The notes below the pieces were generated by a model, which was given only the letters and a program-made list of their open reading frames with translations, searched no databases and was not told the DNA's origin. A program made the translations under genes and the position numbers. This document shows positions 1 through 53,642 of a DNA stretch of 53,642 bases, piece by piece (the first letter of the stretch is position 1; each line of letters begins with the position of its first letter). The DNA comes from an uncultured Subdoligranulum sp. (GTDB lineage Bacteria; Bacillota; Clostridia; Oscillospirales; Ruminococcaceae), in assembly GCA_945830575.1 (NCBI GenBank), contig CALZZE010000018.1:1-53642 (forward strand), written 5' to 3'.

Positions 1-1249
1 CCTGACGGCGGTAGCGCTTGCCGATGGAGCCGGCCTCGTCGTAATCCACCATGAAATCCTTCGCCAGCTCGTTGCGAATCTCCATGGCCTTGTCGCCCAG
101 CTTTTTGGACAGCGGCAGCACGGCGCACTTGAAGGGAGCGAGGAAGGGATGCAGGCGCAGCACGGTGCGCACATCCTCCTTGCCCTTGGCGTCCACCAGA
201 TGCTCCTCGTCGTAGGCCTCGCACAGGAAGGCCAGCGCCACGCGGTCGCAGCCCAGCGAAGGCTCGATGACGTAGGGGATGTAATGCTCGTTGGTCTCGG
301 GGTCAAAGTACTCCAGGCTCTTGCCGGAGGCCTCCTGATGGCGGCCCAGGTCATAGTTGGTGCGGTCCGCGATGCCCCACAGCTCGCCCCAGTCGGTGAA
401 CGGGAAGGCATACTCGATGTCGGTGGTGGCGCGGGAATAGAACGCCAGCTCGGCCGGCTCGTGGTCGCGCAGGCGCAGGTTCTCCTCCTTGATGCCCAGG
501 CTCTTCAGCCAGTTCTGGCAGTAGTCCTTCCAGTAGGCAAACCACTCCAGATCGGTGCCGGGCTTGCAGAAGAACTCGCACTCCATCTGCTCGAACTCGC
601 GGGTGCGGAAGGTGAAGTTGCCCGGGGTGATCTCGTTGCGGAACGCCTTGCCCACCTGGCACACGCCGAAGGGCAGCTTGCGGCGGGTGGTGCGCTGGAT
701 GTTGGCGAAGTTCACAAAGATGCCCTGCGCGGTCTCGGGGCGCAGATAGCAGGTGGAGGAGGAGTCCTCGGTGACGCCGATGGCGGTCTTGAACATCAGG
801 TTGAATTTGCGGATGGGGGTGAAATCATGCTTGCCGCACACCGGGCAGACAATGTTGTCATGCTCCGCAATATAGGCGTCCATCTCGTCAAAGCTCATGG
901 CGTCCACGTTGACGGAGGAATCCTCCTCGGAGATGAGCTTGTCGGCGCGGTGGCGGGCCTTGCAGGCACGGCAGTCCAGCAGCGGGTCAGAGAAGCTGGA
1001 CACATGGCCGGTGGTGACCCAGGTCTGCGGGTTCATCAGAATGGCCGCATCCAGACCCACGTTGTAGGGGCTTTCCTGCACGAACTTTTTCAGCCACGCC
1101 TTTTTGACGTTGTTCTTGAACTCGACACCCAGCGGGCCGTAGTCCCAGCTGTTGGCAAGACCGCCGTAGATCTCGCTGCCCGGATAGATGAACCCGCGGT
1201 TTTTGCACAGGTTCACGATCATGTCGAGGGTTTTTTCACTGTTTTTCAT
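1..1249 (-). CDS. glyQS: Glycyl-tRNA synthetase, single-chain type (3' end cut by window edge)
   Basis: Charges tRNA-Gly with glycine in the cytoplasm. The translated reverse strand begins [20 protein letters not shown] and runs open to the window edge, about 416 residues of a protein normally near 460. It has the class II features of the dimeric (alpha2) GlyRS: the [12 protein letters not shown] segment near residue 30, a zinc-type cysteine pair around CRAC and CPVCG, motif 2 ([20 protein letters not shown]) and [11 protein letters not shown] of motif 3. The ATG follows AAGGAG with 5 nt spacing. A sigma-A-like promoter lies just upstream. No T-box leader was found, although Gram-positive glyS genes often have one. 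The missing C-terminal part would be the anticodon-binding domain. Confidence 0.95.
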
Positions 1250-1318
1250 TTTGTACTCCTTCCGCATGGCTGGCTGCCACACAAAGCGTTTTTCTCCCCA
1301 GTCGGGGGATACTCCACC

Positions 1319-1347
1319 ATATTACCCTATCCCGGCGAAAAAGGCAA
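1319..1347 (-). promoter_or_regulatory. Sigma-A-type promoter of glyQS
   Basis: On the minus strand TTGCCT (1342-1347) is followed after exactly 17 nt by TAATAT (1319-1324). It lies between the stop of the small upstream gene and the glyQS start, about 70 nt before the ATG. A short weak stem follows it in the leader, but nothing like an anti-terminator. Confidence 0.55.
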
Positions 1348-1355
1348 GGGAAATT

Positions 1356-1574
1356 TTACAAAAGCTGATTTGCGATCTGTTTTGCCAGCTCTTCCATGGC
1401 CAGAACGTCCTCCAATTGGGGCGCGAGGCGGACCAGTTCCTGCTGTACGCGGGGAATTTTGCGTTCCGGGATGCCCAGCGCCGCCAGCGCGGCGGCGGTC
1501 ATGGGCGGCGCCGCAGGTTCCTCCCCCAGTGCGCGCAGCGCCTGCGGATCGAAACCATAGACCAGTTTTTTCAT
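1356..1574 (-). CDS. Small hypothetical protein, 72 aa
   Basis: I do not recognise a family. The start is the ATG preceded by AAAGGAG with good spacing, giving a protein that begins MKKLVYGFDPQALRALG. The rest is alanine-, proline- and leucine-rich, with a predicted helical C-terminus (VQQELVRLAP...LAKQIANQLL). There is no signal peptide or membrane segment and no cysteine. It sits between glyQS (same strand, but with its own promoter) and the divergent murC. The YGFDPxxL string near its N-terminus resembles the FGFDPxLL string at the N-terminus of MurC next door, which may be coincidence. The good ribosome binding site and base composition like its neighbours make it a probable real gene. 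Confidence 0.6.
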   Translation of the reverse strand: MKKLVYGFDPQALRALGEEPAAPPMTAAALAALGIPERKIPRVQQELVRLAPQLEDVLAMEELAKQIANQLL

Positions 1575-1758
1575 GCCGAACTCCTTTTTTTGGGGCAAAA
1601 TGCCGGATTTTTACGGTTCTTTTCTGCCATTATACCAAAAATTTTGAAAAAGTGTTTATTTTACAAGAAAAAAATATTATAATCTAAAAGGACTCTGATT
1701 TTTATATGGCCCGGCGGGGCAAGCCTTCCCGCGGGTAATTTTTATTGAGGTGACAACG

Positions 1759-3129
1759 ATGGCGTATGTATTCGGTTTCGACCCCCATCTGCTGGACGGC
1801 GTGCAGGCAGTACATTTTATCGGTTGCGGCGGGTCCGGCACCTATCCTTTGATTCAAATTCTGCACAGCCGCGGGCTGACCATCTCCGGCAGTGACGTGG
1901 AGGAGACCAAGATCACCGAGGCGGAGCGCGCCTTGGGCGTGACCGTGCACATCGGCCATGACGCCGCCAATCTGGGCAACGTGCAGCTGGTGGTGTACAG
2001 TGCCGCCATCCACGACGACAACCCGGAGCTGAAATCCGCCCGCGCCCGCGGCATCAAGGCGGTGGAGCGCAGCGTGCTGCTGGGCTATGTGAGCCACGTG
2101 TACCCCTACAGCGTGGGCGTGGCGGGCACCCACGGCAAGACCACCACCACCGGCATGATCACCACCATGCTGGAGCTGGCCGGCAAGGACCCCTCCGCCG
2201 TCATCGGCGGCAAGCTGCCCCTCATCGGCGGCTACGGCAAGGCCGGCAAGGGGCAGAGCGTGGTCATCGAGGCCTGCGAGTACAGCGAGACCTTCCTGCA
2301 TCTGACCCCCACCATCGGCGTCATTCTGAACATCGACAACGACCATCTGGAATACTACGGCACCATGGGCAAGCTGAAGCTGGCGTTCCAGAAATTCGCA
2401 CTGCTGTCCCGCACCGTGGTGTTCAACATGGACGACCGCAACACGGTGGACGTGATGAACTCCATCGACCGCCCGGTGCTGTCCTTCGGCATTCAGGAGG
2501 AGGCGCGGTTCCAGGCCATCCATGTGACGGAGTATCAGCCCGGCTTCTATGAGTTTGACGTGCTGGAGCTGGGCGAGCCGTTTGCCCACATCAAGCTGGG
2601 CGTACCGGGCTACCACAACATCTACAACGCTCTGGCCATGTGCTGCTGCGTGCGTCCGCTGGGCCTGAAAGCCGCCGACGCCGAGCGCGCCGCGCTGGAA
2701 TTCAAGGGCACCGGCCGCCGGTTTGAGATCAAGGGCGAATGCAACGGCGCCGTGGTGGTGGACGATTACGCCCACCATCCCACCGAGCTGGCCGCCACTC
2801 TGGCCACCGCCAAAAAGCTGGGCTACGACCGGGTCATCGCGGTGCATCAGCCCTTCACCTACTCCCGCACCAAGGCGCTGATGGACGATTTTGCGCAGGT
2901 GCTGGCACAGGCCGATCAGGTGGTGCTGCTGCCCATCATGGGCAGCCGTGAGGTGGATGACGGCAGCGTGAAGAGCGCCGATCTGGCCGCCAAGCTGCCG
3001 GGCAGCGTGCTGGTGGACGGGCTGGAGGCCGCCGCCGACTGGGTGAAGGCCAACGCCAAAAAGGGCGATCTGGTGGTCTGCATGAGCTGCGGAGATCTGT
3101 ACAAGGCCGCCGACTTGATGGTGGAATAA
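1759..3129 (+). CDS. murC: UDP-N-acetylmuramate--L-alanine ligase
   Basis: Cytoplasmic ATP-dependent ligase that adds L-alanine to UDP-MurNAc, the first peptide step of peptidoglycan synthesis. About 456 residues, the usual MurC length. Visible motifs in order: the Rossmann-like FIGCGGSG near residue 20, the Mur-ligase P-loop AGTHGKTTTT near 120, the central-domain EACEYSETF and NIDNDHLEYYG, and the C-terminal DDYAHHPTE with the HQPFTYSRT segment. I chose the ATG at 1759, which has GAGGTG upstream, over an in-frame GTG at 1750. It stands alone, divergent from the small upstream gene, and is followed by a strong terminator. The 180-bp upstream gap is AT-rich, but no clear paired -35/-10 with normal spacing stands out. 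Confidence 0.95.
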   Translation: MAYVFGFDPHLLDGVQAVHFIGCGGSGTYPLIQILHSRGLTISGSDVEETKITEAERALGVTVHIGHDAANLGNVQLVVYSAAIHDDNPELKSARARGIKAVERSVLLGYVSHVYPYSVGVAGTHGKTTTTGMITTMLELAGKDPSAVIGGKLPLIGGYGKAGKGQSVVIEACEYSETFLHLTPTIGVILNIDNDHLEYYGTMGKLKLAFQKFALLSRTVVFNMDDRNTVDVMNSIDRPVLSFGIQEEARFQAIHVTEYQPGFYEFDVLELGEPFAHIKLGVPGYHNIYNALAMCCCVRPLGLKAADAERAALEFKGTGRRFEIKGECNGAVVVDDYAHHPTELAATLATAKKLGYDRVIAVHQPFTYSRTKALMDDFAQVLAQADQVVLLPIMGSREVDDGSVKSADLAAKLPGSVLVDGLEAAADWVKANAKKGDLVVCMSCGDLYKAADLMVE

Positions 3130-3142
3130 CGGAAATTCTTTT

Positions 3143-3173
3143 GCGCCGGGGCGATTGCCCCGGCGCATTTTTG
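3143..3173 (+). terminator. Rho-independent terminator after murC
   Basis: A perfect 10-bp stem GCGCCGGGGC / GCCCCGGCGC with a GATT loop is followed by ATTTTT. It lies 13 nt after the murC stop codon. Confidence 0.85.
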
Positions 3174-3258
3174 TGCAAAAAGCCTATTACATCAAGGAGG
3201 GATTTTGTGGTATTCTATTGATATACCGTTTGTTTTTTACAGAAAGAGAGGTTCTTCC

Positions 3259-3762
3259 ATGTTCCAGCCGGGTTCTCTGATCGTATACGGCTCCACCGGC
3301 GTGTGCCGGGTGGAGGACGTAGGGCCAAAGAAGATAATGAAGGACATTCTCAAAACCTGTTACACCCTGACGCCGCTGTACAGCCGGGAGACCATCACGG
3401 TGCCGGTGGATTCGCCGGTCTTTATGCGGGAGGTCATCAGCCGGGAACAGGCGGAGCAGCTCATCGACCGCATCCCCGAGGAGGAGCCGGCGGCAGTCCC
3501 CGGCGATGCCAGTGCCGCCAAAACCTGCTACGAGCAGGCGCTGCGCAGCCACAGCTGTGGCGATCTGCTGCGGCTGGTGCGGCAGATTTACCGCCGCACC
3601 CAAAGCGCCCGTCAGAGCAGGCGTCCCCCCAGCCAGACCGACCAGCGCTATATGAAACGGGCCGAAGACCTGCTGTACGGGGAGCTGGCCGTGGCGCTGG
3701 GCATCCCCCGGGAGGAAGTCGTGCCCTATATCGCCCACCGGCTGGAAGCGGCAAAATCATAA
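3259..3762 (+). CDS. CarD/CdnL-family transcriptional regulator
   Basis: CarD-like proteins bind the beta subunit of RNA polymerase and stabilise open promoter complexes, often at rRNA and growth genes. The 167-residue product opens with the family signature MFQPGSLIVYGSTGVCRVEDV (Tudor-like RNAP-interaction domain, shared with TRCF), followed by a helical C-terminal half with the conserved LLYGELAVALGI segment near the end. The start at 3259 has GAGAGG seven bases upstream. An in-frame TTG at 3205, also behind a good Shine-Dalgarno, would add 18 residues that do not look like the family. It is monocistronic, between two terminators. Which promoters it acts on cannot be told from the sequence. 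Confidence 0.85.
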   Translation: MFQPGSLIVYGSTGVCRVEDVGPKKIMKDILKTCYTLTPLYSRETITVPVDSPVFMREVISREQAEQLIDRIPEEEPAAVPGDASAAKTCYEQALRSHSCGDLLRLVRQIYRRTQSARQSRRPPSQTDQRYMKRAEDLLYGELAVALGIPREEVVPYIAHRLEAAKS

Positions 3763-3768
3763 GGAAAC

Positions 3769-3806
3769 GGGCCGTCCCGGCATCGGGACGGCCCTTCCGT
3801 TTTTTC
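3769..3806. terminator. Bidirectional terminator between the CarD gene and the GltD-like gene
   Basis: A perfect 11-bp stem GGGCCGTCCCG / CGGGACGGCCC with a 4-nt loop is followed by a T-rich run (TTCCGTTTTTTCTT) on the plus strand. The two genes converge on it. Confidence 0.8.
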
Positions 3807-5087
3807 TTAATTTCCGTCGTCGTTCTTGAAAACCGGGATGTTGGCGTACTCGTCCGGCGGGTCGGCGGGCAGCGTTTTCATGTACTCGTGCATGGCCTCG
3901 GCCACCTTTTTGCTGTAGGCGACCGCCTCCACCACGGTGCGTGCGCCCTTCACCGCGTCACCGGAGGCAAACACGCCCGGCCGGGTGGTGCGGCCCACCT
4001 CATCGGTGACGAACAGGCCGCGGTTGTTCACTTCCAGACCCTCGGTGCTCTCGGTGATGGTGGTGCAGGCGCCCTGACTGATGGACACGATGACGCTGTT
4101 GGCGGGGTACAGCATCTCGGTGCCGGGCTTCTCGGTGAGGGTGCCGTCCTCGGCCTCTTCCAAGTCCCGGAAGATCACGCCCGCATCGGTGATCTCCACC
4201 GGCTTTTTGTTGTACAGGAAATCCACGCCCTCCAGCTTGGCGTAACTGGCCTCATAATCGCTGGCGGTGATTTTCTTGGTGATGGAGAAGCACTGTACAT
4301 GGCGGCTGCCGTGGCGGATGGCGGTACGCGCCACGTCCATGGCCGCGTTGCCCGCGCCGATGACGATGACACGGTCGCCCAGATGGTACACATCGGGGTT
4401 TTGCAGGTAGTTGATGGCGTAATGCACATGGCCAAGGCTCTCGCCCTTGATTTTCAGCGTGTTGGGACGCCACACGCCGGTGCCGATGAAGATGGCCTTG
4501 TAGCCGTCCCGGAACAGGTCGTCCACCTTGAGGGCCTTGCCCACATCGGTGTTGGGGCGCACCTTGATGTCCTTGAGGCGCAGATGGCGGTACTCGAAAT
4601 CGTCCAGCACCGACTTGGGCAGGCGGAATTCCGGGATGCCGTAGCGCAGCACGCCGCCGATCTTGTCGTGGCTCTCAAAGATGGTCACATCGTAGCCGTA
4701 GCGGGCCAGAATGACCGCGATGGTCAGACCGGCCGGGCCGGAGCCGATGATGGCCACCCGCTTGCCGTTGGGCTCTGCCGGGCCGTGGGTCATCTGGCTG
4801 GCATAGGCGGAGGAAATGTAGTTTTCAATGACGGAAAAGTGCACCGGCGCGCCCTTGATGCCGCGGACACAGTGACCCTCGCACTGGTTCTCGTGGTTGC
4901 AGATGAGGCTGCAAACGGTGGTCAGGGGGTTGTTCTCAAACAGCATCCGGCCCGCCTCATTGAGCTTGTTGTCCTTGAGCAGGCGGATGACCTCCGGGAT
5001 GTTGGTGTGGATGGGGCAGCCCTGCTGACAGCGGGGATTTTTGCACCCCAGACAGTGGTTGGCTTCGTCCATTACGTGCAGTGCCAT
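3807..5087 (-). CDS. GltD-like NAD(P)H oxidoreductase (glutamate synthase small-subunit family)
   Basis: An iron-sulfur flavoprotein of the glutamate synthase beta-subunit family. The 426-residue protein starts at an ATG behind GAGGAGG and has the expected order: an N-terminal 4Fe-4S cysteine set (C12, C15, C20, C24 in CLGCKNPRCQQGCP), a second cysteine set near residues 56-72, the FAD-binding GSGPAGL near 112, and the NAD(P)-binding GAGNAAMD near 270. The C-terminal ASGDAVKGARTVVEA is the conserved FAD-contact segment. No large glutamate synthase subunit lies nearby, so it may act alone or with another partner, for example as an electron-transfer subunit. The substrate cannot be decided from sequence alone. 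A plausible weak promoter overlaps the end of the upstream tmcAL gene. Confidence 0.85.
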   Translation of the reverse strand: MALHVMDEANHCLGCKNPRCQQGCPIHTNIPEVIRLLKDNKLNEAGRMLFENNPLTTVCSLICNHENQCEGHCVRGIKGAPVHFSVIENYISSAYASQMTHGPAEPNGKRVAIIGSGPAGLTIAVILARYGYDVTIFESHDKIGGVLRYGIPEFRLPKSVLDDFEYRHLRLKDIKVRPNTDVGKALKVDDLFRDGYKAIFIGTGVWRPNTLKIKGESLGHVHYAINYLQNPDVYHLGDRVIVIGAGNAAMDVARTAIRHGSRHVQCFSITKKITASDYEASYAKLEGVDFLYNKKPVEITDAGVIFRDLEEAEDGTLTEKPGTEMLYPANSVIVSISQGACTTITESTEGLEVNNRGLFVTDEVGRTTRPGVFASGDAVKGARTVVEAVAYSKKVAEAMHEYMKTLPADPPDEYANIPVFKNDDGN

Positions 5088-5172
5088 GATGTCCTCCTCG
5101 TTTCGCACCAATTTTGCGCCGAATAAGTGCAACATTGTCGCTGTCCGGCGCTCGTTTTCTCCATGTTCTTCT

Positions 5173-6336
5173 TTATAATACCACCGGTTTTGTGGTAAAC
5201 GCAAGCCCCATCGGCCCGGTTTGTGCCCTGCAAAGTGACGAAAAATCCACGACCCGGCTGTGCAATCTGCCAATCAGCTCCGCCTCCGGGCCGGTGCGCA
5301 CCAGGTCCGACAGACTGGTGGAGACCGGCAGGGTGTCCTGTTTCAGACGGGGCATCGCGGTTTTGCGTGCGCCCAGCACGTGCAGATAGGGCGGCGGGGG
5401 CAGCCGGGCGGGCATGTCCAGCGCCGCATCCAGCACCAGACGCCGCAGACGGGCGTGGGGATAGCGCTTGGTTTTCAGCGCGTCCACCAGCGATTCCGCG
5501 TCCGACGCCGTGCGCACTGCGGCGGTCAGACGGTTTTCCAGCCCCTCCGACACGCCACGCACCCCCGAAAAATCCGGTTTTGTGCGCAAAAGCGCCAGCA
5601 GCGCGGTGCTGAATTTGTCCTTGTCCAGCCGCAGCCCCTGCGCATCAGCCTGCCGGTACAGCGCAAAGGCGGTTTCCGGCACGAAGGGGCGCAGCGCCTC
5701 AGGGGGCAGCGTGCGCAGATGGCTGGCGCTGGCGATGGCATCGCCCTGCCACTCCCCTGTCTCGCTGCCGCCGTGGGCCGCCACCAGACGGGGCAGTGCC
5801 AGCGGCCGCAGCGGGCTGTTCTGGTCCAGAATTGCCCCGCAATACTCAATGCCCAAAATGTTGTTGGGGGTGCGCAGCAGCTCACCCGTACCGGGCCAAA
5901 GCGCCTCCGCCGCGGCGGCGCGGGCGGCGGCAAAGGTCTGCCCTTCGGCCAGCGCCGTCCGCAGCGGTTCGTCCAAAGCGCCCCCGCGCAAAAAACGTGC
6001 GGTTTCCAGCAGCCGGGCCGCATCGGGAGTCTCAGCGCCGAAGGCCAGCGTGTCACATCCCAGCGCGGTGAGCAGCCGCACCCCCGCCGCCGCAAACTGC
6101 TGCGCCGTGGTGCAGGCGTAGGGCGCGGGCAGCGCAATGACCATGTCCGCCCCCGACTCCAGCGCGGCACGCACCCGCACCGGTTCCGGATACAGCGGCA
6201 GGCCGCCCCGCTGCACCGCCCCGGCGCTCATGCAGACGGCAATGGTCTGCGCCCCCTGCCGGCGCAAAAGCGCCAGCTGTGCCCTGTGGCCGTTGTGGAA
6301 GGGGTCGTATTCCGCAATGACACCCGCAAAATTCAT
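5173..6336 (-). CDS. tmcAL: tRNA(Met) cytidine acetate ligase
   Basis: TmcAL activates acetate with ATP and forms N4-acetylcytidine at the wobble base of elongator tRNA-Met. The 387-residue protein has the nucleotidyltransferase N-terminus GVIAEYDPFHNGH, with the HxGH-type motif, followed by the conserved MSAGAVQRG (where many homologues have SGxFVQRG) and NILGIEYC further in. Its length is typical. AGAGG precedes the ATG. It is divergent from ackA, which makes acetyl phosphate/acetate; acetate is also the substrate here, though the pairing may be chance. It ends 85 bp before the GltD-like gene on the same strand. Confidence 0.9.
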   Translation of the reverse strand: MNFAGVIAEYDPFHNGHRAQLALLRRQGAQTIAVCMSAGAVQRGGLPLYPEPVRVRAALESGADMVIALPAPYACTTAQQFAAAGVRLLTALGCDTLAFGAETPDAARLLETARFLRGGALDEPLRTALAEGQTFAAARAAAAEALWPGTGELLRTPNNILGIEYCGAILDQNSPLRPLALPRLVAAHGGSETGEWQGDAIASASHLRTLPPEALRPFVPETAFALYRQADAQGLRLDKDKFSTALLALLRTKPDFSGVRGVSEGLENRLTAAVRTASDAESLVDALKTKRYPHARLRRLVLDAALDMPARLPPPPYLHVLGARKTAMPRLKQDTLPVSTSLSDLVRTGPEAELIGRLHSRVVDFSSLCRAQTGPMGLAFTTKPVVL

Positions 6337-6398
6337 AAAAACCTCTTAAAAACTCCGCAAAATTTGTACTATGTTACAGAAATAACAGGTAAAACCGC

Positions 6399-6427
6399 TT
6401 GAAAAACGCCTGAACACATTATATAAT
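6399..6427 (+). promoter_or_regulatory. Sigma-A promoter of ackA
   Basis: TTGAAA (6399-6404), a 17-nt spacer and a perfect TATAAT (6422-6427), placed about 60 bp before the ackA start. This is a strong, near-consensus promoter. Confidence 0.8.
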
Positions 6428-6484
6428 AAAAGTGTGAATTAGAAAAGGGGGTCCCCCCTGAAAAACCAAAGGAGGATATTTCCA

Positions 6485-7684
6485 ATGAAAGTCCTGGTTA
6501 TCAACTGTGGCTCGTCCAGCCTGAAGTACCAGCTCATCGACATGGACGGCACCAAGGTGCTGTGCAAGGGTCTGTGCGAGCGCATCGGCATGGAGAGCAG
6601 CATGATCACCCATGAGGGCAATGGTCACAAGGCCACGACCCCCGCCATCTTCCCCACCCACACCGAGGCGTTTGCTGAAGTGGTGAAGAAGATGACCTCC
6701 GGCGAAGGCAAGGTCATTGACAGTGTCAGCGAGATCGACGCCATTGGTCACCGCGTCGTACACGGCGGCGAGAAGTTCAAGAAGAGCTGCCTCATCACCG
6801 ATGAGGTGGTACAGGCCATCCGTGACCTGAGCCCGCTGGCCCCCCTGCACAACCCTGCCGCCATCATGGGCATCGAGGCCGCCAAGAAGGTGTTCGGCGA
6901 CCTGCCCAATGTGGCCGTGTTTGACACCGCCTTCCATTCCACCATGCCCCCCAAGGCGTATATGTACGCCATCCCCTACGAGTATTATGAGAAGTACGGC
7001 GTGCGCCGCTACGGCTTCCACGGCACCAGCCACAAGTACGTGAGCATGAAGGCCGCCGAGTATCTGGCCGAGCCTATCTCCCGTCTGAAGCTCATCACCT
7101 GCCATCTGGGCAACGGCTCCTCCATCGCCGCGGTGGACCAGGGCCGCGTGGTGGACACCTCCATGGGCATGACCCCGCTGGCCGGTCTGATGATGGGCAC
7201 CCGCTGCGGTGACCTGGACCCCTCCGTGGTCAACTATCTGAAGTACACGCTGGGCATCACCGGCCATGAGCTGGACGAGATCCTCAACAAGAAGTCCGGC
7301 CTGCTGGGTATTTCCGGCGTTTCCAGCGACAAGCGCGATGTGGAAAAGGCTGCTAAGGAAGGCAACGAGCGCGCACAGCTGGCCAGCGACATGCTGAATT
7401 ACCAGATCAAGAAGACCATCGGCAGCTACATTGCAGCCATGGGCGGCGTGGATGCCATCGTGTTCACCGGCGGCATCGGCGAGCATGACGCGGACTCCCG
7501 CGCCAAGATCTGCCACCACATGGACTGGCTGGGCATCCGCATTGACACCGACAAGAACCGGGATGTCCACGGTGACATCTGCGAAATCACCGCATGGGGT
7601 GCCCGCGTCCGCACGCTGGTCATCGCCACCGATGAAGAGTACATGATTGCTCACGACACCGAGGAAATCGTGAAAGAGCTGTAA
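6485..7684 (+). CDS. ackA: Acetate kinase
   Basis: Makes ATP and acetate from acetyl phosphate and ADP, the energy-yielding end of acetate fermentation. 399 residues, the family's usual length. Visible motifs are the N-terminal VLVINCGSSSLKYQ, HRVVHGGEKF near residue 90, VFDTAFHSTMP, YGFHGTSHKYV near 180, CHLGNGSS near 205 and FTGGIGEHDADSR near 325. A strong ribosome binding site (AAAGGAGG) and a near-consensus promoter suggest high expression. No phosphotransacetylase gene lies beside it. It ends at a strong terminator. Confidence 0.97.
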   Translation: MKVLVINCGSSSLKYQLIDMDGTKVLCKGLCERIGMESSMITHEGNGHKATTPAIFPTHTEAFAEVVKKMTSGEGKVIDSVSEIDAIGHRVVHGGEKFKKSCLITDEVVQAIRDLSPLAPLHNPAAIMGIEAAKKVFGDLPNVAVFDTAFHSTMPPKAYMYAIPYEYYEKYGVRRYGFHGTSHKYVSMKAAEYLAEPISRLKLITCHLGNGSSIAAVDQGRVVDTSMGMTPLAGLMMGTRCGDLDPSVVNYLKYTLGITGHELDEILNKKSGLLGISGVSSDKRDVEKAAKEGNERAQLASDMLNYQIKKTIGSYIAAMGGVDAIVFTGGIGEHDADSRAKICHHMDWLGIRIDTDKNRDVHGDICEITAWGARVRTLVIATDEEYMIAHDTEEIVKEL

Positions 7685-7702
7685 TTTTCCCCAAAATATG
7701 AC

Positions 7703-7741
7703 CGCCGCCCCCTGCACCGAAGTGCAGAGGGCGGCGTTTTT
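7703..7741. terminator. Terminator between ackA and the cyclophilin gene
   Basis: A long GC-rich hairpin (CGCCGCCC...GTGCAG...GGGCGGCG with a CGAA tetraloop) is followed by TTTTTGTG on the plus strand. It lies between two converging genes. Confidence 0.85.
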
Positions 7742-7758
7742 GTGTTGTGGGGGACCGA

Positions 7759-8229
7759 TCAGACGATTTCCACCTTTTCCATCACCACGGGGGTGCGGGG
7801 GCGGTCGTTCCAGTCGGTGGCAACGGCGGCGATCTCGTCCACCACCTCAATGCCGCTGACCACACGGCCAAAGGCGGCGTACTCGCCGTCCAGATGCGGC
7901 GCGTCCTTGTGCATGATGAAGAACTGGCTGCCGGCGGAGTTGGGGTTCATGGAGCGGGCCATGGAGATGACGCCGCGGGTGTGCTTGATGGGGTTGTTCA
8001 CGCCGTTGTGGGCGAACTCGCCCTTGATGCTCCAGCCGGGGCCGCCCATGCCGGTGCCCTCCGGGTCGCCGCCCTGGATCATAAAGCCGGGGATGATGCG
8101 GTGGAAGGTCAGGCCGTTGTAAAAGCCCTGCTTGACCAGCTTTTCAAAGTTTTCGCAGGTGATGGGCGCGGCGGTGGCGTCCAGTTCGATGTCGATGGTC
8201 TTGCCGTTTTGCATGGTAATGCGGATCAT
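7759..8229 (-). CDS. Peptidyl-prolyl cis-trans isomerase, cyclophilin type
   Basis: Catalyses proline isomerisation during protein folding. The 156-residue protein carries the cyclophilin signature FHRIIPGFMIQGGDP near residue 55, with the catalytic arginine in FHR and the GSQFFI segment near 100. There is no signal peptide, so it should be cytoplasmic. It begins 6 bp after the stop of the phospholipase-C-like gene, behind GGAG, and is the last gene of a three-gene operon. Confidence 0.93.
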   Translation of the reverse strand: MIRITMQNGKTIDIELDATAAPITCENFEKLVKQGFYNGLTFHRIIPGFMIQGGDPEGTGMGGPGWSIKGEFAHNGVNNPIKHTRGVISMARSMNPNSAGSQFFIMHKDAPHLDGEYAAFGRVVSGIEVVDEIAAVATDWNDRPRTPVVMEKVEIV

Positions 8230-8235
8230 AGTGGG

Positions 8236-9132
8236 TTACTCCTTTTTTGTATTTTCGGGAACGGGCTGGCCGGTGGTGTAGCTGCAGCTGCCCAGCAGGG
8301 CAAACAGCTGTTCCTCCGGCATGGCGCCCATCCATGTCTGAAGGGCGGCGGCCATGTACCGCTCGCTGCGCCGCTGGGCCTGCGGGATGAGGGCAAACAC
8401 GCCGCCGGTGCGGGTCTCGCCGGTGACGGGGTCCTGCCATTCATCGGGCATGTCCTTGAGCTTTGCGGGGGTAACGTGGCCGGTGATGAAGCCTTTGCCG
8501 CCAAACAGCGGCTCCAGCAGGGAAAACAGTAGCCTTCTGCCGCCGTGGCGGCTCACAAACAGTTTGCGCAGACGCCACAAATCATAATACGCGTCCGCCA
8601 GATATTCCACCGGGACGTCCTCGCCGTAGGTTTCCAGCAGGCAGGTGTGCAGCAGCGCGGCGATGTCCGCCAGTTCGCTGCCCGCCGGCAGCGGGCTGGT
8701 GTCCGCCACCGGGACGGCGGCATCGCCGGTGTCCTCGGCGTGGAGAAGGGAATCCAGCGCAATTTCCAGATACCCGTGCCCTCCCCTGCCCGCGTAGGGC
8801 TTGCCGGGCTGGCACATGGCCACCACAAAGGGGTGCATCACGGTATCGGCGGCATAGTGGCTCAAAAAGCCCAGCGCGAACTCTACCTGTGCCCGGGTGC
8901 GCACATGGCGGCACAGGCTTTGCAGGAACGCGCCGGTGCGTTCCTCATGCATCCGGCCGCCAAGCCCCGGCAGGTCCATCCGGCGTTTGCCGCGCTTTTT
9001 CCATATCTCAAAGCAGAACAACCCGTCCGGCCCGTTGGCGCCGGCGGCAAACGCCGCGGGACATTGAATTTTATAGTGGATGGCCGCCGCCGCTTTGGCG
9101 GCGGTGCGCACATGGGTGTAGCCTTCCGGCAT
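8236..9132 (-). CDS. Zinc-dependent phospholipase C-like protein
   Basis: About 298 residues, resembling the zinc-dependent phospholipase C fold (S1/P1 nuclease-like, all-helical). Evidence is the early THV and histidines, the GPDGLFCFE segment near residue 37, and FLSHYAADTVMHPF near 100, a histidine/aspartate arrangement of the kind that binds zinc. There is no obvious signal peptide, so it may be a cytoplasmic family member rather than a toxin. Substrate is unknown. The ATG at 9132 is preferred; an upstream TTG at 9141 is also possible. It lies 21 bp after the stop of the UMF1-family transporter and 6 bp before the cyclophilin gene. Confidence 0.7.
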   Translation of the reverse strand: MPEGYTHVRTAAKAAAAIHYKIQCPAAFAAGANGPDGLFCFEIWKKRGKRRMDLPGLGGRMHEERTGAFLQSLCRHVRTRAQVEFALGFLSHYAADTVMHPFVVAMCQPGKPYAGRGGHGYLEIALDSLLHAEDTGDAAVPVADTSPLPAGSELADIAALLHTCLLETYGEDVPVEYLADAYYDLWRLRKLFVSRHGGRRLLFSLLEPLFGGKGFITGHVTPAKLKDMPDEWQDPVTGETRTGGVFALIPQAQRRSERYMAAALQTWMGAMPEEQLFALLGSCSYTTGQPVPENTKKE

Positions 9133-9153
9133 GACTGTCAACTACTTCCTTTT

Positions 9154-10521
9154 TCAGATATTCCGCTCGCTCACGGTGAGGGTGCGGGGCAGCACGAAGA
9201 AATACAGCGCTGCGCCCACACCGATGACAAGGATGATGGACAGGATGCCAAAGGGGCTGGACGCCGCATTGATGGCATCGATCTGCTCCGGGGTGGCGGT
9301 GGCGGCGGTGAGCCCCTGCTCCGCCAGCATCTTCTGCGCCATGAAGGAGCTGACCAGACCCACCAGCGTGGGGCCGATGATGGAGGAGAATTTGCCGAAG
9401 ATGTCAAAGAATCCGAAGAACTCGCCGACGCGGTCCTTGTCCGGAATGAGCTTGCCGAACATGGAACGGCTCAGCGCCTGAATGCCGCCCTGGCTGGTGG
9501 CGCACAGCACCGCCAGCACCCAGAACTGCCACAGATCCCGCATGAAGTAGCCGAACACGCAGATGAACAGGTAGACGCAGATACCCACGCCCACCATGGC
9601 CCGCGCACCGAACCGGGCGCTGAGCTTCATGTACAGCAGGCAGAAGGGCAGGCCCAGCACCTGCACCAGCAGCAGCGCCAGCATCATGCCGGTGGAATCC
9701 AGCCCCAGATTGGTGCCGTAGGTGGTGGACATGGCAATGATGGTGTGCACGCCGTCAATGTAGAAAAAGTACGCCAGCAGGTAGACCAGCATGGGCTTGT
9801 CCTGCCCGATTTCCTTGATGGTCAGCCCCACGCTGGCAATGCTGCGGCCCACATCCCCTTTTGCGTAGGGTTTGCCGGTTTTCTGCTCGCAGTTTTTCAG
9901 AAGAGGCATACTGAATCCCAGCCACCACACGGCGGTGAGGGCGAAAATCACCGACAGGCAGGTGAGCATGGGCACCCCCACCAGATTCATGACAAGGAAG
10001 ATAAGCAGCGGAATGGTGGAGCCGCCGATGTAGCCAAGACCGTAGCCCATGGTGGAGACCTGATCCATCCGATCCTCGGTGGTGACGTCCGTCAGAAAGG
10101 CATCGTAGTAGATGCAGGAGGCGTCAAAGCCGATGACGCTGAGAATGTACAGCACAAGAATGAGCGCCGAGACCCGGCCCGCCGCCGCGGTGGAGGAGGT
10201 AAAGTCCATGCCGGGGGTGAAGGCCAGCCCCGCCACCGACACAACGCCCAGCACCACAAAGAAGGTGAACAGCTTTTTGCGCATGCCGCGGATATCGCCA
10301 AATACGCCCAAAAACGGAGCGGCCAGCGCCACGATGGCCATGGCAATGCTGGTGGCGTAGCCCCATGTGGAGATGCTGGAAACGCTGTCCGCCGTGTAAC
10401 TGGCCACCGTGTCAAAGAAAATGGGCAGCAGCGTAACCACGATGACCGAGTGAGCGCTGTTGGCCCAGTCGTACATCATCCAGCTCAGCTCCTGCTTGGT
10501 GAACTGTTTGAGAAATTTCAT
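9154..10521 (-). CDS. MFS transporter, UMF1 / Atg22-like family
   Basis: A 455-residue integral membrane protein with about 12 predicted segments. The opening KQELSWMMYDWANSAHS is the hallmark of the UMF1 (Atg22-like) family of MFS permeases, whose bacterial substrates are mostly unknown. The start is the ATG behind AAAGGAG; longer in-frame extensions run through the promoter and terminator region and are not real. It is the first gene of an operon with the phospholipase-C-like and cyclophilin genes, with a promoter directly upstream. Confidence 0.85.
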   Translation of the reverse strand: MKFLKQFTKQELSWMMYDWANSAHSVIVVTLLPIFFDTVASYTADSVSSISTWGYATSIAMAIVALAAPFLGVFGDIRGMRKKLFTFFVVLGVVSVAGLAFTPGMDFTSSTAAAGRVSALILVLYILSVIGFDASCIYYDAFLTDVTTEDRMDQVSTMGYGLGYIGGSTIPLLIFLVMNLVGVPMLTCLSVIFALTAVWWLGFSMPLLKNCEQKTGKPYAKGDVGRSIASVGLTIKEIGQDKPMLVYLLAYFFYIDGVHTIIAMSTTYGTNLGLDSTGMMLALLLVQVLGLPFCLLYMKLSARFGARAMVGVGICVYLFICVFGYFMRDLWQFWVLAVLCATSQGGIQALSRSMFGKLIPDKDRVGEFFGFFDIFGKFSSIIGPTLVGLVSSFMAQKMLAEQGLTAATATPEQIDAINAASSPFGILSIILVIGVGAALYFFVLPRTLTVSERNI

Positions 10522-10559
10522 GGCAGTGGCTCCTTTCTTTTCTCGGAGATTCCCAAAAC

Positions 10560-10588
10560 ATTTTAACAGTTTTGCAGGATAAATACAA
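10560..10588 (-). promoter_or_regulatory. Sigma-A promoter of the UMF1 transporter operon
   Basis: On the minus strand TTGTAT (10583-10588), a 17-nt spacer and TAAAAT (10560-10565). The -35 box directly abuts the terminator of the upstream gene. Confidence 0.6.
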
Positions 10589-10590
10589 GT

Positions 10591-10616
10591 GCCCGCCGGA
10601 GAAAACCCCGGCGGGC
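10591..10616 (-). terminator. Terminator of the ECF sigma operon
   Basis: A 9-bp stem GCCCGCCGG / CCGGCGGGC with an AT-rich loop lies 30 bp after the last gene of the sigma-factor operon. The T-run after it on the minus strand is imperfect (ACTTGTATTTAT) and overlaps the next promoter. Confidence 0.6.
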
Positions 10617-10645
10617 ATGAAATTTTACGTTCCTTTGACAACTCC

Positions 10646-11602
10646 TTATTCCGCGCTCTGGCTGCCAGCAGTATAGCCGTCGGTGTAGCCGTTTTCGTAG
10701 GCTTCGCTGGCTCGCTCCTCCATGTAGGTGTACAGCTCCTCCTCGGTCATCTCCTGACCGTCAAAGGAAAGGGTGCTTTCCTCCATAGCGGTCTCGGCGG
10801 TGGCGGTGACCATAAATTCCTCCAGCGCCTCCCGGCTGCTGAACACGCCGTCCCGATAATACCACTGGGCAGTCACGTTGTTGGCAAGGGTCTGCACATC
10901 CGCATCGGACAGCCACGGGCCGTTCACGTTCAGCGTAAAGTAGGGGCGCACTTCCTCCCCGGCGTTGCCGTTCCATGTGTCAAACTGGTATTCCCGGATG
11001 TTCAGCCCCGCCTTTTTGCAGGCGGCCATGACGGCCTGACAGTCGGCGGCAAATTCCTCCGCCGTCTGATACAGAGGGTTGAAGGTGAAGTAGACATACT
11101 CGTAGGCGCTTTCCTCGTCCCAGACCATCCGGCCCTCGGCGTTCAGATACTTGTCCCCGTACACATTGACGGAGGCGTCATGCACTGCGTTTTGCAGGGA
11201 CGCATCGGCGGACACCGCGGCATAGACCTTCTGTTCCAGCTGGCTGCGCATCCGGCTGATGGTGCCGTCCCATTCGGGGCTGAGATACTGCACCGCCAGC
11301 GGCACCAGCGACGCGCCGCCGATGAGCAGCAGGATGAACGCGGTGGCGAACATGCTGAGAAAGTCGTATTTCAGCACCACATCGGGCCGGGCGGCGTAGA
11401 CCAGCACCTCCACGCCCAGCACCACCAGAATGGCGGGAGCAAACCGGGCGATGGTGATGAGGTCCAGCGCCGGAACAAAGGTTTTTGCCACCAGCAGCAC
11501 ACCCGCCGCCACCAGCGTGAGGCCAAAGGCAACGGTGCCCACACGGCGCTGCTTTTTGGGCGGGGCCGACTGCATTTCGGGCTGTTGATTCTGTTCTGTC
11601 AT
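10646..11602 (-). CDS. Hypothetical membrane protein with LiaI/LiaF-type N-terminal membrane region
   Basis: About 318 residues, function unknown. After a short charged cytoplasmic N-terminus (PPKKQRR) come three hydrophobic segments between residues about 22 and 115, with the GLTLVAAGVLLVAKTF and FAPAILVVLGVEVL patterns seen in LiaI/DUF5668-type membrane domains. The rest is a soluble region of about 200 residues, rich in aromatic and acidic residues, ending in a Tyr/Gly-rich tail (YENGYTDGYTAGSQSAE). Last gene of the sigma/anti-sigma operon, so probably a target or modulator of that envelope-stress-like system. The start overlaps the preceding stop region, and GAGGAGG supports the ATG at 11602. 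Confidence 0.6.
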   Translation of the reverse strand: MTEQNQQPEMQSAPPKKQRRVGTVAFGLTLVAAGVLLVAKTFVPALDLITIARFAPAILVVLGVEVLVYAARPDVVLKYDFLSMFATAFILLLIGGASLVPLAVQYLSPEWDGTISRMRSQLEQKVYAAVSADASLQNAVHDASVNVYGDKYLNAEGRMVWDEESAYEYVYFTFNPLYQTAEEFAADCQAVMAACKKAGLNIREYQFDTWNGNAGEEVRPYFTLNVNGPWLSDADVQTLANNVTAQWYYRDGVFSSREALEEFMVTATAETAMEESTLSFDGQEMTEEELYTYMEERASEAYENGYTDGYTAGSQSAE

Positions 11603-11605
11603 CAC

Positions 11606-12142
11606 TTACACCTCCTCGTCATGGTGGGGATAGGGCGGCAGTTCCTCCGGCTTTGGGGCGGGATGCAGACCCAGCAGCCACAGGCCCGCGCAAATGAGCA
11701 GCGCCGCTACCACCACCGTGGGAATCATATTCACGAAACGCCACGCGTAATCAATACCCATCCGATCCAGCAGATCAATGAGCAGCGGGCGCAGCACCGA
11801 GTTGTACAGCGAGTACACGCCCAACGCCACAAGGCCCCAGCCCAGCAGCTTGTTGTGCTGGGGGATCAACCGTTTGAAAGTCTCCACATCCCCCAACAGC
11901 AGCAGACCGTCCTCCTTGGGTTCGCCGGATGCCAGATGACGGATGAGGTCGTAGGTGTCAAAAAAGCTGTACATCCAGACGATAGCCATGATCAAAGCCA
12001 GCGGCTCGGCGATCCACCCCAGAAAAAACGCGCCGCAGAACAGCGTGATGAGCGACAGCCCCCGCTGCATATAGCCGTAGTACATCTGGCCCGCGCCGGG
12101 GACACAGGCGCACAAAAAGGTTAAAATAGCGTTCTTTTTCAT
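11606..12142 (-). CDS. Hypothetical membrane protein, TM2-like N-terminus
   Basis: 178 residues with about five hydrophobic segments. The start MKKNAILTFLCACVPGAGQM and the following YYGYMQRGLSL resemble the paired-helix TM2 domain, in which a PGxGxxYxG turn links two helices. No enzymatic motif is visible. The ATG is preceded by GGGGGGAG, and the gene sits 4 bp after the anti-sigma gene's stop. It is translationally close to both neighbours and so belongs to the sigma operon. Confidence 0.65.
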   Translation of the reverse strand: MKKNAILTFLCACVPGAGQMYYGYMQRGLSLITLFCGAFFLGWIAEPLALIMAIVWMYSFFDTYDLIRHLASGEPKEDGLLLLGDVETFKRLIPQHNKLLGWGLVALGVYSLYNSVLRPLLIDLLDRMGIDYAWRFVNMIPTVVVAALLICAGLWLLGLHPAPKPEELPPYPHHDEEV

Positions 12143-12146
12143 AAAG

Positions 12147-12656
12147 TTACTCCCCCCTGACGGTCTTGCCGCCGAAATCGGTATCCTTGAGCTGATCGAG
12201 GCTGTTCCGAGCGTTGTCCATCCAGCCGGAAATGCCGCCGTAAAAGCCCTCGTGCATGGTGTCCACCGCCTGCTGGAGGGTGAACCGGGGCTGCTCCCGT
12301 TCCGTGTGCACCGGCACGGACGGCGCACGGAACAGCCCGAACTGCCAGATGGCAAAGGCCAGCACCACTGCCGCCGCCACGTTCACATAGCGGTTGGTGA
12401 GCAGCCGGAAGCTGCGCAGCCGCATGAGGTTCTGCACCTGCGGGATGAGGTCCCGCATGGGGCCTTGCAGCCCCTGGGGCATGGTCTCCACCAGTTTGGT
12501 GTAGCGCAGCAGACAGTAGTCGCAGAAGGTGAGGTGCTCCGCCGCCTCCAGACTGCCAAGCTCATCCAGCGTGCCGTCCCGGAGGGCGTACAGCCCCTCA
12601 TCGGTGAGATGCCCCTCGGCATCAAACAGCTTTTCATTGTCAAAAAACAGGCTCAT
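12147..12656 (-). CDS. Anti-sigma factor with zinc-finger (ZAS-type) N-terminus
   Basis: 169 residues. It contains H41-x3-C45-x2-C48 (HLTFCDYC), the ZAS zinc-binding motif of anti-ECF sigma factors, and a single membrane helix around residues 91-109, followed by a short extracytoplasmic tail. Its start overlaps the stop of the ECF sigma gene by 4 bp (ATGA), the usual translational coupling of a sigma and its anti-sigma. Expected role: hold the sigma factor at the membrane until an envelope signal arrives. The signal is not evident from sequence. Confidence 0.8.
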   Translation of the reverse strand: MSLFFDNEKLFDAEGHLTDEGLYALRDGTLDELGSLEAAEHLTFCDYCLLRYTKLVETMPQGLQGPMRDLIPQVQNLMRLRSFRLLTNRYVNVAAAVVLAFAIWQFGLFRAPSVPVHTEREQPRFTLQQAVDTMHEGFYGGISGWMDNARNSLDQLKDTDFGGKTVRGE

Positions 12657-13186
12657 TCCTTCTGCCTCCTTTCGGTGATTTGTTGGCGCAGCAGCGCCTT
12701 GGCCCGGAACAGCTGGCTTTGCACCGTGGCGGGCGGGCGATGCAGCTCCGCCGCCAGCTGGGCCACCGTTTTGCCGTCCAGTAAGTACCCCACCGCCACC
12801 GGGCCGTAGGGCTGGCGCAGGCCGCGCACCAGTGCGGTCAGTTCCTCGCCGCCCACGTTGGACAGCAGCGCGTCCTCCGGTGTGGGGGCGGCGTCCGGCG
12901 GTTCCCCCCGGGGCAGCGGCAGCGTATCGTCATCGCTGCTCTGCACCCGGCGCACCCACGCGCTTTTCAGATGGTCCTTGCATTTGTTGGACGCCACGCG
13001 CACCAGCCATTGCTTGTAATACTGTGGCTCGCAGCGGTCAATGGCGGAGTAGGCCGAGAGAAATGTGTCCTGTGTCAGGTCCTCCGCCAGATGGGGGTCG
13101 TGCACAAACTGTATACAAACTGTATAAATCAACTTCTGGTATTGCCGCATCAGCTGGGTAAACTCTGCGTTGGTCAGTCTGCACAC
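12653..13186 (-). CDS. ECF-type RNA polymerase sigma factor
   Basis: A 177-residue sigma-70-family protein. Region 2 is visible as IYTVCIQFVHDPHLAEDLTQ followed by DTFLSAY, and region 4 as YLLDGKTVAQLAAELHRPP and TVQSQLFRAKALL. The linker is acidic and proline-rich. The annotated GTG start has a purine-rich GGGGG immediately before it with almost no spacing, so the true start could be slightly different. An ATG 12 codons further in would cut region 2. It is the first gene of a four-gene operon with its anti-sigma factor and two membrane proteins. Confidence 0.85.
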   Translation of the reverse strand: MCRLTNAEFTQLMRQYQKLIYTVCIQFVHDPHLAEDLTQDTFLSAYSAIDRCEPQYYKQWLVRVASNKCKDHLKSAWVRRVQSSDDDTLPLPRGEPPDAAPTPEDALLSNVGGEELTALVRGLRQPYGPVAVGYLLDGKTVAQLAAELHRPPATVQSQLFRAKALLRQQITERRQKE

Positions 13187-13214
13187 CCCCTTTCCTCTCT
13201 CATACTATACAACG

Positions 13215-13250
13215 ATTCCCCCGCACCGTTTTTTGCAGCGCGGGGGAATT
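13215..13250. terminator. Hairpin terminator after xth, before the sigma gene
   Basis: Stem ATTCCCCCGC / GCGGGGGAAT with a loop containing a T-run. The clear T-tract is on the plus strand; on the minus strand, where both flanking genes run, only a weak TCGTTGTAT follows. It probably separates the nifS-to-xth operon from the sigma operon. Confidence 0.5.
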
Positions 13251-13253
13251 TTT

Positions 13254-14009
13254 TTACAAAGAAATTTCCAATGTGACCGGGCAGTGGTCGCTGCCCAGAA
13301 TATCCGGCAGAATTTCCGCCTTCTGGATGCGGGGCGCCAGACGATTCGAGACCAGAAAATAATCGATACGCCATCCGGCGTTGTTCTGGCGGGCGTTGAA
13401 GCGGTAGCTCCACCAGCTGTATGCCCCGGTTCTGTCGGGATACAGGCTGCGGAAGGTATCGGTAAAGCCGCTGGCCAGCAGCTGCCGGAATTTTTCCCGT
13501 TCCTGCGGGGAAAAGCCCGCGTTGCCCTCGTTGGCCTTGGGGTTTTTCAAATCGATTTCGGTGGCTGCCACGTTCAAATCTCCGCAGAGAATGACCGGCT
13601 TTTGCCCGTCCAGCGTATGCAGGTACTCCCGCAGGTCATCCTCCCACTGCATCCGATAGTCGATGCGGGCCAGCTCGTTCTGGGCGTTGGGCACGTAGAG
13701 ATTCACCAGAAAAAAGTCCGGGTATTCCAGCGTGATGGCCCGGCCCTCATGGCTGTGGATATCATGGCCGATGCCGTAACGCACCGACAGCGCCGGCTGT
13801 TTTGCCCAGATGGCCGTGCCGGAATAGCCCTTTTTCTCGGCGCTGTACAGGTACTCCGTATAGCCTTCGGGGGCGAACTCCGCCTGACCGGGCTGCATTT
13901 TGGTTTCCTGCACGCAGAAAAAGTCCGCGTCCAGCGCACGGAAGGTGTCCTCAAAGCCCTTTTTCAGGCAGGCGCGCAGGCCGTTCACATTCCAGGATAC
14001 AAATTTCAT
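13254..14009 (-). CDS. xth: Exodeoxyribonuclease III / AP endonuclease
   Basis: DNA repair enzyme of the exonuclease-endonuclease-phosphatase fold that cuts at abasic sites and trims 3' ends. 251 residues. Visible are MKFVSWNVNGLRA with the metal-region asparagine, the catalytic-site glutamate in CVQETKMQ, NLYVPNA, CGDLNVA near residue 150, and DYFLVSNRL followed by GSDHCPV at the C-terminus. The ATG follows AAAGGAG. It starts 21 bp after the stop of the SpoIID-domain gene, so it is the last gene of that operon. Confidence 0.95.
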   Translation of the reverse strand: MKFVSWNVNGLRACLKKGFEDTFRALDADFFCVQETKMQPGQAEFAPEGYTEYLYSAEKKGYSGTAIWAKQPALSVRYGIGHDIHSHEGRAITLEYPDFFLVNLYVPNAQNELARIDYRMQWEDDLREYLHTLDGQKPVILCGDLNVAATEIDLKNPKANEGNAGFSPQEREKFRQLLASGFTDTFRSLYPDRTGAYSWWSYRFNARQNNAGWRIDYFLVSNRLAPRIQKAEILPDILGSDHCPVTLEISL

Positions 14010-14030
14010 GGCGGCTCCTTTGCTCTATAC

Positions 14031-17000
14031 TTAATAGGTGGTGATGGTGGTGCCGGGGAAGTAATGGGTCAGGATGCTCTGATAATCCCAGCCGTTCTGG
14101 GCGTAGCCGATGGCGCCCCACTGGCTCAGACCGCAGCCGTGGCCGTAGCCGTAGACGTCAAAAATGAAGCAGTCCAGCTCGGCATCGTAGGTAAAGGTAA
14201 AGCACTGGCTGCGCAGGCTGCGGCCGTCCACGCTCTGGCGGGCCAGCAGCGTTTCCCGGAACCAGCGGCCGGAGCAGGTGTCGTTGCCGCTCTCGTTGAG
14301 GCCGATCTGCACCTGACTGACCCAGCCGTACTCGTTGGCGGACAGAATGGTGAACCACTGGTTGGGGTCAAGACCGGACAGGTCCACCCCCATCTTGTCA
14401 AGGATGCGATCCTGCAGGGTCTGGCGGGCAAAGCGGGCGCTGCCGCTGGTGGCGCCGTTGGTGTGCCAGTTAGTAGCTACCTGCTGGTCATAGGGGCTGT
14501 CCACCGCCTGCAGCCAGGCACGTTCGCCGCCCCACACCTCCTTGGAGGAGGCGGTGCCGGTGGACGCGGAGGCAAAATACGGCGTGAAGCACACCTGCCC
14601 GTTGTAGGTGACCAGCACCCGCGCCACCTCCTCGGCGGCGGCACGGGCGGCCGCGCCGGGGGTCTGCCCCAGCACCGAAGGATAGCCGCCCTGACTCAAA
14701 ATCCAGCAGTGGGTAGCCACGCACTGGGCCTTGTAGGCCTCGGCGGGGGCGTTGGGGCCAAGCTCGTTCTGGGCCACCATGGCAAGGCACTCCACCAGAT
14801 CCATGGTCTGGGGGCTGCCGTTCATCGTCACGTTGATGGTTTCCCCCGCCGGGGACTGCGGCGCCGGGGGAGCCTCGGTGGGCTGCTCCGGGGGCTGGTC
14901 GGGCTGTTGTTCGCCGCCCGCCTCCGAGGAAGGCGCATCCGGTTCCTGCGCGGGCGCTTCGGTGGGTGCCTGCGTGGGGGCGGGCGTGCTTTCCGCCAGT
15001 TCCTCCACCGTGATGGTCTGCTCCGGCAGACCGCCCGCCGCGCCCTGATTCAGGTCCGTCTCGGCGGCGTTGCTCTGCCCCGCCACATCGGTGAGGCCCT
15101 TGAGAAATTCATCGGTGCTGGTGAGGATGGTCTGCGTCTGCTGGTTCAGCGCGTCGATGCGCTCGGACAGATTCCCGTTCCCTTCTATCTCCGTTTCCCC
15201 GGAGGGGTCCGCGGCCTGCGGCCTGACAAGGCTCTGGGAGGCATACCATGCCACCTGCTGGCTGAGCAGGCCGGTCACATCCGGCTTGCTCAGCCCGTTG
15301 GTGCGGTACTGGGTGTCACAGAGCAGCGGCTGCGCCGTCAGCTGGATGGCGGAGGGATCCAGATAGGCGGACTCCCCCTCCTCGATGAGGCGGCCGGTGA
15401 CGCACAGCGTCACGCCGTCCTCGGAGCTGGCGGCGGTGAGAGTGAGGAACCGGGAACCGTCCCCCACCTCGACGCCGGTGTCAAACAGACTGCGGGCCTT
15501 GACGCCGGTGACGAAGTTCAGATAATCATAATAAGCGGACAGGTCCCGCTGGGCCAGCAGCGTGGAGTCGCTGTCCAGATAATAGACCGCCAGCGTTTTG
15601 AACCGCCAGCTGCCATTTTGCTGGTACAGGGTAAAGCCGCTGTTGTTCTGGAAGTTCTCCAGCTGGTCCAGCCCGGACAGCAGCCTGCCGCCGCAGTGAA
15701 TGACGGTGTTGGAGGCGGTGGGCAGCCCCAGCAGATTGGCCCCCTCAAAGGCCGCAAAGGGCGCGGCGTCGGGGTCGTCCGAGACGGTGCCCTCCGGGTA
15801 GACGAACTGCCCGTCCAGACCGGGGAAGGCAAGGTAGCCCAGCACGCCGGGGCGCTTTTCCACAGCGGCGGCAAGATAGCGGCCTGCGGTCTCGTCAAAC
15901 AGCGTGGTGCCGTAGTTTTTGCTGTTGGGGCGTGCGCCGAGGTCGTTGCGGAGGAACCACCAGACGCCCCCCGCGATGGCCAGCGCCACCAGCAGCAGCG
16001 CCGCCAGCCCCATGACCACCGTGCGCTGACGGCGGCGCTCGGATTTTTCGATGACCTCCAGACTGCGGTTGCGGGAGGGGGCAAACCCGGCGGGCGCCGG
16101 CTCTTCCGGGGCCTCGAACAGCTTGGTGGCGGCCTGCTGCAGATCGCTGGTGCCATGCACACGGCCCGCAGCCGCATCGGCGTCATCGGCGGCGCGGGCG
16201 GCAGCCACGGCGTCCGGGTCCACTTTGAAATCCGGCACCTCCTGATCCAGCACCGAGGGCTGGGGGGTGCGGCGGATGGGCTGGGGTTTCTGGCGGGGCG
16301 GCGCGGGCTGCTCCCGCTGTGCCGCGTGGCGGGCCACCAACTCCTCCACCGGCGCATCAAAGGTGATGGTTCCGGTGCCCGGCTCCGCTTTCTGCGGCGG
16401 CGCGGGCTGCGGGCCAGGAACCCCGTCAAAATCCAGCATGGGTTCAAAATCCTGTGCGCCCGGGGTGGGATGGGCGCGGCGCAGCGAAAACCGGGTGGTG
16501 TTGCCCCGCGGCTCCCCTTCCCCGGAGACCAGCAGCAGCGGCCGCTCATGGCCGGGGCGGAAGGTGATGGTGCCCGGGCCGGGACGCAGATTCTGGGTGC
16601 GGCGGCGGGCCAGATCCAGAATCGTGTTGGCAATGACCGCGTCCCCCGCCTCCGGCGCAAGAGCGCAGGCCCATGCGCTGCGCTTGTCGCACAGCAGCAC
16701 AAAGGGGCCTTGTCCCACCGTGGCGGGCATGTACATGGCGGCGTAGTCCGCGCCGCCCAGCGCCAGAGCATTCTGCGCCCGGGCCGCAGCAGCCTGCACC
16801 ACATCCCCGGGGAATTTGCCCAGCCACGCGGGCTGCTGCGTCAGCCGGGCGGTGCGCTGGGGATTGCCCCAGGTCTCGCTGCCGAAATCAAAAGCCGCCT
16901 CACTGTGCTGTAAGGGACGCAGCGGCGCGGAGAGCAGCTTTCCGGTGGTCTCGTCCGCCGCCACCAGCAGACGCCGCCGCTCCAGCAGCGCGTTCAGCGC

Positions 17001-17261
17001 CGCCTGCGCAAGGCTCATTTCCCCGATGGCATACACAGCGTCCCCGAAACGGGCGCGCAGCTTTTGGATCCATTTGTCGCAGTGGGCATCGGCCATTTCC
17101 TGCGTGGGGGCGCTGACCTGCACGCAGATGGCGTACTCGCCGTCCCGTTCCAGCAGACGCAGGCCGGGGCAGCCTTCCGCCTTGGCATTGCGCAGCTCGG
17201 CGGAAATATCCCCCGAGGGCAGGCCAAAGACGCGCAGGACTTTCAGTTGAGTTGGGAGCAT
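14031..17261 (-). CDS. CinA-like degenerate domain fused through a membrane helix to a SpoIID/LytB domain
   Basis: A 1076-residue membrane protein. Residues 1 to about 205 follow, in the same order, the KH-like and C-terminal (nicotinamide-nucleotide amidase) domains of CinA encoded immediately upstream. LKVLRVFGLPSGDI matches CinA's TLRVLGGE region, VAADETTGKLLSAPL sits where CinA has ATAESCTGGLVAEKL, and FDFGSETWGNPQRTARL matches FGFGFVTYAEAAKTRLL. The catalytic SCTGG is replaced, so this copy should be inactive. A disordered Pro/Ala-rich cytoplasmic linker (about 205-410) leads to one membrane helix (413-434), an extracytoplasmic region and a Pro/Thr-rich stretch. A SpoIID/LytB domain follows from about 805 to the end, with VECLAMVAQNELG (catalytic-glutamate region) and GYGHGCGLSQWGAIGYAQ. 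SpoIID-type domains are lytic transglycosylases acting on denuded glycan strands. GTGAGGT precedes the ATG. Confidence 0.8.
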   Translation of the reverse strand: MLPTQLKVLRVFGLPSGDISAELRNAKAEGCPGLRLLERDGEYAICVQVSAPTQEMADAHCDKWIQKLRARFGDAVYAIGEMSLAQAALNALLERRRLLVAADETTGKLLSAPLRPLQHSEAAFDFGSETWGNPQRTARLTQQPAWLGKFPGDVVQAAAARAQNALALGGADYAAMYMPATVGQGPFVLLCDKRSAWACALAPEAGDAVIANTILDLARRRTQNLRPGPGTITFRPGHERPLLLVSGEGEPRGNTTRFSLRRAHPTPGAQDFEPMLDFDGVPGPQPAPPQKAEPGTGTITFDAPVEELVARHAAQREQPAPPRQKPQPIRRTPQPSVLDQEVPDFKVDPDAVAAARAADDADAAAGRVHGTSDLQQAATKLFEAPEEPAPAGFAPSRNRSLEVIEKSERRRQRTVVMGLAALLLVALAIAGGVWWFLRNDLGARPNSKNYGTTLFDETAGRYLAAAVEKRPGVLGYLAFPGLDGQFVYPEGTVSDDPDAAPFAAFEGANLLGLPTASNTVIHCGGRLLSGLDQLENFQNNSGFTLYQQNGSWRFKTLAVYYLDSDSTLLAQRDLSAYYDYLNFVTGVKARSLFDTGVEVGDGSRFLTLTAASSEDGVTLCVTGRLIEEGESAYLDPSAIQLTAQPLLCDTQYRTNGLSKPDVTGLLSQQVAWYASQSLVRPQAADPSGETEIEGNGNLSERIDALNQQTQTILTSTDEFLKGLTDVAGQSNAAETDLNQGAAGGLPEQTITVEELAESTPAPTQAPTEAPAQEPDAPSSEAGGEQQPDQPPEQPTEAPPAPQSPAGETINVTMNGSPQTMDLVECLAMVAQNELGPNAPAEAYKAQCVATHCWILSQGGYPSVLGQTPGAAARAAAEEVARVLVTYNGQVCFTPYFASASTGTASSKEVWGGERAWLQAVDSPYDQQVATNWHTNGATSGSARFARQTLQDRILDKMGVDLSGLDPNQWFTILSANEYGWVSQVQIGLNESGNDTCSGRWFRETLLARQSVDGRSLRSQCFTFTYDAELDCFIFDVYGYGHGCGLSQWGAIGYAQNGWDYQSILTHYFPGTTITTY

Positions 17262-17287
17262 GTTGTTACCTCACGGTTGACGCATTA

Positions 17288-18586
17288 TCAGAAAACGTAG
17301 TGTTCCGCCGGCTCCGCTGCGGTGGTGGGCACGGCGTTTTCCGGCGCAAGGCCCAGCGCCATGCGGCGGAACAGGTCCAGCGCATAGAGGGCGGCGCGGG
17401 TTCGGATGATGGCGCGGTCATGGTAGCCGCCCAGCTCCAGACGCTGCACCCAGCCGGCGCCGGTGCGGCGGTTCTCCCCCGCCAGATAGACGGTGCCCAC
17501 CGGCTTGTCCGGCAGTGCCCCGCCGGGGCCTGCAATGCCGGTGATGCCGATGGCAAGATCCGCCCCGGACACCTCCAGCGCGCCCCGGGCCATAGCCACC
17601 GCCACCGGGGCAGAAACCACGTTATACTGTTCAATCAATTCCGGGGAAACGCCCAGCAGTCTGGTTTTGGCGGCCTCGGCATAGGTGACAAAGCCAAAGC
17701 CGAACACCTCGCTGGAACCGGGCACGTTGGTGAGCTTTTCCGCCACCAGACCGCCGGTGCAGCTTTCCGCCGTGGCGGCGGTGAGGTGGTTTTCCACCAG
17801 CAGACGCACCACCGTGTACTCCAGCCCCGGCACATCCACATCGTAGGCGTTGGGGCCGAGCACTTCCCGGAATTGTGCCAGCTTTTCATCGCAAAGCCGC
17901 TCCGCCGCGGCCGCATCGGCGGCGCGGGCGGTGACGCGGATCTCGCTCTCCCCCGTCTTGCAGTAGATGGCGGCGGTGGGGTTTTCCCCGTCAAACAGGG
18001 CGGCGGCCTTGCTGGCGATGCTGCTCTCGCCGCCCAGCACCCGCAGCGTCTTGCTGTGGATGGTGCAGTTCTGCTTTGCCAGAAGCCGGGGACGCACCTG
18101 CTCCGCCCACATGGCCTTCATTTCCCGGGGCACGCCGGGCATCAGCGCCGCAGCGCAGCCCCCGTCCTCGAACCACGCCCCCGGCGCGGTGCCATGGGCG
18201 TTTTCCAGCTTGCAGCCGCGGGTGGGCACCATGGCCTGCTTGCGGTTGTTGGGGGTGGGACGGCGGTTGGTGCGGGCAAAAAAGTCCAGAATTTTCTGCC
18301 ACTCCGCCTCGTCAAAATGCAGCGTGTCCTCAAAGGCGGCGGCCACCGTCTCCTTGGTCAGGTCATCCTCGGTGGGGCCAAGCCCGCCGGAAAAAATCAG
18401 CAGATCGCTGCGGGATTTTGCCTGCCGCACCAGCTCTTCCAGCCGGGCGGGATTGTCCCCGATGACGTGCTGGTGCAGCACACTGATGCCCAGCTCCGCC
18501 AGTTCCCGGCTCAAAAACTGGGCGTTGGTGTTGACGATGTCCCCCAACAGCAGCTCGGTGCCCACACAGATGATCTCTGCGGTCAT
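17288..18586 (-). CDS. cinA: CinA family nicotinamide-nucleotide amidase / molybdopterin-binding-fold protein
   Basis: 432 residues with the full CinA layout. The N-terminal MoCF-like domain begins TAEIICVGTELLLGDIVNTN and has SGGLGPTEDDLT near residue 75. A KH-like middle domain follows, and then the C-terminal amidase domain with AESCTGGLVAEKLTNVPGSS (active-site serine) and AIGITGIAGPGG. CinA converts NMN to nicotinate mononucleotide and, through the N-terminal domain, can act on ADP-ribose. The true start is the ATG behind GTGAGG, 10 bp after the thiI stop; the longer open frame is not coding. It sits directly upstream of the gene that carries a degenerate CinA-like domain. Confidence 0.92.
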   Translation of the reverse strand: MTAEIICVGTELLLGDIVNTNAQFLSRELAELGISVLHQHVIGDNPARLEELVRQAKSRSDLLIFSGGLGPTEDDLTKETVAAAFEDTLHFDEAEWQKILDFFARTNRRPTPNNRKQAMVPTRGCKLENAHGTAPGAWFEDGGCAAALMPGVPREMKAMWAEQVRPRLLAKQNCTIHSKTLRVLGGESSIASKAAALFDGENPTAAIYCKTGESEIRVTARAADAAAAERLCDEKLAQFREVLGPNAYDVDVPGLEYTVVRLLVENHLTAATAESCTGGLVAEKLTNVPGSSEVFGFGFVTYAEAAKTRLLGVSPELIEQYNVVSAPVAVAMARGALEVSGADLAIGITGIAGPGGALPDKPVGTVYLAGENRRTGAGWVQRLELGGYHDRAIIRTRAALYALDLFRRMALGLAPENAVPTTAAEPAEHYVF

Positions 18587-18596
18587 ACAAATCGCC

Positions 18597-19787
18597 TCAC
18601 TCAAACTCCTGTCCCATCCGGACAGGGATTTTTTCCACATTCGCGGCGGCCTGCTCCTCCAGCGCCAACAGCTCCGGCATGGCGGCCTCCGCTTCCAGAA
18701 TTTCCGCCAGCGTGGGGTTGGTCTTGGGATGGGGCGGCGTAAAGATGGTGCAGCAGTCCTCATACGGCTCGATGGAAGTTTCAAAGGTGCCGATCTTGCG
18801 GGACCGCTCGATGATTTCGGTTTTGTCCATGCCGATGCAGGGACGCAGCACCGGCAGATCCTGCGCCGCATCGGTGCAGGCCAGCGCGGCCATGGTCTGG
18901 CTGGCCACCTGCGCGAGGCTTTCGCCGGTGATGAGCGCCTCCAGCTCCAGCTGTTTTGCCACCCGGTTGGCGATGCGCAGCATGCTGCGGCGCATCAGAA
19001 CCGTAAACAGCACATCCGGCGCGTGGTCACGGATATACTCCTGCGGTTTGGTGTAGGGCACCACGAACAGGGTGCAGTTGCCGGTGTATTCCACCAGTTC
19101 CTTTGCCAGCGTGCAGACCTTCAATTTAGCCCGGAGGCTGGTGTAGGGCGGGCTGGCGAAGTGGATGTGGTGCAGCGCCAGACCCCGCCGGGCCATGCAC
19201 CAGGCCGCCACCGGGCTGTCGATGCCGCCGGACAGCAGGTTCAGCGCCCGGCCGCTGGTGCCCACCGGCAGGCCGCCCGCGGCCTCGGTCTTGGGGCCGT
19301 GGATGTAGGCCTTGCCTTCACGAATTTCCACCATGATCTCCAGCTGGGGATGATGCACATCCACCCGCAGATGATGGTGCTTGTCCAACAGATACGCCCC
19401 CAGTTCCCGGCAGATCTCCGGGCTTTTCATGGGGTACTGCTTGTCGGCCCGCTTGGCCTCCACCTTGAAGGTTTTTGTGCCCCGCAGCGTCTGGCCCAGA
19501 TAGGCCTCGGCGGTCTCGCAGATGGTGGCAAAATCCGCGTCGCAGACGGCGGCACGGCTCAGCTTGACGATGCCGAACACATGGGAAATACGGCGGTAGG
19601 CCTCGTCGGTGTCGCAGTCCTCCTCCAGCGGTTCGATGAACACAGTGCTCTGGGAGGAGCGCACCTTGAATTTGCCCAGCCCCTCCAGCCGCCAGCGGAT
19701 GATCTTGATAAGGCGGGCCTCAAATTTGCCCCGGTTCAGTCCTTTCAGGGTCATTTCCCCCTGATAGGCAAGAATCAGTTCTTTCAT
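18597..19787 (-). CDS. thiI: tRNA 4-thiouridine synthase ThiI
   Basis: Adds sulfur to U8 of tRNA (the s4U near-UV sensor base), using ATP to adenylate the uridine. 396 residues. The N-terminal ferredoxin-like/THUMP part ends near residue 170. The PP-loop NLLSGGIDSPVAAW then lies near 190, followed by HIHFASPPYTS and later GESLAQVASQTM. It ends without a rhodanese domain, as in the short Gram-positive ThiI, which takes sulfur directly from a partner cysteine desulfurase. That partner gene is immediately upstream, and AAGGAG for thiI overlaps its stop. Confidence 0.94.
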   Translation of the reverse strand: MKELILAYQGEMTLKGLNRGKFEARLIKIIRWRLEGLGKFKVRSSQSTVFIEPLEEDCDTDEAYRRISHVFGIVKLSRAAVCDADFATICETAEAYLGQTLRGTKTFKVEAKRADKQYPMKSPEICRELGAYLLDKHHHLRVDVHHPQLEIMVEIREGKAYIHGPKTEAAGGLPVGTSGRALNLLSGGIDSPVAAWCMARRGLALHHIHFASPPYTSLRAKLKVCTLAKELVEYTGNCTLFVVPYTKPQEYIRDHAPDVLFTVLMRRSMLRIANRVAKQLELEALITGESLAQVASQTMAALACTDAAQDLPVLRPCIGMDKTEIIERSRKIGTFETSIEPYEDCCTIFTPPHPKTNPTLAEILEAEAAMPELLALEEQAAANVEKIPVRMGQEFE

Positions 19788-19796
19788 AGTTTCTCC

Positions 19797-20954
19797 TTAA
19801 ATATGCTGCAGCTCGTTCAGGCCATCCCGCAGACCCGCCAGCAAGGCGTCCACATCGGCCTCGGTGTTGTCGGCGCAGAAGCTCACCCGCAGGGCGGTTC
19901 TGACGGCGGTGTCGTCCAGTCCCATCGCCATCAGCGTGTGACTGGGTTCCCCCTTGTCGCAGGCGGAACCGCCGGAAACGTAAATCTGCCGGGTGCTGAG
20001 ATAGTTGATGAAGGTCTGGCTGTTGACGCAGCCGGTGGAAAAGTTGACCACCTCCGCCACGGCGTTCTGCGGCGAATGAACGGTGATGCCGTCCAGCTCC
20101 GCCAGCCCTTCCCGCAGCCGCCGGTTGAGGGCCGCCATGTGGTTCTGACGGCTTTTCAGCGTTTTGGCGCCGTTTTGCGCCGCCACGCCAAGCCCCGCCG
20201 CGTAAGGCACGTTCTCGGTGCCGGGGCGCAGTCCCCGCTCCTGATGACCGCCCAGATAAGGCGGGCGCAGCGTCTGGCGCTGGTTGTCGCAGAGGAACAG
20301 CGCGCCGATGCCCTTGGGCGCGTGAACCTTGTGGCCGGACAGCGAGAGGGTGTCCACCCCTTTCCACTGTTTCAGGTCGATGGGCATGCGCAGCCATGCC
20401 TGCACCGCGTCCACATGGAAATGGGTGCGGCTGTTTTTCTTTTTGACGCCCGCCGCCAGCGCGGCGATGTCCTGCACCGCGCCGGTCTCGTTGTTCACCG
20501 CCATGCAGGCGGCCAGCACGGTGCGTTTGTCCACCGCCGCAAGGAATTTTTCCGTGGACAGGGTGCCGTCCCTCTCCGGCAGAATTTCCACCACGGTGAA
20601 CCCGAAGTCCCGCAGCGCCCGGATGGGCCGCTGCACGCTGGGATGCTCAAAGCCGGAGACAACGATTTTATCGCCCCAGTCCCGCCGGGGCAGCGCCGCG
20701 CCCCACACCGCCATGTTGTTGCTCTCCGACCCGCAGGCGGTGAAATACACCTCGTCACTGCGGCAGTTCAGCGTTTTGGCCACCCGGGCGCGGGCGGTTT
20801 CCAGCGAGAGCTGGCTTTCCACCGCCGGGTCGTACAGACTGCTGGGGTTGGCCCAGCGGGCCAGCATCGCCTGATGGATGGCCTGTGCCACCTGAGGGTC
20901 CACCATGGTGGTGGCGGCATTATCCAAATAATGAAGGGATTCGTTCAAGCGCAT
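19797..20954 (-). CDS. Cysteine desulfurase (NifS/IscS family), partner of ThiI
   Basis: PLP enzyme that removes sulfur from cysteine and passes it as persulfide. 385 residues. Visible are YLDNAATTMVDPQV at the N-terminus, the PLP lysine in LSLSGHKVHAPKG near residue 205, and the catalytic cysteine in YVSGGSACDKGEPSH near 325. Its position directly before thiI is the arrangement known for Bacillus nifZ-thiI, so its main task is probably sulfur supply for s4U. First gene of the operon continuing to thiI, cinA, the SpoIID fusion and xth. GAGGTG precedes the ATG. Confidence 0.92.
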   Translation of the reverse strand: MRLNESLHYLDNAATTMVDPQVAQAIHQAMLARWANPSSLYDPAVESQLSLETARARVAKTLNCRSDEVYFTACGSESNNMAVWGAALPRRDWGDKIVVSGFEHPSVQRPIRALRDFGFTVVEILPERDGTLSTEKFLAAVDKRTVLAACMAVNNETGAVQDIAALAAGVKKKNSRTHFHVDAVQAWLRMPIDLKQWKGVDTLSLSGHKVHAPKGIGALFLCDNQRQTLRPPYLGGHQERGLRPGTENVPYAAGLGVAAQNGAKTLKSRQNHMAALNRRLREGLAELDGITVHSPQNAVAEVVNFSTGCVNSQTFINYLSTRQIYVSGGSACDKGEPSHTLMAMGLDDTAVRTALRVSFCADNTEADVDALLAGLRDGLNELQHI

Positions 20955-20991
20955 GTGCGCACCTCAAACTATACAAAGTTATACAGGATAA

Positions 20992-21020
20992 ATTATACAC
21001 TTTACACGAAAAAAAGACAA
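20992..21020 (-). promoter_or_regulatory. Sigma-A promoter of the nifS-thiI-cinA operon
   Basis: On the minus strand TTGTCT (21015-21020), a 17-nt spacer and a perfect TATAAT (20992-20997), about 40 bp before the cysteine desulfurase start. Confidence 0.75.
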
Positions 21021-21040
21021 GCCCCATCCTCCGTTTTTTG

Positions 21041-21069
21041 TTGACAAACCGGGTTCTCTGCGCTACCAT
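21041..21069 (+). promoter_or_regulatory. Sigma-A promoter of proC-proB-proA
   Basis: A perfect TTGACA (21041-21046), a 17-nt spacer and TACCAT (21064-21069), 30 bp before proC. It is back to back with the nifS promoter. Confidence 0.65.
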
Positions 21070-21099
21070 ACTATTATATGTGATAAAAGGAGACTGACC

Positions 21100-21906
21100 A
21101 TGAAATTTGGTTTTATTGGCTGCGGCAACATGGGCGGCGCGGTGGCGCGGGCCGTCTGCAAGGGCGCCGGGGCGGAAAACGTCTGGCTGGCCAACCGCAC
21201 CCCCGCCAAGGCGCAGGCTCTGGCCGATGCGCTGGGCTGTCATGTGTGCGGCAACCGGGAGCTCGCCAATCAGTGTGATTTTATTTTTCTGGGCGTCAAG
21301 CCCCAGATGATGGCGGACCTGCTGGACGATCTGGCCCCTGTGCTGGAACGCCGGGCGGAGGACCGTCCCTTTGTACTGGTGAGCATGGCGGCGGGGCTGT
21401 CCATGCAGAAGATCCGCATGATGGCGGGCAGCGGCTATCCCGTCATCCGCATGATGCCCAACACCCCCGCGGTGCTGGGCGCGGGCATGATCCAGTTCTG
21501 CCACGATGACGTGGAGGAGGCCGTGCTGGCAGCGTGGCTGGCCGCCATGGCCCCCGCCGGGCGGCTGGATGAGATTCCCGAAAGCCTGATGGACGCGGCA
21601 AGCTGTGTGTCCGGCTGCGGGCCGGCGTGGGCGTACCAGTTCATCGAAGCGCTGGCGGACGGCGGCGTGGCGGCGGGGCTGCCCCGGGCCAAGGCACAGG
21701 AATACGCCGCGCAGATGCTGTTGGGCAGCGCCCGCATGGTGCTGGAGACCGGCAGACACCCCGGCGAACTGAAGGACGCGGTGTGCAGCCCGGGCGGCTC
21801 CACCATTCAGGGCGTGCGGGTGCTGGAGGAACGGGCGTTTCGGGGAGCCGTCACCGATGCGGTGCTGGCGGCCTTTGAAAAGACAAAGAAATTGGGGGAG
21901 GACTAA
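21100..21906 (+). CDS. proC: Pyrroline-5-carboxylate reductase
   Basis: Last step of proline synthesis: reduces pyrroline-5-carboxylate with NAD(P)H. 268 residues with the N-terminal dinucleotide-binding GFIGCGNMGGA, the VIRMMPNTPA segment near residue 120 and the C-terminal signature LKDAVCSPGGSTIQGVRVLE. AAAGGAG precedes the ATG. Its stop overlaps the proB start by one base (TAATG). It is the first gene of a complete proline operon, an unusual order with the last enzyme first. Confidence 0.95.
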   Translation: MKFGFIGCGNMGGAVARAVCKGAGAENVWLANRTPAKAQALADALGCHVCGNRELANQCDFIFLGVKPQMMADLLDDLAPVLERRAEDRPFVLVSMAAGLSMQKIRMMAGSGYPVIRMMPNTPAVLGAGMIQFCHDDVEEAVLAAWLAAMAPAGRLDEIPESLMDAASCVSGCGPAWAYQFIEALADGGVAAGLPRAKAQEYAAQMLLGSARMVLETGRHPGELKDAVCSPGGSTIQGVRVLEERAFRGAVTDAVLAAFEKTKKLGED

Positions 21907-22697
21907 TGCGCATCGTTGTCAAGGTGGGCACCAGCACGCTGGCCCACGCGGGGGGACGGCTGAACATCCGCCACGTGGAAGAGCTGGTGAAGGTGCTCAG
22001 CGACCTGAAAAATGCCGGGCATGAAATGATTGTGGTGTCCTCCGGCGCCATCGGCATGGGCGCGGGCAAGCTGGGGCTGAGCCGTCCCAAGGACATGCCC
22101 ACCAAGCAGGCGGCCGCCAGCGTAGGCCAGTGTGAGCTGATGTACACCTACGACAAGCTGTTCAGCGAGTACAGCCACACGGTGGGGCAGATTCTGGTGA
22201 CCCGGGAGGACTTTGACCGTGCGCCCCGTTTGATGAATCTGGAAAATACGCTGTATCGTCTGTTACAGTTGGGAGCCATCCCCATCATCAATGAAAATGA
22301 CACCGTTGCCACCGAGGAGATCGCGGTGGGCGACAACGACACCATGGGCGCCATCGTGGCCAAGTACATGCGGGCAGACCTGCTGGTGCTGCTCAGCGAC
22401 ATCAACGGCCTGTACACCGCCGACCCCCACACCCATCCCGACGCCCGGCTCATTGACCGGGTGGAGGAGATCACCCCGGAGATCGAGGCGCTGGCGGGCG
22501 GGGCCGGGTCCAGCCTTGGCACCGGCGGCATGGCCACCAAGCTGATGGCCGCCCGCATTGCCACCACGGCGGGGGTGGAGATGGTCATTGCCAACGGCGA
22601 GCGCGCCGCCGTTTTGTACGACATCGTGGAGGGCCGCGCCGCGGGGACCCGGTTTCTGCCCCGGCGCAGCCCGCTGTTGAAGGAGGTTTTGGTATGA
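21906..22697 (+). CDS. proB: Glutamate 5-kinase
   Basis: First step of proline synthesis: phosphorylates the side chain of glutamate. 263 residues, the amino-acid-kinase domain only, without the C-terminal PUA domain found in the E. coli enzyme. Visible are [10 protein letters not shown] at the N-terminus, [15 protein letters not shown] near residue 45, [12 protein letters not shown] near 125, and GTGGMATKL near 205. Start and stop overlap both neighbours, showing tight translational coupling. The kinase domain carries the known proline feedback site, but its sensitivity cannot be judged here. Confidence 0.95.
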
Positions 22698-23986
22698 CCA
22701 CCCATGAAATTCTGCTGGCTGCCCGGCAGGCCCGCCTGCCGCTGGCCATGGCGGACACCGACGCCAAGAATGCCGCGCTGGAGGCCATGGCGGTGGCGCT
22801 GGTGGCGGCCGCTCCGGCCATCCTTGCCGCCAACAGGCAGGACTTGGACGCGGCCCGGGGCCGCGTGAGCGATGTGATGCTGGACCGGCTGGCACTGACC
22901 CCCACCCGCCTCACCGACATGGCGAAGGGCATGCGGGAGGTGGCGGCGCTGCCCGACCCGGTGGGCGAGGTGCTGCGCAACATTGCCCGTCCCAACGGGC
23001 TGGTCATCCAGAAAACCGCCGTGCCCATGGGCGTCATTGCCATCATTTACGAGAGCCGCCCCAACGTGACCTCCGACGCAGCGGCGCTGGCCCTGAAAGC
23101 GGGCAGCGCCTGTGTGCTGCGCTGCGGCCGGGACGCGTGGGCCAGCTGTCACGCCATTGTGGAGGCGCTGCGCACCGGGCTGCGCAATGCCGGGCTGCCG
23201 GAAACGGCGGTGAGCCTCATCGAGGACACCACCCATGCCAGCGCCAACGAACTGATGACCGCCAACGGGCTGGTGGATTTGCTGATTCCCCGGGGCGGCG
23301 CGGGACTCATCCGCGCCTGCGTGGAGAACGCTACGGTGCCCTGCATCCAGACCGGCACCGGCATCTGCCATGTGTACGTGGACGCCGCCGCCGACCTGCC
23401 TATGGCAGTGAGCATTGTGGAAAATGCCAAGACCAGCCGGCCCAGCGTGTGCAACGCCGAGGAAGTGCTGCTGGTACACCGGAAAGCGGCGAAAAAGTTT
23501 CTGCCCATGCTGCGGGAGGCGCTGGTCACCCGCCGGGCCGACAGCGGCCTGACCCCCGTGGAGCTGCACCTGGACGAGCGCGCCGCCGCCATCATTGACG
23601 GGGTACCCGCCGGGCCGCAGGATTTTGACACGGAGTTTCTGGATTACAAGCTGGCCGTGGCGGTGGTGGACAGTCTGGATGATGCCATCGAACACATCGC
23701 CGCCCACTCCACCCACCACAGCGAGGCCATCATCACCACCGACCCGGTGGCGGCAGACCGGTTCGTCACCTGCGTGGACAGCGCCGCCGTGTATGTGAAC
23801 GCCAGCACCCGGTTCACCGACGGCGGTGAGTTCGGGCTTGGCTGCGAGATGGGCATCAGCACCCAAAAACTGCACGCCCGCGGCCCCATGGGTCTGGCGG
23901 AGCTGTGCAGCTACAAGTATATCATTCGCGGCAGCGGGCAGATTCGCGGCGGCAAAGCCGCCCAGCTGCAAACGCCCTGCCAGTGA
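22694..23986 (+). CDS. proA: Glutamate-5-semialdehyde dehydrogenase (gamma-glutamyl phosphate reductase)
   Basis: Second step of proline synthesis: reduces gamma-glutamyl phosphate with NADPH. 430 residues, standard for ProA. Visible are [20 protein letters not shown] near residue 110, [10 protein letters not shown] near 195, and [11 protein letters not shown] with the catalytic-cysteine region near 250 (PSVCNAEE). The C-terminus has [20 protein letters not shown]. It overlaps proB by 4 bp (ATGA). A terminator follows closely. Confidence 0.96.
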
Positions 23987-23994
23987 CAGCAGCG

Positions 23995-24024
23995 CAGCCC
24001 CCGGGGTCTCCCGGGGGCTGTTTT
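23995..24024 (+). terminator. Rho-independent terminator of the proline operon
   Basis: A perfect 11-bp stem CAGCCCCCGGG / CCCGGGGGCTG with a GTCT loop, followed by TTTTCGTT. Confidence 0.85.
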
Positions 24025-24030
24025 CGTTCC

Positions 24031-24444
24031 TCAGAGATATTTTCGGATGGTCAGGACGTTTTTGCCGTCCCGGTACGCGTAGACGACCTCATCCATGGTC
24101 TTTTTGACCATGTAGATGCCCAGCCCGCCGATGGGCCGTTCCTCGGCGGACAGCGTCACATCCGGGTCGGCATGGGACAGAGGGTCGTAGGGGATGCCCC
24201 CGTCCAGAAAGGTCAGCGCCACGGCGGACGGTGGTTCATCGGCCTCCACCCGCACTGTGGCCGTGCCGGTGCGGCCCGGGTAGGCATAACTGGCGATGTT
24301 GGTAAACAGCTCATCCACCGCCATGGTGATCTGCACCTGTGCCCGCGGCGGCGCGCCGAGTTCCTCCAGACAGTCCTCCACAAACGCAAGAACCGTCCCG
24401 AGATTTTCCATGACCGCCTCTGCGGTGATCTCCCGCCGGAACAT
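24031..24444 (-). CDS. RsbW-like serine kinase / anti-sigma regulatory ATPase
   Basis: 137 residues of the GHKL ATPase fold (HATPase_c_2 type). The N box is visible as VDELFTNIASYAY, with the glutamate and asparagine that bind Mg-ATP, near residue 45. The G1 region is FLDGGIPYDP near 80, and the G2-like loop is ERPIGGLGIYMVKK near 105. Family members are switch-protein kinases that bind a sigma factor or phosphorylate an anti-anti-sigma partner. No partner gene lies beside it, so it is an orphan. GGAG precedes the ATG. Confidence 0.82.
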   Translation of the reverse strand: MFRREITAEAVMENLGTVLAFVEDCLEELGAPPRAQVQITMAVDELFTNIASYAYPGRTGTATVRVEADEPPSAVALTFLDGGIPYDPLSHADPDVTLSAEERPIGGLGIYMVKKTMDEVVYAYRDGKNVLTIRKYL

Positions 24445-24514
24445 ACCGTCACTCCCCTTCCCTGCCTGTGTTCTTATTATACAGAAAGAAGGCCGTTCCC
24501 GTCAACTCCACAAA

Positions 24515-24549
24515 GAACCAAACGGCCGCGCCCGTTGGGGTGCGGCCGC
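24515..24549 (-). terminator. Terminator after the iron-sulfur protein gene
   Basis: On the minus strand a hairpin of CGGCCGC...CCC / GGG...GCGGCCG is followed by TTTGGTTCTTT. It lies a few bases after the stop of the ferredoxin-like gene. Confidence 0.6.
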
Positions 24550-24553
24550 ATCC

Positions 24554-25243
24554 TCAGTTCAGCAGACGTCCATCGGTGGAGACCGTCACCACACGCCATG
24601 GAATCCATTTGCCGCTGATTTGCAGGGCACGTTTGACCGCGTTCTCGATGCCGCCGCAGCAGGGCACCTCCATGCGCACCACCGTCACGCTTCTGATGGC
24701 GTTGTGCTGCAAAATGGCGGTGAGCTTTTCGGTGTAATCGCCCTCGTCCAGCTTGGGACAGCCGATGAGGGTGACGCGCCCGCGGATAAACTCGTTGTGG
24801 AAATTGCCGTAGGCATAGGCAGTGCAGTCCGCCGCCACCAGCAGGTCGGCCCCGTCAAAATAGGGCGCATTCACCGGGACCAGCTTGATCTGCACCGGCC
24901 ATTGGCTCAGCTGGCTGGAAACCGCCGCCGTGGGGGCCTCGCAGTGCGGGCGCTGAATAGTCTTGGACTGGGTGCCGGGACAGCCGCAGGGCAGCGGCGC
25001 GGCCTTTTGCTGCTTTGCGGCCAGCACGGCGGCCTCATTGTAGGCGGGGGCCTCCCGTTCCTCAAAGCGGATGGCGTCCACGGGGCAGACCGGCAGACAG
25101 TTGCCCAGCCCGTCACAGTAATCCTCCCGGGTCAGCCGGGCCTTGCCGCCGATCATCTCGATGGCACCCTCATGGCAGGCGGCGGCGCAGGCTCCGCAGC
25201 CATTGCATTTTTCCTCGTCAATATGAATGATTTTCCGAATCAT
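24554..25243 (-). CDS. 4Fe-4S binding protein (two-cluster ferredoxin domain plus C-terminal cysteine domain)
   Basis: 229 residues. The N-terminus has one canonical cluster motif, CNGCGACAAACHEGAI (residues about 13-28), and a second, variant one, CDGLGNCLPVCPVDAI. Further cysteines occur in PCGCPGT near 93, in the VAADCTAYAYGNF segment, in LIGCPKLD and in VPCCGG. So the second half probably also binds metal or a cofactor. Proteins of this layout often sit beside Crp/Fnr regulators in anaerobes, as here, but their reaction is not established. It is divergent from the Crp/Fnr gene, and the shared 103-bp gap holds a clear palindromic operator. Confidence 0.8.
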   Translation of the reverse strand: MIRKIIHIDEEKCNGCGACAAACHEGAIEMIGGKARLTREDYCDGLGNCLPVCPVDAIRFEEREAPAYNEAAVLAAKQQKAAPLPCGCPGTQSKTIQRPHCEAPTAAVSSQLSQWPVQIKLVPVNAPYFDGADLLVAADCTAYAYGNFHNEFIRGRVTLIGCPKLDEGDYTEKLTAILQHNAIRSVTVVRMEVPCCGGIENAVKRALQISGKWIPWRVVTVSTDGRLLN

Positions 25244-25263
25244 GGTTTTTTCTCCTGAATTTT

Positions 25264-25322
25264 ACTGGAAAGTCTGTGGACTTTCTGAAAAGAGTATACT
25301 ACAATGCAACTGGAAAGTCTGT
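25264..25322. promoter_or_regulatory. Crp/Fnr-type operator: perfect palindrome plus repeated half-site
   Basis: GAAAGTC-TGTG-GACTTTC (25268-25285) is a perfect 7-4-7 inverted repeat. The 14-mer ACTGGAAAGTCTGT, which contains its left half, occurs at 25264-25277 and again at 25309-25322, 45 bp apart. A TATACT (25295-25300) lies between them and reads as a -10 for the plus-strand Crp/Fnr gene without a good -35. This fits activation or autoregulation of the divergent pair by the Crp/Fnr protein. Confidence 0.6.
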
Positions 25323-25346
25323 TGTTTTTACAACAAAGGAGCCGCC

Positions 25347-26006
25347 ATGAAAGAATATCTTGCCGTTTTGAAAAAGACCCCCATGTTTGCCGGTGTGGAG
25401 GAGGCGGGCATCACCGCCATGCTGGACTGCCTGCACGCCCGGCTGCGCCGCTATCCCAAGGGCGCGTACGTGTTCCGGCAGGGCGACCGGATGGAGGAAA
25501 TTCCCATTCTGGTACAGGGATGCCTGCACATCCAGCGGGACGATTATTGGGGCAGCCGCAGCATTCTGGGGCGGCTTGGCCCCGGGGAGATGTTCGGGGA
25601 GGCCTACGCCGCCCCGGACAGCGAGCCTCTGCGCAACGATGTGGCGGCGGTGGAGGACAGCGTCGTGCTGTTTTTTGATGTGCACCGCATTCTTGGCGGC
25701 TGTGCCGCCGCCTGCCCTTACCACACGCAGGTGGTGCAGAATCTGTTTTTTGCGCTGTGCGGCAAAAACCGGACGCTGGTGCAAAAGCTGGGGTATCTGT
25801 CCCAGCGCACCACCCGGGACAAGCTGATATCCTATCTGTCCGGGGAGGCCAGACGCCAGAACAGCGCCGACTTTACCATTCCGTTCAACCGCCAGCAGCT
25901 GGCGGATTACCTGTCGGTGGACCGCAGCGCCATGTCCAGCGAACTATGCAAACTGCGGGACGAGGGGCTGCTCACCTTCCGGAAAAATCACTTTACGCTG
26001 TTGTAA
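25347..26006 (+). CDS. Crp/Fnr-family transcriptional regulator
   Basis: 219 residues: an N-terminal cyclic-nucleotide-binding-type beta-barrel (residues about 10-125, with LRRYPKGAYVFRQGD and GEMFGEAYAA), a dimer helix, and a C-terminal winged helix with NRQQLADYLSVDRSAMSSEL and LRDEGLLTFRKNHF. It lacks the N-terminal cysteine cluster of Fnr, so it does not look like an oxygen-sensing iron-sulfur Fnr. The effector is unknown. The start is the ATG behind AAAGGAG. Its likely operator lies directly upstream, and the divergent ferredoxin-like gene is the obvious target. Confidence 0.88.
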   Translation: MKEYLAVLKKTPMFAGVEEAGITAMLDCLHARLRRYPKGAYVFRQGDRMEEIPILVQGCLHIQRDDYWGSRSILGRLGPGEMFGEAYAAPDSEPLRNDVAAVEDSVVLFFDVHRILGGCAAACPYHTQVVQNLFFALCGKNRTLVQKLGYLSQRTTRDKLISYLSGEARRQNSADFTIPFNRQQLADYLSVDRSAMSSELCKLRDEGLLTFRKNHFTLL

Positions 26007-26025
26007 AACCCATAATTTTTCCGTA

Positions 26026-26169
26026 TTGACAGGAAAAATTTGCCGTTGTATACTAAGGCAATACCGCATACGCGCCCCTTTTGAACCGGCTGCTGGAATT
26101 CTGCGCCAACGAGTACCCTTCAAAATGACCGGGGCCGGTCAGCATTTTGCTGTCCGGCCCCGGCTTTTT
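26026..26169 (+). ncRNA. Candidate small RNA or orphan leader: consensus promoter, short transcript, terminator
   Basis: TTGACA (26026-26031), a 17-nt spacer and TATACT (26049-26054) form a near-perfect promoter pointing right. About 70 nt after the expected start comes a long hairpin (CCGGGGCCGG at 26129-26138 with CCGGCCCCGG at 26154-26163, and an inner CAGCA/TGCTG) followed by CTTTTTA. No ORF of note fits between. The predicted transcript is about 105 nt. Two other readings remain: a leader whose gene has been lost, or a shared terminator for the Crp/Fnr gene and for the converging thiamine genes. Confidence 0.35.
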
Positions 26170-27051
26170 ATGCACGTTTTTCAAACAGCCTGCCCCAGAC
26201 CAGCACCAGCACAACGGTGATGGCCATGTCCGGTAGCGTGCAGCCCAGCGGCAGGTCAATGCCCATGAGCCACCGGTACAGCAGGAATCCCACAAACCAG
26301 ATCGCCAGCCGGGAAACCGACCATTCCCGGTCGGAAACATCTGTCTTGAGCAGGAAATAGTCCGCGATCTGCACCGCGATCATCGGCGCGAACACCGAGC
26401 CGATGAGGTACAGAAAATCCGTGATATCATCCATGGGGAACAGGATGGCCCCCACCGTGCCGATGACCGCCACCGCCATCGCCACATGCTTGCCTTTCAG
26501 TTTGGCCCAGATGCTTTCGGAAGAAATGCCGGCGCTCCACGCGTCCAGAAAGGTGGTAGTGACGGTGGACAGCACCAGAATCACCAGCGCCGCGATGCCA
26601 AGGCCCGCCTGCACCATGATGGCCGCAATATCGCTCTGGCCGGTGAATCGGTGATGCCCACCGCGATCCAGACCAGGATCAGCGCGCCGATGACCACGCA
26701 CCACACCCACGGCCCCACGTTCAGGATACCGTTGGTGGCAAGTGCGCCGTCGTAAATCATGATGGCGGTCCAGCCCACCAGCTGCAAGACGTTCAGCATC
26801 GCAAACAGCAGGCTGCCTTTGCGGCCAAAGCTCATTTTGACGGTCTCCATGGCGGAACGGCCGGTGTAGCCGCCAATCAGACCCGCCAGCAGCATCATGG
26901 CGCAGCCAATGACATGGCCCACCACGATGGCCAGAAAGCCTTTCGCCATGCCCAGCGGCGCAAAATAGGTGCCGGTGAGAATTTCCGCGATGGATACGCC
27001 CGCGCCGAACCAGATCAGCGCGTTGGAAAAGACCGATGTTTTCTTAGTCAT
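26168..27051 (-). pseudogene. cytX: Hydroxymethylpyrimidine transporter CytX, broken by an internal deletion and frameshift
   Basis: A purine/cytosine-permease-family membrane transporter; its place next to thiD and the CytX-like start TKKTSVFSNALIWFGAGVSI point to thiamine-precursor uptake. The first frame runs to about WIAVGI (near 26655). The remainder continues in another frame from FTGQSDIAAIMVQAGLG (near 26645) with the characteristic VLSTVTTTFLDAWSAGISS. Together they give about 294 residues where the family has about 400, so the middle part is missing as well as out of frame. The start overlaps the thiD stop by 8 bp. As written no functional transporter can be made. Confidence 0.75.
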
Positions 27052-27859
27052 GGCGAGCCTCCTCCCTCCACACCGGGTCGAGGGCAAAGGCGTGGTCCAT
27101 GGGGCCGGAGCCGCGGCCTAAATCCAGCATGGAGGCCAGCGCGCCGGAAATGTACTCTTTGGCGCGGCGGACGGATTCCTCCAGCCCGTAGCCCTTCGCC
27201 AGATTGGAGGCGATGGCGCTGGACAGCGTGCAGCCGGTGCCGTGGGTGTTGGGGTTCGCAATGCGGCGGCCGTTGAACCAGCGGGCGGTGCCGTCGGTCA
27301 GATACAGCAGGTCGTTGGCGTCGTTGAGGTCATGCCCGCCCTTGCACAGCACGTTGCAGCCAAAGGCCGCGCTGATTTCCCGGGCTGCCTGTTCCATCTC
27401 GGCGGGGCTGGTGATGGCGTGGCCGCACAGGATTTCCGCCTCCGGGATGTTGGGGGTGATGACCTCCGCCAGCGGCAGAAGCTCGGTTTCCAGCGCCGTC
27501 ACCGCGTTGGGGTCCAGAAGCCGCGCACCGGAGGTAGCCACCATCACCGGGTCCACCACGATGTGCTTTGCGCCGTAGCTGCGCAGCTTTTCGGCAATGA
27601 CATGGATAAGCTCGGTGGAACTGACCATGCCGATCTTCACCGCGTCAGGGAAAATGTCTGTGAACACCGCGTCGAGCTGCTCCCCCAGAAAGACAGGGGT
27701 CGCGTTGAGAATGTCGGTCACGCCGGTGGTGTTCTGGGCAGTCAGGGCGGTGATGGCGCTCATGGCAAATACGCCGTTCATCGTCATGGTCTTGATGTCT
27801 GCCTGAATTCCGGCGCCTCCGCTGGAATCGCTCCCAGCGATCGTCAATGCTGTTCTCAT
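27044..27859 (-). CDS. thiD: Hydroxymethylpyrimidine (phosphate) kinase
   Basis: Phosphorylates HMP and HMP-phosphate to HMP-PP in thiamine synthesis or salvage. 271 residues with TIAGSDSSGGAGIQADIKT at the N-terminus, VVDPVMVATSGARLL near residue 110, LCKGGHDL near 190, and the anion-hole/catalytic segment NTHGTGCTLSSAIAS near 210. All key parts are present, so this gene is intact between two damaged ones. AAGGAGG precedes the ATG. Downstream cytX overlaps its stop. Confidence 0.95.
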   Translation of the reverse strand: MRTALTIAGSDSSGGAGIQADIKTMTMNGVFAMSAITALTAQNTTGVTDILNATPVFLGEQLDAVFTDIFPDAVKIGMVSSTELIHVIAEKLRSYGAKHIVVDPVMVATSGARLLDPNAVTALETELLPLAEVITPNIPEAEILCGHAITSPAEMEQAAREISAAFGCNVLCKGGHDLNDANDLLYLTDGTARWFNGRRIANPNTHGTGCTLSSAIASNLAKGYGLEESVRRAKEYISGALASMLDLGRGSGPMDHAFALDPVWREEARHD

Positions 27860-27954
27860 AAAAAATCCTCCTTGTCAGCATCGAAGTTTTATGTGGGAAA
27901 CGCTGCGGTTCCCCCGGCGGCGCAAGGTGGTGCCCCCAATGTGCCGCCGTATGA

Positions 27955-27979
27955 CCCGCTTTTTACGGGAAAAAGCGGG
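27955..27979. other. Perfect hairpin between thiE remnant and thiD
   Basis: CCCGCTTTTT / AAAAAGCGGG with a 5-nt loop, just after the thiE stop. It has no T-run behind it on the minus strand, so it is a poor terminator; it could be an mRNA processing or attenuation element. The rest of the 132-bp gap shows only the thiD ribosome binding site. No TPP riboswitch is present. Confidence 0.35.
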
Positions 27980-27991
27980 AGAAAAACAAAA

Positions 27992-28350
27992 TCACAGTTC
28001 GCCCGCGAGGCGGTACAGCTCCCGGGCGGCGGCGGTGATGTCCGGCTTGGCAAAAATTCCGCTGATGACCGCCACGCCGGCAAGCCCCCGGCCATTGAGC
28101 TGGCTGATGTTGGCCGCGCTGATGCCGCCGATGGCCACCACCGGGATGTCCACCGCGGCGGTGACGGCCCGCATGGTCTCGGCGGAAACGGGGTGCGTGT
28201 CCAGTTTGGTGCCGGTGACAAAGGCCGCGCCGCAGCCCAGATAATCCGCGCCGTCCGCCTGCGCGGCCAGCGCAATGTCCACGTTGTCATCCACCACAAA
28301 GGGGACCTGCCGCGCATGGCACAGCGCCGCCGCACTGACCGACGCGGAAT
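27992..28350 (-). pseudogene. thiE: Thiamine-phosphate synthase remnant
   Basis: ThiE joins HMP-PP and thiazole phosphate. The remnant keeps LCHARQVPFVVDDNVDIALA from the first half. It then jumps at about ADGA-DYLG to the second half (CGAAFVTGTKLDTHPVSAET, VVAIGGISAANIS, VAVISGIFAKPDI) and ends normally. Compared with the usual 205-215 residues only about 115-120 are left. The N-terminus, with any start codon and leader, is gone, and the stretch carrying the HLGQ-type segment between ADG and GADY is missing in frame. The left edge at 28350 is approximate, because upstream sequence runs straight into the neighbouring terminator. Confidence 0.75.
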
Positions 28351-28373
28351 TTTCGCCGCAATAAAAACCAAAA

Positions 28374-28410
28374 CCCTCCCGCGCAGAGGCTGCACGGGAG
28401 GGTGATTTTT
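28374..28410. terminator. Terminator after the hotdog thioesterase gene
   Basis: A strong stem CCCTCCCG / CGGGAGGG with inner GCA/TGC pairs, T-rich on both sides (TTTTGGTTTTT on the minus strand, ATTTTTTT on the plus strand). It ends the glutamate fermentation operon. Confidence 0.8.
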
Positions 28411-28416
28411 TTGCGC

Positions 28417-28815
28417 TCAGCGGCGCACGCAGTAAAAGTTGAAGGTGCTGAGGAACAGCAGCTTGTCCGCCTCATCGGTGATGCGAACTTCAATCAGGCA
28501 GACGGTGCCGCCCCGGTGCAGCACACGGGCGCGGGCCGTGATGGTGCCCTGTTTCGCGGCGCGGAGGAACTGCACACTGGCCTGCTGGGTCACGTAGCCG
28601 CGGCCATCGGTGCGGGCCGCCATGCCGGCGGCCACATCCGCCAGCGTGAAAAACGCGCCGCCGTGAACCGAACCGAAGGGGTTCATGGTTTCGGGGGTCA
28701 CTTCCAGCGTACACTCGGCAAAGTCCGGCTGAATGTCCCGAACCACCACGCCGGTGTGGTTGGCATAGGCGTTGGCCTCGATGAGGGGGCGGGCGGTGTT
28801 GAGCAGGTCAGACAT
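28417..28815 (-). CDS. PaaI-family hotdog thioesterase
   Basis: 132 residues of the hotdog fold. The signature MNPFGSVHGGAFFTLADVAA (residues about 44-63) holds the conserved HGG with the aspartate of the active site in the long helix; the strand ASVQFLRAAKQG follows. Such enzymes hydrolyse acyl-CoA thioesters. It is the last gene in the 2-hydroxyglutarate operon, 19 bp after hgdB. A role in relieving stalled or unwanted CoA esters of the pathway is an inference from position only. Confidence 0.85.
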   Translation of the reverse strand: MSDLLNTARPLIEANAYANHTGVVVRDIQPDFAECTLEVTPETMNPFGSVHGGAFFTLADVAAGMAARTDGRGYVTQQASVQFLRAAKQGTITARARVLHRGGTVCLIEVRITDEADKLLFLSTFNFYCVRR

Positions 28816-28834
28816 AGCAGTCTCCTTTCACGGT

Positions 28835-29728
28835 TTATTGCAAAGCAAGCACATCGGCAAAGGCCTGCAGGGCGGTGCGGGCCTGGCCGAAGTCCCGCAT
28901 CTGCTGGTCCACGCCGATCTTGATGTGGGGAATTCCCGCATCGTCCAGCGCTTTTTTCAGATAGGGATACTCCATCTCCTCGGGGTCGCAGAACTGCTGC
29001 ATCAGAAGCACCAGTCCCTGCGCACCGCTGTCCTTCACCATCTGCGCCACGAACTCGCCGCGGCGGTTTTTGGCGCTGGCGGGGTCATAGAGCAGCACAT
29101 CGTAGTCGATGGCGGCAAACTGCTTGGCCAGCGCCAGCAGCGGAGCGGCGGATGGGGGTGACGGCGTCGGCATGTTTCGCGGCCAGCGCCACGAACCGGC
29201 GGCGGCTCTGCTCTTATTATACACCTTGATGGCGTTTTGTACAGCCTCATCGGTGATGGGCTGACCGGAGATTTTTTCCAGCTCGGCCTTGATGTGGGCG
29301 TACTGGGAGACTGTGAAGGTCAGGCCGTTGGCGTCAAAGCGGTTCTGGGGATGCGCCAGGAAAATGACCGGCAGCTTGTCCCCCATTGCCACCCGGAAGT
29401 TCTGGCTCATGGGGCGCAGCGTGTCGCAGATGGTGGGGGTGATGATGCCGTCCAGCTGATCCATGGTGCCGTCCAGCAGCATTTCCAGCGCCAGCTGGGC
29501 GATGGTGCAGTAGAAGGTGGCGCAGTATTCCCGGGCGCGGCTGATGGTCTTGGTATTGCTGCCCCAGATGCCCATGGGCACCATGCCGGCGGCGTAGACC
29601 AGTTCCTCCTGCGCGTAGTAGGGCAGCACGCCGATGACCTTTTTGCCCTCGGCCTTGTATTTGGCAAGCTGGGCCTTGGGGGTCTGGGAAATCTTCATCA
29701 GATCGTTCAAAATGCTGTCAAAACTCAT
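28835..29728 (-). pseudogene. hgdB: 2-Hydroxyacyl-CoA (2-hydroxyglutaryl-CoA) dehydratase beta subunit, damaged
   Basis: Component D of the oxygen-sensitive dehydratase that turns (R)-2-hydroxyglutaryl-CoA into glutaconyl-CoA. The N-terminal half (VIGVLPYYAQEELVYAAGMV, ITPTICDTLRPM) and C-terminal part (YDPASAKNRRGEFVAQMVKD, QQFCDPEEMEYPYLKKAL) are clear. Between them, after VYNKSRA, the frame is wrong: the neighbouring frame reads RRRFVALAAKHADAVTP, the expected family sequence, so one base is missing near 29210. About 75-85 expected residues before LLALAKQF are also gone. The open frame survives by luck (297 residues against about 375-380). The start overlaps the hgdA remnant stop by 4 bp. 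Confidence 0.75.
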
Positions 29729-29940
29729 TGCGGGTCAGCCTCCTTTGCCTGTTTGTTGGCCTCCATGGCCTCCACAAGGCCCTGCACGCGGGTCTCGTAC
29801 TGGGCGGCGTTGAAGTTGCGCGGGTCGGCCTGATCGCCGTCAAAGCCTGCGCAGGGAATGCCAAGGTCTTTGGTGAACCGGCGCTGCATCTCGGCCATGT
29901 AGCCGCTCCACGGCTTGCAGGAACGGTTGTACGGCGAGCG
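29725..29940 (-). pseudogene. hgdA: 2-Hydroxyacyl-CoA dehydratase alpha subunit, 3' fragment only
   Basis: Only the last 65-70 residues remain, beginning at about NRSCKPWSGYMAEM and including GIPCAGFDGDQADPRNF and QYETRVQGLVEAME, which match the C-terminus of the HgdA/FldB-type subunit. More than 300 residues, with most of the cluster-binding part, are missing. Upstream, the sequence changes abruptly into an 87-bp imperfect palindrome of lower GC. It overlaps the hgdB start as in an intact operon. With this gene lost no dehydratase could assemble. Confidence 0.8.
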
Positions 29941-30024
29941 AGGTGCGTCAGATGCTAAGCAAAAAGCGTAGATAATACTTTGTGTATTATCGAGCATTTT
30001 TGCAACGCAGATGGCGCGCATCGC
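29938..30024. repeat. MITE-like long imperfect palindrome at the hgdA breakpoint
   Basis: The core is a perfect inverted repeat GATAATAC-TTTGT-GTATTATC (29971-29991). The flanking 33-nt arms (from GCGAGGTGCG on the left to CGCGCATCGC on the right) match as inverted repeats at roughly two thirds of positions. Base composition is more AT-rich than the genes around it. It lies between the hgdA fragment and the hgdC stop, where the missing 1 kb of hgdA should be. Confidence 0.6.
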
Positions 30025-30073
30025 TTGTCGGAGCGGTGCGTAAGGCGTCAGCCGTGAATTGTGCGGTGTTGCC

Positions 30074-30871
30074 TTATGATTGTGTTTGCCGTTTTGCTGC
30101 GATCTGGTGCGCGAACAGTGCCGCGCCCAGTGCGCCGTTGTACTGGGTCAGGGGGGATGTGAGGATGTCACAGCCAAGCTCGGCGGCAAGGGCCTGCACC
30201 ACGCCCGCGTTCTGGGCCACGCCGCCGGTCATGGCCACCGGCATTTGCAGCCCCACCCGGCGCACCAGCCCGGTGACCCGGTGCGCCACCGAGCGGTGGA
30301 TGCCGGCGATGATGTCCTTTTTGTCGGTGCCCATGGAAAGCTGGCTGATGACCTCGCTCTCCGCAAAGACGGTGCAGGTGGAGCTGATCTCCACCCGCCG
30401 GGTGGACAGGCTGCCCAGCATGGCCAGCTCCTGCACCCGGACTTCCAGCACACGGGCCATCACGTTGAGGAACCGTCCGGTGCCTGCGGTGCATTTGTCG
30501 TTCATCTGGAAGTTCACCATGGTGCCGTTTTCCAGATGCAGCACCTTTACGTCCTGCCCGCCGATGTCGATGACGGTGCGCACGCCGGGGAAACAGAACT
30601 CTGCGCCCCGGGCGTGGCAGGACAGCTCGCTCATCTGCTTGTCAGCGATGCCGTCCAGCGAGTTGCGGCCGTAGCCGGTGGCAAGGGTGAAGGCCAGCTG
30701 CTCCCGGGTCATCCCGGCGTTTTGCAGCACCGCCTCGATGGCACGGGCGGGGCCGCTGGTGCCTGCCCCCACATCAATGAGGGATTTGGCGGCGATATCC
30801 TTCCCGTTTTTCAGAATCACGCATTTGGACGCGGTGGAACCCACGTCAATGCCAAGGGTATACAGGTCCAT
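30074..30871 (-). CDS. hgdC: Activator of 2-hydroxyglutaryl-CoA dehydratase (component A)
   Basis: ATP-driven electron injector that activates the dehydratase: a homodimer with one 4Fe-4S cluster between subunits. 265 residues, complete. ASKHA-fold motifs are visible: GIDVGSTASKCVIL (phosphate 1), TVIDIGGQDVK near residue 100, the cluster cysteines in NDKCTAGTGRF and SSTCTVFAESEV, and MTGGVAQN near the C-terminus. CAAGGAGG precedes the ATG. Intact, although both dehydratase subunit genes downstream are broken. Confidence 0.95.
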   Translation of the reverse strand: MDLYTLGIDVGSTASKCVILKNGKDIAAKSLIDVGAGTSGPARAIEAVLQNAGMTREQLAFTLATGYGRNSLDGIADKQMSELSCHARGAEFCFPGVRTVIDIGGQDVKVLHLENGTMVNFQMNDKCTAGTGRFLNVMARVLEVRVQELAMLGSLSTRRVEISSTCTVFAESEVISQLSMGTDKKDIIAGIHRSVAHRVTGLVRRVGLQMPVAMTGGVAQNAGVVQALAAELGCDILTSPLTQYNGALGAALFAHQIAAKRQTQS

Positions 30872-30912
30872 GAGGGCCTCCTTGTGTCAGATTGGTTTGT
30901 TCGCCACAATGC

Positions 30913-30936
30913 CCCGGCGGCTGTTTTGCCGCCGGG
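30913..30936. other. GC-rich hairpin between gltS and hgdC
   Basis: CCCGGCGGC / GCCGCCGGG with a 6-nt loop in the 128-bp gap between the two genes. There is no T-run after it on the minus strand, so it may slow or process the operon transcript rather than end it. Nothing else is seen in the gap except the hgdC ribosome binding site. Confidence 0.35.
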
Positions 30937-30999
30937 TGCATCCTGGTCGAACCGCAGCCGTTTGCTGCCAAAACCACGGCCGAATGGGTTTTTGTTGTG

Positions 31000-32025
31000 T
31001 TACAGCATTCCTGCCGCGATGTTCATAAACGTTGTGATGGCGATCGCGTTGGTCAGGTTGCTGATAAATCCGCCGATGAGCGGCACCACGAAGTAGGCCA
31101 GCTTGGAGTAGCGGTATTCCTCGCAGACGGAGGACATGGTGGCCATGGAGACCGGCACCGCGCCCAGACCGAAGCCGGTGTGGGCGACCGCGATGATGGC
31201 GGCGTCGTAATCCTTGCCGCACAGGGGGAAGGTGAGGAACCGGACAAAGACGAAGATGAGAACCAGCTGGAGCAGCAGGATGGTGATGAGCGGCAGAGCC
31301 AGGTCGATGAGCTGCCACAGCTTCATGGTGGTGATGGCCATGGAAACGAAGATGGCAAGGCAGATATCGCCGATGCTGTCAAAGTGGGCGTACATTTCCT
31401 CGCTGCCGGTGCCGGTCTTGTCCATCACAAAGCGGACGATGATACCGGCCAGCATGCACATGACGTGGATGGGAATGTTCAGGTTGGGCAGGATGGCCTG
31501 ACGGATCTGGAGCAGCAGCTGGCCGACGCCGCAGGCAATCAGCAGGATGAACCAGGCGTTCATGCTGGTCTCGCCCTTAAAGACGAACTGGAGCTGTTCG
31601 GTCAGGCCCAGTTCCTCGCCGGCTTCCATGGGAGCCTTCTCACCAGGCTTGGCAAGCTTGAACTTGGTGATGATGTGGCGGCCGATGGGTCCGCCAATCA
31701 GGCAGCCGGAGATGAGGCCGAAGGTGGCCGCCGCGACCGCGACTTCCACAGCGCCGACGCCGCCCATTTCCGCCGCGATGGGGCCGAAGGAGGAGGCGTT
31801 GCCGTGGCCGCCGGTCAGCGGGGTGGAACCGGCCATCAGGGCGGTGAGGGGGTTCATGCCCATCGCCGTGCCGACGCCCAGCGCCAGCGCGTTCTGCAGC
31901 ACTGCCAGCAGCGCCGCCAGAACCGAGAAGATGACCACCAGCTTGCCGCCCTTTTTCAGCAGCGCCAGAGAGGCGGCGGTGCCGGACGCGGCAAAGAAGA
32001 TGTTGTAGAAGAAGTTGTTCATGAT
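31000..32025 (-). pseudogene. gltS: Sodium/glutamate symporter, N-terminally truncated
   Basis: GltS brings glutamate in with sodium, feeding the fermentation pathway encoded around it. The remaining roughly 340 residues align with GltS from the second or third membrane helix on: GTAASLALLKKGGKLVVIF, AGSTPLTGGHGNASSFGP (the conserved re-entrant glycine-rich loop) and, near the end, AVAHTGFGLGAVPVSMATM (the second loop). The first 60-75 residues with the start are missing. The sequence upstream of about NNFFYNIFF is the middle of gcdA, so a deletion joined the two genes. An internal ATG in IMNNFF could start translation but has no good ribosome binding site. Confidence 0.8.
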
Positions 32026-32039
32026 GGAGTAGTTTTCCC

Positions 32040-33040
32040 AGCGCCGCCAGCACGTTGTACATGTCGTAGGGGCGGCGGGTGTTGCGGGGAACGATGTGGT
32101 ACAGCTCCTCGCCCTGAATGGCCGGGGCCTTGGGGGTGTCCACCCGGAAGAAGTCCAGATCGTAGGCGGGCAGCATGCCCATGTATTTGCGGATGCCGTC
32201 CAGCACGCCGAACTCCTCGGCGTAGACCTCCCGGAAGAAGCCGGTCTCATTGTAGTGGATGGAGACGCTGCCCGGAGGGTCGTTCTTCATCTTGCGGGTG
32301 GCGTCGATCATGCCCTGCGCGCCCTCGGCGTCCACATAGGGCTTGGAGTCCATGCCGCCCACGATGCCCGCGCCGCCCACGGCCATGTTGGCCTTCTGGT
32401 GGGCGATGAGGATGGTGGGGCTGATGGAATGGTAGCTGCCGCCCGCCGGGTTGGTGCCGTAGATGCCCACGATGACCGGCACGCCCAGCTGGTTCAGCTG
32501 CGCATTGCGGTAGAACGGGGTGCCGCCGCCCCGGCGGTTGGGGTAGACCTTTTCCTGCTCGTCCAGCTTGACGCCGGAGCAGTTGAGAATGTACACCAGA
32601 GGAATGTGCAGCATCTTGGCGGTGTCGGAGCCCCGGAGCAGGTCGTCCGCCTGACCGGCCACCCAGGCACCGGCCATCTTTTTGTTGTCGGAGGCCACGA
32701 TGACCGCCCACTTGCCGTCGATGCGGCCCAGACCCTTGACGATGCTGGTGCCGATGATGCCGATCTTCTGCTCGTCATTGTCGGCAGGATTGTACAGGCT
32801 GTTCAGCGGCAGAAAGCTGCCCTCGTCCACCAGCTCGTTGATGCGCTCCATGGCGGTGTACTGGCCCTTGGCGTGGATCTTGTCGTCAGGCGTGCCCGCC
32901 GCCAGCATTTCCTCGACCTTTTTGTGCAGTTCGGCCTCGATGCCTTTCAGCTCGGCCTCGTTGTCCGCCGCGGGGTGGTATTTTTTTCCCTGAATGACCG
33001 GCATCTGCTGAAAGTAGCCGGGCATGGAATAGTTGCCCAT
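32040..33040 (-). pseudogene. gcdA: Glutaconyl-CoA decarboxylase alpha subunit (carboxyltransferase), C-terminally truncated
   Basis: The carboxyltransferase subunit moves CO2 from glutaconyl-CoA to the biotin carrier. The first about 333 residues match the known GcdA closely: NYSMPGYFQQMP at the start, VASDNKKMAGAWV, the QEKVYPNRRGGGTPF segment, GIYGTNPAGGSYHSISPT and GAGIVGGMDSKPYV. At YDMYNVLAALG the match stops. The family protein is about 587 residues, so the whole second half is absent and the frame runs on into gltS sequence out of frame. The start at an ATG behind a purine-rich site is normal. Confidence 0.85.
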
Positions 33041-33055
33041 GGTTTTCTCCTTTCT

Positions 33056-33811
33056 TTACGCCTTCGGCACCTTGATGAAGGCCTGACCGGGGTCGATCTC
33101 CTCGCGGATCATTTTGATGATGTCGGGGCCGGGGCCTTCCATCAGCTCGGCGCGGGAGACATCAATGTCGAATCCGGTGTTCTCCTTGACCATCTCGGGG
33201 CTGGAGAAGGGATAGTAGTAGGCCAGACACATCCGCTTGGTCTCCTCGTCAAACTTGAGGATGCCCAGATCGGTGACCACCATCTGGGGGCCGCGGTTGC
33301 CGGGCAGGCCCGCCCGCTCGCGGCCGCCGGGGCCGTCCATCCAGCCGGGGCTGGTGACGTAGTCGATGTGATCCGTGAAGCGGCGCTTCTGGTGCTGCAT
33401 CATGATGATGGTGTTGCAGTAGGTGGCAATGCCGTTGGCGCCGCCGGAGCCGGTGAACCGGGTCTGGGGCTTGACGTAATCCCCCTTGCCGTAGATGCAG
33501 GTGGAGTTCACATTGCCGTAGGTGAGCTTGCCCTGCTCGATGAAGGCGCGGAACCGGCGGGACACGTTGGTGTAGCCGGAGTTGGCAGTGTAACAGTTGA
33601 TGTAGGCCTTGACGCGGCCCTCGCCGATCATCATGTCCCAGTCGCCGCCGGCAGGCCCGGCCCAGACGGTGAAATCGGTCTGGCCCTGACGGAGAATTTC
33701 GTACATGGCCGCATAGGGCTTGCGGTTGGTGGTAAAGCCGCCGAAACAGATGGTATCGCCGGACTGAATGTACTGCGCGACCGCGTCATGCAGACTCATA
33801 ACTTTGTTCAC
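33056..33811 (-). pseudogene. Glutaconate CoA-transferase: in-frame chimera of GctA N-terminus and GctB C-terminus
   Basis: Residues 1-97 match subunit A of glutaconate CoA-transferase (KVMSLHDAVAQYIQSGD, GGFTTNRKPYAAMYEIL, VKAYINCYTANSGY). From residue 98 on the protein matches subunit B from about its residue 113 (YGNVNSTCIYGKGDY, TRFTGSGGANGIATY, SPGWMDGPGGRERAGLPG, DPGQAFIKVP at the end). About 220 residues of A and 110 of B are missing, yet the frame is kept. The lost part of B holds the catalytic glutamate known from the Acidaminococcus enzyme. It is therefore most likely inactive. The junction is near 33520. Confidence 0.85.
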
Positions 33812-33838
33812 GGATAAAACCTCCTTATTGTTCGCAAA

Positions 33839-34987
33839 TCAGTGGAAGAATGCCATGAAGAATCCGGCTGCCACCGCGCTGCCGATGACGCCTGCCACGT
33901 TGGGACCCATGGCGTGCATCAGCAGGAAGTTGGTGCGGTCGGCTTTCGCGCCCTCATTCTGGGCCACGCGGGCGGCCATGGGGACCGCCGAAACGCCCAC
34001 CGAGCCGATGAGGGGATTGATCTTGCCGCCGGTGACAAAGCAAAGCAGCTTGCCCAGCAGCAGGCCGCCTACGGTGGAGACGCAGAAGGCGGCAAGACCC
34101 ATGGCGATGATGGCCAGTGTCTGGGGACGCAGGAAGATGTCGCCCTTGGCGGTGGCGCCCACCGACAGGCCCAGGAAAATGGTGCAGATGTTGCACAGGT
34201 TGTTCTGCGCGGTCTCGGAGAGGCGGTCCACCACGCCGCATTCCCGCATCAGGTTGCCCAGCATCAGCATACCGAGCAGCGGGGCCACGCTGGGCAGCAG
34301 CAGGCTGCAAAGGGTGGCAACAAACACCGGGAACACGATTTTTTCCACCTTGCTCACCTTGCGCAGCTGCTTCATCTTGATCTTGCGCTCTTTTTCAGTG
34401 GTGAGCAGCCGCATGATGGGCGGCTGGATCATGGGGATGAGCGCCATGTAGCTGTACGCCGCCACCGCGATGGGAGCCACCAGCTCCAGCGCCAGATTGT
34501 TGGCCACAAAGATGGCGGTGGGGCCGTCCGCGCCGCCGATGATGCCGATGGCCGCCGCCTGCTGGGGCGTGAACAGCCCGGTGGCGTTGGCGAAGGTGAA
34601 TGCGTAGTAGATGCCCAGCTGTGCGGCCGCGCCCAGCAGCAGGCTGACCGGGTTGGCGATGAGGGGGCCGAAGTCCGTCATGCCCCCCACGGCCAGAAAC
34701 ATCATGCAGGGGAAGAAGCTGGATTTGACGCCCATGTACATGACGCCCAAGATACCGGCGTTGTACCAGTGGTCGATTTCGTAGAAGTAGGAGAAGGTGC
34801 CCGCCGAGGGCAGGTTGGAAAGAAACATGCCGAAGGCAATGGGCAGAAGCAGAAGGGGTTCAAACTTTTTGGCAATGGCCAGATACAGCAGCACAAACGA
34901 GAGAAACAACATGACGGCGTTTTGCCAGCTCAGTGCGGCAAAGCCGGATTGCTGCATCAGCCTTTCCAGAATGGAAAAGAAATTCAA
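33839..34987 (-). CDS. gcdB: Sodium-translocating glutaconyl-CoA decarboxylase, beta subunit
   Basis: The membrane subunit that decarboxylates carboxybiotin and pumps sodium out. 382 residues, about nine to eleven membrane segments. Conserved signatures of the OadB/GcdB/MmdB family are present: [20 protein letters not shown], the [17 protein letters not shown] region with the sodium-site aspartate, and [15 protein letters not shown] near the C-terminus. It looks complete. Located between gcdC and the gct chimera, all on the minus strand with short gaps. Confidence 0.92.
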
Positions 34988-35003
34988 CGCCGTTCCCTCC
35001 TTG

Positions 35004-35435
35004 TCAGCTGATGGTCACCATGACCTGATCGGTGTCCACCGTATCCCCCTGCTTGACCAGCACCTGACTCAGCGTGCCGTCCACCGGGGCCACGATCTCG
35101 TTTTCCATCTTCATGGCCTCCACTACAAAGACGGTCTGTCCGGCCTTGACGGCCGTGCCCTGCGCCGCCTTGACGGCCAGCACCGTGCCGGGCATGGGGC
35201 AGACGATCTGTGCGCCGCCTGCCGGAGCGGGAGCAGCGGGTTTCGGGGCGGGAGCGGGAGCCGGGGCGGGCTTGGGGGCCGGGGCGGGCTTGGGGGCCGG
35301 GGCGGGCGCCGCGGGCGCGGCCACCGGGGCGGCGGCACCGGAGGCGATCTCCTCCCGTGTCAGCTGATGGAAGGGAGAGACCCGTTCCACCTCCACCTCA
35401 AAGCGGTTTCCGTTCATGGTAACAATGTATTTCAT
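35004..35435 (-). CDS. gcdC: Glutaconyl-CoA decarboxylase biotin carrier subunit
   Basis: 143 residues: a short N-terminal part, an Ala/Pro-rich flexible linker (residues about 34-72) built from repeated APAPKP units, and a C-terminal biotinyl domain with the biotin lysine in [13 protein letters not shown] near residue 107. Biotin carries CO2 from the carboxyltransferase GcdA to the sodium pump GcdB. The linker is encoded by a low-complexity GC-rich stretch that could vary in length. Intact. Confidence 0.93.
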
Positions 35436-35453
35436 AATGTGATTCCTCCGTTG

Positions 35454-35732
35454 TCATAGCTTGCGGATGCTCTTGATCTGGATGTCCGCCGGGTCGGCGC
35501 GCAATTCCTCGCAGATGACCGAGAGGATGACCGCGCATTGTTCCTCCTCGCTGGGGCCCGCGGGCGGGGCGGGCGGCGGTGCCGCTTTTGCAGGCTGCTG
35601 TTTCAGCGTCATCAGCCTGGACAGCGCCACGATGGACAGCGCCAGCAAAATCAGAACGCCCATCACCACCGTCATTCCCATCCCGGAAACCACCAGCGAT
35701 TCCATCAGGGTCATGCTTTCGCCGGTCCACAT
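35454..35732 (-). CDS. gcdD: Glutaconyl-CoA decarboxylase delta (OadG-like) subunit
   Basis: 92 residues: one membrane helix near residues 12-36 (LVVSGMGMTVVMGVLILLAL), a Pro/Ala linker and a short C-terminal cytoplasmic part (LSVICEELRADPADIQIKSI) typical of the small OadG/GcdD subunits that hold the complex together. GGGAGGTG precedes the first ATG. First gene of the operon, divergent from the AraC regulator across a 329-bp regulatory gap. Confidence 0.85.
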   Translation of the reverse strand: MWTGESMTLMESLVVSGMGMTVVMGVLILLALSIVALSRLMTLKQQPAKAAPPPAPPAGPSEEEQCAVILSVICEELRADPADIQIKSIRKL

Positions 35733-35773
35733 AAGATGTTCACCTCCCGTTTCTCTGTGTTTTTCTGGCTCTC

Positions 35774-35779
35774 ATTGTA
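35774..35779 (-). promoter_or_regulatory. Possible extended -10 of the glutamate fermentation operon
   Basis: On the minus strand TGC-TACAAT forms an extended -10 about 40 bp before gcdD. No good -35 stands 17 nt upstream (AGAATT), which would suit an activator-dependent promoter. Confidence 0.4.
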
Positions 35780-35872
35780 GCACGCAATTTTCAATAATTC
35801 TCCGCTTATTTTCCCAATACTGTTTCGTATCTTGCTCTCGTAAAAAGAAATAAAACTTTTGTCGTTTTTTGT

Positions 35873-35905
35873 TGTGCAGATTTCACAAATGGTTCTGTGC
35901 AGATT
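35873..35905. promoter_or_regulatory. Direct repeat, candidate AraC-family operator
   Basis: TGTGCAGATT occurs twice in the same direction, at 35873-35882 and 35896-35905, 23 bp apart (about two helical turns). It lies between the divergent gcd operon and the AraC gene, the normal place for tandem half-sites of such a regulator. The surrounding 329-bp gap is AT-rich and otherwise holds only the promoters listed here. Confidence 0.55.
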
Positions 35906-35947
35906 GACGAAACCAAAAAGAACAGACGAATAATCGTTATTTTTTTG

Positions 35948-35977
35948 TTGACAAATCCCGAGGGACATCCTTATAAT
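35948..35977 (+). promoter_or_regulatory. Sigma-A promoter of the AraC regulator gene
   Basis: TTGACA (35948-35953), an 18-nt spacer and a perfect TATAAT (35972-35977), leaving an untranslated leader of about 75 nt. Confidence 0.75.
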
Positions 35978-36061
35978 AGAAAAAACAGATGGTTTGTCCA
36001 TTTCACCAGATTGCTAAAAAATTTGCGTATTTTGCTATTTTCAGAAAGAAGGCGGTTTCCC

Positions 36062-36904
36062 ATGTACGCACAGCAGTACCATATCAGTCACAAGCAGGAT
36101 GATTCCTGGCAGATGCATCAGCTGCATTTTCACGACGGCATCGAGCTGATGCTGATTTTGAGCGAGGGCGGCGAGCTGTTTTTTGATAAGGAGGTCTATC
36201 CCCTGCACGCCGGGACGCTGCTGGTGCTGGACTGCAACAAGCTTCACCGCACCGCCGGTGCGCCGGACATCGTGTTTGACCGGTATGTGCTGCGCATCCT
36301 GCCCATGCTGCTGCAGTCGCTGTCCAGCCCCTGCACGGATTTCCTCGCGGCGCTGCATGCCAGCCCGCCGGTCATCCAGCTGGACAAGGAGGCCGCCCGC
36401 CAGCTGACTCCGCTGCTGGAGCAGCTGAACGCCCCCGTTGACCGGGAGCGGTTCGGCTGGGATGTACGCCAGCAGATTCTTTTGCAGCAGATCCTGCTGC
36501 TGGTGTGCGGTCTGGTGCAGACCGCCCCCACGCCGGTTGGCATCCACACGCCGGATCACGACAAGGTGCAGCCGCTGTTGGATTACATTCAGGCCAACTA
36601 CACCCACCCCATGACGCTGGACGACCTTTCCCGGCATTTCCTCATCGGCAAGCATTATCTGTGCCACCTGTTCAAAAACGGCACCGGGTTCAGCGTGATG
36701 GAATACGTCATCCAGCTGCGGGTGCTGGAGGCACAGCGACTGCTGCGTCAGGGAGCCTCGGTGCAGGACGCGGGCGAGCAGTCCGGGTTCCAGTCCTACG
36801 CGCATTTCATCCGCACCTTCAGTTCGGTGGCGGGCATCTCCCCCAAGCAGTACGCCAAGCAGTTCAAAAGCGGCGAGCGGTCGGTGATCGTGCCGCAGAA
36901 ATAA
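36062..36904 (+). CDS. AraC-family transcriptional regulator (glutamate fermentation locus)
   Basis: 280 residues. The N-terminal half is a cupin-type sensing domain (HFHDGIELMLILSEGGELFF, with HAGTLLVLDCNKLHR). The C-terminal part has two helix-turn-helix units: MTLDDLSRHFLIGKHYLCHLF and ASVQDAGEQSGFQSYAHFIR, with the family tail GISPKQYAKQF. Divergent from gcdDCB and so probably its regulator, perhaps sensing a pathway metabolite. The start with AGAAGG nearby is chosen over longer frames that run into the promoter. Confidence 0.85.
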   Translation: MYAQQYHISHKQDDSWQMHQLHFHDGIELMLILSEGGELFFDKEVYPLHAGTLLVLDCNKLHRTAGAPDIVFDRYVLRILPMLLQSLSSPCTDFLAALHASPPVIQLDKEAARQLTPLLEQLNAPVDRERFGWDVRQQILLQQILLLVCGLVQTAPTPVGIHTPDHDKVQPLLDYIQANYTHPMTLDDLSRHFLIGKHYLCHLFKNGTGFSVMEYVIQLRVLEAQRLLRQGASVQDAGEQSGFQSYAHFIRTFSSVAGISPKQYAKQFKSGERSVIVPQK

Positions 36905-36918
36905 CGGAGAGCGTTTCT

Positions 36919-37719
36919 ATGAAAATTTTTGTACTCAGCTTCAGCCCCACCGGGACCACCCGCCGGGTGGCGCAGGCGGTGGGAGAGGAGCTTGCGGCGG
37001 CGCTGGGCGCGCCCGCGCCGGAAAGCATCCCCTTCACCCGCCCTGCCGAGCGGGTGGAACACCGCTTTGCCCCGCAGGACATCGTGGTGGCGGCGTTCCC
37101 GGTCTATGCGGGCCGCCTGCCCAACAAGCTGCTGCTGGAATGTAAGGCCAAGCTGTTCGGCAGCGGCACGCCGGTCGTGCCGGTCTGCACCTTTGGCAAC
37201 CGCAGCTGTGACGAGGCGCTGCGGGAGCAGGTTCTGCTGTTGGAGGAAAACGGATTCCGTCCGGTGGGGGCCGCGGCCTTCGCGGTGCAGCACGCCTTTT
37301 CGGACAGGGTCGGCACGGGGCGTCCCGACGGGGAAGATTGGGCACAGCTGCGGGAATTTGCCAGAGCCGCCGCCCAAAAGCTGGCGGAGGGTGCCCCGCC
37401 GCTGGCAGTGGAACACAGCCCCATCGGCCCCTACTACACGCCGCTGAAAGCGGACGGCACCCCGGCAAAGTTTCTCAAAGCCAAACCCGTTGTGAACCGT
37501 CAGCTGTGCGATGGCTGCGGCCGCTGCGCCCCGCTGTGCCCCATGGGCAGCATTGACGAAAGGACTTTGGAGACCACCGGCGTGTGCATCAAATGTCAGG
37601 CCTGCATCCGGGGCTGTCCCCGTGGTGCAAGGACGCTGACCGACCCGGATTTTGTGTCCCATGTTGCGATGCTGGAACAGCATTACACCCGGCGCGCACC
37701 CAATGTCCTCTGGCTGTGA
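36919..37719 (+). CDS. EFR1-type flavodoxin-fold protein with 2[4Fe-4S] ferredoxin domain
   Basis: 266 residues. A flavodoxin-like domain (SFSPTGTTRRVAQAVGEEL with the FMN-phosphate loop SPTGTT, and FPVYAGRLPNK) is followed by a ferredoxin domain with CDGCGRCAPLCPMGSI and CIKCQACIRGCPRGA. Such proteins carry low-potential electrons. It lies 14 bp after the AraC stop and is co-transcribed. A link to the dehydratase activator HgdC, which needs a reduced ferredoxin or flavodoxin, is a reasonable inference from position but not shown. Confidence 0.85.
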   Translation: MKIFVLSFSPTGTTRRVAQAVGEELAAALGAPAPESIPFTRPAERVEHRFAPQDIVVAAFPVYAGRLPNKLLLECKAKLFGSGTPVVPVCTFGNRSCDEALREQVLLLEENGFRPVGAAAFAVQHAFSDRVGTGRPDGEDWAQLREFARAAAQKLAEGAPPLAVEHSPIGPYYTPLKADGTPAKFLKAKPVVNRQLCDGCGRCAPLCPMGSIDERTLETTGVCIKCQACIRGCPRGARTLTDPDFVSHVAMLEQHYTRRAPNVLWL

Positions 37720-37728
37720 AGTGCAAAA

Positions 37729-37763
37729 ACCGGCGGTCTGCATTTGCAGGCTGCCGGTCTTTG
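37729..37763 (+). terminator. Terminator-like hairpin after the EFR1 gene
   Basis: ACCGGC...CTGCA / TGCAG...GCCGGT with one internal mismatch, followed by the weak CTTTGC. Confidence 0.4.
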
Positions 37764-37813
37764 CATGGAACCGCCGTATCATGGACACACTGAGGGTACC
37801 TGTTCAATTCTTC

Positions 37814-37863
37814 TTGACAAATACCCCATAGGGGTATATAATGCAGATACCCCCACGGGGTAT
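37814..37863 (+). promoter_or_regulatory. csoR-copA promoter with two CsoR operators
   Basis: TTGACA (37814-37819), a 17-nt spacer and TATAAT (37837-37842) form a perfect promoter. The spacer is itself the palindrome ATACCCCATAGGGGTAT (37821-37837). A second one, ATACCCCCACGGGGTAT, follows at 37847-37863. Both match the known G/C-tract CsoR box. Bound repressor would block polymerase until copper releases it. Confidence 0.85.
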
Positions 37864-37884
37864 TATCCAACAGGAGGAAACCAT

Positions 37885-38193
37885 ATGGAAGAACAGGAAC
37901 GGTGCGGCTGCTGTGGAAAATCCACAGACCGCTCTGAGGAAGAACGGACGAAACTCATCCACCGCCTGAACCGCATCGAAGGGCAGATTCGGGGTATCCG
38001 GGGCATGGTGGAAAACGACGCTTACTGCACGGACATTCTGGTGCAGTCCGCCGCGGTCAATGCCGCGGTCAACGCCTTCAACCGGGAGCTTCTGGCAAGC
38101 CACATCCATGGCTGCGTTGCCAGAGACATCCGGGCGGGCAATGACGAGGTCATCGATGAACTGGTGATGACCCTGCAAAAACTGATGAAATAA
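37885..38193 (+). CDS. csoR: Copper-sensing repressor CsoR
   Basis: 102 residues of the all-helical CsoR/RcnR family. Visible are LIHRLNRIEGQIRGIRGMVE and the Cu(I) ligands Cys-His-Cys in DAYCTDIL (about C48) and SHIHGCV (about H73, C77), the pattern of copper-type members. The N-terminus has an additional CGCCGK cluster. CAGGAGG precedes the ATG. It binds the two palindromes just upstream and so controls itself and copA, which starts 10 bp after its stop. Confidence 0.93.
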   Translation: MEEQERCGCCGKSTDRSEEERTKLIHRLNRIEGQIRGIRGMVENDAYCTDILVQSAAVNAAVNAFNRELLASHIHGCVARDIRAGNDEVIDELVMTLQKLMK

Positions 38194-38203
38194 AGGGATT
38201 GTT

Positions 38204-40714
38204 ATGGAACAATTTACAGTCACGGGCATGAGCTGCGCCGCCTGCTCGGCCCGCGTGGAAAAGGCGGTATCCGGCGTGGAGGGCGTCACCTCCTGCTCGG
38301 TGAATCTTCTGACAAATTCCATGGGCGTGGAGGGCACCGCCAGCGCCGAGGCCGTCATTGCGGCGGTGCGCAGCGCCGGATATGACGCCTCTCTGAAAAA
38401 AAGCCCCAGCCGGCAGAACGAGCCTGCCGCCGGGGAGGACGCGCTGAAAGACCGGGAGACGCCGCTGCTCCAAAAGCGGCTGTTTGCCTCCCTCGGGTTC
38501 TGGCTGGTGCTGATGTATGTCTCGATGGGACACATGATGTGGGGCTGGCCGCTGCCCGCCTTTTTCAACGGCAACCATGTGGCCATGGGGCTTTTGCAGC
38601 AGCTGCTGACCGTCATCGTCATGGTCATCAACCAGAAATTTTTCATCAGCGGATTCAAAAGCCTGTGGCACCGTGCGCCCAACATGGACACGCTGGTCGC
38701 GCTGGGCGCGGCGGCGGCCTTCGGGTACAGCACCTTTGCCCTGTTTGCCATGACGGACGCGCAGGTGCGGGGCGACATGGACGCCGTTATGGCTTATATG
38801 CATGAATTTTACTTTGAGTCCGCCGCCACCATCCTGACGCTCATCACCCTGGGCAAAATGCTGGAGGCCCGCTCCAAGGGCAAGACCACCGACGCGCTGA
38901 AAGGGCTGATGAAACTGGCGCCCAAAACCGCCACGCTGCTGCGGGACGGCGCGGAGGTATCCGTTCCTCTGGAGCAGGTGGCCAAAGGCGATGTGTTTGT
39001 GGTACGCCCCGGCGAGAACATCCCCGTGGACGGAACGGTTCTGGAGGGCGCCAGCGCGGTGGATGAATCCAGCCTCACCGGCGAGAGCATCCCGGTGGAC
39101 AAGGCCGCCGGCAGCGCCGTTTCCGCCGGGACGCTGAACCAGTCCGGGTTCCTGCGCTGCGAGGCCACCCGCGTGGGCGAGGACACCACGCTTTCCCAAA
39201 TCATCCAGATGGTCAGTGACGCCGCCGCCACCAAAGCCCCCATCGCCAAAGTGGCGGACAGGGTCTCCGGCGTGTTCGTGCCCGCCGTCATGGGCATTGC
39301 GGCCGTCACAGTCCTTGGCTGGCTGCTGGCGGGGCAGACTGTCGGCTTTGCGCTGGCGCGGGGCATTTCGGTGCTGGTGATCAGCTGCCCCTGTGCGCTG
39401 GGCCTTGCTACCCCTGTGGCCATCATGGTGGGCAACGGCATGGGCGCGAAAAACGGCATCCTGTTCAAAACGGCGGTATCGCTGGAGGAGACCGGCAAGG
39501 CCCGCATCGTGGCGCTGGACAAGACCGGCACCATCACCCGGGGCGCGCCGCAGGTCACCGACATGCTGCCCGCTGCCGGCGTCAGCGAACAGGAGCTGCT
39601 GTCCGTCGCCTTTGCACTGGAACAGAAAAGCGAGCATCCGCTGGCCCGGGCCGTTCAGCAGCGGGCCGGGGAGGACGGCCTGACCGCCGCCGGGGTGCAG
39701 CAGTTTGAGGCCTTGCCCGGCAACGGGCTGCGCGGCGTGCTGGACGGCACAGAGCTGGTGGGCGGCAGCTGCCGGTTCCTTGCGGAGCAGCTGACGGTGC
39801 CCGCCGAAACGCAGGCGCTGTGCGACGATCTTTCGGAGGAGGGCAAAACGCCGCTGCTCTTTGCGAAGGGCGGTGCGCTCTGCGGTATCATCGCCGTGGC
39901 GGACACCCTCAAGGAGGACAGCCCCCGCGCCATTCAGGAGATGCGGAACATGGGCCTGCATGTGGTGATGCTGACCGGCGACAACGAGCGCGCCGCCAGA
40001 GCCATCGGCGCAAAAGCCGGTGTGGATGAGGTCATTGCGGGGGTTCTTCCCGATGGCAAGGAGAGCGTCATCCGCGTCCTGCAGCGCAAGGGCAAGGTCA
40101 TCATGGTGGGCGACGGCATCAACGACGCCCCTGCCCTGACCAGCGCCGACATCGGCATTGCCATCGGCGCCGGCTCCGATGTTGCCATTGACGCGGCGGA
40201 TGTGGTGCTGATGAAAAGCCGCCTGTCGGATGTGCCCGCGGCCATCCGTCTGAGCCGCGCAACACTGCGCAACATCCACGAAAATCTGTTCTGGGCGTTT
40301 TTCTACAACACCATCGGCATCCCGCTGGCGGCAGGCGTATTCATCGGCGTTCTGGGCTGGCAGCTCAACCCGATGTTCGCTGCAGCCGCCATGAGCCTGT
40401 CCAGCTTCAGCGTTGTCACCAACGCGCTGCGGCTGAATTTCTTCCCCATGTACGACCCCAGCCGGGACCACAAATCCCGCCAACCCAAAAAGGAGGCATC
40501 CCCCATGAAAAAGACGCTGAACATTCAAGGCATGATGTGCGGTCATTGCGAAAAGCGCGTTCAGAAAGCGCTGGAGGCGCTGGACGGCGTGGCCAGCGCA
40601 GAGGTGAGCCATCAGGCCGGAACCGCCATTGTGACGCTGGAAAAGGAAGTTCCCGATGCGGTTTTGAAAAACGCCGTCACCGCGCAGGATTATGAGGTGA
40701 CAGGTATCCAATAA
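38204..40714 (+). CDS. copA: Copper-exporting P1B-type ATPase with a C-terminal CopZ-like domain
   Basis: 836 residues. One N-terminal metal-binding domain (GMSCAACSARVEKAV), eight expected membrane segments, the actuator DESSLTGESIPVD, the CPC ion-path motif in VISCPCALGLATPV, the phosphorylated aspartate in ALDKTGTITRG, and GDGINDAPAL. After the last membrane segments and a basic linker comes a second HMA domain with MMCGHCEKRV, unusual at the C-terminus. The linker region encodes a strong ribosome binding site and an internal ATG, so copA and copZ appear to have lost the stop between them. A terminator follows. Confidence 0.95.
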   Translation: MEQFTVTGMSCAACSARVEKAVSGVEGVTSCSVNLLTNSMGVEGTASAEAVIAAVRSAGYDASLKKSPSRQNEPAAGEDALKDRETPLLQKRLFASLGFWLVLMYVSMGHMMWGWPLPAFFNGNHVAMGLLQQLLTVIVMVINQKFFISGFKSLWHRAPNMDTLVALGAAAAFGYSTFALFAMTDAQVRGDMDAVMAYMHEFYFESAATILTLITLGKMLEARSKGKTTDALKGLMKLAPKTATLLRDGAEVSVPLEQVAKGDVFVVRPGENIPVDGTVLEGASAVDESSLTGESIPVDKAAGSAVSAGTLNQSGFLRCEATRVGEDTTLSQIIQMVSDAAATKAPIAKVADRVSGVFVPAVMGIAAVTVLGWLLAGQTVGFALARGISVLVISCPCALGLATPVAIMVGNGMGAKNGILFKTAVSLEETGKARIVALDKTGTITRGAPQVTDMLPAAGVSEQELLSVAFALEQKSEHPLARAVQQRAGEDGLTAAGVQQFEALPGNGLRGVLDGTELVGGSCRFLAEQLTVPAETQALCDDLSEEGKTPLLFAKGGALCGIIAVADTLKEDSPRAIQEMRNMGLHVVMLTGDNERAARAIGAKAGVDEVIAGVLPDGKESVIRVLQRKGKVIMVGDGINDAPALTSADIGIAIGAGSDVAIDAADVVLMKSRLSDVPAAIRLSRATLRNIHENLFWAFFYNTIGIPLAAGVFIGVLGWQLNPMFAAAAMSLSSFSVVTNALRLNFFPMYDPSRDHKSRQPKKEASPMKKTLNIQGMMCGHCEKRVQKALEALDGVASAEVSHQAGTAIVTLEKEVPDAVLKNAVTAQDYEVTGIQ
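40505..40714 (+). CDS. copZ: CopZ-like copper chaperone, possible separate product from an internal start
   Basis: 69 residues in the same frame as the end of CopA. AAAGGAGG lies 8-9 nt before this ATG, as in a free-standing gene. The product is a complete HMA/CopZ domain with Cu(I) ligands in GMMCGHCEKRV and the usual beta-alpha-beta-beta-alpha-beta pattern (VASAEVSHQAG, AIVTLEKEV). It could be made both as a CopA tail and as a soluble chaperone. A missing stop codon upstream through mutation or sequencing error is the simple alternative. Confidence 0.6.
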   Translation: MKKTLNIQGMMCGHCEKRVQKALEALDGVASAEVSHQAGTAIVTLEKEVPDAVLKNAVTAQDYEVTGIQ

Positions 40715-40725
40715 GATGCTCAACA

Positions 40726-40762
40726 AAAACGAGGGTCCCCTGCCGGGAACCCTCGTTTTGTT
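40726..40762. terminator. Bidirectional terminator between copA and manA
   Basis: AAAACGAGGGT / ACCCTCGTTTT stem with a GC-rich loop; the A/T-rich stem ends supply a T-run in both directions for the converging genes. Confidence 0.85.
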
Positions 40763-40764
40763 CG

Positions 40765-41670
40765 TCAGACCGTGGTAATGAGCGCCTCATAGCTGCCGCA
40801 CAGCGCGTAAGCACCGCTGTTGGCGGGCAGGAAAAAGCTGTTGCCTTTTTCAAAGGAAATCGTTTGTCCGCCGCAGGTGAGCTTACCTGCGCCGTCACTG
40901 ATGAGAACCGACACAAAGGAGCTTTCGTCAGCAATCCCTTCAAACGCGCCGGTGACCGCGTCCACAGTGAAATAGTCGCACTGAGCCAGATGACCGCCGA
41001 AATCCAGCTCTTTGGGCGGGCACAGTTCGGTGACAGCCAGCGCCTGCTGGATGTGCAGGGCGCGGGGCTTGCCGTCCGCTCCCACCCGGCCATAGTCGTA
41101 CACCCGGTAGGTGACGTTGGAATTCTGCTGCACCTCCGCAATGACGATGCCCTTGCAGATGGCGTGCAGGGTTCCCGCCGGGATGAAGAACACATCGCCT
41201 TTTTTCACCGGCACCGCGTTGAGCACTTCGGTCAGCGTGTTTTCCCGGATGCGACGGGCAAATTCCTCTTTGGTGATTTCATGGGCAAAGCCGTAGTACA
41301 GGAAAGCGCCCGGCTCGGCGTCCAGCACATACCACACCTCAGTCTTGCCGTACTGGCCCTCGTGCTCCAGCGCGTAGGCATCGGAAGGATGCACCTGAAT
41401 GGACAAATCGTTTTTCGCGTCAATGAACTTGGTGAGAATGGGAAACTGCTCAAATTTCCGGCAGTGGGTGCCAGCGGCCTCGGGGTGGGCGGCAAGGTAC
41501 TCCGCCAGCATGGAGCCGTCCTCCAGATAAGAAGGCCCGTCCGGGTGTGCAGACAGCACCCACGCCTCGGCCAGCGGGTGCAGTTCGCTCCGTACACCGA
41601 ACTCGGCTTTCAGACGCTCGCCGCCCCACAGGTAGTCCTTGCAGGAGGGGGTCAATTTCAATACAGGCAT
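40765..41670 (-). CDS. manA: Mannose-6-phosphate isomerase, class I
   Basis: Interconverts mannose-6-phosphate and fructose-6-phosphate; zinc cupin enzyme. 301 residues. Visible are KDYLWGGERLKAEFG at the start, IQVHPSDAYAL near residue 92 and KTEVWYVLDAEPGAFLYYG (zinc histidine and glutamate). The zinc/catalytic FFIPAGTLHAICKGIVIAEV follows near 165, with the arginine-containing TYRVYDYGR near 190. Last gene of the minus-strand sugar operon, 10 bp after the first ROK kinase. It would feed a mannose-type sugar into glycolysis. Confidence 0.93.
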   Translation of the reverse strand: MPVLKLTPSCKDYLWGGERLKAEFGVRSELHPLAEAWVLSAHPDGPSYLEDGSMLAEYLAAHPEAAGTHCRKFEQFPILTKFIDAKNDLSIQVHPSDAYALEHEGQYGKTEVWYVLDAEPGAFLYYGFAHEITKEEFARRIRENTLTEVLNAVPVKKGDVFFIPAGTLHAICKGIVIAEVQQNSNVTYRVYDYGRVGADGKPRALHIQQALAVTELCPPKELDFGGHLAQCDYFTVDAVTGAFEGIADESSFVSVLISDGAGKLTCGGQTISFEKGNSFFLPANSGAYALCGSYEALITTV

Positions 41671-41680
41671 AGCGGTCTCC

Positions 41681-42607
41681 TTATTTCAGCAGCATGGCCG
41701 CGCCGATGACTCCGGCGCGGTAGCCCAGCGTGCAGGTGGTGATGAGGGTCTTTTTGGGCTGGAACCGGCTGCCGAACACCAACGGCTGCACCGCACGGCG
41801 CAGCGGAGCCAGCAGCGTTTCGCCCTGATTGGCCACGCCGCCGGACAGGCCCACCACCTGCGGCGAGAAAATGTTGATGAGGTTGGCAACGCCCACCGCC
41901 AGATTGTGCACGTACTGCATCACCACCTGCTGACCGGCCTCGTCCCCCTGCGCCGCCGCGTCAAAGGCGGTGCGGCCGGTCACGCCGTTGGCGGCCAGAC
42001 GGTGCATCACGCTGTCCGGGTGGGCCTCCATGGTCTCCCGGGTGATGCGGATGAGCGCGGTGGCGCTGGCAAGGCTTTCAAAGCAGCCGCGGCGGCCGCA
42101 GGTGCACATGGGCGCATGGGGGCCGTCCCCGATGACCATGTGCCCCGGCTCGGCGGCGGTGCCGGTGTAGCCGGTGAGCAGTTTGCCATCCAGCACAACG
42201 CCTCCGCCAACGCCGGTGCCAAGCGTCAGAATGACGGCGCTCTGCGCCCCCTTGGCACAGCCTGCCACGCTCTCCCCCAGCGCGGCGGCGTTTGCGTCGT
42301 TGGCAAGAACCACCGGCAGCCCTGTTCTGGCTTGCAGGTAGTCCGCCATGGCGAAGTTTTCCCACGCCAGATTGTTGGAATACCGGACCAATCCGCCGTC
42401 CACCATACCGGGACAGCCCACGCCGATGCCCGCCACCGTCTGGCCCTGTGCCAGCTCGCTGCACAAAGCGGCGATGTCGTCACAGACGCTCTCGGCGCTG
42501 CGGGGCAGGTTGGTGGGTGCGGCGTTCTCCCGCAGGATGGCGCCGTTTTCATCCACAAGGGCGGCCTTGATGTTGGTGCCGCCCAGATCCACACCTAAAT
42601 ACAGCAT
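41681..42607 (-). CDS. ROK-family sugar kinase (glucokinase-like), copy 1
   Basis: 308 residues. ATP-binding LGVDLGGTNIKAALVDENG at the N-terminus, catalytic-region LANDANAAALGE near residue 105, LTLGTGVGGGVVLDGKLL, the ROK signature with zinc ligands CTCGRRGCFE near 170 (after EPGH), and a C-terminal GLSGGVANQGE. Probable hexokinase/glucokinase activity; the sugar cannot be fixed from sequence. GGAAGG precedes the ATG; longer open frames upstream are not coding. In the operon with manA and the unknown 557-residue gene. Confidence 0.9.
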   Translation of the reverse strand: MLYLGVDLGGTNIKAALVDENGAILRENAAPTNLPRSAESVCDDIAALCSELAQGQTVAGIGVGCPGMVDGGLVRYSNNLAWENFAMADYLQARTGLPVVLANDANAAALGESVAGCAKGAQSAVILTLGTGVGGGVVLDGKLLTGYTGTAAEPGHMVIGDGPHAPMCTCGRRGCFESLASATALIRITRETMEAHPDSVMHRLAANGVTGRTAFDAAAQGDEAGQQVVMQYVHNLAVGVANLINIFSPQVVGLSGGVANQGETLLAPLRRAVQPLVFGSRFQPKKTLITTCTLGYRAGVIGAAMLLK

Positions 42608-42623
42608 AGCGGTCCTTCCTTTC

Positions 42624-44297
42624 TCAGTCGTACCGGCTGGGCAGCGCCCGCAGCGAAATGGTGTGCTCGAAGGTGCTGTAGTCGGTGAGGTAGGCGGTGA
42701 AGCAGCCTTCCACCCGGCCAAGGCTCCCCTCCTTGCCGGCGGTGTAGCTGTGCGCCGCAAAGCAGGGGCTCGCCTGAATGGCGTCCCGGCCCTTGGAGGC
42801 CAGCAGGGTGCCGTCCCGCACCACGACGCCGCCGCCCTCGGCGCCGTCCAGAGAAAAATGCTCGGTCTCCACCCGGCAGCCGGAGTCAAAGGCCAGCTCC
42901 ACGCGCAGCGGGGCGCGGTCGATGCCGGTGTTGCGGATGTGTACGTCGATGCCGTTTTCCACCTCGGTCACATCCACATCAAACACCATGTCGGGGCCGT
43001 ACAGCTTGTCCCGCTTGTCGTGGTCCATCTGCCACCAGTCGGCGGTGGCGGGCTTTTCGGCAAAGGGCAGGTAGTACCAGCCGGTCATGGTCTGGTGCAG
43101 ATGATAGCCGCCGTCCTGCGCCGTCAGCGTGGCGGGCACAAAATTGCGGTGCTCACAGAAGCTTGCGCCGATGCGCAGGTTGAGGCAGAACGCGCCGTTC
43201 TGGAAGAACAGGAAGGTGGGGCTTTGGTTGATGAGGGTGTAGCCCCAGCCGCCGCGGCGGCACCGCACAATGCCGGAACCTTCGTAGAATTTGTGGAAGT
43301 CGGTGGGCATGGCGTGGCCATCATGCTCCAGCTCCGCCAGCTGAGGCAGCAGCATGAGCAAAATCAGGCAGTCAAAGCTGCGCAGATGATGGCGGTCCAC
43401 CATCTCTATGATGGCGTTGGCCGCGTCCAGCAGATGCGGCTTATGGCAGGCCCAGCCCATGTACAGGTACTCCAGATAATACTCCCGGGGATAAATTTTG
43501 CGGCCCCGATCCCAGCGGGTGGAGTTGCTGGTGAAAATGCTGTCGTCCGGGTCAAGGTAGGTGAGCATCATGTCCAGATTGCGCAGCACCGGCTGGTAAT
43601 AGCTCTCGTCCCCGGTGGCGGCGGCCAGCATGATCATGGCGTCGTTGTTGATGCGGTTGTAGTTGCCCGCGCTGCGCTCGGCATATTCGCCGTCCTCATT
43701 GCAGTCGTTGCCCTCGTTGAGGATGGCTTCGGCCGCGGTGCGGCACGCCGGCATGTCAAACAGTTTGGCACAGAGCATCAGCACCGAGGCGATGGCCCAG
43801 CGATGGTTGGGCGTGTGGAAGCCGCAGTGGGTCAGTGCCTCGGCGGCGTCCCGGATGATTTCCTCGTAAAGGGGGCGCAGTGCCGCCGCGGCGGCTCGGG
43901 CGGGTTCCTCCGCAGCCAGTTCCCCGTTTTCCACCTTGCACAGATAGACATAGGCGGGCAGCAGCCGCTTGGTGCAGAAGGCTGTGTCCGGCCCCGAGAA
44001 GAAGTTGCAGTTGATGAGGTCAAAGTAACCGCCCGGCCGCTGGGAGCGCCGCACAAAGGCCAGCGCCATTGTGATGCGGCGGCCAAGGTCAGCGTCCAGA
44101 TAATACCGGCTGTCCCGGTTCAGGTAGCAGGCGGTCATGGTGGTGGCGCGGTACACGGCGGTTTTCGGCTCGGAAAGGCTGTCCGCCTTGGGGAATCCGC
44201 CGCAGAAGGGACTGGCAGGATCCATGATCTGGATTTCCAGAAAACGGGCTGTGCGTTCCTCGCTGTCGCGCAGGATGCGGGCGTAATGCTGTTTCAT
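42624..44297 (-). CDS. Unknown protein, probable alpha/alpha-toroid carbohydrate-active protein
   Basis: 557 residues, no signal peptide, cytoplasmic by appearance. I do not recognise a named family. The N-terminal two thirds is helical, with repeated aromatic and histidine motifs (FHTPNHRWAIASVLMLCAK, RSAGNYNRINNDAMIMLAAA, YLEYLYMGWACHKPHLLDAA). The C-terminal third is beta-rich (VTEVENGIDVHIRNTG, VELAFDSGCRVETEHFSLD), the layout of many polysaccharide lyases and unsaturated-sugar hydrolases of the (alpha/alpha)6 barrel plus beta-sandwich kind. It sits between two ROK kinases and downstream of the GH105-type gene, so a role in uronic-acid oligosaccharide breakdown is likely. Enzyme class cannot be assigned. 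Confidence 0.6.
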   Translation of the reverse strand: MKQHYARILRDSEERTARFLEIQIMDPASPFCGGFPKADSLSEPKTAVYRATTMTACYLNRDSRYYLDADLGRRITMALAFVRRSQRPGGYFDLINCNFFSGPDTAFCTKRLLPAYVYLCKVENGELAAEEPARAAAAALRPLYEEIIRDAAEALTHCGFHTPNHRWAIASVLMLCAKLFDMPACRTAAEAILNEGNDCNEDGEYAERSAGNYNRINNDAMIMLAAATGDESYYQPVLRNLDMMLTYLDPDDSIFTSNSTRWDRGRKIYPREYYLEYLYMGWACHKPHLLDAANAIIEMVDRHHLRSFDCLILLMLLPQLAELEHDGHAMPTDFHKFYEGSGIVRCRRGGWGYTLINQSPTFLFFQNGAFCLNLRIGASFCEHRNFVPATLTAQDGGYHLHQTMTGWYYLPFAEKPATADWWQMDHDKRDKLYGPDMVFDVDVTEVENGIDVHIRNTGIDRAPLRVELAFDSGCRVETEHFSLDGAEGGGVVVRDGTLLASKGRDAIQASPCFAAHSYTAGKEGSLGRVEGCFTAYLTDYSTFEHTISLRALPSRYD

Positions 44298-44315
44298 GGG
44301 GCACCTCCTTTGGTG

Positions 44316-45254
44316 TCACTGGGTCCTGCCCAGCAGGGCGGCGCCGATGATGCCGGCGTCCCCGAACAGCCGGGCGGCCACGATGTCGGTCTGGGGGCCG
44401 GTGCCGCGGGAATAGCCGTGGGCGGCATTGTAGGCGCGCAGCGGCTGGATGAGCACATCCCCCTGACGGCTGATGCCGCCGCCGATGCAGAGGATCTCCG
44501 GCTGGAAAATGTTGATGATGCTGGTAACGCCCACGCACAGGTAGCCGATGTAGGTATCCACCACCTGCCGGGCAACGGCGTCGCCCGCCTGCGCGGCGTC
44601 AAAAATGCGTTTGCCGTTCAGTTCCCCCGTCCACAGGGCGCTTTCGGGGTGGTCCGCCATGGCGGCGCGGGCCTGCTGGATGAGGGCGGTGACGCTGCCG
44701 TACTGCTCAAAGCAGCCGCGCAGGCCGCAGTTACATTCCAGACCGTCCTGCTGGATGACAAAATGCCCCAGCTCTGCGGCGGCGCCGTTGCAGCCGGTAA
44801 GGACGTGCCCGTCCAGCACCACACCGCCGCCCACGCCGGTGCCCAGCGTCACCATGACCATGCTGCGGCTGCCCTTGCCCGCCCCGGCGCAGTATTCGCC
44901 CCAGGCGGCGGCGTTGGCGTCGTTGTCCACGAACACCGGGCGGCCCAGCCGCTGGGTGAGCAGGTCGGCCAGCGGGGTGTTGTGAAATTCCAGATTGTTG
45001 GCGTACAGCACGGTGCCGGTGGCGGTGTCCACGCTGCCGGGCGCGCCCACGCCCACCCACGCGGCGTCCTTGAGTTCCAGACCCGCCTTCTGCACCATGG
45101 CGCGGCACAGCATCGCGATACGGTCCGCGATGGTGTCCGCCGTGCAGGGCAGGCCGGTGGGGATGCTGTCGGTGAGGAGCAGACGGCCCTCCAAGTCCGC
45201 AAGACCGCCCGCGATGTTGGTGCCGCCCAGATCAATGCCGATACAGTAGCGCAT
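44316..45254 (-). CDS. ROK-family sugar kinase, copy 2
   Basis: 312 residues with the same plan as the other ROK kinase: CIGIDLGGTNIAGGLADLEG, FVDNDANAAAWGEY near residue 105, VTLGTGVGGGVVLDGHVL, ELGHFV then CNCGLRGCFEQYGS (zinc motif), CIGGGISRQGD. It is clearly diverged from copy 1, so the two probably differ in sugar rather than being a recent duplication. Starts 12 bp after the MFS transporter stop. The substrate is unknown. Confidence 0.9.
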   Translation of the reverse strand: MRYCIGIDLGGTNIAGGLADLEGRLLLTDSIPTGLPCTADTIADRIAMLCRAMVQKAGLELKDAAWVGVGAPGSVDTATGTVLYANNLEFHNTPLADLLTQRLGRPVFVDNDANAAAWGEYCAGAGKGSRSMVMVTLGTGVGGGVVLDGHVLTGCNGAAAELGHFVIQQDGLECNCGLRGCFEQYGSVTALIQQARAAMADHPESALWTGELNGKRIFDAAQAGDAVARQVVDTYIGYLCVGVTSIINIFQPEILCIGGGISRQGDVLIQPLRAYNAAHGYSRGTGPQTDIVAARLFGDAGIIGAALLGRTQ

Positions 45255-45266
45255 AGGGGTTCCTCC

Positions 45267-46430
45267 TTATTGCACAGTGGGTTTGCAGCGCCGGGTGAAC
45301 ACCACGAACACTGCCAGAAATGCCAGCATGGACACCGGCAGCACCAGAATGCTGCGGCCGTAGCCGATGGCATCCACCAGACGGCCAAAGCCCACGTTGA
45401 ACAGGATGTCCGCCAACGAAGCGATGCTGATGATGGTGCCCGCCGCGCCGGAGACCTGCCGCGCCGGGAAATAGAGCCGGATGCTCATGACCAGCGTGGG
45501 ATAGAGAATGGACAGGAAAAATCCGCTGGCCGCCCACAGCGGCATGAGCGCCGCACCGCCCAGACTGCCCGCCACGTAGAGAACCGTGCCCAGCAGGCCG
45601 AACACCGTCAGGCTTTTGAGGACGCCCAGCTTGTCCACCAGCGGGGACAGCACCAACCGCCCCAGCATGACACCGCCGAAAAACACCGACAGATACCGGG
45701 CCGCAGTGGCCTGGGGCAGGCCCAGACCGGTGGTGGCGTAGGCCACCAGCCAGTTCATGACGCCGTGCTCCGCGATGAAATAGGTGCCGAACACCAGCAC
45801 AAAGGGGATGACGATGCCCCAGCGGTAGGGTTCCCGGGCGGCGGAGGCGTCCTGCGCGGCGGCAGGCTCCTCCGGCACCTGACAGAACAGCAGCAGCACA
45901 AAGGCAGCCGCGCCCAGCACCAGCAGGCCCAGATTGGTCTTTTGCCAGAACCCGAAGCCGTCGGCGTAGGTGCCCAGCAGATACTGGCTGCCGCTGGTGC
46001 CTATGCCCTGCGTGAAGAACAGGAAGTTGACAAAGAATCCCGGCGACGCCGCAAAGAGCAGCGGCGTCACCAGATTCATGGTGGTGTTGAGCAGCGTGGA
46101 GGAGCCCATGACCACCGCCATGGCGCCCAGCAGCACCGGGTAGCTGTCCGTGAAGGCGAACAGCGCCAGCGCGGCCATCCACAGAAGCATGAGGGTTTGC
46201 AGCACCCGCTTTTTGGCGAAGCGCTGGCTGATGTTGCCGCCCACCAGAAGAAACACCAGATTGCCGATGTAGCTCACCGTGACGATGAGGCCCACCTGCG
46301 TGGCGGTCAGCCCGAAATGCTGCTGGAAGATGGTGGAAAAGATGCCCCGCAGACTGTCCGAGCTGCCAAGGCCCACCATCAGCACCACAAAGGCCGCAAA
46401 GGTCAGCGGCATGCTTTGTTTTGTTTTCAT
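45267..46430 (-). CDS. MFS transporter (sugar/oligosaccharide uptake candidate), fused in frame to the GH105 gene
   Basis: About 387 residues with twelve predicted membrane segments, starting KTKQSMPLTFAAFVVLMVGL and with the MFS loop NISQRFAKKRVLQ between segments 2 and 3. It resembles fungal-fucose-permease-like and other sugar MFS carriers in layout. There is no stop between the GH105 gene and this ATG: LFLIEAGDTRHPL runs straight into MKTKQ. No strong ribosome binding site precedes the ATG. In the other two frames the same place reads TTTGATGA, so a single-base change would restore separate overlapping genes. Confidence 0.75.
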   Translation of the reverse strand: MKTKQSMPLTFAAFVVLMVGLGSSDSLRGIFSTIFQQHFGLTATQVGLIVTVSYIGNLVFLLVGGNISQRFAKKRVLQTLMLLWMAALALFAFTDSYPVLLGAMAVVMGSSTLLNTTMNLVTPLLFAASPGFFVNFLFFTQGIGTSGSQYLLGTYADGFGFWQKTNLGLLVLGAAAFVLLLFCQVPEEPAAAQDASAAREPYRWGIVIPFVLVFGTYFIAEHGVMNWLVAYATTGLGLPQATAARYLSVFFGGVMLGRLVLSPLVDKLGVLKSLTVFGLLGTVLYVAGSLGGAALMPLWAASGFFLSILYPTLVMSIRLYFPARQVSGAAGTIISIASLADILFNVGFGRLVDAIGYGRSILVLPVSMLAFLAVFVVFTRRCKPTVQ

Positions 46431-47525
46431 CAAAGGGTGTCGGGTGTCCCCTGCCTCAATGAGGAACAGCATCGCCATGGCCTGGCCGTAGGGCATGGAA
46501 TGCAGCGGGATCTGCTTGTAGAAGTCCTTGCTTTCGCGGCCCATGGGGGTGCCGTAGGACACCTGACGCACCACGCCGGTCTCGTCGATGCAGTCCAGCA
46601 CCGGCTGCAGGGCGCGGCGGGCGTTTTCCCGGTAGCGCTCCTCTGTGATGCCCATATTCACCGCCTTGAGGATACCGTAGCCAAAGCCGCTGGTGGCGCT
46701 GGCCTCCAGATAGGAGGTGTCGTCATCCAGCAGGGTGTGCCACATGCCGCCCTCGTCCTGCAGGTTGGCCAGCGTCTCGATCTGGCGGTTGAGGGTGCTG
46801 ATGAGCAGACGGCGGTCCGGGGCGTTCACCTCCACCATGTCCAGCAGCACCGGGATGGCGATGGTCACCCAGCTGTTGCCGCGGCCCCAGAAGGCCTCGG
46901 CAAAGTTGTGGCAGCCCTCATAGGTGAAGCCGTGGAACCACAGGCCGGTCTTTTTCTCGGACAGGTACTTGGTGTGCAGCAGGAACTGGTAGACGGCCTC
47001 GTCAATGTACTCCTGCTTGTGCAAAATCCGTCCCATATTGGCAAGGGGCAGCACCGCCATGAACAGCGTGTCATCCCACAGCTCGCCGTCGTTGCGGCGG
47101 TCGGAGGTCATGTGCTGGAAGCCGCCCTCCGGGGTGCGGGGCAGGCTCTCGTAGGCCCACTGCGCCCACTCTTTGCACACATTGCCGTAGGTTTCGTTGC
47201 CGGTGTACTCGTACAGGTAGCTCAGCGCCAGAATGGGCGCCATGGTGTTGATGTTCTTGCCGGGCAGGCCGCCGGCGATACAGTTATCATAGTATTCGGT
47301 CAGAACGTTCAGGCAGCGCTCATCGTGTGTTTTTTCAAACAGCTTCCACAGACCGTACAGGCCCACGCCCTGCGTCCACTCCCACAACAGATACCGGGCC
47401 ACGTTGCCCTAGTCCATGTTGCTCTTGGCCATGTTCTCCAAAAAGCCCTCATCCACTTCGTAAAGGACCTTTTTGAAGCTCTCGATGCACAGATCCAGCT
47501 TTCGGTTGATTTCTGCCTTGTTCAT
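46431..47525 (-). pseudogene. GH88/GH105-type unsaturated uronyl hydrolase, interrupted by an in-frame TAG
   Basis: Cytoplasmic enzyme that removes 4,5-unsaturated uronic acid from oligosaccharides released by polysaccharide lyases. The start MNKAEINRKLDLCIESFKK lies behind GGAG. Codon 39 is TAG (47409-47411), after which the same frame goes on with GNVARYLLWEWTQGVGLYGL and the expected motifs: PGKNINTMAPILALSY, GELWDDTLFMAVLPLANMG (aspartate region of the active site), HGFTYEGCHNFAEAFWGRGN, SATSGFGYGILKAV and PYGQAMAMLF near the end. Apart from the TAG the gene looks whole at about 365 residues. A restart after the TAG would lack the first barrel helix. Confidence 0.8.
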
Positions 47526-47604
47526 GGTAATATTACTCCTTTCATACACCGCGGGGCGGTGTCCAATGACAGTATAGCAAAGGGGCGAAACAAAAACCAC
47601 CTCA

Positions 47605-47659
47605 TTTTTGCTTTCCTTCGCAAAATCGATTGCACTTTTTGCTCTGTTTCCTGTATAAT
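47605..47659 (+). promoter_or_regulatory. Promoter of the second AraC regulator, with a short direct repeat
   Basis: TTGCAC (47630-47635), an 18-nt spacer and TATAAT (47654-47659). TTTTTGCT occurs at 47605-47612 and again at 47636-47643, 31 bp apart (three helical turns), and could be regulator half-sites. The gap is shared with the divergent GH105 operon. Confidence 0.55.
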
Positions 47660-47704
47660 GAGAAGAAAGTCTGACAACTTTTCAAAAGAACAGGAGGTTT
47701 TTTT

Positions 47705-48670
47705 GTGTATTTGGACGAAACGCTGTTGTTCAAGGAGCAGTATATGATCTCCGTCAACAAATCTGAGGACCCGCTGTTCTACTGCTTTGACTACGACACA
47801 CGTTCCTACCGCATCAACATGGCGTTCCAGCACTTCCATCATTTTTATGAGATCTACATCCCGCTGGACCCCAACGCCTCCCATCTGATTGAAGGCGATT
47901 ACTACGCCCTGCAGCCCTATGACATTGTGCTGCTGCGGCCCTCGCTGCTCCACAAGACGGAGTATCCCACCGGCGACCCCTGCCGCCGTCTGGTGATTGC
48001 GTTCTCTTTCCCGATGGCGGACACCCCCATGAAACCGCTGATGGATGATGCCCTCGCCCCCTTTGAGAGCGAGTGCCCCATCTACCGTTTTCAGGAGGAT
48101 GTACGGGCGCAGGCGTTTTCCCATCTGAACGCCATCTTCCGCATGGGCCGTCAGCCCAATACACCGCTGTCCCAGCTTTGCATCCAGTGCGAGCTGCTGG
48201 AGTTTCTGGCGGTGCTGGCACAGAATGTGAAGCAGAACACCTATCACACGCAGGATCTGGCGGATTCCATCACCCATAAGGTGTATTCAGTGACCAGCTA
48301 CATCCACCGGCATTACACTTCGGAGCTGTCGCTGGAATCGCTGTCCAAGGAATTTTTCATCAGTCCCTATTATCTGTCCCACCAGTTCCGGCGGGTGACA
48401 GGGTTCTCTCTCATCAATTACATTCAGATCACCCGGGTGCGCAACGCCCAGCAGCTGTTGCTGTACACCGATATGAAAATCGCCGACATCACCACGCAAT
48501 GCGGGTTCACCAGCTTTTCCCAGTTCAACCGGGTGTTCAACAAATTCTGCCACGTGTCGCCGTCCCAGTTCCGCATTGACGGGCAGGTGCGCTCCATCGA
48601 GGGCATTCCCTACGAGAAGCGGCCCTCCCCGGGCAGCTCCGACCGCAAGCGGGGCGTGAACTCCTATTAG
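47705..48670 (+). CDS. AraC-family transcriptional regulator (uronic-acid locus)
   Basis: 321 residues starting at GTG behind AGGAGG. The N-terminal cupin domain has FHHFYEIYIPLD and YYALQPYDIVLLRPSLLHKT. The C-terminal double helix-turn-helix is LSLESLSKEFFISPYYLSHQF plus MKIADITTQCGFTSFSQFNR, ending VSPSQFR. Divergent from the GH105-MFS-ROK operon, so probably its sugar-responsive activator. Its stop codon overlaps the stop of the convergent 3' gene by 4 bp, leaving no room for a terminator. Confidence 0.88.
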   Translation: MYLDETLLFKEQYMISVNKSEDPLFYCFDYDTRSYRINMAFQHFHHFYEIYIPLDPNASHLIEGDYYALQPYDIVLLRPSLLHKTEYPTGDPCRRLVIAFSFPMADTPMKPLMDDALAPFESECPIYRFQEDVRAQAFSHLNAIFRMGRQPNTPLSQLCIQCELLEFLAVLAQNVKQNTYHTQDLADSITHKVYSVTSYIHRHYTSELSLESLSKEFFISPYYLSHQFRRVTGFSLINYIQITRVRNAQQLLLYTDMKIADITTQCGFTSFSQFNRVFNKFCHVSPSQFRIDGQVRSIEGIPYEKRPSPGSSDRKRGVNSY

Positions 48671-50135
48671 TTTTTCTTTTGCAGCGTCAGTTTGCCGTAG
48701 CGGTCATAGCCGCTGTACTGCATGGGCGCGCCGTTGACGGTCAGCGCCTCTCCCCAGGCGCTGTGCAGCGTACCGTAAGCCGGGTCGCCAAAGGTGAAGG
48801 ACAGCCCCTCCACCGTAAGCGGCGCGGCTTTTATGTTTTGCGCAAACTGTGCAAGGGTGTCGAACGCATCGCTCTGGGCGGCGCGCACCAGCCACAGGCA
48901 GCGGCGGCCGGGAGCAATGGCCTCCCGCCGGGCCTGCGGGCCGCTCTGCACCCACTGCATGGGACGGGAACAGTACACCGCCGCGTAAGCCCCTCCCAGA
49001 CGTACAAAGGCCCAATGCTCCTCGGTGATGGCCTCGTCAAATTCCATGAGGGGCAGATACAGGTGGGTCATGTCCACGGGATGCTCCGGCGCAACGTCAT
49101 ACAGCAGCGCCGCAAAGTCCTTGTACTGCTGCACCTGCGGCAGCGTGCCGTTGCCCGCCCAGTAGGAGGGCCGCGCCGCGCCCAGCTGCACCCACTCGCC
49201 GGGATGGCTGACCCACAGCTGGGCCGCGCCGGTGAAGGTGAGCTGGAAGGGGTTTTCCTGATGGCCCGGCGTGCCGGGACGGAAATTGGCGGCGCTGGTC
49301 ATCATGTAATCGCTGGTGCGGTAGGTGTACAGGTCTACGTAGCCATCGTTGCCCTGGGTGGTCTGGCAGATGAGTTCCTCGCCGGGGGCGATGTCCACCC
49401 ATTGCCGCAGTTCCTCCGGGGCCTCGTAGTCCGACAGGCAGAGCGACACAATACCCTTGCCCGCGTGACCCGGCAGTCCGTTGCCGAACAGGATGCGGCT
49501 GAACCCGGTGGGACAGTTGGACCAGTTGCCGAACTGCTCCTTGATATAGGTACGCCCGGAGGAACCGGCCATCATGCCCTTGTGGGCGTGTACCGCCATG
49601 ATGTGGCAGGAAAAATCCAGACCTTCCTTGCCCAGCGCCCGCATTTCGGGGTTCTGCGCAAAGGCGTACAGGCTGCCGAAGCCCAGCGTGTCGATGGGCA
49701 GGTAGGGGCTGGAGTTCCACTCGGTAAAGCCCTCCCTGCGGAAGGTTACGAACCAATCCCGCAGCAGGCGCTTGGCCTTCTCCTGCATCTGCACGCCGGT
49801 CATGCCGCTGTTGGTGAAGATGCGGTCAGGGTACAGCTCGCCCGCCAGAAGCTGGCAGGTGTGGAACATAAGGGCGTGGTTCTCGCTCCAGAACCACATG
49901 GCATCATTGCCCGGCTCGTCCAGCCAGTAGCGGAAGCCGATGAGGCAGTCCTCCAGCTCCTGCCGCACCGCCGGGGACAGGATATCCCCGTACATTTTAA
50001 TAATGTAGGGATAATAGACCAGATAGAAGTCGCTGCAATCGAACCGGCGGCGGATATAGTCCGACTGGATGGCCAGCAGCTTTTCCGCCTCGGCCACGCT
50101 GCCGCCGGTAGCCAGCAGCGCCATCATTTTCCCCA
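48667..50135 (-). pseudogene. Unknown alpha/alpha-toroid-type protein, 5' end lost
   Basis: About 485-490 residues remain. I do not recognise a named family. A helical first part holds YYPYIIKMYGDILSPAVRQE, MWFWSENHALMFHTCQLLAG and EWNSSPYLPIDTLGFGSLYA; the WSENH-type motif and the beta-rich second part (VDLYTYRTSDYMMTSAANF, LWVSHPGEWVQLGAARPS) are typical of heparinase-like and other alpha/alpha-toroid carbohydrate-active proteins. Upstream of about LLATGGS the sequence changes into the plus-strand ABC permease gene, so the natural start has been removed. The first ATG of the open frame lies inside the permease sequence. Expected partner of the uronic-acid genes. Confidence 0.6.
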
Positions 50136-50887
50136 TCGTGTGGATCTTCCTCAGCTCCTTCAAGCCCTCCAACGAGCTGTTCACCTACCCCCTGCGGCTG
50201 TTCCCCTCCACCCCCACCATCGAGCATTACACCTCGGTGCTGGAAGGCGGTTTTCTCGGCTACGTGAAGAACAGCCTGTTCCTTGCGGTGGTGGGCACCC
50301 TCATCACGCTGCTCATCAGCGCCATGTGCGGCTACGCGCTGGCCATCTACCGCTTTGAGATCAAGTACGTCAACCTGGTGTTCGGCGTGTTCCTGCTGGG
50401 CACCCTCATCCCCGGCGAGACGCTGACCATCCCCCAGTTCTCGGTCATCAGCGCCATGGGTCTGTACAACAACATCTGGGGCGTCATCCTGCCTGTTGTG
50501 ACCACCACCACCGGCATTTTCATGTACCGTCAGCATTACATGTCTCTGCCGCTGTCTCTGGTGGAGGCCGCCCGTATCGACGGCGCCAACGAATTCCAGA
50601 TCTTCTCCCACATCATGCTGCCCCTCGGCTCCAACGTGACCATCACGCTGACCATTTTCAGCTTCATGTGGCGCTGGAACGACTACATCCTGCCGCTGCT
50701 GGTATTGTCTGACCAGAAAAAGTACACCATCCAGATCGCCATCAAGAACTTCATCGGCAATACCGGCGTGGACTGGAGCTCCATTCTGTCCGCCTCGGTG
50801 CTGTCCATCCTGCCCATCATCGTGTTGTTCGTCATTCTGCAAAAGTACATTGTCGGCGGCGTTTCTGCCGGCGGCGTCAAGGGCTGA
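50127..50887 (+). pseudogene. ABC sugar transporter permease (MalG type), 5' end lost
   Basis: Inner-membrane subunit of a carbohydrate ABC importer. About 253 residues remain, from IIFPIVWIFLSSFKP on. Membrane segments and the coupling-helix EAA motif are clear (SLVEAARIDGANEFQIFSHI, LP after it), as is the C-terminal LPIIVLFVILQKYIVGGV. About 25 N-terminal residues with the first half of helix 1 and the start codon are missing, and no partner permease or binding protein lies upstream. The junction is head to head with the truncated toroid gene. A terminator follows. Confidence 0.75.
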
Positions 50888-50897
50888 TACTGCCCGC

Positions 50898-50927
50898 AAA
50901 GCCCTCCGGCGGGTGCCGGAGGGCTTT
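50898..50927 (+). terminator. Terminator after the ABC permease
   Basis: A 13-bp stem AAAGCCCTCCGGC / GCCGGAGGGCTTT with a GGGT loop, followed by CAGTTTGTTG. Confidence 0.8.
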
Positions 50928-50955
50928 CAGTTTGTTGAAAAACCTGCATTTCCAC

Positions 50956-51056
50956 TTGTAGGGGGCGGCGTCCTCGACGCCCCGTGGTGCGCTGCCAAAC
51001 AAGAAACATCGTTGTAAGGCTACCTTTTGCGGGCGGGACATGTCCCGCCCCTACAA
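50956..51056. repeat. 101-bp MITE-like element with inverted ends
   Basis: The ends are TTGTAGGGG (from 50956) and CCCCTACAA (to 51056), inverted copies of each other. Inside are an imperfect hairpin (GGGGCGGCGTC...GACGCCCC) near the left end and a perfect 20-bp palindrome GGGCGGGACATGTCCCGCCC at 51031-51050. No coding sequence fits. Such short palindromic units are common in gut Clostridia. It fills most of the 221-bp gap before the isomerase gene, whose ribosome binding site lies just after it. Confidence 0.65.
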
Positions 51057-51108
51057 ACAATGGCAAGGTGTCTCGTTGTGATTGGGCTTTTTCTGTAAGG
51101 AGGTTTTT

Positions 51109-51915
51109 ATGAAATACGGTTGCCGCGCCCATGATTTGGGCCGTTTTTCCGCCGCCGAACTGGCGGCGCGCCTGCGCCGGAGCGGCTGCAACGCCGCCCA
51201 GCTGACGCTGCCCAAGGCCATTTTGGGCATTGACAATTTCAAGGATATCCGCCCCGACCAGCTGGAGGCGGTGCGCACCGCCTTTTCGGACGTTGAAATT
51301 TCGGTGTTGGGCTGCTATCAGGACCTGAGCAGCGCCGATGAGAAGGTGCGCCTGCGCGGGGTGGACGCCATCTGCCGCTGCCTTGGCTACGCCAAAGCGG
51401 TGGGCGCCAAAGTGGTGGGCAGCGAGAGCGCCTGCCGTGACCTGACCCACGAGGAAAAGCTGGCCGCCATCCCCCGCATGACCGACAGCGTGCTGCGCAT
51501 TGTGGAGCGCGCCGCGGCGCTGGACGCGGTGTTTGCGCTGGAGCCGGTGTTCAACCATGTGTTCTACGGCCCCGAGGTGCTGGACACGCTGCTGCGCACC
51601 GTGGGCGACGACGCCCATTGCAAGGTCATTTTTGACCCGGTGAATGTGCTCACTGCGGAGCGGGTGGGGCATCAGGAGGCCCACTGGCAGGAATGGACAC
51701 AGGTCATCGGCGGCAGGCTGGCGGCCATGCACATCAAGGACGCCCGGTTCCCTGCGGGCCAGCCCCGCATCGACACCCCGCTGGGCGAGGGCCAGATGGA
51801 CTACCGCCCCCTCTCCGCATGGCTGCGGCGGGACTATCCCGACATTGCGCTGCTGCGGGATGAGGTCATCCCCGCCGCCTTCACCGCGGACATGGCGTTC
51901 CTGCGCACCCTGTAA
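51109..51915 (+). CDS. Sugar phosphate isomerase/epimerase (xylose-isomerase-like TIM barrel)
   Basis: 268 residues of the AP-endonuclease-2/xylose-isomerase-like barrel. Visible are AAQLTLPKAILGI, SVLGCYQDLSS, VGSESACRDL, the metal-site glutamate in FALEPVFNHVFYG near residue 145, IFDPVNVL (aspartate) near 180, HIKDARF near 207 and LRDEVIP near the end. These carry the acid/histidine metal ligands expected. The reaction is not fixed by sequence; the neighbouring uxuB-uxuA genes suggest a uronic or keto sugar. TAAGGAGG precedes the ATG. No promoter is obvious, and the MITE-like repeat lies just upstream. Confidence 0.8.
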   Translation: MKYGCRAHDLGRFSAAELAARLRRSGCNAAQLTLPKAILGIDNFKDIRPDQLEAVRTAFSDVEISVLGCYQDLSSADEKVRLRGVDAICRCLGYAKAVGAKVVGSESACRDLTHEEKLAAIPRMTDSVLRIVERAAALDAVFALEPVFNHVFYGPEVLDTLLRTVGDDAHCKVIFDPVNVLTAERVGHQEAHWQEWTQVIGGRLAAMHIKDARFPAGQPRIDTPLGEGQMDYRPLSAWLRRDYPDIALLRDEVIPAAFTADMAFLRTL

Positions 51916-51925
51916 CGACAGCAAG

Positions 51926-51966
51926 ACAGCCGGCCGTCCCCTTCCCCGGGACGGCCGGCTGTTTTC
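51926..51966. terminator. Terminator between the isomerase gene and uxuB
   Basis: A perfect 15-bp stem ACAGCCGGCCGTCCC / GGGACGGCCGGCTGT followed by TTTCTT, between converging genes. Confidence 0.85.
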
Positions 51967-51974
51967 TTATGGGC

Positions 51975-53557
51975 TCAGCGTTCGCTGACGTAATGGTGTA
52001 GTGTTTTGCGCACAGCGCCGGGGCCTGCGTACAGTTCCCGGGTCATGCCTTCGATCTGGTCCCCGAGCCCCAGCGCGTACAGGTCCACGCCGAACACGTC
52101 GGTGCGGGAGAACAGCGTTTTCAGGCAGGAGAAGTCCTGCTCGCCTTCCCGAACCTCCAGCCCGGCCACGATGGGCTGCAGTTCCGCCAGCAGCGGGTCG
52201 GGGCTGCAGGGGAACGCCGCGCCGGTGTCATCGATGCCGCGCAGGTAGCGGGCGTAACCGGCCAGCACCAGCGGGATGAGCACCAGATTGCCCTTGTCCA
52301 GACCGCGGGCCTCATACTTTTTCAGCGTCTCGCCAAAGCGGATGGCCAGCTTCTGGGAGGTATCCATGGCGATGCGCTGGGGCGCGCGTCCGGCATGAAG
52401 GGGTTGGGCAGGCGGCGGTTCAGCACCGCGCCGATGAACTCATAGGGGTTGAGCACGCCGGGGTCGGTGACCACCGGCATCGCCTCCATGTAGCCGATCT
52501 TCTGGATGAAGGCGCGGATGTCCGCATCCTTCATCTCGGCGCTGATGAGGTCATACCCCAGCAGGCAGCCGTAGATGGACATGGCGGTGTGCAGCGGGTT
52601 CAGGCAGGTGGTGACCTTCATGGTCTCCACCTTGTCCACCGTCTCCCGGTCGGTGTACAGCACGCCGCCCAGCTCCAGCGGCGGACGGCCGTTGGTGTAA
52701 TGGTCCTCGATGACCAGATACTCGGTCTCCTCGGCGTTCACGAAGGGCGCGGTGAAGGTGTGCTTTTCGGTCTCGATGGTCTGGGTATCCTCAAAGCCGT
52801 CCTCCGCCAGCAGCGCCTGCACCTTTTCATGGGGACGGGGGGTGATCTTGTCGATCATCGCCCACGGGAAGGTGACCTTGCTCTCGTCCAGCACGTAGTC
52901 CCGGAACGCGGCGGGCACCAGCCCTTCGGCCACCCATTTTTCCACATATTGCAGCACGCCGGCCTTCACCTTATCGCCGTTGTGGGAGCAGTTGTCCATG
53001 GACTGCACCGTCAGCGGCAGCGCGCCCGCCTGGAACCGCTCGTACAGCAGCACCGCCACCTTGCCCATGGCCAGCACGGGGGTCAGGCCGCGCTCCAGAT
53101 CGGCGGGGGCCACACTGTACCCCTTCTCGGTGATGGTGAAGGAGATCTGTTGCAGGGAGGGCGCACGGAAGATCTCCTGCAGGCGCGCCCAGTCCTCAAA
53201 CTGGTAGTCCGCCTTGAGGCTCTCAGTCACCGAGGCGATGACCTTCTTCTCGATGGAGCCGTCGGATTTCAGGCTCACCAGCAGCGAGAGGTTGTCATAG
53301 GGGCGGTAGGCCTTGTCGATGATCTCATAGTCAAAGGATTCCGCCACGATCACGCCCCGGTCATACCGGCCGGTGTTCAGCGCATCGTTGAGCACTGCGG
53401 CGGGGAATGCGCGGAAGATGTTGCCCGCGCCGAAATGCACCCAGGTGGGCTGCTCATGGGTCTTCTGACGGACGGCCTCGATGTCAAAGGAGGGCGTCTC
53501 ATAGCCTTTGGCGGCCCATTCGGGGCCGATGCCGTTTTTGATTTGGGAAAGCTTCAT
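51975..53557 (-). pseudogene. uxuB: Fructuronate reductase (mannitol dehydrogenase family), frameshifted
   Basis: NAD-dependent enzyme of hexuronate breakdown, fructuronate to mannonate. The N-terminal frame runs WVHFGAGNIFRAFPAAVLND (dinucleotide-binding), LPLTVQSMDNCSHNGDKV, VTFPWAMIDKITPRP (active-site lysine region) and TTCLNPLHTAMSIYG, to LPNPFMPDA. The rest, QRIAMDTSQKLAIRFGETLKKY to the end, is one frame over. The break is at the GC-rich GACGCGCGCCCC near 52385-52395: either two bases gained or one lost. Without it the protein would be about 527 residues, normal for the family. Operon with uxuA upstream, and GAGGGGAGG before the ATG. Confidence 0.8.
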
Positions 53558-53574
53558 GGTGTCGGTTCCTCCCC

Positions 53575-53642
53575 TCAGTGTTTTTCGGCGTCCAGCTTGT
53601 CCAGCAGATCCCAGACGCCCAGCATGTACTGGATGCCCAGAG
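53575..53642 (-). CDS. uxuA: Mannonate dehydratase, C-terminal end only
   Basis: Only the last 22 residues are in the window, ending GIQYMLGVWDLLDKLDAEKH. This pattern, an LGxxYxxGxW-type helix followed by a charged tail, matches the end of UxuA, which dehydrates mannonate to 2-keto-3-deoxygluconate. The position directly before uxuB, with 17 bp between stop and start, supports it. The assignment rests on few residues plus context. Confidence 0.5.
   Translation of the reverse strand, partial: LGIQYMLGVWDLLDKLDAEKH

Follow-up and report, generated by a model that had tools for sequence, protein, structure and literature searches.

P0001, a 1076-residue protein encoded on the reverse strand of the window (the whole stretch of DNA analysed, 53,642 nucleotides), is most likely a membrane-anchored lytic transglycosylase of the SpoIID type, judged from its sequence, and it carries a CinA-like module and a class B sortase-like module that have both lost catalytic residues. 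We consider it probable, though well short of settled, that P0001 descends from the C-terminal part of an ancestral fusion that split, and that it serves as a glycan-cutting wall enzyme with a dead CinA scaffold and a dead sortase spacer.

Architecture of P0001

The P0001 gene starts 26 bp after the end of cinA (Table 1). Because a Shine-Dalgarno-like GAGG precedes the ATG, the short N-terminus, which lacks the MoCF domain, is the probable start of the protein. Gemmiger is used here, by kinship, as the genus name for the source genome and its closest relatives, and all 35 of the 35 genus members examined, the source genome among them, had a P0001 match with an E value no higher than 2.0e-106. 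The single transmembrane helix reached a mean hydropathy of 2.63 over 19 residues, and this one hydrophobic segment together with the preceding ERRRQR suggests that the N-terminus lies inside the cell. An earlier note on this DNA had described a protein that crosses the membrane once and carries a SpoIID domain on the outside; the one hydrophobic segment and the SpoIID family match over its cut-off agree with that description, the outer location being a predicted one. The modules it listed (CinA, transmembrane helix and SpoIID) were right, but the degenerate sortase B domain between helix and SpoIID had been overlooked.

Table 1. Features of the P0001 locus (positions in the window)
Feature	Position	Strand	Basis
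P0001, 1076 aa: pseudo-CinA (KH+amidase) - TM - pseudo-sortase B - SpoIID/LytB	14034..17261	-	ORF translation, family and fold searches
SpoIID/LytB domain, residues 804-1076	14034..14852	-	TIGR02669 and Foldseek
E833, aligned with catalytic E101 of C. difficile SpoIID	14763..14765	-	weak local alignment to 5txu; invariant 29/29
Pro/Glu/Ala-rich outer linker, residues 746-800	14862..15026	-	sequence; pLDDT below 50 over most of it
Class B sortase fold, residues 442-629, Cys and His gone	15375..15938	-	profile and fold searches
Transmembrane helix, residues 415-437, ERRRQR before helix	15951..16019	-	hydropathy
Long cytoplasmic linker (predicted), residues 236-408	16038..16556	-	sequence; median dN/dS 0.50 (residues 236-410)
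Amidase (PncC)-like domain, residues 82-228, catalytic residues gone	16578..17018	-	sequence alignment, fold match
Active-site motif remnant D103-E104-T-T-G-K replacing E-S-C-T-G-G	16938..16955	-	alignment
KH-like domain, residues 4-79	17025..17252	-	PF18146 E 2.1e-5; fold match to CinA
Shine-Dalgarno-like GAGG, 7 bases upstream of P0001 ATG	17269..17272	-	sequence
cinA, intact MoCF-KH-amidase	17288..18586	-	NF001813 458 bits, cut-off 379
thiI (presumed), upstream neighbour conserved at fusion locus	18597..19787	-	name assigned from sequence
Cysteine desulfurase (iscS-like; presumed), usual neighbour further upstream	19797..20954	-	name assigned from sequence

The CinA-like module is catalytically dead and under constraint

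Fold search and alignment both placed the KH and amidase fold of CinA in residues 4-229, and P0001 and CinA are homologous across 223 columns. Chance similarity was ruled out by the alignment and the fold matches. Against NF001813 the protein scored 48.2 bits, below the cut-off of 379, and no PF00994 (MoCF) match was found in it at E 1. The Ser/Lys catalytic dyad of A. tumefaciens CinA is given as S31/K63 (PMC5384747). Among 29 aligned Gemmiger sequences the Ser column held Glu in 29/29 and the Lys column held Lys in 5/29. Neither the TG of TGIAG nor the Gly/Ser of the CinA phosphate site was kept, and the TGIAG loop was unrecognisable. The catalytically dead KH and amidase domains, the lost MoCF domain and the CinA fold of the N-terminal segment, all anticipated in the earlier note, are thus borne out by the PF18146 match, the fold match, the Ser to Glu replacement and the missing PF00994 match.

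The module was in frame in all 29 copies, with a mean column identity of 80%. Median dN/dS was 0.28 for the pseudo-CinA, 0.23 for SpoIID, 0.50 for the sortase-like module and 0.50 for the linker, in 322 of the 406 pairs of the 29 sequences (those whose dS lay within 0.1-1.5 for each of the four segments), values that serve only for comparing domains because dS was high. By identity and by dN/dS alike, the dead CinA module is constrained. D103, E104, H119 and E121, in or near the old active-site motifs, were invariant in 29/29 Gemmiger sequences. A new active site made of these four residues was considered and rejected, as 10 P0001-type genes of sister genera had Glu at 104 in 6/10 and H119 and E121 in 0/10.

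The sortase-like and SpoIID modules

Residues 442-629 adopt the sortase B fold by fold and profile searches. A profile search of this segment matched sortases and, weakly, antibodies (best 5.1e-5), and the P0001 segment alone had no match in Pfam. The catalytic Cys column held Cys in 0/29 Gemmiger sequences and the His column held His in 1/29 (L024), with Gly in P0001. For the catalytic Arg, an Arg was found close by in most sequences, while the aligned column, in a gapped alignment, held varied residues.

The SpoIID domain kept its catalytic residue. P0001 matched TIGR02669 at 107.7 bits, over the cut-off of 83.3, and its SpoIID domain matched 5i1t by Foldseek at E 2.6e-11. Against TIGR02870, the stage II sporulation protein D equivalog, the score was 94.5 bits, below the cut-off of 234.75. 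The catalytic Glu of C. difficile SpoIID is E101 (PMC6221140), with which E833 of P0001 aligns. Elsewhere in the source genome we observed another SpoIID-like gene (G000:C4:106355-106894) and, in tandem, sigma factors resembling sporulation sigma-E (G000:C6:80767-83022; 318 bits, cut-off 348.6); with these the genome may keep sporulation genes.

Conservation of the locus

The neighbouring cinA was the only over-threshold PF02464 match in the source genome. It lay upstream of the P0001 gene in 14/14 titled-record loci compared, so the pairing with a real cinA pointed out in the earlier note holds, and a search for the gene pair in relatives found P0001-type genes next to cinA in six other genus codes as well; in g134 the neighbour was an amidase-only gene. 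At two loci (L058:6323-6892 and L059:6041-6610) the stand-alone gene beside the P0001-type fusion encoded 190 aa that consist of just an amidase domain, in which AESLTGG replaced AESCTGG.

The gene upstream of cinA is, judged from its sequence, presumably thiI. In 59/61 loci thiI immediately preceded the first frame with CinA and shared its strand, at -178 to 371 bases from the thiI match to the edge of that frame. Of the two other loci, L073 is truncated by the end of its contig and L095 had no thiI match. A further gene, presumably an iscS-like cysteine desulfurase and likewise recognised from sequence, usually preceded thiI at the CinA fusion loci.

One-gene CinA fusions in relatives

Relatives were found with the sortase-like profile and PF18146 across the GTDB family, and the loci fetched were scored with home-made profiles. 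By the PF18146 search, a CinA KH domain in a frame of more than 700 aa occurred in at least 45 of 148 sampled genomes of the family, a lower bound because KH-degenerate fusions escape the search; the count includes 7 of the P0001 type and excludes a contig-edge frame of 585 aa. The fetched loci held 46 one-gene fusions, with the CinA motifs kept in 21 and degenerate in 25; two other families within the order contributed 4 of the 46. The sortase profile matched 44/46 (exceptions L085 and L087), and the sortase His, Cys and Arg were all present in 12/21 fusions with intact CinA and 22/25 with degenerate CinA. SpoIID was encoded within the same gene in 21/46 and in an adjacent gene in 8 more. The L105 fusion had no MoCF match. 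A hydrophobic segment (mean hydropathy 1.66 or more) followed the CinA part in 60/60 fused frames scored. When seven fused proteins were scanned with Pfam, CinA-part domains were found in 7/7, sortase over cut-off in 6/7 (not L062), and SpoIID at E 0.1 or better in 3/7 and over cut-off in 2/7.

Several loci varied in their wall parts. The fusion at L070:3595-6540 (genome G225) ended in a glucosaminidase domain (PF01832) instead of SpoIID, a different wall enzyme in the same frame, and its sortase was the sole PF04203 match of that genome. At L051 SpoIID was the next gene after the CinA-sortase fusion; in this SpoIID protein (L051:6232-7758) the end motif (GYGHGVGMSQWGA) precedes the part with the catalytic Glu, and it looks circularly permuted. 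In three genomes from a different family of the order, the CinA-sortase fusion was followed on its strand by a separate gene resembling sortase B (L106:2562-3428, L107:3197-4132 and L108:3853-4773). At L052 (G036:C3:198000-206000) two sortase B-like frames lay beside a SpoIID gene, with CinA and thiI unmatched within 8 kb.

Wider sampling used PF02464, a model which misses strongly degenerate CinA. Across the order 116/127 genomes had a match, 4 of them with a frame of more than 700 aa (G050, G039, G271 and G255), and across the class, CinA frames of more than 600 aa were absent among the 140 PF02464-positive of 156 genomes searched.

State of the fused CinA and CinA copy number

CinA was called intact when AESCTGG, Tyr/Lys and TGxAG were kept. 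Copy number was taken from PF02464 matches in 62 genomes with a fused CinA, and the motifs were read in 61 of them; G082 was called degenerate on score alone (41 bits), and L093, L101 and L104 had no amidase match. An intact fused CinA was the sole PF02464 match in 21/21 genomes, some of which could be missing a second cinA because they are incomplete (G226 79%, G035 84%, G101 89%). Where the fused CinA was degenerate (41 genomes, source genome included), another PF02464 match was found in 40/41, the exception being G090 (91% complete). The second match was an amidase-only gene in four genomes (G167, G245, G210 and G118). The cases are related by descent, and the ThiI tree offered the rule just 2 independent pairs on branches with good support, too few to reach significance (p 0.5). 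The pattern suggests that a fused CinA carries the enzyme function when it is alone and may lose it otherwise, with the CinA-like module usually retained. The hydrophobic segment behind CinA in the frame indicates that the sole CinA of 21/62 genomes is probably tethered to the membrane, and a SpoIID or CinA annotated in such genomes may be one multi-domain membrane protein. Free sortases showed no clear pattern across 22 genomes as an explanation of the decay of the fused sortase.

Trees and the origin of the cinA-P0001 pair

In the CinA tree the cinA genes beside P0001-type genes were sister to the intact fused CinA of L062 (98/93; 12 rows), and in the first CinA tree L081 and L085 also joined this clade (SH-aLRT 99). 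Ordinary stand-alone cinA genes were placed elsewhere (39 rows, SH-aLRT 99), except L144, which stood beside a fused row. For the second CinA tree 16 ordinary stand-alone cinA were thinned out and rows without a KH match were excluded; of the 25 fused degenerate rows 12 were kept, all with an amidase score above 75 bits. The ThiI tree joined the 14 P0001-type loci with L062 (100/91), a long row (0.99), and then with the one-gene intact fusions L081 and L085 (98/92). In the SpoIID tree, from which L051 and SpoIID rows under 70 bits were left out, the P0001 type, L073 and L062 grouped together (96/83), with a weak position of L062 inside the group (95/60). The pseudo-CinA clade was too diverged to be placed by its own sequence tree, where it formed a long branch, and a joint clade with the neighbouring cinA was not rejected (p-AU 0.164).

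The pair most likely arose by the split of one ancestral fusion, because relatives carry fusions at the same locus, the copy-number pattern fits, and the neighbouring cinA stands beside fused CinA in the trees. The ancestor would have joined a cytoplasmic MoCF-KH-amidase CinA, a transmembrane helix, a class B sortase and SpoIID/LytB in one protein encoded directly behind thiI. It would have duplicated in tandem at its own locus, followed by reciprocal loss in which each half dropped what the other kept: one copy would have become the stand-alone cinA next door, keeping the CinA catalytic motifs, and the other P0001, keeping the wall part. The earlier note had proposed another course, a tandem duplication of cinA in which the copy gave up MoCF and its active site. 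Here an ordinary cinA would have been copied within Gemmiger, and the copy would then have been joined for the first time to a membrane protein of the SpoIID kind. The adjacency and homology of the two genes fit such a course, as does the joint clade that was not rejected. However, other genera, the nearest sister L062 included, carry one-gene CinA-TM-sortase(-SpoIID) fusions at this thiI locus, and the neighbouring cinA clusters with fused CinAs, apart from ordinary stand-alone ones, and we regard this origin as very improbable.

Proposed role of the dead modules

Under the split-fusion reading the dead CinA module may act as a cytoplasmic dimerising scaffold or anchor for the outer SpoIID-type glycan-cutting enzyme, and the dead sortase may form a spacer at the membrane or a domain for binding there. 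We propose a dimerising scaffold from the constraint on the dead CinA and from Thermus CinA, whose KH and amidase domains share a two-fold dimer axis (PMC4246079).

The constraint also bears on whether the pseudo-CinA is a decaying, functionless remnant and the SpoIID domain alone matters. Loss of catalytic residues from both the CinA and sortase domains would fit decay, as would the presence of another CinA where CinA has degenerated. Against this, all 29 Gemmiger copies were in frame and the dN/dS of the module was near that of SpoIID and under that of the linker, so a remnant is disfavoured and seems quite unlikely. Dead enzymes often turn into sensors, and the kept fold, the strong conservation within Gemmiger and the four invariant residues of the old active-site region could point to a sensor that responds to NMN, NAD, ADP-ribose or some other nucleotide and gates, through the membrane, the wall enzyme outside. 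However, the catalytic Ser/Lys, the TG of TGIAG and the phosphate-site residues are gone, and sister genera keep neither H119 nor E121 and only partly E104. The NMN sensor suggested in the earlier note thus found no positive evidence, and a ligand sensor of any kind appears unlikely on present sequences.

Significance and comparison with known systems

In the openly licensed literature, outside which most subscription journals lie, we found no paper that names both CinA and SpoIID, with or without sortase, in keeping with the earlier note, which knew of no such architecture. Searches there for CinA-sortase fusions (judged by title) and SpoIID-sortase fusions matched papers on other subjects, while the search for inactive sortases matched papers on Lactococcus pili and the one for Gemmiger sortases a review on acne. 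CinA is occasionally fused to other domains, such proteins being set aside in PMC3855486, whose Figure 2 could depict a fusion of this kind. Each part is known; what appears to be new is how the parts are arranged, how widely the arrangement occurs and that it has split.

More speculatively, and with more doubt than confidence, these gut Clostridia could hold a large undescribed trans-envelope family combining the NAD-salvage enzyme CinA, a sortase and a glycan-cutter. Whether still alive or dead, the cytoplasmic module would control or position wall processing, and P0001 would be a split pseudo-enzyme form of the family. To our knowledge pyridine-nucleotide recycling and surface-protein or wall processing are fields without prior contact, and P0001-type proteins would link them. 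At a single conserved locus, versions that are intact, half-dead or split form a natural series in which to ask what each module does.

P0001 shares the KH and amidase folds with CinA/PncC NMN deamidase (NF001813, PF18146+PF02464; 6mr3, 4ct8); unlike that enzyme it has no MoCF domain, Glu in place of Ser, an unconserved Lys and no recognisable TGIAG loop, and it is a predicted membrane-bound fusion. With class B sortase (TIGR03064; 5b23, 4ux7) its middle module shares the fold and the predicted site just outside the membrane, but it lacks the Cys (29/29) and His (28/29) and is placed between CinA and SpoIID. The SpoIID/LytB lytic transglycosylases (TIGR02669; 5i1t, 4rwr) have in common with P0001 the over-cut-off domain and the catalytic Glu, whereas P0001 falls under the SpoIID equivalog cut-off and carries the CinA and sortase modules. 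Finally, the one-gene CinA-TM-sortase(-SpoIID) fusions (such as L062, L066, L070 and L051) have the module order and thiI locus of P0001 and, in contrast to it, often retain catalytic residues in CinA, sortase or both.
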